Shown piece by piece: positions 1 to 64,000 of a stretch of DNA of 64,000 bases (positions are counted from its first letter, which is position 1; each line of letters begins with the position of its first letter). A program made the position numbers and the translations under genes. This DNA comes from Henricia sp. BOLD:AAB3569 (taxonomy: Eukaryota; Echinodermata; Asteroidea; Spinulosida; Echinasteridae), in the NCBI GenBank assembly GCA_037783545.1, contig JBBELK010000060.1, positions 3,038,001-3,102,000 of the forward strand. The letters run 5' to 3'. Under the pieces are notes generated by a model. It searched no databases. It saw nothing but the letters and a program-made list of their open reading frames with translations, and was not told where the DNA came from.

Positions 1-74
1 TATTGTTGCCAACACAAGTTGACAACAATTTGTTCTGGTTAATAAAAAAAAATTGTGTGAAGCAATTTTTTGTG

Positions 75-98
75 TTAAGCAGCTCTATGAAATTTGCC
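75..98. mobile_element. Relic end of the GGGGCCAATTTCATAGAG family
   Basis: TTAAGCAGCTCTATGAAATT matches the right end of the element at 41823-42143. Confidence 0.4.
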
Positions 99-250
99 TC
101 AGCTGTGCTTTTCTCTTTTTATTTTTCTGACATTCTATTGAAATTTAAAAATCTAAGATTAAATTTTCTACTCTCTGTAATGATACAATTGCATGCCTGA
201 ATAACTTTGAACTCACAACTATTTTATGTTTTTGTTTTTTCCCCAACTAG

Positions 251-384
251 GCTATTCCATACTTTGGCCTGCTGATTATTATGGAGTTCCTTATTACTAT
301 CAAGAGCAAGAAAGTTCGTGAGAGGTATTTTATCCCGGATAGCGCCAGCTCAGTCATTGCGGGAATGCTGCTGCTTCTTACTGC
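251..384 (+). CDS. AGMO: AGMO exon (first visible)
   Basis: Acceptor CCCCAACTAG precedes 251 and donor GTATGT follows 384. It reads AIPYFGLLIIMEFLITIKS and on to IAGMLLLLTA, a transmembrane segment plus a polar loop matching the region before the first His cluster in vertebrate AGMO. Phase 0 in, phase 2 out. Confidence 0.9.
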
Positions 385-3300
385 GTATGTATAAAAAAAA
401 TTTTTGAACTATAAAGACCTTACAAAAAGTAACTCGGCCATTGTACCAGTTAATATGGTTATACATGTAACTTAAAACCTGTGGATCACATTCACAATGT
501 TTTAACATAGAAAGACAGATGGTTTATTTAAGCTTATTTTAATATCCCATTTTAATAATTGTCAAGCACCTCTTCCTCATCCCTGTTTACTGCAAAAATG
601 AAAATGTTTTTGCTAAACATCTAAAATGCCATTTGGGGCGAAGTGACTGTAAACCATTTTTTTACTGTTTTCTCAAAAGTTAGACGAAGTACGGAGTTGA
701 TTTTTGCTCAAGTTGGTTTTAATTATACATACCTTCAATCACACAGGGGGATGAAACTATTTGTAACGGTTTACCAATCATGTATACTACCTTTAAGAAA
801 TAGCTTTTTTAGCTCTTCAAAAGTGTATTTTTTTTTTCTTCAGATTTTATAGTCCAAGAACTGAGGTTGTCAGGTACTTCAAATAGATTCATGCACTTTT
901 GTTTTGCTTTATACTGACCCATTTCTTTTGACTTCCAGTTTTTTATCCCATGGTGTCAATATCGGCTTCTATGCGTGGGTGTATCAGAACCACCGACTGG
1001 CCACTCTACCATGGGACAGTGCATGGACGTGGATCATCTGTTTCTTGCTGGTGGATCTGGCATACTATTGGATGCACAGGATGTCACATGGTATGCTCTG
1101 AGCATTATGATTGGTTTACCAAGACTGTAGAGAAATTCTGATTGGAGACTTGAAATTGACATCTATAATTGATATCTGATGTGCTGCACTCTACTACATG
1201 TATTCACATTGCAGCATATTCAGTTCAGACTTTTACATGTTAATCCAGAATTTGATGTGAGTGGGCTATTTTTTATTTTTTTTGCCAGGGCTGTACATGC
1301 ACAATTTAGACAATAAGCCCCAGAAGGGCAAAGATTAGGGTGACAGCATACGTTTCTAACCTTGTAAAAATTTCCCATATATTACTAAATGCAACCCGGA
1401 CAGACAAAAATGTCACAAGCTGTCTGACTTCGTTACATATTTTGCATGGGATGTAAGTAAATACAGTGGGGTTTTAGACAAGCATGTTGTCACATTACAT
1501 GTATTCTAAGTTATCTCCTTAGAACAATGCATAGTTCCGACCTGTCAATCAATCGAACCCGCCGACCAATCACAACAGAGCTAGCTATCACTGACATAGG
1601 TCAAAGTGCACTGTCTCACAACATCATGATCACGCGATATGTTCTGCCGGCCCCATACAATTTTTTGTTTCAAGGCCGGTCGTTTCGTTGTTCAAAGGTA
1701 CGAAAGCACGTATGTCATGATATGACATCCCTGTATTACTGGCTCTTTACTCGGTGTGTTCCAAGATAACTGTCGACCCTGAAACATGAATGCCTTTGAG
1801 TTTTCTTCAATGAATCTGTGCTTTCCGTTGAAAGTCCCATTGCTTTGTGCGTAGTGTGTCGCCATTTTTGACGATCTAGCGTGTGAGCCATAGCAACAAT
1901 ATCCACGGGGGCGGGGCTAACTAGGCAAACTCGGAACTATGCATTGTTTGAAGAAAGCATGACAAATTTATTAAGAATCAGCTAGCTAATGGGTGACCAG
2001 TGCAGACAAGAGTTGATAAAAGTGAACTTTTGGATTAGCCAGAGGTCATCTCTGTTGATTTTACCCTGGTCTTTTTTCCTTTGCAGAGGTAAACATTTTC
2101 TGGTCTGCGCATCAGGTCCACCACAGTTCTGAGGAGTATAATCTGACTACTGCTCTCAGGCAGTCTGTTGGTCAGCGCTTTGTGTCATGGGTAAGAAACT
2201 TCTTTAAAGGTAGTATACATGATTTGTAAACCGTTACAGTTTCATCCCCCTGTGTGATTGAAGGTACATTGTATGCATGATTAAAACCAACCTGAGCAAA
2301 AATCAGTTCCGTACTTCGTATAACTTTTGAGAAAACAGTCAAAAAATGGTTTACAGTCACTTCGCCCCAATACCACTTCGCCCTGAACCACTTCGTCCTG
2401 AACCACTTCGCCCTGAACCACGGCCTGTGTACAAAGTTGTTTTGGGGCAAAATTACCTTTGGGTAAAGTGCTTCAGGGCGAAGTGGTCCAGGGCGAGGTT
2501 TTGGAGCGAAATTAATTTACGTCTCGCGAGACGAAAAATAATTGTTTTGCTCATTTCTAGAAGACTATAGCACATTTCTCAAAGACAAAACCATTTCAGG
2601 GGAAGTTTTCTACCGTCATCGTGTTTATATTTTGTAAGTTATGTGTAAATCTGTGAACATTTCTGATTCCTCGAGATACCAATCATGTATTCTACCTTCA
2701 AATTTGCAAATTACTAAGATGAAAGCCCAGTTGCATGTTTTTTTTAAGCCAGTAAATGAGTATATATTACCCTCGGGGAAGTTCTGTGGTTAGCTATGTT
2801 GTATTTTGAACAATTTAATAACATTTCTGTGGTCTGCTACATGTATATCAACATGCATGTCTGTCAGTTCTCCATTTTTTATGGTACTATTATTAATGCA
2901 ATTTACCTACACTTACCAGACAGTAACAACTAAAATTACTTGTAATACAGATTTAAATCTTGGTTTGCTGCCTAACAAAATGACGTAAAAAAAGATGTAT
3001 GTTCTCAAAAGGACACAATTGAAATGCAGAATCATATGTCTAATGCATGTGTTTTTGCATAAAACAAAACAAAAGAAAAATAAGAAAGAATTTTTTAAAA
3101 ATAAAAACAAAAACATTTTGCATTGTTTACAGTGGCGTGTTTGATCGCACATTTGTGAGCCACTCCACCAAAAGTAGGCTCTTGCATAAAAAATGGAGCT
3201 AATGACTTAATCAGATAGAGTATATTAAAAGCTTCACAAAACTACAAACATTGTGTCAATCCGTCAAATATTGACCAAGTTATGACCATTTCCGTGATGG

Positions 3301-6300
3301 CCAAGAGCACAATTTGTTAAGAAGCACTTTAGAGAAAAATGATGTAGAAGGTTGTACTTATGTTATTAAAGGCATAAAGTCCTTAGCAACATGCAAATTC
3401 TGACTCCAAAAGCCCTATACCTATAGGAAAACATGTGTTCTTCTGGTGTATGGGATATAGTGCCAACCCCTGCCGAAGGCAATGAAAATAAGCATGGAAT
3501 ATCAGTGATTTTCCCATTGTTTTAACAAAATTAGCCTAGTTTCATGAAGGTATGCTTTAGAAAAACACTGAGAAAACATTTTTCTGGTAGTATTTATTTA
3601 CTTAAACTTCTTTAGGTGATAGATGGATAATTAATAGGTGATCTCATACAGAAATCCTGGTATCGATTAAAAATGCCCTACTTGACATACATGCATTATC
3701 TCAGTTCTGGCCTGTGCGACAAGCGCCTACTTTTGGTCGAGCGGCTCACATTTTGGAATGTAATCATTCAATAAGCCATTTCAGTTGTGGCATACAGACA
3801 TTCCAGACTGTATGATATTGCACTATTGAACACACTACTAATGTATCAGAGATTGTACACTAATAATGATCATGTTCATGCAATACTTTATCCCTTTAGA
3901 TGTTCTACCTGCCCATGTCCCTAGCTATCCCTCCACCCATCTTCCTGATGCACCAACAATTCAACACACTCTACCAGTTCTGGATTCATACAAGGGTAAG
4001 CACAAGGTTTTCTTATATGGAACTTGTTAATTGCCCATCTAGTCTTATACCAACCTCCCACCGTGGACGTCCCATTGTTTCTCATTTGTTTTGCACACGA
4101 TTCTAAATCGCGAACGTCCTTGGCAATCGTGGACCCTATTGTTTCTATTGTTAAACGTCCCCCATTTGAATACAGAAACCCGCACTCGCGTCCTGGCCCC
4201 TAGCCGATAAGGGCAATTAAATATAAAATTAAGCTTTTGCGGATACCGTGCGTTTCTGATACTGTGCAGCACAGAGCCCCAATCCAATGTGCGTCCACGC
4301 TGGGCGCACCAAATCAGACGGATACGCGCGCGTCATGCAGTGAGTAAATGCTTTGTGCGTGTGCAACGAGTGCGTGAGTACAGTAAAAAAAAATACTGTA
4401 CAACAGTTACAAAAGTGTATCATTGTAAACATTGCAAATGAACTGATGTTTTCAACACCAAAAAAACCCCACAAATCTTGCAGAAATCTTACAAAACAAA
4501 GAAGATATAAGCTTCATTTAATATAACAATATATTGGATGTCTGTTCGGGTGATATGAGAATATACCGCACTCGTCATGAAAATACCGAACTCGCCTTTG
4601 GCTCGTTCGGTATTTTCATGACTGGTGCGCTATATTCTCATATCGCCCTTAAAGCCATCCATTATTATATAATTATCAGCGTGCAGACTCCTAGCCGGTT
4701 TTAAATGTACTGTTTAAGACCGGCCAAACCCACTTTTATTCCCATTCATAAATACATGTACCTTTCTGTGTAAATCAGTTAAACTCTCCAAAATTCTTCG
4801 ACAGTTATACATTTTGTATAAGCCTACTTTCACACAAGTCCTGTTTATTCAATGTGCTGCTCTTCGGGTTGTATTTGTTTGATTGCACACGTGTTGTTCG
4901 CACACCCGCTCATTTGGGTAACGATATCTTGTCACACTGCGTCAAATTTGTTTTCGGGCATGTGCGGTTTTTGTTTGTGTGCATGTTTTCCATATGCGCT
5001 GATACTGGCTATAGGTAGACTAGAAAGTGTTTAAAACCACCTTTATCGTTCGTTTAATACCACCCATGTGATGTGCTCTCAGCCAATAGGAATGCGTAAA
5101 CTCTCTAATTTACAATAATAAATTGTTATCGTCTGTTAAATAAGTGTACTTTTTCGGACTTTCATCAGGTGATAAAGACGCTTGGGCCCCTGGAGTATAT
5201 TCTCAACACGCCCAGTCACCATCGAGTTCATCATGGTAAGTGGCATTTAAAGGTACATTCTGCTCAAGATTGGGTAATATTTGGTGATAAAAACCACTGT
5301 AAAACTGATGGAAAATATGGGAAAATATGAACAAAATTGTCCAATAACAGAAAAGAGTGATCCGAACAACCCTTCCTTCAAAGTTAGGGCTTGTTTTGCC
5401 CTTATCCGACAATGATACACAATGTTTTTGTCACTAAAACGCACGGCTATCCTCACTTGCAACATTCACCCAATAGACAATGCCAGCTTCAGTATCGTAC
5501 ATTAGTAACCTTTTTCCCATGCATAACTTGGTCATGTAGTGCATGATACCGGCAACCTTTGGAGAATACCTTCAGGGTGGCGCAAGTCTCAACAGCTTTC
5601 GTTGCAAGACCAAATGCTGGTCAATTGTATTTTCTGCTCTGAATGTATATAAGGCCATAATGAAGTCAAGTCATATTTCTAACACTTCCAGTTGCATTTT
5701 TAACAGTGATCCTATTAAAAAATCAAGAAATTATTTTCTTTTTACACACTTCAATAACTAGCTTAAACTCCATGCATTGGTCTCGTGGATAGCGTGTCGG
5801 ACTTTCGGTAGAGAGGTCCATGGTTCGAAACCTGGCCATTGCACCGCGTTGTGTCCTTGGACAAGACACTTCACTCCATGTTGTCTCTCTCCTCCCAGGT
5901 GTATATTAATGGGTACCAGCAAATACGGTTGGGGAAACCCAACTAGTTGCTGGGGGTAGACCTGCGATGGACTGGCATCCCATCCAGGAGGAGTACATGT
6001 AGCATTGCTCCTAGTCACTCCATGCCACGGAAACCGGGGATGAGTACCGGCCGTATGAGCCAATATTGGCTCGTAAATGACTTACCTACCTACCTATTGC
6101 AATACTCTAAACATAGTGAATAGACGCCGCTTGAAAACACTTGTTAGGCTTTTGGAAATGTCGAATCTCTATTTATTCCGCAGGCCGTAATCGTTACTGC
6201 ATTGATAAGAATTACGCAGGCACCCTTATCATCTGGGACAGGATGTTTGGTGAGTTGACTTCCATTTTCATTTTCATCTGAGCTTATTATGTAAGTTGGT

Positions 6301-9300
6301 TTTATGCCTGGGAAACCAACTTGTTTAATGAATTACTTGTGAGTAGTTACATTGTATTGGTACTTGTACTCATGATCGATCACAGGGCTTGAATTTTTGC
6401 TAAAAATCTGCTAGACCACAAGTCTTGTGAATTTTACTCGACCAAAGATACTTTTACTAGACCATAACCAGAAAAATATAAATGTTCTGTGTAGATTGAA
6501 AATTAAACAAAATATAAAAATTAAAAATTAAAAAAAAATTAAAAATTAAAAAAAATGGGGGTGGGGGAAAAAAATTTAAAAAAAGAACAACAGACCAACG
6601 GTCTAGTGCCACACAGAAAGCACTAGATAAATATTTAAATTTATACTGGCCTCGGTCCAGTGGATATTTCAAACCTTGGATCATAATTTTGTAACAAATT
6701 GTTTACCAGGTGGCATAAGCACGGATAGTTATTGCTTATATATACCAGCAACAAATGCATTTTTATTAGCTGTTTTTATGGCATGCTATGTATTTCAGTG
6801 CCAAATATCGAAGTATTTGAATATTTGAAGATAATGAGATATTTCAATAATAGTTTAGGTGTACAAATATTTGCAAATGAACAAATGTACAGAGAAAATG
6901 CCTTCTTTGCAACCGACATATGGTCTGGCAAAAGTAAATATGTATAATGCAGAGGAATTAATTCCTTTCTACGTCGCAGTTTGTAGTTATATTAGTGTAT
7001 GATTTATTAATTTATACACACAAATTATGCTCTGATTGAAAGACCGAAGAGGCTGGGAGATGTAATATTTAATTAGTAACATGCAAAATCACCTTTTGTG
7101 GCAAGGCTGACTGCATCAGCCTCCATAAAGCCTAGCGTACATCGACCTTGAAACTGGAAGCAACTAGTGGCAACTGGTGTTTCCGCCAACTGGAAGCAAC
7201 TGGGAGCAACTGATCAGTTGCTCAAAAAGGTTGATGTACGCGCACTTGCAACTACCGGCAACTGAAAAAATCCCAGTTGCCGCGAGTTGCTCATGTTCTA
7301 CTTTCTGGCAACTAGTTGTACCCAGTTGCGGTCAGTTGCGTCGATGTACGCGTACTTGCAACTAGTTGCTGTCAGTTGCACGTGTGCATCTGATCACGTG
7401 CGCGCACATCGACAGCAACTGCGAGCACAGTTGCTTCAATTTGCAAGGGCAATGCACTCTGCGCTTTACCGAGTTGTTGTGTCGATGTGAGCTCTGGAAA
7501 TGTAGATATAGCTGGATGCTCCCAGTTGCCGCTAGTTGCGGAACTAATTAGTTTCTGTCGATGTGCACGCTACACACACATCGACAGCAACTGATCAGTT
7601 GAGTTGCTTCCAGTTGCAATGTCGATGTACGCTAGGCTTTAGAGCCACTGAAGCAGGGTGTGCCACTCTGCCTGAAGTGCCTCCCTGAGCTCTTGTACTT
7701 CTGGGGCCGTTTGGGAGATTTACTATGCAGTGGGGCAGCCCATCCCACGCAGGTTAAATCAGGTTGATAACTGAACAAAATTGATATTTCTGTGAGCCCT
7801 TAACTGCAGAATTCTCGCAGAAACAGTAAATGTCTCATTTCATTACTGTGACAATCACTTCGTTTAAACAGGTTCTCTTGGATCTGGAGAATATCACTGA
7901 AGCAGAACAGTCTTGAAAGTGATTTCAAAGTCACTAGTCAATCAGTGCCTTGTTATCCACAAGTTCACTGTATTCAACAAACCTCTGTTCCGATCGAGAA
8001 TTCATATTTTGCATTTTTTTTAAGAGTATGTTTCGTTCTTTTTTGTCAGGGACGTTTGAGTCTGAGAAAGAAGCTGTTGTGTTTGGATTGGTCCATCCAC
8101 TGGAGTCATTCAATCCAATCTACACTCAGGTACAAATTGCCGCAAAAGGCCATGACCATTGTTTTTTAAGAAAACAATTTCCATTATCAAATACAGTGAA
8201 ACTTGTGTAGGGTGGCCACCCTTGGGACCGTACAAAACTTGCCACTATTTAGAAGTGGCCTCTTTATAGAGGTTTCTTAAGCATTATACATATGGCATCT
8301 GTGACCAAAGCCAGGTGGCCACTATAAGCAGGTGGCCTGTTTGCCAAGGTGGCCTTAAAGGCAGTATACATCATTGGTAATCTCGAAAATCAGAAATGTT
8401 CACAGATTTACGCCTAACTTACACAATATAAACATGATGACCGTAGAAAACTTCCCCTGAAATGGTTTTGTCTGAAGTGCTATAGTCTTTGAGAAATGAG
8501 TAAAACAATTAGTTTTCGTCTCATGAGACGAAAATTCAATTCGCCCCAAAACCATTTCGCCCAAGTGCTATTTCACCCCAAACCACTTCGCTCGAGTACC
8601 ATTTCGCCCCAAATTACTTCGTCCAAACACTACATCGCCCAAATGCCACTTCACCCCAAAACCACTTCGTGCACGTGCCGTGGTTCAGGGCGAAATGGTT
8701 CAGGACGAAATAGTTTTGGGGCGAAATGACTGCAAACCCTTTTTTGACTGTTTTCTCCAAAGTTAGAAGTACGGAGCTGGTTTTTGCTCAGGTTGGTTTT
8801 AATCATGCATATCTTCAATCACACAGGGGGATAAAACCATTTGTAACAATTTACCAATCATGTATACTATCTTTAATAGCAGATTTCACTGTAAACAATG
8901 ATGCCAAGACACGTCTGACTGTTTGCAAATTATACATATTTTAACCCTTCACAGTGGCCACTAGCAGCCTAATGCCTATAGCCCCATCAGCCCCACTATG
9001 TTTAAATCTTTTACTTCTACATGCTTTGGATAATATTCAAGAAAATTGTTTAATGATGTAACGATTACATTTCAATTTTTTACCACTTCTTTTCTGGGAA
9101 GGTACATGTAGCTACTAGTTTTAGCCACCCTGAACCCGTGTACTGTATAAATTCAAATTAAAGTATGAGCGAAGTTTCAAACAATCTTTCAGTAAAAGTT
9201 TCTTAATGTCACGCTAACATTCAGAAGATCTATCTAGTTTATTGAATTGTTCTTGTCATCTTTTGGGTAAGATCAACGGGTAAAGGTGGTGTTCAATTCG

Positions 9301-12300
9301 TGAGGCCACAAACTGTTTCTGTTATGAGTGTAACCGTGATTCCCAATATTTAAACAAAACAGTCAACAGCAAAAGTGTCACATAGGGACACTCACTGTGT
9401 TTACACTCGAACCGGCAAAGGTGGATACAGATCCAGCATTTTTATTGCGACCACAAAACTGACCACAAAATATTGCCGCGTTTACACTACCCCCCAAATC
9501 GCTTCAACTCGCTTCAGAAACCGCAAAAGTCACCACTAAATGTAACTGCAGCGCATGCGTGAGCTGTTAGGTGTTGCTGCACTAGTGCCAGATTGGTCAA
9601 TTAAATCTACTACACTGCGGGTACTACCCTAAGGACACTCAAATTGCCGAATCTGTATTCGGGTAGCGTTTACACTACAAGCGACCTTGACGATTGCAGG
9701 GTTCAACCCTGCAATTGCGGCGTTCAACCCTACCCCAAAGGTGACTTGAAAAAGGCGAATCAGACCCGGGTCTGATCCGCCTTTTTCAATTCACCTTTTG
9801 CGTTTACACCTAGTGCCTACCCGGCTTCAACTCCCCTTTTTGGAAATTGCGGAGTTCGATTCGGCAAAGACAAATCGAGTGTAAACGGGATGACTGTGTC
9901 CCGTTTTCATGGAATGACCCGTTTGTTTATTTGCATTGTGCAGATTTGCCACATTAAGTACATATTGGAGACTGCATGGAGCACACCAGGCCTGACCAAC
10001 AAACTGTGGGTGTTCTTCAAGGGACCTGGGTGGATGCCTGGCCTTCCCAGGATGGGAACCATTGAAGACATACCTGATGTAAGTTAACAGTCAATAAGGA
10101 GATTTAGATGCACGTAAAACACGAACGTGAACGTGAAAATCTTTCAACATCAGTCATATCATGATGAGGTCTTAGAGCCCAGGTTTGACTCTTGGTCACA
10201 GCAAAAGTTTTATCTCGCCACGAAAGTCAAAGAAACTGGGTTTTTGTTTTCATCTGTTTTGTTCAAAGCATTTCATGTTCATCTTCACGTTTGCGTTTTA
10301 GGTGCATCTACACCTCCCTATTGAAACATGTCAACTTTTATGTGAGTCAAGTTGTGTCCATGCAAACATGTATGCAAGTTTGTCAACACATGTGCCAACT
10401 TGTACGCGTTCCAAACTGTACATGTGCCAACTTGTACACGTGCCAACGCATACACGTATCAATGCGTATTCCTGATTCTTTTGTGCCAAATTGTCTTGTA
10501 CATGTATTTTTGCTTCTGTATAAAAAATTCATATAACCTTCAACACCAATAATATAAAGTGCATGTGCTGATAGACAAATCCTTTTGTTTATTTCACACC
10601 AAGGTTCACTATCCTATGCCCAAGTACCGGCCCAGGCTTCCAATGTGGACACACGCCTACATCTTGGTTCATTTTGCCATCGGCTTCTTCATATTTGATG
10701 TCTTCATGACATCCATGAAGGTAAGATATCTGTCTGATCCGTATAATGACTGCAGTACTTTGGTCGATAAAGTTAATGAGGCCGAAAAATGCAACATGTA
10801 TATCAGCATGTATATCAGGGAGTTTATATGTATACAACAAGGAAAAGAAAATAATAATAATACAAATTGTAAGAACTCTAGGGCGACATTATGGGAAACC
10901 TTTCCCCGGGGACCACAAATTTCGGCAAGAATCACTCAAATTGACACCCTATTTTTTTACCCAAAGCTTCCAAAAATGGTTCTAGTCCTAATAAAAATGG
11001 TTTTTGACCTTAAAAAAATGGTTTTTGACCTAAATAAATGGTTTTTAATCTCAAAATATTAAGGCGACACCAAATTGTCGCCCTATTGAGCGTGTCGCCC
11101 TAATATAGCTTTTTTTACACACAAATTGTCGCCCTATCCTAGCAAACAGAGTTTTTATACTTTGGCTAAGAGATGTAACCTATTTTATTGGTCAGTATAA
11201 AATGTGTATGAACACCTCTTGTAGCAGTGCTGACTGCACCAGCCTCCATAAGAGCCGTTGAGACAAGGTGCGCCACTCTCCCTGAAGTGGCACCACCCTG
11301 AGCTCCTGCACTTTTTAAGATGTGCGGCTCCAGAGGTCAGCTCATCCCACACAGGTTCAATCAGGTTGAAAACCCAACAAAATGGGTTTTCTGAGAGCCC
11401 TTAACTACAAGATTCTTTCAGAAACAGGAAATGTCACGTTTCGTTGCTGTGGGAATCATTTGCTGTAAGAATCAATGCTGTGGAATTCAGCAGCCGATTT
11501 CACGAAAAATTGTGTAGCTTGCACAACTTTTGAAAATGGCATAAGCCCCATAGGCTTGTGTGTAATTATCACAGGAATGTTGCGCAGCTTATGCAATAAA
11601 AAGTTGCGCAAGCGGGCTTACGCAGTGCGCAAGGATTCGTGAAATCGGCTGCAGAAGAATAACGAAGTAAAGAAACACTGTCTCATAATCGTGGGACACA
11701 GTCTTTATTGAAATGTTGCTGCATGTTTTGTTTTTTTCTGCAAATTTTTGTAACTTTTGAAAACTTTATTTCTGTTTTTCAGACTTTGTCCCAAACAGCC
11801 ACTGCCTGTGGTATGGCTTACATATTCTTCTCTATAACATGCACTGGAGCAGTCAGCGATATGAAGTAAGTTGCAGCCGATTTCACGAAACTTTACGCAA
11901 TTGTGCAAGTCCACTTACGCCATAAATTATTGCGCAAGTAATGGCGTAAGTGGACTTGCGCAATTGCGTAAAGTTTCGTGAAATCGGCTGCAGGTTTTGC
12001 AGGAATGTTTTACTTTGTGGGATGTTCAGGCATAATCCGTGTTTGGCTAATACATGTACACTTGGAAAGAGAGAGAGATAAAATGAGATTCCAGTCCATT
12101 TCTGGCTTTTTAGAAAAAATGAGAATCGAGTATGGACTGCAAACCAAATCCACATATTGGCCCAGACAGGATTCGAACCTAGGACAGAGAGATGGAAATC
12201 AGCGAAAATGGCTAGATCAACTCAGTCCCCAAAATTCTCAAATACAGTTTTTTTTGTTGAGTTCAGATTTTTTTTGCAAATATTGTGGTTGATTTTTGTC

Positions 12301-14448
12301 ACAGGTTTACAGGCTTCAACATTATAAAAAAAAGTGACAGGTCACTCTGGTCTTGATTTTGTCCAAATTTCAAAGGGCACTGAGTCCAACTAGAGGGACA
12401 CCACAGCCATCTTTCTTCCAAATGTGAACTGATTATTAGAGTAAACAAGCCTCATGGAATTTAGCATGCAGTCGCAGTAGCATGCAGTCGCGGAGCGCAC
12501 GCACCCCATCACTACCTAGTACCTTCTTGCGCTCAGCGCTGTGCATGCAGCGCCCTCAACAGGTGAAGTTACACAATCGCCTCTTGAGGGCGCTGTTCAC
12601 AACAACAACAAAACTGTCATGGCCGTTATTTTTATCGACACGGATTATTTGGGTCGCCGATCGGATAGATATGCGTGGTAAGTGAACAATAATCATGATA
12701 ATGACAACAGTGCCTAGCGAATCACGTTCGTAGCATTTGAACCTAACTTTGAAATGACATGGCTTGTACATTTATTGTATTTTTTTGTCCGGGCGGCAAA
12801 TTTTTGTCCGGGCGCTAACGTTACCTGTGATGATTTTGTCCGGGCGGCGCCCCCGGACAAAACCGGCAGTGGAGAACACTGGCCTTGGTTAAAGATAGAA
12901 CTTTTTATAAATTCCTAGAATAAGAGCATAACATATCCAAAGAACAACGTTGGTAAACTAGCCTGCAGAAATTTCAGCCACATAGATGCATCAATGCTTC
13001 AGAAAAGGATTTTATATATTTATATATTTTTTAGTGTCTTTTATGTACTGTTTTAATTTTGTTTGGGGGCCGTTTGCCTGTGGGCAACAGTAATTAAGTT
13101 CACTATTTCAGCTCCTGTCATCTTGTCTTTCCTTGTATGTATTGTTTTGTCTGACGTGATGATGACGAATAAATTAAATATAACCAAAAAAATAAAAGAA
13201 AACCTTTAAAATCCCTGCATAGTTTTTGTATTAAGTGCATTGTAAAAAAATGTTTGTGCACACACATTCTTTTAAATACCATCTCTGGTTAATTCCGTAT
13301 GAAAGCTTTCGTACCTTCCTGGGCATAAACAAAAAAATCATGTGGCATTTGTTACCATTGCTTTGAGAATTTTTCTTCTCAAATCATGAAGTAACATTTT
13401 ATGAAGTAGCATTTAAGACTCTTTTACTTACCTTTAAGGCCATTCATAACAACCTTGTCCAGTTGTATACCCCATCTAGGTCTCTAAGATCATCATCGGA
13501 CTGTCAATTGAGGGTACCTGCTCGCTCATCAACAAAATTATATGGTGATAGATCTTTTTTTTTTTTAGCGGCACACCTCTGGAATGGTCTTCCTAACAGC
13601 ATGCGTCAAATTCATTCCATCAGTAATTTCAAGTCCCAGCTTAAGACACATCTTTTTGTTCAGTATTACCAGACTTGATGCTCTTGATGATGCTCTTTGG
13701 TTTTAACGTTTAATCTTTTTTATCTATGTACATGTGTATGTTATCGATTTAGTTTATACTGTAAAGCGCCTAGAGGCCCTGGCATTTGGCACTATATAAG
13801 ATTGCTATTATTATTATTATTATTATTTTAATAATAATAATAATCACAAGCATTTGTAAAGCGCCATCTATCTATGTAGACATATTCCGAGGCGGCTGTT
13901 GCCATTATTACCGCTGCCATCAGGAAATCACCAGAACCATTTCGCTTCAACTAGGTGGCAACCCGGCCAAGGCGCACAACCCTATCGGCAGTTAGATTGT
14001 GGCATTCCCCATAACAGCTTCCCATATATCGCTTGGGTTGACGAGGCAACTGGGATTAAGTGCCTTGCCCAGGGACACAGACACGTTGGTCGAAGTGGGG
14101 CTCGAACCCCCAACCTCTGATTGGGAGTCCCGCTTCATACCCACTAGACCACACGCGCTATCCCGGGGTCCTTGCAAATGATACAGTGGGTCTTTTAATG
14201 TCAAGGCTTTGGTTGAATTCTCATTTTTCTGATCAACCCTCAGGCCTGCAGCCCCATTTTTGGAGGTCTTCCGTTGTAGTCTGGTTCTTGTCCTGGAAGC
14301 AGTAGCCAAGTCCTATGTTCCCATCATGCACCAGGGCTCCCCACTGGCCATCGCCTACCTCTTGAGGATGGCATTCAGCCTGTCTATCATTATCTGGCTT
14401 CCGAAGTGTGTTGCTGTTCTCACCCAGAGGAAGAACAAGTCCGAGTGA
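251..14448 (+). CDS. AGMO: Alkylglycerol monooxygenase (AGMO/TMEM195), 11 exons, 5' end outside window
   Basis: AGMO is a tetrahydrobiopterin-dependent, di-iron, ER membrane enzyme of the fatty acid hydroxylase superfamily; it cleaves the O-alkyl ether bond of alkylglycerols to a fatty aldehyde and glycerol. Joined exons (251-384, 939-1090, 2087-2190, 3900-3995, 5169-5235, 6184-6249, 8050-8129, 9944-10078, 10604-10720, 11783-11865, 14244-14448) give 412 residues in one frame with no internal stop. The histidine clusters of the family are present: HRMSHE (across the 1090/2087 junction), HQVHHSSEEYNLTTALRQS and HHRVHHGRNRYCIDKNY, then the C-terminal FKGPGW region and several hydrophobic segments. 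Human AGMO is 445 residues; alignment from memory puts about 45-60 N-terminal residues upstream of the window. All introns are GT-AG. It looks intact. An orphan homologue is unlikely, given near-continuous identity around the metal-binding motifs. Confidence 0.96.
633..796. mobile_element. Half copy of the TTAA/CTTCGCCC element
   Basis: It runs from GGGGCGAAGTGACTG to the terminal TGTATACTACCTTTAA, the right half of the element seen whole at 8355-8876. Confidence 0.6.
939..1090 (+). CDS. AGMO: AGMO exon with first His motif
   Basis: Acceptor TTGACTTCCAG, donor GTATGC. It encodes VYQNHRLATLPWDSAWTW, then FLLVDLAYYWMHRMSH. The HRMSH box is the first iron-ligand cluster; the Glu that follows is completed by the next exon. 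Confidence 0.95.
1525..1946. mobile_element. TIR element, CAATGCATAGTTCCGA family, copy 1
   Basis: Ends CAATGCATAGTTCCGA and TCGGAACTATGCATTG are perfect inverted repeats. No transposase frame. A second copy is at 19657-20066. Confidence 0.75.
2087..2190 (+). CDS. AGMO: AGMO exon with HxxHH motif
   Basis: Acceptor CTTTTTTCCTTTGCAG, donor GTAAGA. It encodes EVNIFWSAHQVHHSSEEYN, then LTTALRQSVGQRFVSW. HQVHH is the second His cluster. A TTAA-flanked MITE starts only 13 bp after the donor. Confidence 0.95.
2204..2702. mobile_element. TTAA/CTTCGCCC MITE in AGMO intron
   Basis: Starts TTAAAGGTAGTATACATGAT and ends with the degenerate complement. It contains a 15-bp array (CACTTCGCCCTGAAC and variants, about four units) followed by inverted units. 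It starts 13 bp after an AGMO splice donor. Confidence 0.75.
3900..3995 (+). CDS. AGMO: AGMO exon
   Basis: Acceptor ATCCCTTTAG, donor GTAAGC; 32 codons, phase 0 both ends. It reads MFYLPMSLAIPPPIFLMHQQ then FNTLYQFWIHTR, matching the hydrophobic segment before the third His cluster. The ATG at 3900 is internal, not a start. Confidence 0.95.
4533..4665. mobile_element. Foldback MITE, ATATTGGATGTCT family, copy 1 (diverged)
   Basis: Long inverted arms around CGAACTCGCCTTTGGCTCG; related to 15067-15203 but with more arm mismatches. Confidence 0.7.
4670..5115. mobile_element. Partial copy of the CCGGTTTTAAA foldback family
   Basis: CCAAACCCACTTTTATTCCC and AATAGGAATGCGTAAACTC are shared with 17040-17480; the foldback end is truncated. 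Confidence 0.5.
5169..5235 (+). CDS. AGMO: AGMO exon with HHRVHH motif
   Basis: Acceptor GACTTTCATCAG, donor GTAAGT. It encodes VIKTLGPLEYILNTPSHHRV then HHG, the third His cluster. Confidence 0.95.
5772..6098 (+). mobile_element. tRNA-derived SINE in an AGMO intron
   Basis: Head with B box GGTTCGAAACC (5822-5832), a central TTGTGTCCTTGGACAAGACA domain, the conserved GATGGACTGGCATCCCATCC block, and a (TACC)n tail. Related to the minus copy at 20450-20735. Confidence 0.7.
6184..6249 (+). CDS. AGMO: AGMO exon
   Basis: Acceptor TTATTCCGCAG, donor GTGAGT. It encodes GRNRYCIDKNYAGTLIIWDR then MF, the conserved block right after the third His cluster. A SINE ends about 85 bp upstream. Confidence 0.95.
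7127..7640. mobile_element. TIR element with GCAACT-rich interior
   Basis: Ends AAAGCCTAGCGTACATCGAC and GTCGATGTACGCTAGGCTTT are perfect inverted repeats. Interior is full of CCAGTTGC/GCAACTGG motifs and internal TCGATGTACGCG. It splits a host repeat whose uninterrupted form is at 11219-11480. Confidence 0.8.
8050..8129 (+). CDS. AGMO: AGMO exon
   Basis: Acceptor TTTTTTGTCAG, donor GTACAA. It encodes TFESEKEAVVFGLVHPLESF then NPIYTQ; human has a very similar FGTFEAENEKVVYGLTHP block. Confidence 0.94.
8194..8890. mobile_element. CAGTGAAACTTGTGTAGG element, copy 1 (interrupted)
   Basis: Ends CAGTGAAA and TTTCACTG; interior GGTGGCCAC repeats. Interrupted at its TTAA by the MITE 8355-8876. Confidence 0.65.
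8355..8876. mobile_element. TTAA/CTTCGCCC MITE inserted in another element
   Basis: Bounded by TTAA on both sides. Ends AGGCAGTATACATCATTGG and complement of AAAGATAGTATACATGATTG. The interior has about nine degenerate 15-16-bp TTCGCCC units in one orientation, then units in the other, so it can fold. The host (8194-8890) has a sister without this insert at 40310-40340. Confidence 0.8.
9398..9887. mobile_element. GTTTACACTCGA element, copy 1
   Basis: Ends GTTTACACTCGA and TCGAGTGTAAAC; several internal GTTTACACT sites. Copies at 31003-31487 (inverted) and 49581-50058. Confidence 0.75.
9944..10078 (+). CDS. AGMO: AGMO exon
   Basis: Acceptor GCATTGTGCAG, donor GTAAGT; 45 codons. It contains TPGLTNKLWVFFKGPGWMPG then LPRMGTIEDIPD, the conserved FKGPGW segment. 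Confidence 0.95.
10604..10720 (+). CDS. AGMO: AGMO exon
   Basis: Acceptor TTTCACACCAAG, donor GTAAGA; 39 codons, phase 0 both ends. It encodes YPMPKYRPRLPMWTHAYIL then a transmembrane segment ending TSMK. Confidence 0.9.
10866..11140. mobile_element. GGGCGACA element, copy 1
   Basis: AGGGCGACATTATGGGAAAC at the left, AATTGTCGCCCTATCC at the right, with AAAATGGTTTTTGACC repeats between. Copy 2 at 38094-38338. Confidence 0.65.
11219..11485. repeat. Interspersed repeat, uninterrupted copy
   Basis: GACTGCACCAGCCTCCATAA then GAGCC ... GAAACAGGAAATGTC. The same sequence is split by 7127-7640 at 7085-7126 and 7641-7930. Confidence 0.6.
11490..11652. mobile_element. GCAGCCGATTTCACGAA foldback MITE, copy A
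   Basis: Ends GCAGCCGATTTCACGAA and TTCGTGAAATCGGCTGC are perfect inverted repeats. In the AGMO intron just before exon 11783-11865. Confidence 0.8.
11783..11865 (+). CDS. AGMO: AGMO exon flanked by two foldback MITEs
   Basis: Acceptor TTTCTGTTTTTCAG, donor GTAAGT. It reads TLSQTATACGMAYIFFSITC then TGAVSDM, a membrane segment. A foldback MITE starts 8 bp after the exon and a relative of it ends 130 bp before it. At 83 bp, skipping this exon would shift the frame. Confidence 0.92.
11873..11991. mobile_element. GCAGCCGATTTCACGAA foldback MITE, copy B
   Basis: 51-bp arms (11873-11923 and 11941-11991) with a single mismatch and a 17-bp loop. It begins 8 bp after the donor of AGMO exon 11783-11865, leaving only GTAAGTT before the hairpin. 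Confidence 0.9.
12150..12215 (-). mobile_element. tRNA-like B-box fragment
   Basis: CAGGATTCGAACCTAGG is a B-box complement in an AGMO intron without a full cloverleaf; a decayed SINE head is the simplest reading. Confidence 0.3.
12460..12870. other. Promoter-like start with a short ATG exon next to a transposon end
   Basis: In the AGMO intron, ATGGCCGTTATTTTTATCG begins a 20-codon frame (12619-12677) ending at a good donor GTAAGT. It is followed by TTTTGTCCGGGCGG repeats and AGTGGAGAACACTGG. The repeats suggest the 5' end of a transposon gene rather than a host gene. Unrecognised. Confidence 0.3.
13020..13200 (+). mobile_element. Possible 3' UTR of a second LINE
   Basis: The stretch GGGCAACAGTAATTAAG ... 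TCTTTCCTTGTATG ... GATGACGAATAAATTAAAT looks like a non-LTR 3' UTR with a short A-rich end. No ORF supports it. Confidence 0.3.
13391..13828 (+). mobile_element. 3' end of an L2/CR1-like LINE
   Basis: The frame from 13400 to 13678 reads VAFKTLLLTFKAIHNNLV, later RSFFFLAAHLWNGLPNSMRQ and SNFKSQLKTHLF, a typical C-terminus of L2/CR1-clade reverse transcriptase ORFs. The 3' tail has TGTAAAGCGCCTAGAGG and GGCACTATATAAG, then ATT repeats (13806-13828). It is 5'-truncated. It sits next to a minus-strand SINE with the same kind of tail. Confidence 0.75.
13829..14172 (-). mobile_element. tRNA-derived SINE, minus orientation
   Basis: A tRNA-like head (14098-14168 region) with a B-box complement GGGCTCGAACCCCC, a central AAGTGCCTTGCCCAGGGACA domain, and an AAT-repeat tail at 13829-13845. 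It ends about 70 bp before the AGMO terminal exon. Confidence 0.65.
14244..14448 (+). CDS. AGMO: AGMO terminal exon
   Basis: Acceptor TGATCAACCCTCAG. It encodes KPAAPFLEVFRCSLVLVLEA, a further membrane segment (YLLRMAFSLSIIIWLPKC), and a short basic tail QRKNKSE before TGA at 14446. The 3' UTR and poly(A) signal follow within about 80 bp. Confidence 0.94.
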
Positions 14449-14521
14449 TATTTAAACCAAGGTAAATGAAATTTGCTAAGCACAATTTACTTGCTGTAAA
14501 TGGGTTACTGGCCAAAATTGC

Positions 14522-14527
14522 AATAAA
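14522..14527 (+). terminator. AGMO poly(A) signal AATAAA
   Basis: Canonical AATAAA 73 bp after the stop codon, in the right orientation. No competing signal lies closer, so I infer a 3' UTR of roughly 90-100 bp. Confidence 0.65.
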
Positions 14528-15066
14528 GCATGTATTCCCGGGAGTCTAAAAAAACGAAATGCAAATTTTAATTATTTAAATTTTAATGCAAGTTTTAATG
14601 CAAGTTTTAATGAAGTCTGATTTTTAGAATTTTTTGGACTGGGGACATTTCTTTACATAAATAATTAATTTGGTTGCCGGGGAGCAAGGTGAATTTGGTG
14701 GTGCACTTTGCACCAACTGTTTGGGTAAAAAATTGGTAAACAGTTTCTCCTGGACTCAACTCGTCAAGAACGTACCGCCTGAATTTGTCCAATGGATGCA
14801 GCACATGTTCAAAGAAAATTACAACTAATCACTTGCATTAGGATTTTAAACATTTTTAGGATTAAATGTCAGTATTCAACCATGTATTAACACAAAAATT
14901 GGGAAGTTGGTGTTATTGCAATAATTGTTATTGGGTCTTTCCCAGGTCTAGAGCCCTTTTTGGTAATCAAGATATTTGCCTACAAATTCTTTCATCTTCT
15001 CTCAAAATGAAATAACTTTAAATTGTGCTAAGATGATAACTTAAGCCCCAAAATGGTAATTCTACA

Positions 15067-15203
15067 ATATTGGATGTCTTCTCGGGTGATATGAGAATAT
15101 ACTGCACGAGTCATGAAAATACCGAACGAGCCGAAGGCGAGTTCGGTATTTTCATGACTCGTGCGGTATATATTCTCATATCACCCGAGAAGACATCCAA
15201 TAT
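15067..15203. mobile_element. Foldback MITE, ATATTGGATGTCT family, copy 2
   Basis: Nearly perfect hairpin: ATATTGGATGTCTTCTCGGG at the left, its complement at the right, a centre of CGAGCCGAAGGCGAG. Probably young. Confidence 0.85.
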
Positions 15204-15412
15204 GCACATGCTTTGGGACATGCTTTGGGACAGTTACTTGAGTGGTCGTGGCTTTTCACAGGTTGTCGTAGTGATTGTAGCGTGTCTTACTTTAAAAACT
15301 TGTTGCAAAGTGTAGCAAATACGCGATCATACACTTGGTGACCAAAACATACAAAAGTCTGTGACTACGACAACCTGTGAGACACTACAAAATCATACTT
15401 GTATTATATTTA

Positions 15413-15660
15413 TGGGTCATTCTATAAATTTGGGGTCCAACGTGTGACATTTTTCTGTCCCCGTTACACCTGACATGTACTGCACTATTTGCCATACAAG
15501 TATGGCAAAACATATTTTTGTGAATTGTACTTTATGTAATAACTCTTTGAGATAGAAGGCGTTTAAAGAATGTGTCCCGAATTTACAAACTACAACATTT
15601 TACAAGATGTCAGATGTAACGGGGACAGAAAAATTTGACCCCAAATTTATAGAATGACCC
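15413..15660. mobile_element. GGGTCATTCTATAAAT MITE, copy 1
   Basis: Ends GGGTCATTCTATAAATTTGG and its complement; TATG...CATA-like context suggests TA targets. Relatives at 25648, 41473 and 46607. Confidence 0.75.
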
Positions 15661-16049
15661 TTATATCAATTGGTACAAATCGTAAGAAGATATCGCGCGT
15701 TGGGAGACTTTAACATAGGTAGTGTATGAATTTGTTTGGCTCTGTCTTAAAGTCACACACAAAACTATGGAAAATGGTCAGGCCATCTACCTACATGTGG
15801 CATCTACTCGTGTGTAAAAACCAAATAATCCGGCCTAATGCTGCTTATTATCAGCCTAATATGTTTATTTGAGTGTGGTTTTATTTTTGATTTTATTTCA
15901 TGAAAATTATTTTCAAAACTTGTAAATATATATTTTCAAAGCACATAATTTTATGATTATTTTAGCTTACATCATGATGTACATGGGTTCCTTTCACAAA
16001 CGTCCTAAGATCCACCTTAGGGGTTCTTAAGTCCTATTGTAGGACTTAA

Positions 16050-16530
16050 AGGGCCCCTGAAATGCTCAATAACTTTATGCACAGTGTTTGCTGTACATGT
16101 ATATGAAGGATTACTTGTCTAGAAAGACAATATTACGGTTCATGTTGATGCCCCATGTATAAAAAGTGGCATTTTTCAACTTAGACTTCAAATTGTGGAA
16201 AAATGCTGCAGTTTCCAGCCTTAGTTTTCTCATGGTTTACAACAGGCAACATGTAAAACAAACCTAAACCGTCATGGGTTACAAAAGTTTCAGCAAGTTG
16301 GAGAAAATTGTGGTAACTTTTGTGCACAGTTGAATGAGATTTTCTTGTGTTTTCCTAATGTGACATCACCACTTTGCTCATGCATATATGTAAAGTTTCA
16401 TTAGCATAAAAAACCTTGATTTTAATCCCCTAAACAACTCCCAAGTAGGGTTTTTATGATTGTAAATTAATGGACTAGTTTCATAGCACAGATTTCATTG
16501 ATAAAAACACTGTTTCAGGGCTCTTTAAGC
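16050..16530. mobile_element. TTAAAGGGC element, copy 1
   Basis: Ends TTAAAGGGCCCCTGAAATG and CAGGGCTCTTTAA. Shares CAACTTGCTGAAACTTTTGT (complement) with 57213-57740. Confidence 0.6.
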
Positions 16531-16917
16531 GCAGTAAACTCCTATAGCTAAGACCTTTTCCACTAAGTCTTATTTTTGTGAAATGAACCCCAGTACATGT
16601 ACATGTTGCACAAGAAGTATGCACGTGTGGTGATGTCCTTTTTACACTGTGTTTTTAATAGGAGACACGATAGCTGACACTAATGCAGTAAGCAAGGCCT
16701 AATGTTTTATTAACCATTGTAAATGCATACAGGCAGTCCAGTATATAATTTGCTTAAAAACTACAAATGCTCCAACTCGTAGACTATATGGAGATCTTTA
16801 AAAAATAGTAACAACTTGGTTAAAGTTGAATACATTTAATTTTTTAAATTGAACAAAATTTAACAAAACGACACTCTACCAATATAGAGAAACACTGTGA
16901 GAAACACTTCATAGTAT

Positions 16918-16990
16918 GCTTGGGTGGGACTCGAACCCACGACCTTCATGGGCTCCAGTCCCACCTACGTTTTTCTTATAGTGTCTAGGG
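16918..16990 (-). mobile_element. tRNA-like fragment, minus orientation
   Basis: TGGGTGGGACTCGAACCCAC (16920-16939) is a B-box complement, but no complete cloverleaf closes around it. Probably a SINE head remnant. Confidence 0.35.
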
Positions 16991-17041
16991 GAAGCATTGA
17001 ATGTACAGTGATAACCAAGTTACATAACCAAGGGCAAAACA

Positions 17042-17480
17042 AACTCATATTTAGGGATTAAAAGTGAGTTTGAATGGTTTTAAAACCGGATAGGGGCCTG
17101 GACGCTGATAATGGCCCAAGCCGAAGGCGCGGGCCATTATCAGCGTTCCAGGCCCCTATCCGGTTTTAAAAGGATTGTTTAAGACCTGCCAAACCCACTT
17201 TTAATCCCATTCATAAATACCTTTTTTGTGTAAATCGGTAAAACTCAAAAAAATTATAGCTTGTCTTTGCATTCACTTTTTCGCTTCATCTTGTTGTTTG
17301 TACGTTCAAACTGCTAGCTGTGCATCCAGTTGATTGTTCGATCGCGCGCGTTACGCGTATAATGCAGATGTGTTGTGTACGCGCACGCAGACAACCCGGT
17401 AGGCAGAAACGCGAGCCAGCCAATGAGGATGCGTAAACTGTCTAAGGTATTTATGAATAACATTTATTCTCCCCGAGAAG
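17042..17480. mobile_element. CCGGTTTTAAA foldback element
   Basis: A hairpin at 17078-17171 (arms ACCGGATAGGGGCCTGGACG and complement, centre CCAAGCCGAAGGCGCGGG) followed by a unique body ending CGTAAACTGTCTAAGG. Partial relatives at 4670, 23928 and 34040. Confidence 0.65.
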
Positions 17481-17930
17481 CTACAATCTTCCCTCATCAG
17501 TGGGAAAGGCCATTGAGAAATTTCAGGGCTTCTGATTGGTGCATTAAAATTGAATATTCATATTCTCTATAATCTATCACCCCCTCATGGAGTTGTTGAA
17601 TTAAGGGATATGGCACTGGATAAGGTTTGGGTTTGGCATGCGCAAGCAGGTGTAAGCTGTCATCATGTAACTGAATTTTGAGTGAAATACGGTAGTTACT
17701 TATTTTCTCTCTTGGCTTTGTATTGGTTGTTTTCGGTACTGTGCATACTTAACATGCTTAACTCAGGAATTATAATTAGAAAATACAATGCAAAAAAATG
17801 TGTATGGGCAAATCCAATGCAAAAATTTGTATAGCTGCATTCGGACTGGACTTATTTTTTGGGAAATTGTACTGAGATGATGGTAAAAATTGTTGAATAA
17901 ATTTAAATTGATGTCTTCAGACACTGGACT

Positions 17931-18170
17931 TAAGGGTGGATTCACACTGGACTTTTGTGTGTAAATTCAATGCGTGTCGCTTTAAGAAAAAGAGGTCTAG
18001 AGGGAGTTTGGAGTGAAACAAGACAATGAAAATGACAGAATCTTAAAAACACTTTCCCCAAGTTGATTCGGTGGTTTTCAGTTGATCGCTTTACTCAAAA
18101 TGCCTCCCAGACCGCGCGTCAAATTTACGCACGAAAAGACTCGGTGTGACACTCTATACCCTAAAGTAAA
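17931..18170. mobile_element. GGGTGGATTCACACTG element, copy 1
   Basis: GGGTGGATTCACACTGGAC at the left, eroded complement near CACTCTATACCC. Relative at 19322-19560. Confidence 0.45.
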
Positions 18171-18368
18171 GTAACTGACAGAAAAGTTTTTAGGAATATC
18201 TGCACTGGACTTAATATTGATATTATTGAACCAATCGTCTTAGTAAGTTTCACCAAAAAAGTTCCAATCCAAACAAGGCTCATTTAAAGGCTTCTGTATG
18301 ATATATACATATGTACTCAGTATTATGATTGTTGCTATTAAACTCGAATGCCTCTGGCCGTCATGTGT

Positions 18369-18597
18369 TAACCGCCCCCAACGGCTGGACTTTTTTTGTA
18401 GCGAATTTGCTACATACTTTTAAGCAAGATTTACCTCTCACCCAGGACAGAGATTTCGAAAGTTAGGTTACCTACACATAGAGGAACTCATACCTTTTCC
18501 AAAACACATTCTCTTATTGCTGGGAATGTTGTGATATACTGGGCGTGTAGCGCACCCAATCTACACGCCCAAAAAAGTCCGGCCGCTAGGGGCGGTT
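18369..18597. mobile_element. TIR element AACCGCCCC
   Basis: AACCGCCCCCAACGGCTGGAC-type left end (first bases given) and GTCCGGCCGCTAGGGGCGG right end are inverted. It abuts the next element. Confidence 0.55.
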
Positions 18598-19080
18598 AAA
18601 GGCCCTGTAGATGATCTGTTTTTGAGCGATTCTGCGAAAAAAACCATTATAAATCCAAAGAAAGACATCAACAAACTCATCCGAAGAAATTTCAGCTTTG
18701 TCAAATGTACCACGTTTAAAAAAACCATGAAAATCCATGTGCATTTTCCTGGTCTTGGCGGGGTGTTTCAAATATTCGTTCTCAGTTGACCGAGTACTAT
18801 GTGGCTTGCGTCATGCACTCTGTGGCGCATACATGCGTGTGCGCGCGATCCATAAAAACGCATCGCGTTGGAACACGCACACGCAGTACACAGCGCCCAT
18901 GCATTTTGGACCGCGTAGATGCGAACCAAAAATAAGTAAATCGTTTGCAAACGATCTAAATAATTTCATCTTTACGGATTATTTTCTGGTAAAATTATAT
19001 AATTTTGAGCGGAAACCTTTCATTGGGTAGTTGCTATTAATCCAATCTTTACTTTAAGAACTTTTCCCCCTGTAAACTCG
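18596..19080. mobile_element. TTAAAGGCC element, copy 1
   Basis: TTAAAGGCCCTGTAGATGA ... GCGTTGGAACACGCACACG ... ; full inverted relative at 57882-58426. Confidence 0.55.
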
Positions 19081-19321
19081 TCGATCCACTGGGCGGTTAT
19101 CCGCTCTGGCTGTTATGTGTGACTGCCAGAGTCATTCGGGCTAGATTGTTGCATGTGCATATAAATTTCAGATATTTAAAAAAAATTAAAAACTACATTT
19201 ATGTATCATGAATCATGAATGTAGTGGGAAAGTTTTTTCATTGCTGAATTTATCATGTGGTTATTGATTAGAATGTCAACAATTTCAATGCAGTAAACTT
19301 TTAAAGTAAAAAGTAATTCTT

Positions 19322-19560
19322 TGTGTGGATTCACACTGACTTTTTTCACGCGTTAACATGCATAAATTTGACGTGCGTCGCTTTAGGAAAACTCGGCATA
19401 ATGAGTGAATTGAAGAAAGCAAGGGTTTTTGTGATTGTGATTTTCACTTCATCGGTTCCCACCAAATTTCTTCCACACTGTGTTTCTTGGGGCGATGAAC
19501 GTCACATTTACGCGCGTTAATCATTTGCGTGAAAAACGTTCAGTGTGAATCCACCCTAAG
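19322..19560. mobile_element. GGGTGGATTCACACTG element, copy 2
   Basis: TGTGGATTCACACTGAC ... CAGTGTGAATCCACCCTAAG are inverted. Confidence 0.6.
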
Positions 19561-19656
19561 GAAAATAGGCTATACGTATAAAATATATTTGTTTTGTGTT
19601 TTAACCTCTGGTTAGTTTTTTTCCCCCTAATATCTTATAAGTTTGGCAAACAAAAA

Positions 19657-20066
19657 CAATGCATAGTTTCGACCAATCACAACAGGGCTAGCAGACACCG
19701 CCTACATAGGTCAAAGTGCATTGCCGGCCTCACAACACAACGCGATATTCTGCCCATACGTAGTACGCAGTGTTCCGGGTGAATTTTTGGTTTCAAAGCC
19801 GGGCGATTCGCTGTTCAAAGGTAAGAAAGCGAATTTTGTATGTGACATCTCTGTATCACTGGCCTTTTACTAAGTGCGTGCTACAGTAACTGTCGACCCT
19901 GAAACATGAATACCTACGAGTTTTCTCCAATGAATCTGTGCTTTCCGTTGAAAGTCCCATTGGTTGTGCAGTGTTTGTGGACATTTTGACGATAGCGTGT
20001 GAGGCATAGCAACAATATCCAGTGGGGGGTGCGGGGTTAACTGGGCAATCTCGGAACTATGCATTG
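19657..20066. mobile_element. TIR element, CAATGCATAGTTCCGA family, copy 2
   Basis: Same ends (one mismatch, CATAGTTTCGA) and shared interior, for example TGTCGACCCTGAAACATGAA. Confidence 0.75.
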
Positions 20067-20449
20067 ACTGTATTTTATTGAAATTTGTGACGACAGCCTT
20101 GATCAGAGACAATGTACACAATATACTATATTAACCAGCCTGTATTAACGCTTTTGTGCTGTGCATAGAATTGAAAATGTATTACTATAGAATTTGCACA
20201 TAAATGATAACTAATCATGTTGCATGTCAAAATCAGTTGTATGATTTAGATTCCAAAATGCCCTGTCATGATGTGAAGATGAATTTCAATGTAAATACAC
20301 ATTAATCAGATTGTGAACTTCTTCCTATCCCATGTTTTTAAAGTTTTGTTGAAAAACCAATTTTATTCTTGACTGATGTGTGTCACTGCATGATCTTATT
20401 TAATAAATAAGAAGGGTTAGAGGAAACTTTGTAGTTTTCATTTACTGCA

Positions 20450-20735
20450 GGTACCAAATCATACGGCCGGTACTCATCCTTGGTTTCCACGGCATGGAGT
20501 GACCAGGAGCATTGCTACTCCCCCTGGATGGGATGCCAAGCCATCGCAGGTTTACCCCCAATAGTTAGTTGGGTTCTCCAACGTGAACTTTGTACACATT
20601 TATACACCTGGGTGGAGAGAGACAATGTGGAGTAAAGTGTCCTGTCTAAGGACACAATGCGATAGTGGTGACCAGGCTTCGAACCATGGCCTTAACAGCC
20701 CAAACATGCTATCCACCATACCACACCCCATGATG
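20450..20735 (-). mobile_element. tRNA-derived SINE, minus orientation
   Basis: Reverse copy of the same family as 5772-6098: CCTGGATGGGATGCCAAGCC, CTAAGGACACAATGCG and a B-box complement GGCTTCGAACCATGG are all present in reversed order. Confidence 0.65.
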
Positions 20736-20834
20736 TTTCTTTTATAGGCCCTACCAAGTGTATTTTAGTTTATGGGCCTTAACCCCTGGCCATTGGATGA
20801 CAGCTATAGCTGTGACCTTGGACTTGAACTTTCC

Positions 20835-20989
20835 TATAGACCGTATCGAATTGCTGCCATCTTGTGGGGCAGTTTTTGTTCCTTGAGGACATGCATGGTT
20901 GCACGTATTGTACTTGCATTGTTGAACAGTTCAAATAAAAAGTAACAAATGGTGCCCCACAAGATGGTAGCTATTTAATACGGTCTATA
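20835..20989. mobile_element. TATAGACCGTAT foldback MITE
   Basis: TATAGACCGTATCGAATTGC and CTATTTAATACGGTCTATA; arms include GCCATCTTGTGGGGCA and its complement. Confidence 0.7.
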
Positions 20990-22035
20990 AAATATACTGT
21001 GTTGGACCAATTTCCTGCAAGATAAACCCATCCACAAGAGGTTAATAAAATCAAGACTTGCTCTCCGAGAAGTTAGGACTTGATTTAAGTTTTGACTCAA
21101 CGAACTTACCGATCGCCCGTTTTGTACGTGGATTTGCTAACAGTCCAGCTTAAAGAAATCATACACAATACAGTACAAAATGGATGACGATCAACATTTT
21201 AAGTGATTACAAAGGTAGATGATTTTACTGCTCTCAATGGGAAATTTCAATAAACTGTTACAAGCTCTTTAAAATTTGCTTCTATCAGATCCATTCATCA
21301 AAACTAAAATAAAATCCACATAAGGAATCAAACTACATGTGCACATCACTGTACACATTACATAATGGAATGCATTCTACTTTCAGTATTGATGTCACTT
21401 CCTACAAATCGCCACGTGCATCAGAATTGTACGCGTATTTTTTTGTGATGCGCATCAGCTGCGCCGTTTTTTCGAACAAATTTCGAGCAACGCGCGCGCG
21501 TTTGGAACATGTTACAGCGTGCGCGTACTTGATAGCGTTTAAAAGCAGTCGCATTTCTTCCTACGAAGATGGCGTCTGTGAACTTGATCGATTGACCTTT
21601 ATTATGGTGCCTTTATCTTTGTCTTGTTCCCCATAGTACGTGTCGGGTGCGTCTGCGCGTTAGCGTGTGTAATCTACTGTCCGCGCTGCACGTTTTCTTG
21701 CTCGCACTACAAGGGTAGAACAGATAACTTATCATGCTGAAGCCATTTTCAAAATCATTAGATTTGCATGGCTTCAGTTTTCTGTCTTCCCCTGTGTTTG
21801 ATTTACTTGCTTGACGTTCTTCACAGTGACCTGACAAACGCTCAACAGGGCATTATTGTAGCCAGATATTTCTTTAACTACAAAAATATTTCGGAGATGC
21901 ACCAAGCCTGACACTACAAATACAGGTACTTGTTAATTTTGTACAATAAATAATTACTAAAAAACAACCACAAAATTATTTTACAAATTGTGTGTCCAAT
22001 GTATACTTGGTACAGGCAAAACTCTGTATACTGTA

Positions 22036-22453
22036 TTCTTGGGTTTCATTTGGCTTGACAATGGTTGCTATCCGCCATTACTGTGTCCATACTATGGCAC
22101 GCCATAATTAAACACTGATAATTTAATGTTGGCGCATATTTTCTCAAATGTCATGTCAACAACTCTCATATCCGCCGTTACTGTTTTCATACTATGGCAT
22201 GCCAAAGCAGAAATAATTCAACACCGATAATTTTGCCATCAACCCTGAAAAACAAGTCTCAAACAGTATGCCAGTTTCAAACAGTCTATCAACATTTAAA
22301 GGTCATGCCAACCTTTTTTTTCTTGCACAACATTTGTGAAAATGAGTCAACATTAAATTATCAGTGTTGAATTATTTTTCGCTTTGGCGTGCCATAGTAT
22401 GGACACAGTAATGGCGGATGGCAACCGTTGTCAAGCCAAGTGAAACCCAAGAA
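22036..22453. mobile_element. Long-TIR element with TA duplication
   Basis: TIRs of about 70 bp: TTCTTGGGTTTCATTTGGCT ... TACTATGGCACGCC and complement, flanked by TA (22034-22035, 22454-22455). A truncated third TIR-like block (ACTATGGCATGCCAAAGC) lies inside. Confidence 0.8.
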
Positions 22454-23222
22454 TACAACACAATCAGAACTAAGAATTGCTTTTATTTTAATGGCTTAAG
22501 GAGTGTCTTGTATCTAGAACCGTTTACCCAGTCAGTCAAGGGCGTCATAAGGCAATGATTGGCTCTTGTTGACTATAACAGCCCTGAAGGGTTGTTTTTT
22601 CAAAAGACAGACCCTTTGCACTATTGATGTGACAAAGCACCAAAGCATGGCCACCATGAAAAGTGTCTATAAAAGCTGTTGGTTTAGTGCCTTTCTATGG
22701 ACAACATTCACAAACGTGTTAGTTTAGTTGTCTGGTGGTCCGATTTGAAAGAAACTGGGAAAAAAATAGTAATACAAATGTCCATTAGGGGTGTTTCAAA
22801 ATAAAGTGAAATTTCAAGTTCATACCCTTTAACTGTAAGTTATTTCACCAGTTTTTTTAGTTTGTTTATATCTTGTATTATGGCTTTGCCAAGCTTATGT
22901 GCACCCACAAATTTCATTCTACATATTTCGTTTTGGAAATAAATGTACCATGCGTAACCAGATTATGTCCCATGCATAACACCAATTTTGCTGATTTGTC
23001 ACTTTGATATTTATTATCTGAAGAAATGATGACCCTGATGAAAAATACTTAAAACGTTGCAACTTCTCAGAAGATTTGGTGTAAATTGGTTTAAAATTTG
23101 TAGAGATATGGTTATTTAAAGTCACTTAAAATTGTTGATTTCTGGTTGACAGATATTTCACGTTATTTTAAAACACCCCTTTTATGAGGAATTATATTCA
23201 ACCTAAGTTAAACAACAAATAA

Positions 23223-23599
23223 GACTTTCCACGGTAAAGGGGGCATTTTGGCAACACAGACCATATTTTTTTTTAAATACCTTTGTCTGGTCTCAAAATA
23301 AAAGAAATAAGTTTAAGTTGTTCTGAAGAGATAACTTAGGCCCCAAAAGGGTTACAAATAGTGTGACAACATGCTTTTCTAAAAACCCTGTGTAGAAATT
23401 TCCAATATACGCTCGTAACCGGGACGGCCTAAAATGTAACACAAGTCTCTGTCCCGGTTACTTTTTGTAACCCTTTTGAGCATAAGTTATCTCTTCAGAA
23501 CAACTTAAACTTATTTCTTTTATTTTGAGACCAGACAAAGGTATTTCCTCGAAAATATGGTATGTGTTGTCAAAATGCCCCCTTTACTGTGGAAAGACC
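23223..23599. mobile_element. GTCTTTCCACGGTAAAGGGG element, copy 1
   Basis: TTTCCACGGTAAAGGGGGCA and complement at the ends; inner arms around GTAACCGGGACGGCC also pair. Confidence 0.75.
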
Positions 23600-23927
23600 C
23601 AAGTACTAGGCCATTTCTACAGCCTCATTCCTACATATACAGGGTCCGAGTGCTTTCTTTTGTCATAGAATTTGCAAGTGAAAATACGTATGACGTAATA
23701 CAATGGCTCAGCATCCAAGAAGAGGCCGTCGGTGCTAATATACATTTTTTAATACGAGTGTGGTGCTAAGAAGAAAATTGCAATATTATTATACATGAAA
23801 TGTTTTACCTCGTTATAAAAAGGAACAAATTACATTTGGCATCGCTGAAGAATAACAGTTTTGAAATCAAGTTCACTGTACTGAACAAACTTCTGTTCTG
23901 ATCAATAAGTTAGGGATTAAATGTAGG

Positions 23928-24215
23928 TTTGGCCAATCTTAAACACACGTTGAAAGCCAGCTAGGGGTCCTTGGCACTGATAATGCCCAAGCCGCCAGGA
24001 CCGGATATAAGTGCACAATTTGCTTTCGGGCGCGTGCAGTTTCTTTGTGCATGTGCGTGTTTCGTATAAGCGCTGACTAGGGCACAAACGCGGGACAGCC
24101 GGCCGGGAATTATCACTATTCTTTATCGCTAATTTAAGACTGCCCACGTGACGTGCTCTCAGACAATAGGGATGCGTAAACTGTCTAAGGTATTTATGAA
24201 TGATATTTTACGAAA
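23928..24215. mobile_element. Diverged copy of the 17042-17480 family
   Basis: GGCACTGATAATGCCCAAGC and ATGCGTAAACTGTCTAAGG are shared; overall eroded. Confidence 0.5.
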
Positions 24216-25647
24216 ATTGTTTCTTATTTGTAAAAGTATACATGTGAAGAGAATGCGAACCAGACCAGTGCCTGTGACAAAACCGATCATGTATCTAATT
24301 TACAATTATTTTAATCAGCATGCACCATTCATATGAAACAATCCAAGATATATTTTCTAAACTAATACCAACACCCAGATAAAAATCTTTCACCACCTTA
24401 AAAAGAAAAAAATCATAACTGACAAAATTTGCTACTAAGTTTTAAGAAAAAAAAAAATCAAATATATATTAATGAACGGACAGCTCAATATACAGCACAC
24501 CCAATTTTATAGGTTGAATTAATTTCCTTTATAAAGTAACAAATTACATCCACAACTTTTTTTACATTTGTACTGTACTGATGAATGCTTACAAACACTC
24601 TTTTTTTAAAACCATTTTAAGAACTACACTTTCTGTAAATTTTATCTTCCATCCAAAATATTATTAAGATTTGGAACTGGAATTACTTTTGAAGCAATTG
24701 TTAAATCTAAGCGGATTTTAACAGATTTAATTGTAGCTTAAAGGTAGTCTACTTGTTTGGTAATTACCCCCAAAAACACCTGATTATCTTTAAGCTTACT
24801 TGTTATCAAGATGGTAATGGTAGTAATCATCCTGTGAAATTATTTCGTCTTAATTGCCCCCACTCATGAGAAAAATGACAACATATTTCAATCTCGAAAG
24901 ACTGCCTATAGGCGATCTTTTGAGCCATTCATTCATGCACAAATACCATACTTGGATTTCCAGGTTTTCTGAAGTATTGCTGCATCTATGTGGCTGAAAT
25001 TTCTACAAGGTAATGCTTTCAATTACCAGTGGAAATCATGCCGTTTTAAACAGTTTACCAAACAAGATTACTACCTTTGAAAGAGCCCCTGAAAAAAGAC
25101 TTTAATCACTGAAGTGCATGCTAGAAATTCCTTTCAGTACGTCAAAGAATTAACGTAAAGTGACTGACCATTTCCGGGGACCTTTCTAAAACTTTAGTCA
25201 CATATGCCCGGTTTTGCGTGCCAATTGTGCTACGACTGGACTTCGTAGCTAATCGTAGTCACTCCTAGTTAAACCGTACTCAAACCTAGTGACTCATAGT
25301 TAATCCTTACCAACGGTCTTAAATCGGCAACGTGTCCTGCTGGAGTTTTGCGTGCAATACTTTACCGGGATCAACCGGGAACAAACTGAAATCATAGTAA
25401 AACCTAGTAGGACCGAGGGACACCAGGATGTACCAGGGCCAACCAGGACACCAAACTGAGAATGTGTGACTATAGCTTATTAAGCCAAAACAGGAGTTAC
25501 TTACATACATATCATAAAGTCTTTATCATATTTCATGACTTATGAAGAAAATGGCATTAAACATTGTAAATGCTTCCAGAAAAAAGCATTTCTACGAAAA
25601 TATCAGGTTGCCAGATTACCCACTTTGCTGTGGAAAGAGCCAGACTT

Positions 25648-25883
25648 TTTCTTTCTATAAATTAGGGGTCCAAAAGTGTGACATTTGGTGTCCCCCGTTA
25701 CACCTGATATGTGTTATTTTCGGTACAAAAATCATTAAAATGGCTTTTAAACCATTTTGTATGAATTGTACTTTATGTACTCACTCTTTGAGTATTTAAT
25801 GAATGTGTCCTGAATTTACAAAAACAAGATGTTAAATGTAACGGGGGACACCAAAGCTGGACCCCTAATTTATAGAAAGACCC
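25648..25883. mobile_element. GGGTC-TTTCTATAAAT MITE, copy 2
   Basis: TTTCTATAAATTAGGGGTCC at the left and its complement at the right; interior GTGTCCCCCGTTACACCTG shared with 41473-41735. Confidence 0.75.
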
Positions 25884-26477
25884 AGGTGCTAGCATGTCCA
25901 AACTTGAATGTTTTTTGGGGTGGAAATGCTGAATAAAACAGCATGCACACCGAGTCTACTTGATCAGTGTTAAACTTATACAGAGGTAATATTTTTATGA
26001 CATGTACATTTCAACACATGTTAAATGGTCTATAGATTGCTATTTTTGTAGAAGCCATGTGTACAAAATCTCCACATCAATTAAAAAACTTATTTAGCTT
26101 TATTTCAACCATTTGTTAGGTATTACATGTACAATCGTTTAGTAGTCACATAGTACTTTATAATAATATCGAACAAACTATGAGATTAATGTGAATTCGT
26201 TTTACAAAAAACAAGTAACTTAATGTCAGTTGTGTCTAATGTCTGCAGACAGCTTTAATTGAAGCCGAGCCGAAATTTTATCCTGACAAAAATGTATCAC
26301 CTTGCATTTTTCTGTGGTCAGGGTCAATAGTCAAGTCCATTACAAATTCCTTGGTAGGCATGCAACTCCTCCGCAGATCCACAGATTTTCACATTTTTTA
26401 AAAATCTGACTGCGGGGAAAAAGTTCTGCTATTTGTATTGCACTCTGTACCCAAACTACGGCCTATGGAAATGTGTG

Positions 26478-26601
26478 TAAAGCGGGCCTCCCACTGTGCG
26501 ATTAGTTACGATTGTGTACAGAGTATACACAATCGTAACCAATTCGTAGCTAATCGTACCTAATTCGTGGCCAAAATCGCATAGTGGGAGGCCCGCTTTA
26601 A
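26478..26601. mobile_element. AAAGCGGGCCTCCCACT foldback MITE
   Basis: AAAGCGGGCCTCCCACTGTG and complement at the ends; interior CGATTAGTTACGATTGTG folds with CACAATCGTAACCAATTCG. Confidence 0.8.
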
Positions 26602-26715
26602 GAATCGCCCATGCACGATCCAGCGAACATTTTTTTTTGAACTGCTGTATGGCTATAGCGCCCTCTTATGATCGCTAGTCTGATTTTGCGGTACTCATTC
26701 ATGGATGATTACATA

Positions 26716-27014
26716 GGAAGTCGGGTTGGCGTAGCGGTTCTTTCCTTGCCTTCCACCTATGTGACCCTGGTTCGAATCCCGTCCGGGTCTGTAGGTGGAT
26801 TGTGTTCTCAGTCCGTGCTTGATTCTGTGGGTTTTCCCCACACGTTGGTGTGCGGGGTTTTACTCCCACCTCTAAAATTGAGAATTTCTTCCTGTTCTCT
26901 CTCACTTCATGACCGAGCTGAAGAACCTCCTAGGTGGCTATAGGGCAACGACTTGAGTCGGTTATTCTCAGCCAACTTTAGGGGATCATACGAAAGCAGT
27001 AGCAGCAGATGATT
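26716..27014 (+). mobile_element. tRNA-derived SINE, third type
   Basis: Head with A-box-like TTGGCGTAGCGGTTC and B box GGTTCGAATCC (26769-26779), a body ending GGGGATCATACGAAAG and an AGC-repeat tail. Confidence 0.6.
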
Positions 27015-27035
27015 ACAAAATGCAATACAGACATG

Positions 27036-27440
27036 AGTCTTTCCACGGTAAAGGGGGCATTTTGGCAACACAGACAATACCTTTGTCTGGTCTCAAAATA
27101 TAAGAAATTAGTTTTTAGTTGTTCTGAAGACATAACTTAGGCCCAAAAAGGGTTACAAATAGTGTGACAACATGCCTTTCTAAAAACCCTGTGTACAAAT
27201 TTCCAATATACGCCCGTAACCGGCCTAAAATGTAACACAAGTGTCTATCCCGGTTACGAGTGTATATTGGAAATTTGTTTTTAGAAAAGGATGTTGTCAC
27301 ACTATTTGTAGCCCTTCTTGGGCCTAAGTTATCTCTTCAGAACAACTTAAACTTATTTCATTTATTTTGAGACCAAACAAAAGTATTTCTTAAAAAATGT
27401 GGTCTGTGTTGCCAAAATGCCCCCTTTACTGTGGAAAGAT
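27036..27440. mobile_element. GTCTTTCCACGGTAAAGGGG element, copy 2
   Basis: Same ends and interior as 23223-23599, including ACATAACTTAGGCCC-type arms. Confidence 0.75.
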
Positions 27441-27805
27441 CCACATACACGTACTGCATGCATGGAAATCATCATTGGGAAAACATGCGTGTACATACAT
27501 GTACGTGTACGTACAATGTACATGCACGAGTATGGAACGACCAATTTCTGGACATTGTTGATCAAGAAGTGGGAGATTTCTTTTTGGACTTGAAGAGTTG
27601 CATGCCTGCCTATACGTATCTTAATCTAAGCCATTCAAATGAACTGCAACAAATGCATTTTGTATATGTTCACAATCACTCTGTTGCTCGTTACTGGACT
27701 TGTGATGGACTCAACTACAATCTAGTTGATTTTACCTTGCAGCGTAAATTTCAACAAAATATGAGTAGTTTTCTTGGTTCGTCAAAGTTCTTAGTTTGTA
27801 AATAA
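27441..27805 (+). CDS. Unrecognised open frame (fragment)
   Basis: A frame of about 120 codons open from the MITE end at 27431 to TAA at 27803-27805, with NDQFLDIVDQEVGDFFLDLK and HNHSVARYWTCDGLNYNLVD. An AATAAA overlaps the stop. I recognise no family. It may be a decayed gene fragment or chance. Confidence 0.15.
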
Positions 27806-28589
27806 AGCAGTGCTAAAAAAATCCACTGACAGGCGGTTTAGTGCACAAAGGTACAATTTTGAAACTTTAATATCTTGCCAAAGTTTCACAAATAGTTCTT
27901 TTTGGCCAATTTTAATGCTGCTGGATTTTTTTGACTGTATATTTTATTAACGTTTATGTTGCGAGGCAAAATCGACCTTCAGTACAAACCGTAAAATGGT
28001 GCATTGAAGTCCATGAGGGCTACAGGAATGCGTCAGGCTTGGCTCGCGGGTCCTTCTGGTTTCGGTAACGGAATGTTATGAAAATTCCAGCAATCTGTGG
28101 TAAAAATTAAGTAGTACAGAAGAAAAGGAGAAAAAGGTTTTTAAAAAGATTCAAGCTTTTGTATTAAAATATTCTTGAAATAACTCCATCCTCCACCCTT
28201 AAAACTTCCACCCACTACCAACAGATTATGCAGTGGGCATACATTCTACATGTTTCTACTGACCCCTCCACATCACTCCATATTTGTTACTTGCTAATTT
28301 GACCAATCCATGAACCGTTTCTTTATCGACGGACATGTTTCTACTGACATTGCGTTAGCACAAAATGCTGGGTGTCTGCCATTAAACTGTATATATGTAC
28401 TGTGTAAGTGCAGAAAGCACGAATTGCGAAAACGTGTGCGTGCTGCAGAATTTGTTTTATTTTTTTTAAACTTCAATTCGCAGCCCGTAGACTGAATATC
28501 ATGAAGCTTACAAGTGTCTTCCACCTAATCATCGAGATACATAGGTGGGTGGCGCCATTGGCAGACAACAGCCAGAGACACATTAGGAA

Positions 28590-28797
28590 ATCCCTTAACT
28601 CTTCACGAAAGAATGTGTTGCACAACACGCTGGACCAACGGCTTTACATCCCTTCCGAAGGATGGAGCAAGTGTGTTTAAGTGCCTTGCTCAAAGGCACA
28701 GGTATCCCCAGCCGGGTATCGAACCTGCAACCCCAAGTTTTCACCCGAGTATTGCGAGTCAGTGACCCAAACCACTCGGCCACGGTACCCCACACGC
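28590..28797 (-). mobile_element. tRNA-derived SINE, minus orientation
   Basis: Reverse of a tRNA-Leu-like head (GTACCGTGGCCGAGTGGTTT) with B-box complement GGGTATCGAACCTGC and the AAGTGCCTTGCTCAAAGGCA central block. Confidence 0.6.
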
Positions 28798-29385
28798 AGA
28801 ATACTCCTCAGCTAGTCCAATGTACTTTTGGCACACTTGGGAAATGTTACATCAACGCATTTCTACTGCGAAAAACAATTGGTATTACATTGCATGGACC
28901 ATCGCAAGAGGTGGTTTAACGTTTCGCGGCAGGATACCCGACATCACATCAAACATTTCTGTTTCTGGGCCGGTGAAGCAGTTCCACTTCAAAATACATT
29001 GAATCACCCGGCAAATGCTTCTCAGTAGAAACATGTGGAATGGAAAAGCAAAGGGTTTAAGTTCACAGTCCAAAAAACCTAAATTTGTTAAGCCTCCCTG
29101 TGGAGAAAAAGCTTCCTAAAATTTTCATTTGTAATTGGAGATTATGGGCACCAGAAAACACAGCTAATATGCTATGACACAACTGCCTCAAACACTTACT
29201 ATAGATATTGCGAATAAGTGTTTGGCACCGCAAAATCGGAATATAGACAAAGATATGCTAGAGCTTTTCGACTTGAATGGCATGGCCGTGGTTAAGCTTA
29301 TCGATATAATATAAGGCTGAAAGCAGGAATGACGTGTTCAGAATGCTGCACACTGATTGGTCAGCTGACAACAGCAGGGAGCAAG

Positions 29386-29910
29386 CTACTGCTCATGCCC
29401 AGTTAGACCACATGTACAATGTAGCGTGTGAACAAATTCTTTCTGGCAACATAACACATGTTTAGTGAAGTGTATGTACATGTATGTGGCTTCGAGCATG
29501 TGCAGATGCATGATACTGCGTGCTCTGGCCAGTACAGTGAACTGCTGTTGGCTGTATTGTTTCGAGCACTCTGGGTGATCAAGCAAGTGTTGTCTTATAG
29601 CAGATGTGCATTCGGGCTGTGTGGCAGCTTTGCAAGCGTTCTTGCAGACAGGCGACAGCTGTTTGCGGGAAGCAGGCAAGTTGCTGCGGATGGAGGATTG
29701 AACATGCTGTTTAATGCGATCCGCCAGTCGTTGAGACGTACACCCTACGTACCGAGCTTCACATCGGCACTGAAACTCATAAATAACATTGTTAAGTTGT
29801 GTGTTAGGTAGTACGTCTTTACGGACTGCCGGAAGTATCTTGCGCGCAGTGAATATTACACGTGGCTGAACGGTGTTACGGTAAAACCTAGACCCATAAA
29901 AAAAGCTCAA
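29386..29910 (-). pseudogene. Penelope-like element 3' remnant (GIY-YIG endonuclease region)
   Basis: A 174-codon minus-strand frame contains VIYEFQCRCEARYVGCTSQR then LADRIKQHV and SAIRQHLLDHPEC. The pattern Y-x-F-x-C-x-C, YVG, an arginine-rich helix and a downstream H/C cluster matches the C-terminal GIY-YIG nuclease of Penelope-like retroelements. The reverse transcriptase part is absent upstream, so this is a truncated copy. Confidence 0.7.
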
Positions 29911-31002
29911 TTATCAGAATCTACGCCCTGCAAATGTGTGTATCTCCTCAAATTCAGATTTGGGATTGGCCTGATATTTGGCCAATTGATCACATTCAAA
30001 TGACGTCACTTCTTACAAATTGTCACGTGCATCAGGATTTTGAGTGTAATTTTTTTGTGACGCGTATCGGTTGCGCCGTATTTTGAACAAATTTTTAGCA
30101 ATGTTTGAAACATTTTTCAGGGTGTGCGTGCACGTACTTGATGGCGTTTAATACGCAGTAGCATTCTTCCTACGAAGATGGCGTCTGTGAGAGTGGTCAA
30201 TAGATACATTTGCACAAACATCAATATTCTGAAGAGTGCTGGTCAATGTGATTGCTAATTTTTGTTATATCTTTGGCGGATCTTCTGACCTGATGTGTGC
30301 AAAAAGAAAGGCAGCTACTCCCAAATGGCATTTGTCATTACCAAGCACAGAAGTCACATGCGAGAGGTCCACTCAATAACAACAACACACCAATAACAAT
30401 GATACACCAACAATGATGCAAGGCAGCTTCATATCTGGCTCAAGTTTAGTCCATTTTAAAAATAGTAACTCTGAGAAAGAAACGTCTGGCTTCCAAACCC
30501 ATCGTTTTTGGCGCAGTGCTACTGGGTTGACCCCTCGCAACCAACGTCTGCGTTCGGTCATGTCACCATGGTCACACTCGAATCAGGAGTAGCTGTCATT
30601 TATTTTGTGCAAAGCCGGTCAGGAGGTTCATCCCAAAATTTCACTGAAATTAGCTACCGTATCAGATCAGTACTCTTTGGAATACTGATGCATTTGGGCA
30701 AATGTACCCGTTGACCAGATACATGTATCAGAACCAATAGACAATTTGAGGAGATTACATAGATATTTGGTACATACAATCACATTGCGTACGTAGTATG
30801 TTCAACCGAGCACTGTTTACAGGTCTATGCAAGGTCTTGCTATCAAAACAACGGAATATAATAATTAGATAGTCAGAAATGACTTCTATGCAAACTGTAC
30901 ATGTACATGTACACATACAATAAGCCTTCAAGAAAGTGTTAGTACAAGACAAAGGAAAACCAAAAATGCTCAACTATACTGTGAACAGCATGCAACAATA
31001 AA

Positions 31003-31487
31003 GGCCTGTTTACACTTGATTCGCCTTTGCCGAATTGAACTCCGCAATTTCCAAAAAGGCGAGTTGAAGCTAGGTAGGCGCTAAGTGTAAACGCAAAAGG
31101 TGAATTGAAAAAGGCGGATCAGACCCGTGTATGATTCTCCCTTTTCAAGTCATATTTGGGTAGGGTTGAACCCCGTAACTGCAGGGTTGAACCCTGCATT
31201 TGTCAAGGTCGCTTGTAGTGTAAACGCTACCCGAATACAGATTCGGCAATTTAAGTGTCCTTGGGACAGTGCTCGCGCCTTGTGGTAGATTTAATTGACC
31301 AATCTGGTACCAGTTCCACAACACATAACAGCTCACGCATGAGCTGCGGTCACAGATAGCGGTTTCTGAAGGTGGGTTAAAGCTGGATCGACGTGTAGTG
31401 TAAACGCGGCAAATGTTCAGTTTTGCGGTTGCAATAAAAATGCTAGGTTTGTATCCACCTTTGCCAGTTCGAGTGTAAACACGGTGT
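31003..31487. mobile_element. GTTTACACTCGA element, copy 2 (inverted)
   Basis: Complement of the family interior, for example GCGTTTACACT/AGTGTAAACGC sites and CCGAATACAGATTCGGCAA. Confidence 0.75.
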
Positions 31488-31610
31488 AACATTGCTTGAC
31501 GGAAACTTAAACTTAAACTGAAACGGTGTATAATTATACATTGTATATTAACTGTGTATAATTATTTTCACAGACTTTTTTGAAAGCCGGTGGAGCGTTT
31601 GTTCTATGTG

Positions 31611-32769
31611 CCAGGGGTGGATTGCAAATAAAGAAAGTTAGGACGTCCTAACTCCTAGGACGTCCTAACTCTGACATCACTTAGGCCCGCTTCAAACGTC
31701 GCGCTAATGCCGTGTCAAATTAAATTAAACTTGATTTTTTTAATTTGACACGGCACAAGCACGACATTTGAAGCCATTTGGCTCGGCAAAATGAGTTTGA
31801 CACGGCAGAAGATTTTAGCTCGACAGGGTCTGCCGTGCTAACTCTATTTATTGCGGCACAAGCACGGCTTGGCTTCAAATGTCGTGCTTCTGCCGTGTCA
31901 AATTTAATTCCAGTTCGAAGTTGGTCTGCAATTTTGTTCACAACTAGGAATGCGCATGCCCGCAGCGCGTATGTGAGTAAAGAAATAACCAACAAACAAG
32001 TGCATCAAAATAATACAAATGGCGACGTACAATGGACAGAATGGACACAATGGACACATGGATGTGTACAACATCCATGACGTGCACAATACTCATCCGC
32101 CATGTTGGATGTATTTAAGCTCGACTGGGAGTTTGCAATTAAGTTCGACGTTTGAAGCCACTGCCGTGCTTACACCGTACCAACGTCGTGCCAAGTTGAA
32201 TTTGATTCGACACGGCATAAGCGCGACGTTTGAAGCGGGCCTAAGACATCATAGATGATTTTGCCTTGCAATAAAAAATTATACGTCCTAACTTGTGTCC
32301 TAGGACACATAAAATTTAAGACACATAATATGTGTCCTAAGTTTACGTCTTTAGAACATTTGTTTGGAATTTCCTGCTCAATTCCGACAAAAGGAGCCTT
32401 GTGACTAGGATCAAAACTTTATTTTTTGATAGTTGGACTTTCTTAAACTGAGTTTTCACTAGAAGGTAGTTACGATTCAAGCTGGGCCTTATAATTATGA
32501 AAGTTTTCACAATGTATTTTACGTCATGCGTACGTACTGCAGCAATGACCGGCGAATGCATGCGCGACAGTATGCAAATACACCGGCTGCGATTGAAACG
32601 CCTTTCACAACTGTAAAGACATACAACCATTTATGTCTTAGCTAAGACGTCCCGACTTTTGGATATTGCAAGACATTTTTTAATGTGTCGTAGGTAAGAT
32701 GTCATAAATTCAGTCAGGACATATGATGTGTCTCAGACCAAAGACGGTTATATTGCAATCCACCCCTGG
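31611..32769. mobile_element. Outer TIR element CCAGGGGTGGATTGCAA (interrupted)
   Basis: CCAGGGGTGGATTGCAA and TTGCAATCCACCCCTGG are perfect inverted repeats 1.16 kb apart. The interior holds ACGTCCTAACTCCTAGGACG-type palindromes and the inserted element 31680-32245. CAGGGGTG ends are typical of hAT MITEs. Confidence 0.75.
31680..32245. mobile_element. Inner TIR element CTTAGGCCCGCTTCAAACG
   Basis: Left CTTAGGCCCGCTTCAAACG, right CGTTTGAAGCGGGCCTAAG, flanked by ACATCA (31674-31679 and 32246-32251). Interior repeats CACGGCA and CGACATTTGAAGCC. Confidence 0.85.
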
Positions 32770-33700
32770 CCAATAGAAGGAAGACATGGCACTGTTAGTA
32801 AAGCATCTTCCAGCATAGCGAAGTTGCAAAAAACAATAAACAAAACACAAAACACAAAACGTAAACCAAAAAATATATAAAAATAAATAAATAAAATAAA
32901 AATAAATAAAAAATGAAAGAGAGAAAAGTCAAAAGGGTTTTAAAAACTTAATGTAAAAACTGTTGAATTATGGTTTTACAAATGTTTTGGGACATTGCCA
33001 ATGAAACCGAAACAAATACACGTATAATAAAACAAATCAAACAAGACAAATGAATCACTGCGTCCAAATATCTTTTAGGCATGTTTGGTTTTTTTGTGCA
33101 TGTAACTGACTAGGGCCATACTACATGTAGGGGTTTGGAATTTACGATTAATTCAGAAACCGGTTAGCAATTCTTTCAAGTGTCGGTTAACCGTTCGGCC
33201 GACACTAAAGATTGTTGCTGATGTTTATAGATGCAAGTGCAATGTACACAATACCCCTAGGCCCCTAAATAATCATTGAACCTTTATTTGGTCAAAATGT
33301 TTTGAGGGTTATATTACAAATAACCCTCTGCAACTATTGTAAATTCTTTAAAATTGGGTTTCGTTTAAACGTTTGGCAAAACCATTTTATCCCAGATTTT
33401 TCTTCTCGGTTAAACGGTTAACCGGTTAAACGTCCCTTCCCTATTTAAAACCAGCTGAGCCTTTATTGTCCATTTATACCCACGTGACAAGTTTTCTTCC
33501 AATAGGAATGTGTAAACTATCTAAATGTATTTCTGAATCATGAAAATAAAGCATACAAACAAGTAAACACAAAATGAAAATAGGGCTAACTGGTACTTGT
33601 TTTTTGTGACTGGTTTTAATATTAAGTTGTTAGAGTTTGTTAATGAGAGACCACTCAAGTGATGTGTATGTATCACTAGACTAGTTTGGAAGAGTTGAGA

Positions 33701-34274
33701 CAATAGACCGATCCAGTAAGCTCCGCCCATTTAGAAATTGCCTAGCAACATGCCACACGTGCAATGCACGTGTGCAGTAGAGTCGCGTGGCCGTGCCGTG
33801 CGTCAGCGCCCTGGTCAGCGCGTATTGAAACACGCACACAGAAACTGCACGCTCGAAAGCAAAATGTGCACTTAAGTATCCGGTCGTGTGCGTGCACGTA
33901 CAACACGCCTGCAATACGCGTAACGCGCGCCATCGAACAAAAACATCTCGACACACATCTAGAACGAAGTGAATGCACAACTTAGCAAAACGACAAGCTA
34001 ATTTTTGTAAGTTTTTCACGTTTACACAAAAACACATTTATGAAGAGATTAAAAGTAGGTTAGGATAGTCTTATACAATCCGTTTTAAACCCGCTAGGCC
34101 TCCTCTGCGCTGATAAAAATGATGTTTATGGTGTTTTTGCGTCACTCGTGCTGCATTTGCCGTAGCTCTGTGCACAAAATTTTGAGGACTCGGGTAACCA
34201 AAATTGAGATCCACTTTTTGGTTACCTGAACCTGAGGTTCCAAAATGGGCGGAGCTTACTGGATCGGTCTATTG
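33701..34274. mobile_element. CAATAGACCGATCCAGTAAG element
   Basis: CAATAGACCGATCCAGTAAG at the left; the complement closes it on the right, including GGGCGGAGCTTACTGG. 574 bp, no transposase. Confidence 0.8.
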
Positions 34275-34816
34275 AAGTTAGTACCATGAACACAGAGAAA
34301 AAGAGACAAATGACTCCTGGGTCTGTCTGCACTAAAGGGGTAAATTTATGTGTTTTTTGGGGGCGGGATGGGAACGAATTTTTTTTATATAAAGAATGTA
34401 CTGTAGGTGGTCACCCTGCTGCCTTTTGAGGTGCAATATATCTTCATAAAACAACTTAAACTAAATATATTTTATTTTGAGATAAGATACAGGACTTTGT
34501 GCAAAATTAGGGTCTCCCCAACCAAAACCCTTACGATGGAAAAAATAATAGCTCCTGTCCCCCACTATTAATTGTTGCCCCCACCACCCCTCCCCCGCGC
34601 TGCTCCACCCCTTAGTTGGGGATTTTGGTCACGATTTTCATGCCCCAGGGTGGGGACTTTGACCCATAGAAATCAACTGTTCATCGCACCTGGGAGCAAA
34701 ACGTGCATGTTTTGCCCCCATGGGTGGGGATTTTGTCACCTAAATTTTGCCCCAGGGGTTGGGAATTTGTCACTCGAAAAGTGACAATCCCCACCTTTTA
34801 GGTGGGGCAGCCGTGG

Positions 34817-34873
34817 GGTGGGGGGGTTGGGGGGGGGGGGGGGGGGGGGGGGTGGGGGGGGGGGGGGGGGGGG
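34817..34873. repeat. Poly-G tract
   Basis: Almost unbroken G over about 55 bp. On the minus strand it is C-rich and would fall in or just past the tetraspanin 3' UTR. Its length in the assembly may be unreliable. Confidence 0.9.
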
Positions 34874-35151
34874 TAAACAAATGATAGGTGCATTACTCAC
34901 ATACAGTAATGTATTATTACTCACATACAGTAATGTATTTAAGAAAACACTTAGAATTTCAGGAAAAAAACACCTATATTTTGAGTCACTGCAGCGGCAA
35001 CATGGGGCAAATAAAATGCTTTTGTGTGTCTTAGTTATTTGGGCCCATTAGTGCGGACAGACCCTTTAGTGAAAATCAGCAACAAACACATGAATTTCTA
35101 TCTGAAATGGGTTGAAAATGATATTTACATGTACCTAAATGACATGACGGG

Positions 35152-35226
35152 CTACAAGAAAGCACTAGGATTAGCTCTTGGGTCCTTCTGGTTCCGATAT
35201 CGGAGAGCTAACCACACACCAATCAA
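35152..35226 (-). CDS. Tetraspanin exon 5 (C-terminus)
   Basis: Acceptor GTCCTGCTGCAG. It encodes [20 protein letters not shown] then SAFL and TAG at 35154-35152. The tail is essentially identical to vertebrate TSPAN13/31. Confidence 0.96.
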
Positions 35227-38200
35227 CTGCAGCAGGACGCAGCATGTAGGCACAAAAAGGAAAGCAAAGAAAGACAGAATGAGGGGAAGAGAAATAAGAA
35301 ATTGACAAATGAACAAAAAGAACGAGAAATGGGTTAAATTATAAATGGTTTTGAGGAGGTCAGGTTTAATTCTAGCAATTTCAAAAAAGCAAGTGAATCA
35401 ATATTTGTTTTGGAAGTTATCAGTTCCACAAAAAGCATGGATTGTTAGTGTCCCAATGTATTCCCATTTGTAGCAAAGCACACTGTATGTACATGATACC
35501 AAGGTTTTAACATGCCCATATAAAACCTCAGACTAGACGTACTTCTACCTGTTCTTCCACTGCCCTCGTGCAAACAGATAGATGCATGTGGGTACCTACA
35601 CGTGTGTTCTTCATTCAAAAGCAGTGCAAGTGCAATGTTACTTGTACATGTAAACAGTGTTGGAACGAGTCTCCATCTACTCAAGTCGAGCCAAACTTCC
35701 TTTGAGTTACAAGTCAAGTCAGACACGCGGTCAAGTCAGGTCATACCGTAGGTACATGTAGTAACCATAAGGCCAATGAAATTAGATTACTAGTTTCTCG
35801 TCAACCATTTATCAAATTTTGGTGAGGGATTTTTTAAATTATTCATTATTCATTATTTAATCAAGGAAAAATACAACCTTTACACATACACGAACTGCCA
35901 TTTAGAAACTGATTATTAAGGCTATGAACTCGCCCAGAAATGGTTTGGTGCCAGTATCAATTCCACTGAGTTATACCGGGTAGCTTGTGTTTGGAGGAAC
36001 AAGTTGAGATGACAAAATTATGGGAATTGACAAAGGAGATGTCTGGTTATATTTGAATATAAACACAAAAGCTGCAAAACACAGACTTGGACTGCACAAC
36101 TCAAATGGAAACTGTTCACTTGGGAGTAGTTTGCATCTGATTTTTACCCTTTTTTGCAAAATAATGAAATTTTGCCATAATTAAATTTTTTGGTGCGGGG
36201 TCAAAATCACATGCGGGCGCCGACGAGAAACTAGTAATCTAATTTCATTGGCCTAACAGTAAATTTGTTCAAGCCTATTTGAAAATTAGTCTGCTGGATC
36301 TTGCAGCCATACATTGTGCTCAGGTTTTTGTTCCTGAAATCCGATTCTGACCCAAACAATAGCAAAAATCTGCTAAATTTTCTTACCAAACAAATATTAA
36401 ATGTCCTTTTTGGCAGATCTATAGTCCGAGTCTAAAAGTCCCAGTCAAATCAAGTCATTTCTGTTAGTGACTCCATTTGCAAAGTGACGAATCCAAGTCA
36501 AGTCATTTGAGGTTGAGGCTTGAGTCAAGTCAAGTTAGTAAACATTGGGACGCAAGTCGACTTGAGTCGTGAGTCCGAGTCATTACAACACTGTGTACAT
36601 ACATGTACCTCCAGGTGCGATTTACAATACAAGCACTAAAAACCAGAGATTTACATACATGAAGTGACATACATGTAAGCAACCACAGCAATCTACCATA
36701 TAGAGTAGCTATATGCAATAGTACATGGTGCCCAAAACCATGCAAATATGGTGTCCAAAAGTACATGTATGCTAATGGAAGGCGCAGTTACACACGTCTT
36801 AGACAGTATTCAGTTCTACAGTATTTGAACATACCTCTGTAAAACTAAAAAAGAGGCCCAATCCACCCGAATAGTGTAGTCCTTGATAAAATACTGCATC
36901 TAGCTTCCCGAAACACGTGTCACAGGCAAATGTGCAGTTTGTTGGAGCTAGGCCTTTACAGCACGGCACCTGGAGGGAAATGCAGCATTGTAAATCTCAG
37001 GGATACTAGCAGCCTTTCATTTATTTATTCCTGATAATACAAGGTTCCTGTTAAGACAAAGTAATATGCAAAGTTCCCAAGGACCTCTCATTAACTATGA
37101 CCCCGTTCTCACTAGAGAAATCACTTCGTTCGACGAAGATTAGTTAATCATCGTTGGTTAATGAAGCGTGCATTCACATATCACTTAACGAAGATCGAAT
37201 GAAGAGCGGTACCGTCCACATTAGGTGGCTACTAATGAAGATTGAATGAGGCTGTGGGAGGCCACTATGATTAGTTGCACGTGCGCGTCCAGTGTCAAGC
37301 GTCGAGCATCAAGTGTCTGATGCGCTGTGTGGTTTTCGAGTGGCGCGTCAAAAAAACTACCCTGCCAAATCGTTTCGTCGAACGAAGGGAGTGTTCACAT
37401 TACAAATTTGCTTCGTCGAATAAAGCGACCTCTTCGTCGAATGAAGTGATCTGCTTCATCGAATGAAGAGATTCCAATCATCGTCGAATTAAGAGGTGTG
37501 CGTTCACATCAGGAAAAAACTTCGTAGAATCTTCGCCGAATAAAGAGATTTCCCTAGTGAGAACGGGGTCAATGATCGACTGTATCGTGATATTTAATGC
37601 AATGGTTTCATGCAATTTTACAATGGTTTCTGTAGTTGAGCAGTTTACTTTGCCGTGCTGCCAAAACCACACAATGGGACACTGAGTCGTTTTGTGGCGG
37701 CAAACATAACGGTCCCACGTGCCCAGTCCACTATTGTTTCTTGTCAATCTTGCGCTATTGTGTGCATGCTCAAAATGACACAAACAAAAATGGACTGATC
37801 ACATGGGACCGTTATGGGACTAAAAAAAAAAACATGAAAGTGACTAAAAAAACAACATGAAAGTGAACCAACCCCCATTTTGCACCTCAATTTCAAGACA
37901 ATGGTGCTCAGTGATGCATGACCCTAGGAAAGTAACAAATAAGTCATTGGAAATCACATATCTTTTGCTTTAAGATGCTACCGGTACCATGGTTTTTTCT
38001 GGCAAACAGTCTGGTGAAAACAACGTTTCGAAGTTGGATTACCCTTTTTTTAAAAAACACCCTGTATAATGGTCATAATTGTAAGAACTCTGGATGCAGC
38101 AATAGGGCGACATTTCGGGAAGCCTCTCCCCGGGGACCACCGAAATTTCGGCAAGAGTCACTAAAAATGACACCTTATTTTTTTACCCAAAGCTTCCAAA

Positions 38201-41200
38201 AATGGTTACAGACCCAAGAGAATTGGTTCTAGACCTAATAAAAATGGTTCTCGATTTTAAAACAAATTTGTTTTGACCTAAAAAAATGATTTAAAAAAAA
38301 TAAAATATTAGGGCGACACCAAATTGTCGCCCTATCCTAGCATCCATAGTTTTTGTGATACGATTGTAATACTTCAGATAATGTAATTCGGATTGTAATT
38401 GTTTTGTAAGAAAGTATTGGACAAAAATGTTCCTGTGTGACTGTGTGTGACCCTGTCCTAATTAAATGATAAACGGGACTCTGAATGACAGAATTCCTTC
38501 TCTGACCTCACTGCAGCTGGGATGGGTCGTGTCGGAGCCGTTAAATCCGCAGCAGTTCAGACCCTTCTGTATATCCTTTTTCGTCTCGTTGCTGGAGTTC
38601 TCCCAGCTCGCGTTGACTAGACGCGATCTTTGTACCTCCCCAAGAGCCAGGCAAGAAATGGAGACGGAGAACTGGATCAGAAACACCATGAACAAAATCA
38701 CCATGTACTGCGGGAGAGTAAGGCTAAGGAAAATCATGTGTCTGCATCCAAATCAAAGGATTCAACAAATTTTATACGATCAAGCAAAATCAGTCAAAAT
38801 CCAGCAATCTTTGTTTTCAGATATGAGCCAAATACATTCATACGGGTGAAGAAAAAAAATCGAAATAATAATTTTTTTTTTTTACCAAAACAAAATGGAA
38901 CGTTATTAATTGAAGGCCACCGTTTGTTTATGTGTAAAGGCGAACTGCTGGCAGCGGCTTTCCAGTCGGAAGTAGACATTTCTTCCGAGCCGCTGTGAGC
39001 GGCGACGTAGTGAAAGAGTTAATGTAATTTAGAAGAGAATTGGTAAAAAAAATGACTTTTTAAATCCCATCTACATGTAGCTTCGATGATTGTCAAAAAA
39101 ACAAACTTTTTTTTCAAAAGAAGCCCATATTTGACGCTGTATTAAATAATTGTAACCTTTTAAACAGATGTTTTATTCAAATGGGTTTTCACTAATATGG
39201 AAATAATGTACAGTGAATCTTGTCTACGGTATAGGGGCCACCCTCGGGACTGTAAAAAACGGGCCACTATAAACAGATGGCCTCTTTATACTAGTGCTGG
39301 GAGTTACCGTTTATTTTTCTAAACGTTTCAACATCAATTTAACGTTCGTTTAAACGTTTAAACGAATAGTAAACATTAAAAAAGCGCGCTCGCAATATAA
39401 AGTTCTTTGACCTGGTATAATGTGCGTTCGCGAGGCACCACTGACACTTTATTGAATTGGAGCATACATGATGCAGGCCACGAAAGTTCAGCTAGGCTTT
39501 GCTGTAATTGGATATTTTCGAGATAAGTCACTCAAACCCATTTTTATTGATTAAATGAAAATACAAAAGGTAGCCTAGTTCAGGGTGTAAAAATTCACAA
39601 AGACTCGGTGAATAGCTTTGACTTCAACTTGCAAGTTGCAACCGTGGAAAATCAATAAAAGCTCCAATACAACTACGATCGTCGGCTCCTCAAAGGTTAC
39701 CGCCCTGCTTTGATGTCAACTTGCAAGTTGTTGAAACCACAGAACTTTTACGAACGTACGATCGTCGACTCCACAAAGGTTACCCTGCTACACGGCGCCA
39801 TGCAACAAGACTAAATTGTTTTGACGTCAACTTGCAAGTTGCAACTGAAGAAAATCAATAACAGTTCCAACAGGCACAACTATGATCGTCGGCTCCACAA
39901 TGGTTACCGCCCTGCTTTGAATTCAACTTGCAAGATGAAACCGAAAACAAACAGTAAAATCGCTTCCGCCCGCAAACGCAACTGTGCATGGTCGGCTTGA
40001 AACCACAAAGGTTACCGACCGTTGGGCTCATCACAGCGGTATGCTGCCTGATTCTTTCAGAATAAAACTGACACTTTAGACATTTGCGGCGGCGCAAACC
40101 TGCCATTAGATTTTTGAAAAGGGAGGATCATTTTTTTCACAAGTTGGTTTCGGATATCCGTTTAGCATTTTTCTAAACGGATAGTTACATTTCGGTCGTT
40201 TAAACGTTTACACGGTCCCAGCATTACTTTATACAGGTTGCTTTAGGATATTGTACACATGGCATTTGGGACCAAAGACGGGTGGCCACTATAAGCAGGT
40301 GGCTTCTTTACCAAGGTGGCCTTAATGGCAGGTTTGACTGCACACTCAAATGAATATGTCAAAATACCCAAAATGACCAGAGCCTTGATCGCAACAAAAA
40401 TGCTGAATGGCAATCTCCCGAAACTGGGGAATTTTCATTAAGGTGAAATGTCAATGACAAATTTTCTCTGCATACAAACGACACAACTACTTCATAATAT
40501 CGCCCACTAAAACAGCTTGGTTGTCAAGGATACAAAGAAGAGGCTGATTTGGTGGTGCTTGATGGCGCCAAACAAGCCCAGTATAGCCACCCCAAACAGA
40601 AAGATACCGCAGGCAATAATGCCGCCCACGATGTACATGCTGGACACATAGGCAGCGCTCTTGGCAACTGGCGGTACGATGATTAGGATTAACGCTACAA
40701 TCTGCAGGAAAGAAGACAGAAAGAAAAAACTGCAATTGTTAATAAATGTGTTTGATTAACTCACATTTTGGACTGATCCGTTTAATACTGATACACGTAG
40801 GTGATGGTAGGTCCACAAAACAATCAGATGTACTGTACATTATTCTACCCATTGAGGACAGTGTACATCTAAATCTGATCAGTAGTTTTTTTATGTAGGC
40901 CTACAGGGTGTCCCAGAAAAAGATAAACAAAACAAAAAGACCAATAATAAGTTTTAAAATCTTTTACTTAGCATGCTTAGTGCTCTCATTGAAAACATGA
41001 AATGTTTGAAAATAAAATGATTTTAAAAGTAATTAATTGTCTTTTTTTATCCTGTTTATCTGTTTGTATCTACAGTATAAACTTAATCTGGTTCAAAGCT
41101 ATTTCTGACAGGGTAATTTTAAACCATTGGTGCTCAGTCATCCATGAACATATTATGAATTTCTTGGTGTTATAAGAAAGAGAACACACTAATAAAATGG

Positions 41201-44200
41201 ATAGTAGTTGCCATTTTCCAAAATTCTCAGTAAAAACCAAGTAATTCACATTTTAATTTCTCATTATGCATGCAAGCACCCTTCAAGGGACTGAACTAAT
41301 GTGAGCTTTATAGGATACATTCAGAGAGTGCTATATTAAATGCATACACAATGAATAAAATAACAGCTGGGATTTTTTCTTTTTTAAAAATGGAATTACA
41401 ATCAGTTTTTCAGGATTTACAATTCCATCAAGGATGCATGAAGAACGTGTTTAAAATCAAACAACCTGAATATGGGTCTTTCTATAAATTAGGGGTCCAA
41501 AAGTGTGACATTTGGTGTCCCCCGTTACACCTGATATGTGTTATTTTTCGTACAAAAATCATTAAAATGGATTTTAAACCATTTTGTATGAATTGTACAT
41601 GTACTTTTTATGCACACACTCTTTGAGATGGAAAGTATTTAAAGAATGTGTCCTGAATTTACAAAAACGAGATGTAAAATGTAACGGGGGACACCAACAA
41701 TAAAACATTGGACCCCTAATTTATAGAAAGACCCATATGCGAGTGTTAAGACCACATTATGTTTATAACAAGGACAAATTCAGGTCCCAATCCTTCCTTC
41801 TTCAGATATTGCTTTCATTCCTGGGGCCAATTTCATAGAGCTGCTTAAGCATGAAAAATTGCTTAAGCATGAAAAATTGCTTAAGCATCAAAAAAAAAAT
41901 TGCTTAAGCATGAAAAATTGCTTAAGCATGAAAAATTGCTTAAGCATGAAAAATGTTGCTTGATAAAGTGAGGTTAACAGCAAAATGTTCATGTGATTGT
42001 CATGGTAATGAACAGTCCTGTAACACTGGTCATACCACAATTTCTATCACATGAAATTTTTGCTGGTAACCTCACTTTATCAAGCAACGTTTTTCATGCT
42101 TAAGCAATTTTTCCTACTTAAGCAGCTCTATGAAATTGGCCCCTGATCATACACGGTTCCTGTTAAAGGCCCTATGTATCATTTGCAAAATAAATATTTT
42201 TACAGATTCGTGGAATAAGAGTGTAACATATCTAAGGAAGAATGTTGGTAAGCTAGCCTGAAGAAATTTTAGCTACATGTACTTAGATGCATTAATGCTT
42301 CAGAAAACCGTGAATGGTACAAAAGTCCCGTGCACGGGACTTTTTTGAAAACCACCTTCGGTTATCAATTTCCAGCATGAAATACCATTTTGAACGGAAA
42401 TAAATTCAAGTGGTGTTTGTTACCATTGCTATCAACACTTTGAGTAAGGTTTTTCTTGTCAACTCATGAAAACAAAATTGGGTCATTGCAAATGATTCAA
42501 TAGGCCTTTAAAACCAGTTAACGCCAGGATTATTTCAAACATTGCTGTCTGTAGGCGAGGGTTTATTTTTAGTTGAAGCATGGAGAAAGGAGAACAAATG
42601 AACTCATTAACCATGCATGGTAAAGTATTATGTCGATACACCGTGATTGTACACCCAAATGTCGCTTTGCTATTTACCGTTTTGCCCATTTCCCTCGTAA
42701 ATTACTGTGAGTGTAGACATCAAATGCAGTACAGTACTTAACAAGTGAATTTCCCCTAAACGTGTTAACAAGTCTTCCGGTACACTGATACGTAAATCTT
42801 GGCGCGTTTAAAAGACCTACGGCGTCAAGTGGTTAAAAAGCAAGGTAGCTCCTATTTGTAAACTCCCAAGGACCCCTTATTAATCAGCTCCAACTTTAAA
42901 TCTCTTCCACAAAAAAAACCAAAATGAATAAAAACAAAAAGCACATAAAAACCAAACAAAGTCTGCGTACATTGTGTATGTACAACACATATTGTAGAAA
43001 ATCTTCCTCAGAAAATATTTGTTGTTTTTCACATTAATATAAAAAGAATTTCACAAGGAAAAAAAAACAGCATCAATAGCCTCTGCTATATTTAGCTGCA
43101 CTGAAGACAGGATTCTACGAATAATTAATGATGTGTGTACATGCAAATATCCAGTGACTGATTAACAGGCTACAGACCAATCCAGTAACTAAGGTATCTT
43201 TCCCTGCAACTCCGCCATAGCTGGGGGTATCCAGTGCATGGGCTGTGCGTTTTGTGTTGCTGTTAGAACGAAAAACACTAATCCATTACATGCACGAACG
43301 CGCCTCCTTCGCGTACACGCGACGCGCCTGCCTTTGCGTACACGCGACGCGCCGCCTTCGCGCACACACAACCCTACAAAGATGCGCAACTTGTTCGAAG
43401 TAAACAAATGCAGCTTCAGCAACAGCAAAAACATACAGTTCATTCAGTGGAAGCCCCCCAGCTATGGCGGATGTACAGGGAAGGAGACCTTAGTTACCGG
43501 ATTGGTGTATACATACATGTAAATAGAGAGAAACTATGATACACCGACACATGTACGGTACGTATGGTATGGATGTACATTTGTACGTATGCACTGAGTC
43601 ACAGAACCAAAAATATCCGAGTGGGAGCGTGCAACCCATCAGACAAGTCAGGGGCACAAAAGCTCCAGCATCAAAACAAACACTTCTCCTGGCCTGAGAT
43701 TTTATACGGACGACAAGTAATGTTTCTGATGCTAGCATTGCTGGCTCAACCAACCAACCAACCAACCAACCATCAATTCTATTTGGTCATCATTAACTGA
43801 CATTTTCTTCCGACATTTTCCTGCAAGAAGTATTTTTCAGTTAGTACATGTACCGGTACATGTACTTGTACAGTATGCTCAGCTCTCTCTCATTATTCTG
43901 GGCCGTCAGGATTACATGCATTTTGCCATCTTATACCAGTACTCAGTTAAATCGGAGCAGCAGCTACATGTAAGTAGGCATACGTAAATTACAATCCAAA
44001 ATAGGCCACCCCAAGCCTACCGTGTACGTATGTGCTAGACTACAAATATTGTGCAAATATTAGTATTAATACCAAAAACTGAAGGCAGACTCATTTTTTT
44101 CTTCTGAATTCTGTATCAATTAGGTTTTTGTTGTTGCCCTACCCGATGAACTTGATTAGCACCGTATTCTCAGAGCTTACCCGAGAAACAATGAGAACTT

Positions 44201-47200
44201 CGTAGCATTCTCAGGTGGGACTCTAACCCACGACTGACATACTACATATAGGCAGACATCTTAACCACTCGACCACCGCTAGCTGATGTTGATGTTCACA
44301 TCGGCTGCTCATAACACTGGCCAGCTCGGTGGTTGAGTGGTTTAAAATGTCTGCCTACATGTAGTATGCAGGAGGTTGTGAATTTGAGTCCCACCCGAGC
44401 ATGCTTGGAAGTTATTCTCATTGTGTCTCGGGGAAGAGCCGAGTGCAAGGTGCTAATCAAGTTAAGTTGGGTCCTTAATTGGTTTATTCATTCTCCCTGA
44501 CGCAAGCCAAATCACATTCTGGTGCTGGATTATGTGTTTTGCCGGAGTTATTTCTGGTACACATCTGTAAAAACTGTGGTGTAAATTTAAATTACAAAAG
44601 CATCTGTGGAACCAAAAGGCGTATACTGCCGTTTTCCACATTGTACAAAACTTAGAACTATGTAACTAAAAAGGTACGTATGTAAATGTGGTCAGCCCAT
44701 TTTAAACTGTAGGCCTACACGTACATTTCTATACATGTAGGGACATGTACATGTAGGTGTGAATATGTGCCTGAGGTGAATCCCAAGGGCAATTACCTGT
44801 ATGACATCATCACATACATTATATATCCCACTGGCTAAAACGATGGAGGTTTTTGATGGACTGAAAGAGCCATTTTTATTTTTTACATAATACATCATGT
44901 ACACTGTACATGTAGTTCTCAACACAAATGAAGGGCATACATGTATACATAGTTTTGCCTTGCTGTACCGTATCCGTAGTTCTATATATATATTTAAAAA
45001 AAAAAACAACAACAATATACAAATAATGAATGGTTATGAGTTCAATGGTACGAATATTTTCATGAGTTAAAAGATGTAATGTTCCATTCAACGTGGCGGA
45101 GCTGAGTTGAATGGAATAAATCCATCTTTCAACGAATGAAAATATTTGTTCCATTGAACAATGGAAAACATTCATTATTTGTTTTATATAAAGCCCAAAG
45201 AGATCATTATCATTTGATTGGAGAACACCCAACAGCCTAAAAATATGAAAAAGTACTTAAAGGGACATACCGGCTTTGTTAGGCTATTTTGGGCTCGAAA
45301 TAGACCCATACATGATTTTGAAAGTCTATCCGAAATAGACTAAAGAGAACCTGAAAAGAAACCACCAAACTTAGCAATTTTTTAGCATTTTAAAAAAAAT
45401 CAAGGTCACGTGATTTATCAGGACCAGATTCTGGTTCCGATAAATCATGTGCTCTTGGAGTTAGTTTTATTTCCAGCCGCAGAAACCAGCGCGAAGTGCG
45501 AGTTGCTTTTGTCGATCGCGGTTGGTTTCTCTTCTTGTTGGAAAATAATGTCCTACGAACACTATGTACCGGTACATACCGCATTTTCCAATTTGTACAC
45601 AAATCTGCCAACAGATTTCATAAGACATGTACCGGTAAGAAGGGTTTCTGGGTGTTGATACGGACGAGAGAATCTCTCAGATACTGCGTCTTCGCTTCGT
45701 GGCGATAAATAATATCCGAAGAAAAAAACAGCATAAAGTTGCGTTCGAGTTGCTTCCTCGAGTCAGCGCTGACCTGAGGGATCATGCAAGGTGTGATGAG
45801 TCAGGGAATACAAGGAAACGAGGTTAAACACGTGTCGACCCATATCGAACGCCACCTTTATTTACAAACACATGATACATAATACATCGCGACGGCTGGT
45901 AAAGCGTATAGCCAAATATTTTTCTCTTTTGTTAATTTTAAACATTTCTAGTTAATTACGTGACATTTTGATAATTTTGTTTCACAACGACTATTGAAAA
46001 ATAATTGTCAAGGATGCTAGATCGCTACATTATGTAAAAAGTAAGCCGGTGTGTCCCTTTAAGACCCTAGTCCCTGACATCCCTCGCATCACAATGACCG
46101 ACTCCAAATCTGCCACATGTGCATCTTACACAAATGCGTCTGCTTCAGCGTCGTGCAATGTCACGCGCGTACCGTGCAATGGAAACAGGCGCGCCGTGCA
46201 AAAACTTGTATGGAACAAAATTGCACGGTTGGTGACGTAGCATTAAATGGTTAAATTATTTAATGCATGTGACCTGCTGTCATCCAATCAAATGACAGGG
46301 ATCTACTTGGGCATTATATAATATTAAATATTTGCGGTATTTCAAGCAGCTAATAGCAGGGACAGAACACATGATGTTGCAGTAGTTGCACCCAAGTCAG
46401 GGCTCGAAATAGATCCATACATTTAAAAGTCAGATGCGTGCTTCTTTTAATCAAGTCTTGCAAATGCAATAAGTAAACTGCCCCCAGCAATTCACGTGAC
46501 CCTGATGCACTATGCAAACAGGAAATACCCTAAGTAAATAGATGATTTTAGACTCTATGCTTGACAGTCTGCTTCTTTGTGGATGTTTTTCTTGTGATTT
46601 TGCATATGGGTCATTCCATAAATACGGGACCCAGTGTCCCCCTTTACGTCGTGACACTTCCGGAGTTGATTTTTATACACACCGGGCTTCAGAGAACGGT
46701 TACCCTCAGCATATGAACAATATATTCGTTAATCGAACAACACCTTTGCCTGTTAATATTACCCAAAACATGACGAGAACGATTCAATAAACAGGTGCGA
46801 TCTTCTAAATGCAAGTGTGACATTTTGAAATTTATATTGAAGAATTATTGAAATTTCGCCCATAATATAATTTGAATTTATAGTACAGGTTCTACAGGTG
46901 GGTAAAACCAGAAGCTACCGGTACTTTTTCCAGAAAGAACATAGTCAAAAAATGCCTTGGTGTCCCCACTTACGTCGTTAAACAATTTTCTCGAATATTA
47001 TCAAAACTATGACACCAAGACATGTCTAAATGTTTGGAAATTGTTTCAAATATCCTACACTATTCAGAAATTGCACGGAAATTTCTTCAAAATATTTTGG
47101 TAACTTGAAAAGGCCATTTTTACAAATGCATCAAAATGTCACACTTTGGCCCCCATATTTATGGAATGACCCATATCTAGTAGAACACAGGCATTCAAAT

Positions 47201-50200
47201 AATTTATCCTTTGCAAGAGTCAAGTGACAGCCTTTAAATAAAGCATTGTAATATACAGCACTGCTAATGTAACAATCAGAGAGACTCTCACTGGGTTTAT
47301 TGCCTATGGTCTAATTTTTTAAAAAGCCCTAGAGAGTTACTGCAACATTCTTCAAGTTTACTTGCTTTCCCATTGGACTTTTTAAGGCATGTTCCCATTG
47401 GACCTTCTTTTCTGCTGCCTCGCGGTACCATTCCTTCGTGTAATCTTCCCATTTGGCCCAGCAGCATAACGAAAACATAAAAAAAAAAATGTACATACCG
47501 GTACACAGGGTTCTCCCCACGTACAAACGTGCGTATCGGCCCGATACGCTGAAATTCCGACCCGATACGCAGGAAAAATTGCCGATCAAAAAATTCAGCT
47601 CCCGATACGCACAACAAAAAATCAAAAATATCACACATGGTGCTGCTAAAAAATACAATAAAATTACCAGACATAAATTCTCTCTCGTGGAAAAAGAACC
47701 ACAGAGAATTCATGGCAAAAAAATACTTCATTCTGATTCGCACGGCCGACCAAAAACAGCTCTCGATACGGTACGGCTGGCCCGGTCCGATCCCCCGGTG
47801 CGCGTGCTGGTCCACGGGCGCCGCTGCACGTGAAATTCCCTGCACGTACGTACACATGTTACCGACCCGGAAGTATATTGTGTCCAACCTCAGCTTGTGT
47901 GTAATATACGTGCATAGCCATACACACATCTGGTATCCGACTGCGGCCCCAGACTGGCTCGGCCCCAAACTCGGCCCCAGACCAACTCGGCCCCCAATTG
48001 CCATGTGTACAAACTCGGCCCCAGACCAACTCGGCCCCCATTGCCTTGTGTACAAACTCGGCCCCAGACTGACTCGGCCCCAATTGCCTTGTGTACAAAC
48101 TCGTACCCAGACTGACTCGGCCCCCATTACATTGTGTACAAACTCGGCCCCAGACTGACTCGGCCCTAATTGCCTTGTATACAAACAAGATGAAAAAATG
48201 AAAAGAATTTTAAAGATTTATTTTTTTTAAACAAAAAAATTCATCTGCACCAAAACAATCTTAAACTGAGTTAAAGAATTCATAACAAGCCCTTCAAGTT
48301 CAGGACCCCAGGATAGCTCTAAAATGCACCAGAAAGCTTTTAAGTGTTTACAGTGAATTTAATGATATTCTCATTCAATGCTGAACATTTAAAAGGTACG
48401 GTACCAGAGCTGCCAACCCTCCCGGATTTTGCAACAGATTCTTCGGAAAATGACTAATTTGGTGAGTCCTGACATGGATAAAAACCCTCCTGGATTGTCA
48501 ATTGACAACCTTGGAGATTTTTAGATGTGTTTGGAGTCACGGAATGAACCTGTTTTCCCAGATGTCTTCCCCAAAATTCGGGAGGGTTGGCAGCTCTGCG
48601 GTACATACATGTACATGTACACGTAGTATCAAGTCTTTATACATGTAACTAGTGGGTTTCGTTTTTCGTTTGGCAAATCGGTTAAATGTTCCATCCTTGT
48701 TTCCTGTTTGGCTTGGAGTAGAATTGCGAAATTGTATATAACTAAACAGATGCACTGCAAAATGGCAGCCTCCAAGTCCGTACACAATAGTCCAATACAG
48801 CACGTGCCACTGACTACATGTACAAACATTACAGACTAAAACCACTACAAACACCATATGGTGAAGGCACACACGAAAGCTTTCCTCACATGTGTACCGG
48901 GGCCACTGCACAGAAGCTCAGTAATTGGATTATTCAGGAAACTACATGTATGTCCAGCTTCAGTGGCAAAATTTTGGTTTAGAAATCAATAACCTCATGG
49001 AACTCATATTATGTGTGATTAATACATGTGTAGCCAGTGGTAGCTGGGCACACATCAAACTGCAGTACAGTGTACCGGTATGTCCTTTTTTGTTTGTAGT
49101 CCTATAGGATACCAGTGTACAAATTGTACTGTGGGATTGAGGTCTACATTTTGCACATGTACATAAATGTGCATAAATTTTAACGATTTTCATACTACCA
49201 GTATACATGACATGTACATGTACATGCACTTGTTTGTTCAATCTCTTAAATTTGCTACCAGTACATACATGTACCGGTACGTACTGTATGCACAATATAA
49301 TGTGCAATGTGCATGATACGCAACACTACATGTACTACATGTAGACCTATTGTACACCACGCACACTACCACCACATTTACGCAAAGGTATACACGTGTA
49401 CACAGATCATGTACCATACACAGGGGCATGGACAATATTTTAAAAAGGAAGCAGTTCACTCTGTCTCAGATTTTGTTCGAATTTCAAAGGGCACTGCAGC
49501 TAAACTTGTTCCAAATGTGTATTAGCCTCATGAAATTTTAAGAGGGCAGTGCACGTTGGGGAATTTTGCCTCCGACTAACACCGTGTTTACACTCGAACC
49601 GGCAAAGGTGGATACAACCCAGCATTTTTATTGCGACCGCAAAACTACACCTTGTTTACACTACACCTTGATTCGGCTTCAACTCGCCTTCAGAAACCGC
49701 AAAAGTCACCACTAATTGTAACTGCAGCGAATGCGTGAGCTATTAGGTGTTGCGGCACTACATGTAGTGCCAGATTGGTTAATTAAATCTACTACACGGC
49801 GGGCACTGCCCTAAGGACACTCAAATTACCGAATCTGTATTCGGGTAGCGTTTACACTACGAGCAACATTGACAATTAATTGCGGGGGTTCAACCCTACC
49901 CTTAAAGGTGACTTGAAAAAGGCGAATGAGACCCAGGTCTGATCTGCCCTTTTCAATTCACCTTTTGCGTTTACACTTTGCGCCTACCCGGCTTCAACTC
50001 TCCTTTTTAGAAATTGCGGAGTTTGATTCGGCAAAGGTGAAGCGAGTGTAAACGGGCCTATAAAAGTAGCTTGAAAGTGACACCAAATAAGCAGGGCTAT
50101 GTCTTTTAAAGGGCCCATGATTAGGGATTTTTATCAATGAAATCTATGCTATGAAACTACTCTACTCAGTTAGTCATAAAAATCCTATTTGAAGCTTGTT

Positions 50201-53200
50201 TGGGGGTTAAAACAAAGGTTTTTAGTTTTTATGTTAATATGAATATGCATATTCATGAACATTCAACTATGCACACAAGATACCACTTTTTTTCTCAAAC
50301 GTGCTGAAACTTTTGTAATCCATGGCTGTTTGAGTTTGTTTTACATGTTTCCTGTTGTAAGCCATTACAAAACTGAGGATGGAAACTGCATCAATTTGCC
50401 ACAACTCCAACTTGAAGTCTTGTGTTTGTTCTTTACTGTGTCTTCCTGAAGTGATGCACCCCAAACAGCGCCCTCAATGAAATCTTCAAAGTTAAAAAAG
50501 ACTACCTTTGATTGATTTTACATTATATTGAACAACAGCAATGTCTTGCTAAACAAGTAATGTATGTATGTATAACATGAACCATGAAGCATTTGGTAGG
50601 TGATTAATTACCATTTTGTTGGGAGAACCCTGTAAGCTACATGTATAACAAGGCAGGAATTTTGTCACTGAAAAGGCCCAGCCATTTAAGGATTGGGAAG
50701 GGTCTTTTATTGGTGTTTGCAAAGGACACTTCCATTAGAAAAACAAACTCTTGTGTGAGTTGTTTGCAAAAGGACACCAGGATGATGACCAAGAGCAACA
50801 GATGCCACAGCCTCCAGGAATTTCCTGCCCTGATATAAGCAGTACTGGTATAAAACTGTGTCCAGGTCTGAATTTGTTGTGTTTCAGCTCAGCTCAGCTC
50901 AGCTCAGCACCCCCACCCCCACCCCCCCCCCCCCCCCCCCCCCCCCCCCACCCCCCACACCCGCCCAAAATCTCATCACCAGTCAGGCGGAATGTGAAGC
51001 CTAATCCTATTTAGGAAGTCTTGTTTAGTTTAATTGACTGCGGTTTCACTGCTGGGGTAATCCCAGTGCAACCCTTCCTTTTTTTCATGAGAAGCTACCG
51101 GAGCATGGGAGATTGAGGGTATGTTCAGACGGAGGGCTACTTCTTTTTTAGCCCCAATCCAATTAGCGGGGGTTCACTGGAGCTAAAGTGAGTTAGTCCA
51201 AAATGCCCTCCCGGTCACACGGTTGTGATAACTCCGAAGCTACAGTTTCAAAGGAGCTAAAATGTGGTCAAATTTGATGGCATATTAACATTGGCCAGAT
51301 GCCACAGAGCGAGGTCAGTTGCGTTGAGTGCTCAAATAACACTCTGTTTACACTTGATCCCGAGCTCGGGGTCGAAGACCGAGCTCGGGATCAGCCCCGG
51401 ATCACTACTGAGTGTAAACGCTCTCGGAACCAAATTGGCCCCGGATCAGACCCCGAGATTTTGGTCTCGCGTTGGCGGAGGGTTCGATCCCGAGCTCGGG
51501 ATCAGTTTGCGGTTAGATAAGCAATTAATCTTTACCGCAACCTGCCACATCCGCTCCACAGCCGTAGCGGGGGAAAAGCCCACGAAATTCAAGTGGCATT
51601 GTACACTGTACATGCACAACCCATGCACACATTGATCAGTACATGCACACACAGAGCATGACCGTTGACTGCAATTTCTGGCACCGCGCTCGAGATCAAC
51701 TACAGAATGTAAACGCGGCACTCAGGATCATTGCGGTTAACACTGACGCATTCTTATCAGGGGACCAATCTTGATTCGGAGCTCGGGACCAGTGTAAACA
51801 CTGTGTTACAGTGGAGCTAAATCATAAAAAGAAACCCCGCTGTGCTGAAAGTAGGGCTAGCCCCACACATTTGCTGGGCCAAGTTTGGGGAGGGTTAGCT
51901 CCGGAGCGTTCAGACAGGAGTTAGGGGTGGAGGTACCGGTAGCTAGCTCCGGAGCTAGCTCCAGAGATAGCCCTCGTCTGAACAACCCCTGAGAGAGCTG
52001 AGAATATTTGGGTAGTTTCATAAAAAAAGGAGCCAAAGTGTGACATTTTGATGCACTAAAAAATAGCCTTTACAGAAAGAAGAAATTCCTTTCCAATTTC
52101 CAAATAGTGTACAATATTTAAAATATTTTATAAATGTCTTGGTCATCGTGGTTTTGATAGTATTCAAGAAAACTGTTTAGTAACATGATGGGAGGACACA
52201 CTTGAGGCATTTTTCAACTTGTGAAATCTTACATTTCAAGTATTTTTGACTGGTTTCTTTCTGGTTTTACCCAGAGAGTTGCCAACATTTTTCCCTACAA
52301 ATTCCCATGCAATTTCAAAATAGAGTACAATATTTAAAATAATTTACAAACAGATGTGTTTGTATTATCATTTTGATAGGCTGCCTAATATTCGAGAAAA
52401 TTATTTAATTGGAAAAAAATAGCTTGAAACAAAATCTTGGAAGCATGTTTCATGTGGACATGTGGTCGTGTACCTGCACCTACCATGTACCGACTTGACA
52501 TTTCCCAAGATCAGCGTTCGCCCTTAACCTTTTTCCCAACTGGCCAACAGGGCCAGTTGTATTAAATCTTCACTGGCCCGTCGGCATTTCAAGTGGCCCG
52601 GTTTAATACTGTTAACATTTCTGGTTGTTCTTTTTAAACACAGTCGACCATTAATGTTTGCAAAAACCACATTTGAGTGAATAAATTAGGAAAATTTGGT
52701 AGTCATAAGGTTCTCCTCATTAAAAGTTTGAAAATGTGTGGTACATTTTAGAGCTTTCTGGTGAATTTTAGAGCTATTCTGGAGTCTTGAAAGGTTCTTT
52801 TGTTATAAATTCTCAAGGATGCATGTTTTTGTGCACATTAACCCCTTCGCGACAGGGAACTGCATTTGCAGAACTTTATAAGTGTGAGTGTACATCTTGG
52901 GGGCGGTTATAAAGAATTAGACCAGGGCAGACTAGAGCTGGTCTTTTTCAACCTGTTGGCTTGGGGTCAAGTCAGTTTTTGGTTTTTGATATGTGACTTG
53001 ACCCTGGAGAAACTGACTTTTTACTGGACTTGGGAAATAAGATTGATTTACGACTTGAAATAAAAACTACCGTAGTTATCAAGTCTCCAGCCCCAGAGAC
53101 ATACTGCATAACCAAAACTGGAAGTGCAGTCTCTCACTCCAGGGGAATAAATTGGAACCGGCCGTGGGAGTCTGAAGAAAGATCAAAGTTATTTCATCAC

Positions 53201-56200
53201 TCCTTTAAATTTAGTACAGCGTGGGTCTGTTTTATTTCAACTGGACAGCCGGACCATTGGGAAGGCTTTCCAGCTGGCCCGAGACCATTTCAACTGTCAT
53301 TTGGCCAACGGACCAGTGCTAATTCGAACGCTGAAGATGCCGAGTCAACAGATCTGTTACACTAATACTAACACGGTTTCCCAAGATGCCGTGTTAACAG
53401 ATCTGTTACACTAACATCAACACTAACACGGAGCACAGAATTGCGCCCTCACTCACTGCAATTTGCGGTTCTGCGCACTATTTTAAACACACACTAACAC
53501 GCCGTGTTAACACGGCGTTTGTTCTGAGGTCACAATTCTGATTGAGATAACAGATCTGTTAACACTAACACGTAACACTAACACGTAACACACATAGAAT
53601 TGTGACCTCACCCAGTGTGCCCAGCCAGATTTATTCTTTTAGTTTTTGTAATATGATTGTAAAATATTGAAATTTCTTTACTGTTCGAGATATTATTTTG
53701 ATTAATTTAAGAAATTTTGAAATTTTTATCCAGTGTTTACCAGTTTTGGATCACGCTCCCCAACAAAGCCGGTGTGTTCCTTTAAACGGAATTCTTTATA
53801 GATTTTCGGAAAGACTACCCGGTACCATGCACGGACACCCACTGAGACCCCATGCGCTAAAACTATTGGACAACTCTGATTTTTAAAAAGTTTTTCCTTA
53901 GTAAATTCATGACACTTTTCCCTTGTAATTGTGCATTTTTATAATGACACTAAAATTTTTACGTGGTTTATGTCATAACAAGGAAATACGGTATTGTTTT
54001 AGTTGATGTCACAACTGGAATTTGACGAAAGTAATTATTGGAATCGATAGCTTGGATGATTTTAGGGTACAATTATAGAATGCAGGGCCCACTATACTTC
54101 AATCTCAACGTCTCCGGAGACGGAGTCACGCACTTGCACATTCATATATTGCGCCCTCTTTAGAATGAACTGTTTAAGCCTGTTCATAGGGCGGCACTCC
54201 CCCCCCGCGAAGCCCCGCCCCCATTTTTCTGTTACCTGGAATTAGTTTTATCCTTATATTATTCTATTGAACGCGGGATGCACATCAAGAAGGGATAATA
54301 AATGACGTGTTTCTGTCGTCACAGATCCGAATTTAGATCACAAACTGTGTCACTATTCGTTTTTTCCTCAACGTTTTTTTTTTTTTTAAATTTTCCCACC
54401 ACTTACACGTTCACTTCCACCTCCAAAATTTCCTTTTTAAATTCATGACGATCTCTCTTCCGGCCGGTTGAACAAAAAAGGATTTAAAAAACCGCAAACG
54501 CAAGTGACGCGCGACGGGCATTCACCTTCTTTTATGTCTTTTTGTTTTTATCGGTACCGAGTGGGGCACCTGTACTCCCTACGCGAAAGGCCGTACTAAC
54601 TGCGTGTAAACAAAGTACCCGACTATGTTAGACGGATTTAGTCAACAGAGGGCGACATCAGTTCGTTTTCCTTGGGAGCGGCCCGTGATGCAGTGGTACA
54701 TGTACATACATGATGTAAATACATGAAAGGTATCGTAAAAATTTTGCAGTGCGGCATTTTTTTTTGCTAGGGCGGTCGTGATTTTGCTCGGGCGGTCGAG
54801 ATTTTGCGCGGGCGGCACAAAAATTAGGTAGGGTGGCACGCCCTAGCAAAACATCTCGTGCAGAACCTTGGTCTCCCGTCTCCGCGTCTCCAGAAACCCT
54901 CTTGCCCAGAATAATAGCAGCACGAGAGGGATTTTAAAAAAAAAGGTAAATAAAGACCGGAAACTGTTGCGTTCTTCGTTTCAAACTACTTAGGTGTCCA
55001 GAGGGCGCTTTTCTTTTAATTCCCGACGGGCTACCCCCTCTAAATCAAAACATTCACAGCAGTCTCCGGTCTCCGCGTCTCCAGAAAACCCTCTTGCCTA
55101 AAATAATCGCGGCACGAGAGGGATTTAAAAAAAAAAGGTAAATAAAGACCGGAAACCGTTGCGTTTTTCGTTTCAAACTACTTAGGTGTCCAGAGGGCGC
55201 TTTTCTTTTAATTCCTGACGGGCTACCGCCCTCTAAATCAAAACATTCACAGCCGTCTCCCGTCTCCGCGTCTCCAGAAACCCTCTTGCCCAGCATAATC
55301 GCGGCACGAGAGGGATGTTTTAAAAAAGGTAAATAAAGACCGGAAACCGTTGTGTTCTTCGTTTCAAAGGAAACCGTTTGCGTTCTTCGTTTCAAAGTAC
55401 TTCGGTGTCTAAAGGGCGCTTTTCTCTTAATTCCCGACGGGGTACACCCCTCGCAATCAAAACATTCACAGCCGTCTCCCGTCTCCACGTTGTACTTCGG
55501 AGATTTTTTATAAAGGGAAATAAAGTCCGAAAACCATTCCGTTAACGAAGTCACGGCAAAGTGGTGCTTTCGACCACCAGAGGGCGCTCATCTCCTGTCT
55601 CCCGTCTCTGCTAGAAGTTCGATCACATCGTCTCCAGTCAACTTTGAAAAGGTGCTGTCGCGTGGGCCCTGTATTCTAGTATAGTTACTCGAATTTTAGA
55701 ATATGAATACTTACATACATTTCCGTCGCAAAGGCTTAGTTTTAGAGAAAAATCACGTAAAAAATATTGCATACCGGTTAGCCCAGGTTGGACGTCGTCT
55801 TCATTGCATTACGAGTGACGTCCAGGTTACGATGTCTCTAAACAGGGGGACTGAAAATTCCATATAATTTTTAAGCTATATTACCTTTTAATGGACGTCG
55901 AATTTATGTCCATATATGCTTGACGTCTTCATTTACAGGAACGGGAGGTTTAAATGTCGTATATACCAAATTTGATGAAAAAAAGTGAAATCTAAGGCAC
56001 AACCTAACGTTAAAGTTCAGAGAAATAAATAACAGCTGCCGTCGCGTCACGCTTCGTGAAGTTTGGATAGGCTTGCGCGTGCGGCGCCACGATTTCAGGC
56101 ACGCAATGCGCCGAGGCCATGGCCTAGTTCAGTTGCGACGCGCGCACGGCCGGCCGGTACGCGGGACTACTACGCGCGCGGTGAGAACAAAATAAGCTGA

Positions 56201-56934
56201 ACGTAACTTGGCCGTCTGTATATTATAGTAGGGATTTTTTGTGCACAAATATATAGCAAATTAGCGCGACTTTTTGCCGTTTTCCTCTGGAATATGCAGT
56301 TCGGTGATGTGTAGTGGATTTCTAAACCCAGCAATCCCAAAGATTAGGACACATGGAACTTTGTTAGCACATTACCGGCTTCCAGCACAAGGTAGAAATA
56401 TTGAATTTTTTTGTTACAAAAACTTCATACCCTGGACTCTGTATCCACATGTAGTATGCGGTACGGAGTCCAACCTGGGCTACATACCGGTATGAATTAT
56501 GATTGCACGCAAAGCGGCCAGCCAGAAACCAAACGGATTATCACGCGCACGCCCTATTTCTTCACGCGCTTCACACACAGCAGTTTCACTTCGGCCGGCA
56601 GCAGTTTCACACACTTTTGTATGGAGGCGGGCGTGACAAAAACACAGAATTTTCATGGAAAAGGTATTTCAAAATCATCCAAGCTATCGATTCCAATTAT
56701 TATTTTCCTTAAATTCCAGTTGTGACATAAACTAAACAAATACCGAAAATACCTCGATGGATGACTTGGAAGTTAACTTAGAAGTTAGAGTCGAGTTGTC
56801 TCGACGGACGAGTTGTCCTGCGTTTTTATCAATATCACTCAGTATAAAGTAATAAGTATGGAGCAGTTACTTACGATATACAAGCTGTTCAATGCGATTA
56901 GCGCATTTCTGCTGCAGGCAAACCCCCCGCACAT
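35152..56934 (-). CDS. Tetraspanin, TSPAN13/TSPAN31 group, complete, 5 exons
   Basis: This is a four-pass membrane protein that organises partner proteins into tetraspanin-enriched microdomains. Coding exons in transcript order are 56934-56875, 40701-40534, 38707-38507, 36969-36835 and 35226-35152; all junctions are phase 0 and the product is 212 residues (human TSPAN31 210, TSPAN13 204). It has the [16 protein letters not shown] start, TM2-TM3 with [15 protein letters not shown], a large extracellular loop with CCGF and further cysteines, and the group-defining end [11 protein letters not shown] then [16 protein letters not shown]. Three potential N-glycosylation sites (NAS, NSS/NET, NGS) lie in the large loop. 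I cannot decide from this protein alone between TSPAN13, TSPAN31 and their common precursor. The gene spans 21.8 kb, mostly intron 1. Confidence 0.96.
35655..36593. mobile_element. Outer CAGTGTTGGAACGAGTC element (interrupted)
   Basis: CAGTGTTGGAACGAGTCTCC at the left; right end GAGTCATTACAACACTG. The interior is rich in AAGTCAAGTCA. CAGTGTTG ends are typical of hAT MITEs. Lies between tetraspanin exons 5 and 4. Confidence 0.7.
35770..36254. mobile_element. Inner AGGCCAATGAAATTAGATTA element
   Basis: About 32-bp perfect TIRs running from AGGCCAATG to TTTCTCGTC and the complement on the right; inserted in 35655-36593. Confidence 0.8.
36835..36969 (-). CDS. Tetraspanin exon 4
   Basis: Acceptor ATTTCCCTCCAG, donor GTATGT; 45 codons. 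It is cysteine-rich ([20 protein letters not shown]), then reaches [11 protein letters not shown] at the start of TM4. Confidence 0.94.
37098..37571. mobile_element. TGACCCCGTTCTCACTAG element
   Basis: TGACCCCGTTCTCACTAG and CTAGTGAGAACGGGGTCA. The interior repeats TTCGTCGAATGAAG, itself nearly palindromic, at least six times. Confidence 0.8.
38094..38338. mobile_element. GGGCGACA element, copy 2
   Basis: ATAGGGCGACATTTCGGGAA ... AATTGTCGCCCTATCC; same interior as copy 1. Confidence 0.65.
38507..38707 (-). CDS. Tetraspanin exon 3 (large extracellular loop)
   Basis: Acceptor TCTCCCGCAG, donor GTCAGA. It encodes TM3 ([20 protein letters not shown]) and the first half of the large loop with NASW, NSSNET and [18 protein letters not shown] five bases earlier is a possible alternative donor, but it would break the phase with exon 4. 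Confidence 0.94.
39211..40340. mobile_element. CAGTGAATCTTGTCTACGG element, copy 2 (interrupted by hAT)
   Basis: Same family as 8194-8890; flanks 39211-39283 and 40235-40340 join into one copy when the hAT insert and one target duplicate are removed. Confidence 0.7.
39292..40226. mobile_element. Non-autonomous hAT element with 8-bp target duplication
   Basis: CTTTATAC flanks it on both sides (39284-39291 and 40227-40234). Ends TAGTGCTGGGA and TCCCAGCATTA are inverted repeats with one mismatch. The interior (39590-40060) is a tandem of three to four units of about 100-130 bp, each with AACTTGCAAGTTG and GATCGTCGGCTCC. No transposase. Confidence 0.85.
40534..40701 (-). CDS. Tetraspanin exon 2
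   Basis: Acceptor TTTCCTGCAG, donor GTATCC, a weak but GT-type site. The 56 codons cover TM1 remainder and TM2: [20 protein letters not shown] then [14 protein letters not shown]. Confidence 0.93.
41473..41735. mobile_element. GGGTC-TTTCTATAAAT MITE, copy 3
   Basis: TATGGGTCTTTCTATAAATT ... AAAGACCCATA; nearly identical to copy 2. Confidence 0.8.
41823..42143. mobile_element. GGGGCCAATTTCATAGAGC element with internal minisatellite
   Basis: Perfect ends GGGGCCAATTTCATAGAGC and complement. The left arm carries about six 18-bp units TTGCTTAAGCATGAAAAA; the right arm has two. TIR expansion by slippage is likely. Confidence 0.85.
42163..42511. mobile_element. TTAA-flanked AGGCCCTATGTATCATTTG element
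   Basis: TTAAAGGCCCTATGTATCAT at the left and CAATAGGCCTTTAA at the right, with TTGCAAATGAT pairing. A diverged relative in AGMO intron, 12890-13390, is split by LINE sequence. Confidence 0.7.
43173..43507. mobile_element. CAGACCAATCCAGTAACTAA element
   Basis: About 50-bp imperfect TIRs (CAGACCAATCCAGTAAC; GTTACCGGATTGGTGT). The interior repeats GCGTACACGCGACGCGCC. Related in its ends to 33701-34274. Confidence 0.75.
44203..44405. mobile_element. Inverted pair of tRNA-like SINE heads
   Basis: A minus-oriented head (44203-44283, GTGGGACTCTAACCCACGAC) faces a plus-oriented head (44317-44401, GGTGGTTGAGTGGTTT ... TTTGAGTCCCACC). Both resemble tRNA-Leu/Ser. Their arms are degenerate, so functional tRNAs are unlikely. 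Confidence 0.5.
45257..46062. mobile_element. TTAAAGGGACATACCGGC element
   Basis: TTAAAGGGACATACCGGCTT and AAGCCGGTGTGTCCCTTTAA are inverted; TTAA bounds both sides. 806 bp. A lone end lies at 53762-53786. Confidence 0.75.
46607..47173. mobile_element. GGGTCATTCCATAAAT element, long version
   Basis: ATATGGGTCATTCCATAAAT at the left and its complement at the right; 567 bp with a different interior from copies 1-3. Confidence 0.7.
47329..47460 (-). CDS. Unrecognised 3'-terminal coding segment
   Basis: The minus frame reads [20 protein letters not shown] then [20 protein letters not shown] before TAG (47331-47329), and AATAAA follows on the same strand at 47301-47296, 28 bp later. The composition (W, K, E rich, helical) looks protein-like. 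No good splice acceptor precedes it and the upstream 47506-48185 is repeat. It could be a terminal exon, a retrocopy or chance. I do not recognise the family. Confidence 0.3.
   Translation of the reverse strand, partial: WAKWEDYTKEWYREAAEKKVQWEHALKSPMGKQVNLKNVAVTL
47942..48185. repeat. 43-bp minisatellite
   Basis: About 5.5 units of 43-44 bp, each with CTCGGCCCCAGAC, a second CTCGGCCCC and TTGCCTTGTGTACAAA. Confidence 0.9.
48405..48598. mobile_element. CAGAGCTGCCAACCCTCCCG MITE
   Basis: CAGAGCTGCCAACCCTCCCG and the complement at the right. CGGTAC flanks both sides (48399-48404, 48599-48604). Ends resemble hAT. Confidence 0.8.
49581..50058. mobile_element. GTTTACACTCGA element, copy 3
   Basis: Same orientation and layout as 9398-9887; TCTGTATTCGGGTAGCGTTT is shared with it. 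Confidence 0.75.
50108..50600. mobile_element. TTAAAGGGC element, copy 2
   Basis: Shares GTGCTGAAACTTTTGTAATC and CCCCAAACAGCGCCCTC with 57213-57740; right end eroded. Confidence 0.5.
50885..50965. repeat. CAGCT repeat and poly-C tract
   Basis: (CAGCT)5 is followed by a C-rich run of about 55 bp from 50909. In tetraspanin intron 1. Confidence 0.9.
51117..51990. mobile_element. Outer GGGTATGTTCAGACGG element (interrupted)
   Basis: GGGTATGTTCAGACGGAGGG at the left, CCTCGTCTGAACAACCCC at the right; interior GGAGCTAGCTCCGGAGCTA palindromes. Hosts 51337-51807. Confidence 0.7.
51337..51807. mobile_element. Inner TAACACTCTGTTTACACT element
   Basis: TAACACTCTGTTTACACT and AGTGTAAACACTGTGTTA are inverted. 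Interior has CCCGAGCTCGGG palindromes and AGTGTAAACGC sites like the GTTTACACTCGA family. Confidence 0.75.
52512..53333. mobile_element. CAGCGTTCG element (hAT-like ends)
   Basis: CAGCGTTCG ... CGAACGCTG with further imperfect pairing (ACTGGCCAACAGGGCC). AAGAT lies on both sides (52507-52511, 53334-53338). Confidence 0.7.
53331..53617. repeat. AACACG-rich tandem region
   Basis: Repeats of AACAGATCTGTTACACTAA and ACTAACACG, with inverted TGAGGTCACAATTCTG / AGAATTGTGACCTCA near its end. Confidence 0.6.
54076..55678. mobile_element. Inner TAGAATGCAGGGCCCAC element with ~190-bp tandem
   Basis: TAGAATGCAGGGCCCAC at the left and GTGGGCCCTGTATTCTA at the right. The interior has three to four units of about 190 bp (CTCCGCGTCTCCAGAAA ... 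GGCACGAGAGGGA ... CAGAGGGCGCTTTTC). Confidence 0.7.
55769..56494. mobile_element. Inner CATACCGGTTAGCCCAGG element
   Basis: CATACCGGTTAGCCCAGG at the left; CCTGGGCTACATACCGGTATG-type right end. Second element inside 53988-56746. Confidence 0.65.
56875..56934 (-). CDS. Tetraspanin exon 1 (start codon at 56934)
   Basis: ATG at 56934-56932 opens [20 protein letters not shown]; donor GTAAGT lies just below 56875. The start matches the MVCGGFAC start of human TSPAN13/31, minus one residue. Confidence 0.95.
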
Positions 56935-57200
56935 CTTGGCGTAATAACGGCAACACAAGGTAAAAAATTAAAAAAACAATCGGCTATCGTTCACAATTTC
57001 TAAATTGGCCTAGAAAATTGTAGTTCATTTACACCATCTCCACGTTCGTTTCACTCGTGCGCTGATGATGACGTTAGCTTGCTAGAAAAAAACAGGCCGC
57101 GAGAGGGCTCACTTTACTCTTTTTTTTCTGGGACAGTGAGATGATCTAGACTAACTGGTTCCACATATTCCACATACAACGACTGAATATGAGGACCGGC
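56935..57200 (-). promoter_or_regulatory. Presumed 5' UTR/promoter of the tetraspanin
   Basis: Sequence immediately upstream of the tetraspanin ATG. It is free of recognisable TIR elements and has a CREB-like TGACGTTA (57069-57076 on plus) in GATGATGACGTTAGC. No TATA box at a convincing distance was seen. The placement rests on position only. Confidence 0.35.
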
Positions 57201-57210
57201 TACCGTGGTG

Positions 57211-57741
57211 TTTAAAGGGCTGAAATGGTGTTTTTATCTATGAAATCTGTGCTATGGAACTATTTTATTAATTTACAATCATAAAAACCCAACTTGAAAG
57301 TTGTTTGGGGGGTTAAAATCAAGGTTGTTTATTTTTATGCTAATGAAAATTTACATATGCATGAGCAAAGTGATGATGTCACTTTAGGAAAACACAGGAA
57401 AATCTCATTCAACTGTGCACAAAAGTTTCCACAATTTTCTCCAACTTGCTGAAACTTTTGTAACCCATGATGGTTTAGGTTTGTTTTACAGTATTTTTCC
57501 ACAATTCCAGTTTGGAGTCTTATGTTTTTTCTTGGCTTTTTTTGCTGTGTGTTCCTAAAGTGACATGTCCCAAACAGCGCCCTCTGTCTGTGAGTTTATG
57601 TGAAGACATTTTCAAAGTTGAAAAATGCCACTTTTTATTCATGGGGCATCAAAATGAACAGTAGTATTGTCTTTCTACACAAGTAATCCTTCATATGCAG
57701 CAAAAACTGTGCTAAAGTTATTGAGCATTCCAGCCCTTTAA
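57211..57741. mobile_element. TTAAAGGGC element, copy 3
   Basis: TTTAAAGGGCTGAAATG at the left and CATTCCAGCCCTTTAAA at the right. Lies upstream of the tetraspanin exon 1. Confidence 0.65.
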
Positions 57742-57881
57742 AATAGCACTAAGCATTACGTCATGCATTTATTTTTAGGAGCGCATAACCGTTAATTTTT
57801 AAAGCGGCACGAGTGTATAACAATTTGAAAGGGGTTATTCCAGATTGGACCAATAATTTTTAAAAATATATTAACCTTAAA

Positions 57882-58426
57882 GGCCAGTGTATCATTTGCC
57901 AGTGTATCATACCCCAAAAAGTAATCGAGTTTACAGGGGAAAAGTTCTGAAAGTAAAGATTGAATGAATAGCAACTCCCCAATGAAAGGTTTCCGCTCGA
58001 AATGATATAATTGTACCAGAAAATAATCCGTAAAGATGAAATTATTTAGATCGTTTGCAAACGATTTACTTATTTTTGGTTCGCATCTACGCGGTCCAAA
58101 ATGCATGGGCGCTGTGTACTCCGTGTGCGTGTTCCAACGCGATGCATTTTTATGGATCGCGCGCACACGCTTGTACACGCAGTATGTGCGCCACATGCAC
58201 AGAGTGCATGACGCAAGTCACATAGTACCCGATCAACTGAGAACGAATATTTGAAACACACCGCCAAGACCAGGAAAACGCATATGGATTTTCATGGTTT
58301 TTTTAAACGTGGTACATTTGACAAAGCTGTAATTTCTTCGGATGAGTTTGTTGATGTCTTTCTTTTGATTTATAATGGTTTTATTCGCAGAATCGCTCAA
58401 AAACAGATCATCACAGGCCTTTAAAA
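57882..58426. mobile_element. TTAAAGGCC element, copy 2 (inverted)
   Basis: CTTAAAGGCCAGTGTATCAT at one end and ATCATCACAGGCCTTTAA at the other; interior is the complement of 18596-19080. Confidence 0.65.
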
Positions 58427-58571
58427 TATTACACATGCCATTTAAATATATATGTAGCATCAAAAAGCAAATTCAAACCTTGTCTGCATCACCCAGCGAG
58501 CTCCATATTTAGTTTTAATCTGCTGTTGCAATCCCGTAACTATATAGCCATTCATTAGGCATAAAAAAAAA

Positions 58572-59937
58572 AAATGTTATGTTGGCGTAACCCGACCGAC
58601 CCTAAAAATACGGCCGACCCCTGCCGACCCTGGATATTTTTATTTTTTTCAAGGGAAGAAATTTAATGATTAAAATCTATATAAATGAGTTATAAATACG
58701 TTTGAAACCATTTCTGACCGTTTCTCATTGTTGTATTGACTTGTCTGACGCTGGCGCGCGCGTGGAACTTTGGAGTGCACATTGTTGCACCAACGATCGA
58801 ACACGCAGCAGAAGATTGCGCAGGCTCTACAACAATGTACATGTACATGTACAGGTGTGATATCGATACGGAGATAGATGCACCAAGTATACATTGTACA
58901 TGTATCGCGTCCCCGACTCCCACTCAGAGAGCAAAAATATGGTAGCCTCGTCCTAGACTGTTGCACGGCGCGGACAGTAGTCTAGTCTTGGCCCAAGACT
59001 ACTCTAGTCGATATTGGTTTGTGTACGCGTTGGCCATATAGTGCGCCCTCTTGCAGCACTAACGGACCAGTCTTTGCTCACTACTCTAGTGAGCAAAGAC
59101 TGGTCCGTTAGTGCTGCAAGAGGGCGCACTATATGGCCAACGCGTACACAAACCAATATCGACTAGAGTAGTCTTGGGCCAAGACTAACAGTAGTCTTGA
59201 TGCAAGACCGAATTTACTGTTAGAGTTCGCGATCCCCACATTGTTCATTTTAGCCGCCAGAGGGCGTACCTACACTTACAACGTGAACTTTTCGACTGTA
59301 TTTCAGGTGCGCCCTCTGGCGGCCATTGGTGAATAGTCTATGTACATCGTGTATTGCGCGCAAAAAGGCAGTCTTTCCGAAAGACTACGCGGACAGCTAC
59401 ATACAATATTTAAAATATTTGGCTATTTATTTTGTGTTTAAAAAATAGTTTGTTACAATATAAATTATTTTAATTATTTTTTTCAGCATTTTACACAATA
59501 AAAACTGATATATATATATACATTCTAAAAATTGTAAACTATTTTGTGACCTCGGCCCCGTGTTTTTCACAGTCGTATCAACATGGCGCCCGGTTCCGAA
59601 GCGTACAGTGTTTCCATCAAGGGAAAATGTGGATCTGCGGTCATTTTTGATCGCTTAAAACGGACAAATTTGAGTCAACAGCTAAGGTTAATCGCCCAGA
59701 GCTGCGCCGACGATGTCAAAGTGGGGTACACGGTGCTGAAAATACAATCGTCAAAGGAAGAAGCGGGTCCATACAAAGATGTGGAATCAGATGAAACGGC
59801 CAGCATTTTGTCTGATTTTGGTTTCCACTTTTTCATGTCATTTTCGTTGCTGGGAGAAAAAAAACAAAAACAAAAAAAACAATCCCGACCTACCTACCCT
59901 ATTTTTGGGGGCCCGTTACGCCAACATAACATATTTT
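58572..59937. mobile_element. ATGTTATGTTGGCGTAAC-bounded segment
   Basis: ATGTTATGTTGGCGTAAC (58574-58591) and GTTACGCCAACATAACAT (59915-59932) are inverted, with adjacent ACCGACCCTAAAAATA and complement. It contains the palindrome 58984-59186 and the ORF at 59583. Confidence 0.65.
58984..59186. repeat. Perfect palindrome, 98-bp arms
   Basis: Left arm 58984-59081 and right arm 59089-59186 are exact complements by base-by-base reading, with a 7-bp loop TACTCTA. Arms begin AGTCTTGGCCCAAGAC, itself palindromic. Confidence 0.95.
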
Positions 59938-59969
59938 TTGTTTATGCCATCGCGTTACAGTTACCGTAG
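59583..59969 (+). CDS. Unrecognised ORF inside a TIR-bounded segment
   Basis: ATG in a good Kozak context (CAACATGGCG) opens a frame with MAPGSEAYSVSIKGKCGSAV and RLIAQSCADDVKVGYTVLKI, then acidic AGPYKDVESDETASILSDFG. The first about 85 codons look protein-like; from 59857 it becomes KKQKQKKQ and then reads through the inverted terminal sequence, so the true product probably ends or splices before. I do not recognise a family. A transposon-encoded or captured first exon is the likeliest reading. Confidence 0.4.
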   Translation: MAPGSEAYSVSIKGKCGSAVIFDRLKRTNLSQQLRLIAQSCADDVKVGYTVLKIQSSKEEAGPYKDVESDETASILSDFGFHFFMSFSLLGEKKQKQKKQSRPTYPIFGGPLRQHNIFFVYAIALQLP

Positions 59970-60855
59970 CTATAGCCACTGCGTAGTTTTAAATCCGTGG
60001 CATCACCATAAATACGCATGGACGTGTACGTGTACGCGACGTGCAATTTAAATTCTCGAAACAATGACGAATCGTACCCGACGATTAACGATAACGTCCG
60101 GACATGCATTCGGGTAACTTCGGGAACCTTCGAAAAAAAGGGAGGAATTTCTCCTGTTTCAGTATGGCGGATTTGCGGTTGCCGGACCTTCAAATCAGTC
60201 TTCACTAGTGATTTAATTGTTTGGTCCGGTAATCGGACTACGCGCAAGCCGCACGTACCACAGGGCACTTAGCCTTTTGTCAAGGCCTCCTGAATTTGGG
60301 CGATTTCGTGACTTGAACAGAGTCTGTGCAGGCACATTAGCCCGTCCCGTGTCAGCGAGCTGGGTACAAGCGAAGTCTACGGGTGCATCCCACTAAATAT
60401 ATATGCAAAGATCCCTCCGCAAGCTCATGAATATTTTGTATGCCCTTCAAATGTTTCTATATTAGAGAGAGTTAAGAGCTAATCGAGTGTAATCTAGTGT
60501 AGAAAGTGCCGATCATCATGATTTTGGGTATTGTTTCTTTCAACTGTTAGTAAATTTGACTGCCTAGCTCGTAAAAGGTGGCTCTATTTTGCCCAATAGC
60601 GTATGGGAGCTGACACAGACGGACATATTCCGGCATCCCTAAGTGAAGTGGTGTCCAGTAAGTTTTCCCGCCACCCCTAATTTCCCCAAAATACACACTC
60701 TGGCTGCCCCAACCATCTCCCTCCACCCTCCAAAGGCAGTTGACACGTACAGATAGACATGGCACCTGGAAGAAACGAGGATCGTGGTGCTGTTTCTTGC
60801 AAAATGTGCCCAAGTGTATTCTCTCGAAGTAGCTTCTCTCGTCCTAAATAGTCCA
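59970..60855. other. Spacer before the tRNA array
   Basis: No gene recognised. 60640-60855 carries eroded matches to the array spacer (AGTGAAGTGGTGTCCAGTA; CGTCCTAAATAGTCCAGC), suggesting an older unit that has lost its tRNAs. Confidence 0.5.
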
Positions 60856-60890
60856 GCTGTCAAGAAACGGTAGAATGAAGACGAAATTGT

Positions 60891-60963
60891 GGTCGGTTAG
60901 CTCAGTCGGTAGAGCGTCGTGCTGATAACGCGAAGGTCGTGGGTTCGAGCCCCATACTGACCA
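60891..60963 (+). tRNA. tRNA-Ile (GAU), unit 1
   Basis: A 73-nt cloverleaf: acceptor GGTCGGT/ACTGACC, D arm GCTC...GAGC, anticodon arm TCGTG-CTGATAA-CGCGA, T arm GTGGG-TTCGAGC-CCCAT. TTTTT at 60973-60977 terminates. The anticodon is GAU. Confidence 0.96.
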
Positions 60964-61066
60964 GCTACCACCTTTTTGGCCTTGGCACACAAAGTGAAGT
61001 GGCGTCCAGTAGGTTCCTCTCCAGTCGTCCTAAATCGTCCAACTTCAAAAAGCATGCAAGCTAGTT

Positions 61067-61083
61067 TGCCGGAACCCGGGATT

Positions 61084-61133
<50 letters not shown>

Positions 61134-61139
61134 TACGGC
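61067..61139 (-). tRNA. tRNA-Phe (GAA), unit 1
   Basis: Cloverleaf with anticodon arm TCAGA-CTGAAGA-TCTGA and T arm CCTGG-TTCAATC-CCGGG. The acceptor GCCGTAA/TTCCGGC has one mismatch (5:68) shared by all units. Minus-strand T5 stop at 61051-61047. Confidence 0.94.
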
Positions 61140-61236
61140 ACATCTGTTTAACTTTCCAGAGTAAATCGCACGAACTTATAAGGTCAGTTTTAGATGTACT
61201 CGCTGTCAAGAAACGGTAGAATGAAGACGAAATTGT

Positions 61237-61309
61237 GGTCGGTTAGCTCAGTCGGTAGAGCGTCGTGCTGATAACGCGAAGGTCGTGGGTTCGAGCCCCA
61301 TACTGACCA
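61237..61309 (+). tRNA. tRNA-Ile (GAU), unit 2
   Basis: Identical to unit 1. Confidence 0.96.
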
Positions 61310-61412
61310 GCTACCACCTTTTTGGCCTTGGCACACAAAGTGAAGTGGCGTCCAGTAGGTTCCTCTCCAGTCGTCCTAAATCGTCCAACTTCAAAAAGCA
61401 TGCAAGCTAGTT

Positions 61413-61429
61413 TGCCGGAACCCGGGATT

Positions 61430-61479
<50 letters not shown>

Positions 61480-61485
61480 TACGGC
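61413..61485 (-). tRNA. tRNA-Phe (GAA), unit 2
   Basis: Identical to unit 1. Confidence 0.94.
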
Positions 61486-61582
61486 ACATCTGTTTAACTT
61501 TCCAGAGTAAATCGCACGAACTTATAAGGTCAGTTTTAGATGTACTCGCTGTCAAGAAACGGTAGAATGAAGACGAAATTGT

Positions 61583-61655
61583 GGTCGGTTAGCTCAGTCG
61601 GTAGAGCGTCGTGCTGATAACGCGAAGGTCGTGGGTTCGAGCCCCATACTGACCA
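61583..61655 (+). tRNA. tRNA-Ile (GAU), unit 3
   Basis: Identical to unit 1. Confidence 0.96.
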
Positions 61656-61758
61656 GCTACCACCTTTTTGGCCTTGGCACACAAAGTGAAGTGGCGTCCA
61701 GTAGGTTCCTCTCCAGTCGTCCTAAATCGTCCAACTTCAAAAAGCATGCAAGCTAGTT

Positions 61759-61775
61759 TGCCGGAACCCGGGATT

Positions 61776-61825
<50 letters not shown>

Positions 61826-61831
61826 TACGGC
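61759..61831 (-). tRNA. tRNA-Phe (GAA), unit 3
   Basis: Identical to unit 1. Confidence 0.94.
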
Positions 61832-61928
61832 ACATCTGTTTAACTTTCCAGAGTAAATCGCACGGACTTATAAGGTCAGTTTTAGATGTACTCGCTGTCA
61901 AGAAACGGTAGAATGAAGACAAAATTGT

Positions 61929-62001
61929 GGTCGGTTAGCTCAGTCGGTAGAGCGTCGTGCTGATAACGCGAAGGTCGTGGGTTCGAGCCCCATACTGACC
62001 A
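61929..62001 (+). tRNA. tRNA-Ile (GAU), unit 4
   Basis: Identical to unit 1; the flank changes from GACGAAATTG to GACAAAATTG from this unit on. Confidence 0.96.
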
Positions 62002-62104
62002 GCTACCACCTTTTTGGCCTTGGCACACAAAGTGAAGTGGCGTCCAGTAGGTTCCTCTCCAGTCGTCCTAAATCGTCCAACTTCAAAAAGCATGCAAGCT
62101 AGTT

Positions 62105-62121
62105 TGCCGGAACCCGGGATT

Positions 62122-62171
<50 letters not shown>

Positions 62172-62177
62172 TACGGC
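62105..62177 (-). tRNA. tRNA-Phe (GAA), unit 4
   Basis: Identical to unit 1. Confidence 0.94.
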
Positions 62178-62274
62178 ACATCTGTTTAACTTTCCAGAGT
62201 AAATCGCACGGACTTATAAGGTCAGTTTTAGATGTACTCGCTGTCAAGAAACGGTAGAATAAAGACAAAATTGT

Positions 62275-62347
62275 GGTCGGTTAGCTCAGTCGGTAGAGCG
62301 TCGTGCTGATAACGCGAAGGTCGTGGGTTCGAGCCCCATACTGACCA
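62275..62347 (+). tRNA. tRNA-Ile (GAU), unit 5
   Basis: Identical to unit 1. Confidence 0.96.
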
Positions 62348-62450
62348 GCTACCACCTTTTTGGCCTTGGCACACAAAGTGAAGTGGCGTCCAGTAGGTTC
62401 CTCTCCAGTCGTCCTAAATCGTCCAACTTCAAAAAGCATGCAAGCTAGTT

Positions 62451-62467
62451 TGCCGGAACCCGGGATT

Positions 62468-62499
<32 letters not shown>

Positions 62500-62523
62500 T
62501 TCTCCCAACTGAGCTATTACGGC
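62451..62523 (-). tRNA. tRNA-Phe (GAA), unit 5, D-stem variant
   Basis: The D-stem strand GAGC is GAAC here, giving a C-A mismatch. Possibly impaired. Confidence 0.85.
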
Positions 62524-62620
62524 ACATCTGTTTAACTTTCCAGAGTAAATCGCACGGACTTATAAGGTCAGTTTTAGATGTACTCGCTGTCAAGAAACGG
62601 TAGAATGAAGACAAAATTGT

Positions 62621-62693
62621 GGTCGGTTAGCTCAGTCGGTAGAGCGTCGTGCTGATAACGCGAAGGTCGTGGGTTCGAGCCCCATACTGACCA
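62621..62693 (+). tRNA. tRNA-Ile (GAU), unit 6
   Basis: Identical to unit 1. Confidence 0.96.
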
Positions 62694-62796
62694 GCTACCA
62701 CCTTTTTGGCCTTGGCACACAAAGTGAAGTGGCGTCCAGTAGGTTCCTCTCCAGTCGTCCTAAATCGTCCAACTTCAAAAAGCATGCAAGCTAGTT

Positions 62797-62813
62797 TGCC
62801 GGAAACCGGGATT

Positions 62814-62863
<50 letters not shown>

Positions 62864-62869
62864 TACGGC
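62797..62869 (-). tRNA. tRNA-Phe (GAA), unit 6, T-stem variant
   Basis: T stem 3' strand is CCGGT instead of CCGGG, opening the outermost T-stem pair. Confidence 0.85.
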
Positions 62870-62966
62870 ACATCTGTTTAACTTTCCAGAGTAAATCGCA
62901 CGGACTTATAAGGTCAGTTTTAGATGTACTCGCTGTCAAGAAACGGTAGAATGAAGACAAAATTGT

Positions 62967-63039
62967 GGTCGGTTAGCTCAGTCGGTAGAGCGTCGTGCTG
63001 ATAACGCGAAGGTCGTGGGTTCGAGCCCCATACTGACCA
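62967..63039 (+). tRNA. tRNA-Ile (GAU), unit 7
   Basis: Identical to unit 1. Confidence 0.96.
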
Positions 63040-63143
63040 GCTACCACCTTTTTGGCCTTGGCACACAAAGTGAAGTGGCGTCCAGTAGGTTCCCTCTCCA
63101 GTCGTCCTAAATCGTCCAACTTCAAAAAGCATGCAAGCTAGTT

Positions 63144-63160
63144 TGCCGGAACCCGGGATT

Positions 63161-63210
<50 letters not shown>

Positions 63211-63216
63211 TACGGC
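63144..63216 (-). tRNA. tRNA-Phe (GAA), unit 7
   Basis: Identical to unit 1; the spacer has one extra C. Confidence 0.94.
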
Positions 63217-63313
63217 ACATCTGTTTAACTTTCCAGCGTAAATCGCACGGACTTATAAGGTCAGTTTTAGATGTACTCGCTGTCAAGAAACGGTAGAATG
63301 AAGACAAAATTGT

Positions 63314-63386
63314 GGTCGGTTAGCTCAGTCGGTAGAGCGTCGTGCTGATAACGCAAAGGTCGTGGGTTCGAGCCCCATACTGACCA
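63314..63386 (+). tRNA. tRNA-Ile (GAU), unit 8, anticodon-stem variant
   Basis: Anticodon stem 3' strand is CGCAA instead of CGCGA, giving a C-A mismatch. Confidence 0.88.
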
Positions 63387-63489
63387 GCTACCACCTTTTT
63401 GGCCTTGGCACACAAAGTGAAGTGGCGTCCAGTAGGTTCCTCTCCAGTCGTCCTAAATCGTCCAACTTCAAAAAGCATGCAAGCTAGTT

Positions 63490-63506
63490 TGCCGGAACCC
63501 GGGATT

Positions 63507-63556
<50 letters not shown>

Positions 63557-63562
63557 TATGGC
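63490..63562 (-). tRNA. tRNA-Phe (GAA), unit 8, acceptor variant
   Basis: Acceptor 5' strand is GCCATAA, giving two adjacent acceptor mismatches. Probably impaired. Confidence 0.8.
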
Positions 63563-63659
63563 ACATCTGTTTAACTTTCCAGAGTAAATCGCACGGACTT
63601 ATAAGGTCAGTTTTAGATGTACTCGCTGTCAAGAAACGGTAGAATGAAGACAAAATTGT

Positions 63660-63732
63660 GGTCGGTTAGCTCAGTCGGTAGAGCGTCGTGCTGATAACGC
63701 GAAGGTCGTGGGTTCGAGCCCCATACTGACCA
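63660..63732 (+). tRNA. tRNA-Ile (GAU), unit 9
   Basis: Identical to unit 1. Confidence 0.96.
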
Positions 63733-63835
63733 GCTACCACCTTTTTGGCCTTGGCACACAAAGTGAAGTGGCGTCCAGTAGGTTCCTCTCCAGTCGTCCT
63801 AAATCGTCCAACTTCAAAAAGCATGCAAGCTAGTT

Positions 63836-63852
63836 TGCCGGAACCCGGGATT

Positions 63853-63902
<50 letters not shown>

Positions 63903-63908
63903 TACGGC
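63836..63908 (-). tRNA. tRNA-Phe (GAA), unit 9
   Basis: Identical to unit 1. The start of a tenth unit flank runs to the window end. Confidence 0.94.
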
Positions 63909-64000
63909 ACATCTGTTTAACTTTCCAGAGTAAATCGCACGGACTTATAAGGTCAGTTTTAGATGTACTCGCTGTCAAGAAACGGTAGAATGAAGACAAA

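Follow-up and report, generated by a model that had tools for sequence, protein, structure and literature searches.

Introduction

Tandem arrays of tRNA genes are a known kind of locus. In Xenopus, a 3.18-kb tDNA repeat is reportedly a tandem animal array with a kilobase-scale unit and more genes than the one described here. In Entamoeba, tRNA genes are likewise found in short tandem units, with up to five genes each, and the [VF] unit likewise pairs Phe with another isotype; unlike the present case, this is a protist in which nearly every tRNA gene belongs to one of 25 array types, and its intergenic regions contain short tandem repeats and are about 80% A+T (PMC2652664). The human 1q23.3 tDNA repeat is also an animal tandem array with genes on both strands and units 98% alike, but it is described with a 7.3-kb unit, five genes and 9-43 units per allele (PMC4041453), as opposed to 346 bp, two genes and about 450 units here. 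A tRNA-named satellite array of 91.95 kb is reported on maize chr4L, in this case in a plant (PMC10335936), and zebrafish chromosome 4 carries a huge animal tRNA cluster of 5,227 predicted genes (PMC11574265). The zebrafish report describes large clusters that are methylated, with near-complete CpG methylation on chromosome 4, and most predicted tRNA genes as lacking accessibility (PMC11574265), whereas the array described here shows no excess of CpG mutation.

The surprising part of the present locus is the GAU anticodon. Nuclear tRNA-Ile(GAU) has been called missing in eukaryotes, which use the inosine-edited AAU form instead (PMC8007984), and where large sets of tRNA genes contain exceptions with G34, their significance has been called unknown (PMC5372738). 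The human and primate tRNA-Ile-GAU is likewise a nuclear animal tRNA-Ile with G34, described with an unusual C54-A58 pair (PMC9023262), in contrast to the standard T54-A58 present here in hundreds of copies. A search limited to the open-licence PMC literature gave no precedent for an Ile(GAU)/Phe array among the matches listed; a cattle paper on Ile-GAT was set aside, as it concerns the mitochondrial tRNA (PMC10763252).

Results

The window, that is, the whole 64,000-nucleotide stretch of Henricia DNA analysed here, ends in a 346-bp tandem array (60856..64000), which consists of nine full units and 30 nt of a tenth. The full units (60856-63970) start at 60856, 61202, 61548, 61894, 62240, 62586, 62932, 63279 and 63625; eight are 346 bp long and unit 7 is 347 bp, and they differ at 9 of the 347 columns of their alignment. 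TRF reports a single array over 60856-64000, with a period of 346, 9.1 copies and 99% matches. ARAGORN places nine tRNA-Ile(GAT) genes on the plus strand and nine tRNA-Phe(GAA) genes on the minus strand, with no other tRNA in the window, and all 18 are also hit by RF00005, the tRNA model of Rfam, with 54.9-68.6 bits, against a gathering score of 29. The initial annotation, which had read this region as at least nine near-identical units of convergent tRNA-Ile(GAU)/tRNA-Phe(GAA) pairs, is thus supported, and a chance pattern can be dismissed. It stressed the pairing and the compactness of the unit as the odd features, and was silent on GAU being usually spared by the nuclear genomes of animals (PMC8007984, PMC5372738) and on the acceptor mismatch of the Phe gene described below. 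No third structured RNA was found in the unit, since Rfam gives just the two tRNAs in 60000-61250 up to an E value of 1, and none of the three ORFs submitted, out of five listed, had a Pfam match. Elsewhere on the contig, two of three proteins submitted correspond to 7tm_1 receptor ORFs.

In unit 1, the 73-nt tRNA-Ile gene (60891..60963, plus strand; CCA not encoded) is followed by a T5 run (60973..60977), and the tRNA-Phe gene (61067..61139, minus strand) by its own T5 run on that strand (61047..61051), both Pol III-type terminators lying between the two genes, as had been claimed for every unit. About 36 nt upstream of the mature Phe sequence, a TATA-like CTTATAAG (61175..61182, minus strand) may contribute to its transcription. 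The remaining Ile genes, all on the plus strand and called by both ARAGORN and RF00005, lie at 61237..61309, 61583..61655, 61929..62001, 62275..62347, 62621..62693, 62967..63039, 63314..63386 (unit 8, with one substitution at anticodon stem position 42) and 63660..63732. Their Phe partners, called in the same way on the minus strand, are found at 61413..61485, 61759..61831, 62105..62177, 62451..62523 (unit 5, with a single D-stem substitution), 62797..62869 (unit 6, one in the T stem), 63144..63216, 63490..63562 (unit 8, one in the acceptor stem) and 63836..63908. Adjoining the left edge of the array there is a decayed remnant of the inter-gene spacer (60641..60664, plus strand), in which 22 of 24 bases equal unit positions 137-160, with an alignment score of 38 against 28 for the best of 50 shuffles.

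The expectation that the array would run past the window was borne out: it extends along the contig as far as C60:3262685, for a total of 163,830 bp, of which the window holds about 2%. ARAGORN makes 888 calls in it, 449 Ile-type and 439 Phe-type, corresponding to some 450 head-to-tail units, all pointing the same way and each with complete tRNA genes. The Ile-type anticodons are GAU in 447 cases and UAU in two; none is AAU, so that the A34, edited to inosine, of canonical tRNA-Ile(AAU) does not occur among the 449. On the Phe side, GAA is found in 9 of 9 window copies and in 428 of 439 array copies, along with seven AAA and four unassigned calls on the Phe strand. The array is interrupted at three separate sites by one young LTR retrotransposon and two copies of a 403-bp element, and the 364 kb covering array and flanks contain no N. 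In the same 364 kb, ARAGORN calls no Ile or Phe tRNA beyond the array, and the flanks show one 23-nt partial match; a tRNA-derived SINE, for which scattered copies bearing a tail and a non-tRNA body would be expected, was therefore rejected over this region. Weak tRNA-like matches to the right of the array were also set aside, at L017:5067-5128 (33.7 bits, gathering score 29) and at L025:850-914 (30.0 bits against the same score, an ARAGORN Thr call); a second ARAGORN Thr call stayed below the gathering score of 29. The COX1 of this assembly contains 11 in-frame TGA codons, which together with the receptor ORFs points to an animal.

Signals for Pol III are retained in nearly all copies of the array. 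Of the 449 Ile-type copies, 447 keep the A box, 437 the B box and all a stretch of four or more T downstream of the gene; among the 439 Phe-type copies the corresponding numbers are 433, 430 and 438. TTATAAG stands no more than 60 nt upstream of 417 of the 439 Phe-type genes. With A and B boxes inside it and a T5 terminator of its own, each of the two genes would be an independent Pol III unit, in which case the convergent transcripts need not overlap.

Aligned to the tRNA model, the array Ile shows the pairs U30-G40 and G15-C48, described as signatures of tRNA-Ile and of tRNA-Ile-RAU, respectively (PMC9023262). On these sequence features it would be assigned to the cytosolic eukaryotic tRNA-Ile of the RAU class. 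The acceptor stem of the Phe tRNA is not fully paired, as all copies share a U5-C68 mismatch, neither position of which varies in the array, and this may weaken the molecule. Free-energy folding was uninformative: relative to shuffled sequence, the two tRNAs gave z values of -1.19 and -0.58, neither clearly better, and the minimum-energy fold of the Ile tRNA is not a cloverleaf. Mitochondrial tRNAs likewise use GAU and GAA, which raises the possibility of a nuclear copy of mitochondrial genes; the A and B boxes and the cytosolic Ile signatures speak against it.

The units are homogeneous and bear the marks of block duplication. Mean identity is 99.25% over 430 near-full pieces, and 429 full units comprise 137 distinct haplotypes, with both tRNAs at consensus in 313 of the 429. 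Stretches of as many as 10 consecutive unit haplotypes are found more than once, as compared with at most 4 in 20 shuffles. Divergence from the consensus is highest at the right edge, where the last nine full units carry a mean of 10.2 differences, against 1.1-4.4 in the other bins, the low value of the left bin being partly built in because the consensus was made from the nine leftmost units. Variants 28G and 318A are common to the first two units and several of the last. Taken together, the 99.25% identity, the recurrent runs and the diverged right edge indicate that the array evolves in concert.

Genes and spacers accumulate a similar number of substitution types per site (45 per 146 and 71 per 200), but differ in how far variants spread. 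The most frequent gene substitution is present in 7 copies, whereas spacer variants reach 190. Variants in at least eight copies occur at 0 of 146 gene sites and 14 of 200 spacer sites (Fisher 0.0005), a cut-off picked after the gene maximum of 7 was seen; with at least 15 copies the numbers are 0 and 7 (p 0.023), with at least five, 7 and 22 (p 0.049), and with at least two the difference is absent (p 1.0). Several of the high-frequency spacer variants travel together, so that sites are not independent. Taken over the full set of variants, a rank test of their frequencies gave no significant result (p 0.59). Mutation is not faster at CpG (11 of 38 CpG sites against 34 of 132 others, p 0.68), and a footprint of germline methylation is thus lacking.

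Discussion

We propose, with a probability of about 0.62, that the locus is a nuclear tRNA-gene satellite of some 450 copies that evolves in concert, is selected for its products and is probably expressed in part. Its founder would have been a single cytosolic tRNA-Ile of the RAU class, with G34 in a GAU anticodon, facing one tRNA-Phe(GAA). Repeated unequal exchange and block duplication would have amplified this pair to about 450 copies over 164 kb, concerted evolution maintaining homogeneity while selection on the products limited the spread of damaged copies. If the tRNA products are under selection, then the array is probably expressed at least in part, which would increase the supply of two tRNAs with G34.

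The same structure might instead be a mostly silent satellite, derived from a once-active pair, amplified by recombination alone, heterochromatic and with no role in translation. The extreme copy number, the satellite-like unit length, the homogeneity, the mismatch fixed in the Phe acceptor stem and the non-significant rank test are all in line with this, and the zebrafish clusters (PMC11574265) and the maize satellite (PMC10335936) provide described precedents. We nevertheless consider it unlikely, if worth serious attention, since boxes and terminators are retained almost completely and gene substitutions stop at 7 copies while spacer variants go on to 190. The lack of an excess of CpG transitions points the same way, a point weakened by the fact that repeats are little methylated in many invertebrates. 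It has also been described that tDNA can have barrier activity and that the human 1q23.3 repeat binds CTCF (PMC4041453); the array could be a chromatin boundary or an element of nuclear organization, a role proposed for that human repeat, tRNA output being secondary. Such a role alone would hardly call for hundreds of copies, and we regard it as a very improbable explanation. Finally, units 99% alike invite the suspicion that a small true array was expanded, collapsed or misjoined during assembly. The 137 haplotypes, the diverged units at the right edge, the decayed remnant beside the left one, the three insertions at separate sites and the sequence free of N render an artefact of this kind highly improbable. 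Assemblies of long arrays often get the exact length wrong, and the exact copy count could be off.

Returning to an expressed, product-selected array, its tRNA-Ile would read AUC directly and AUU through G-U wobble, with no need for A34-to-inosine editing. In this regard, one strict pattern for canonical Ile(AAU), which the usual animal genes should fit, has no match in the 740.7-Mb assembly, while 435 copies within the 364 kb of array and flanks fit it once AAT is exchanged for GAT; a further pattern, for Ile-GAT with an extended D loop, had no match. A bolder reading is that in this animal the AUC and AUU codons are read by tRNA-Ile(GAU), which has taken the place of the inosine-edited tRNA-Ile(AAU) and is supplied together with tRNA-Phe from one giant array, a proposal that we put forward tentatively and regard as doubtful.

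The replacement, if true, would be a reversal of the eukaryotic choice of A34 in the Ile box. Either the array Ile(GAU) coexists with an A34 tRNA-Ile, so that the rule sparing this anticodon is broken on a large scale, or the A34 form has been replaced by it. With hundreds of homogeneous, selected-looking Ile(GAU) genes, the animal offers a natural case for testing the choice between A34 and G34, and an alignment of some 450 copies of a pair of Pol III genes, all from a single locus, may inform on which tRNA mutations are tolerated and on how tDNA satellites grow.

Results

The window covers positions 3038001-3102000 of contig JBBELK010000060.1. The convergent tRNA-Ile(GAU)/tRNA-Phe(GAA) array extends well beyond it, spanning positions 3098856-3262685 (163,830 bp) of this contig when the next 300 kb are included, with every unit in the same orientation. 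ARAGORN places 888 tRNA calls in it (447 Ile(GAT), 2 Ile(TAT), 428 Phe(GAA), 7 Phe(AAA) and 4 unassigned on the Phe strand) and no Ile or Phe call outside it in these 364 kb. Compared with a consensus made from the nine leftmost units, 430 of 462 blast pieces have at least 330 aligned bases, and these 430 have a mean identity of 99.25% and a minimum of 93.4%. Inside the window, nine tRNA-Ile(GAU) genes on the plus strand alternate with nine tRNA-Phe(GAA) genes on the minus strand at 60891-63908 (ARAGORN and the Rfam tRNA model being concordant), and TRF reports a single array of period 346 with 99% matches. Only 9 of 347 alignment columns vary among these nine full units, four of them within the tRNA genes. 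The two genes of unit 1 are each closed by a separate T5 run, and both runs lie between the genes. The unit length in window 60856-64000, 346 bp, is about two nucleosome repeats, and where genes of adjacent units diverge their starts are 97 bp apart; both spacings may bear on chromatin phasing.

At the left flank, a decayed piece of inter-gene spacer is found at 60641-60664 of the window, while the right end breaks near unit position 132, directly past the last Ile gene; four T are left of that gene's terminator. Some 4.4 kb beyond the right end of the array, at L017:5067-5128 (L numbers denote successive 10-kb pieces of the contig to the right of the window), the tRNA model gives a partial match of 33.7 bits that ARAGORN does not call.

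Two kinds of insertion interrupt the repeats. A 7,953-bp LTR retrotransposon occupies L001:9243-10000 to L002:1-7195 (contig positions 3111243-3119195); its two 614-bp LTRs are 100% identical, which points to a recent insertion, and its minus-strand open frames include 356, 1,425 and 196 codons, the first gag-like and the last SGNH-hydrolase-like by eye. A 403-bp element with ends GCGT...ACGC is present as two identical copies (L001:3996-4398 and L010:5806-6208), both at the same unit position and flanked by the 9-bp target duplication TTGCCGGAA; part of its own sequence is tRNA-like and includes the B-box-like GGTTCGAATCT. The simplest reading is that it was inserted once and then copied by array duplication.

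The 429 full units fall into 137 distinct haplotypes, and the same series of successive haplotypes, up to 10 units long, can be found at more than one place in the array, compared with a maximum of 4 in 20 shuffles. Mean differences from the consensus, counting every inserted or deleted base, reach 10.2 in the last nine full units and 1.1-4.4 in the other bins, the lowest value being partly built in, since that left bin is the source of the consensus. The variants 28G and 318A are common to the first two units and several of the last. Pairwise divergence is 3.5-3.9 for units up to 150 apart, against an overall mean of 4.1, so that distance has almost no effect and homogenisation is not strictly local. 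Haplotype diversity, recurrent runs, the diverged right edge, shared variants and insertions all speak for a real array that evolves in concert.

Across the whole array, motif patterns that we take to represent the A and B boxes match in 447 and 437 of 449 Ile-type copies, and in 433 and 430 of 439 Phe-type copies, respectively. Four or more consecutive T are present in all 449 Ile-type and 438 of the 439 Phe-type copies, and TTATAAG occurs within 60 nt upstream of 417 Phe-type copies. In the 462 pieces, genes and spacers do not differ in the number of substitution types per site (45 for 146 gene sites, 71 for 200 spacer sites). Variants shared by at least 8 copies occur at no gene site and at 14 spacer sites (Fisher 0.0005), a post hoc cut-off with linked spacer variants that are not independent. 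The counts are 0 and 7 at 15 copies or more (p 0.023), 7 and 22 at 5 or more (p 0.049), and 27 and 37, without difference, at 2 or more (p 1.0); a rank test that takes in every variant does not reach significance (p 0.59). Taken together, these results moderately support the view that copies with damaged tRNA genes are hindered from spreading. CpG hypermutability was not found (11/38 vs 34/132, p 0.68), and the CpG sites of the array are unlike the trace expected from germline methylation of a silenced array.

Regarding the host, two of three ORFs tested from the contig match 7tm_1 (rhodopsin-type receptors; E 1.8e-38 and 4.3e-17). The COX1 frame of the assembly is interrupted solely by 11 TGA codons, which fits an animal mitochondrial code. 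Contig G000:C955, with three COX1 copies at 16,221-bp spacing, looks like the mitochondrial genome put together by the assembly as a head-to-tail concatemer. Elsewhere in the window are a tandem repeat of about 192 bp (54871-55368, 2.6 copies), a 43-bp minisatellite (47966-48186, 5.1 copies) contained in a 306-codon and a 201-codon open frame on opposite strands, and a minus-strand open frame (29386-29910) with no Pfam match at 0.001, in which inspection by eye suggests the GIY-YIG portion of a Penelope-like element.

Discussion

Loci with tRNA genes in tandem have been described before: in Entamoeba (PMC2652664), at human 1q23.3 (PMC4041453), as a tRNA satellite in maize (PMC10335936) and as large clusters in zebrafish (PMC11574265); the paper on the human repeat calls homogeneous tandem tDNA repeats uncommon outside Entamoeba (PMC4041453). 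In contrast to these, the present array combines a convergent two-gene unit of 346 bp, about 450 such units at a single locus in an animal, and an isoleucine tRNA with G34.

The array tRNA-Ile has G15-C48, U30-G40 and T54-A58, and an anticodon loop C32 U33 G34 A35 U36 A37 A38 (standard numbering, read off the alignment). In a survey of eukaryotic tRNAs, U30-G40 is an Ile signature and G15-C48 a feature of RAU members (PMC9023262); the array tRNA therefore has the body of the ordinary cytosolic AUY-codon reader, with wobble G in place of A. One review has the GAU anticodon missing in eukaryotes (PMC8007984); the survey lists Ile-GAU in human, other primates and D. willistoni (PMC9023262), and for Schistosoma mansoni a tRNA-Ile-GAT is implied (PMC2770079). 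Genomes with A34 are normally without G34 in the same box, the exceptions being large tRNA gene sets such as those of cow, cat and zebrafish (PMC5372738). A strict pattern for canonical Ile(AAU), from D arm to anticodon stem, which misses genes with one changed motif base, has no match in the whole assembly (740.7 Mb, 2,104 contigs); its GAT counterpart has 435 in the 364 kb. A replacement of A34 by G34 in the tRNA-Ile of this animal is a serious candidate reading, though less likely than not, at roughly one chance in five.

The array tRNA-Phe folds into a complete cloverleaf in which acceptor pair 5-68 is U-C; both positions are invariant across all array copies, and the mismatch was already in the founder tRNA-Phe. 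The seven Phe(AAA) copies would be undesirable if expressed, because an inosine-edited Phe(AAA) could read Leu UUA (PMC5372738).

The anatomy of the array and its variant spectrum are observed directly, while transcription and decoding are inferred. Most likely Pol III starts on each gene separately, at promoters inside it, and terminates at the T run belonging to that gene, in which case there need be no collision between convergent neighbours. The number of copies was most likely raised through unequal exchange and block duplication, and most copies are most likely held intact by selection on total output.
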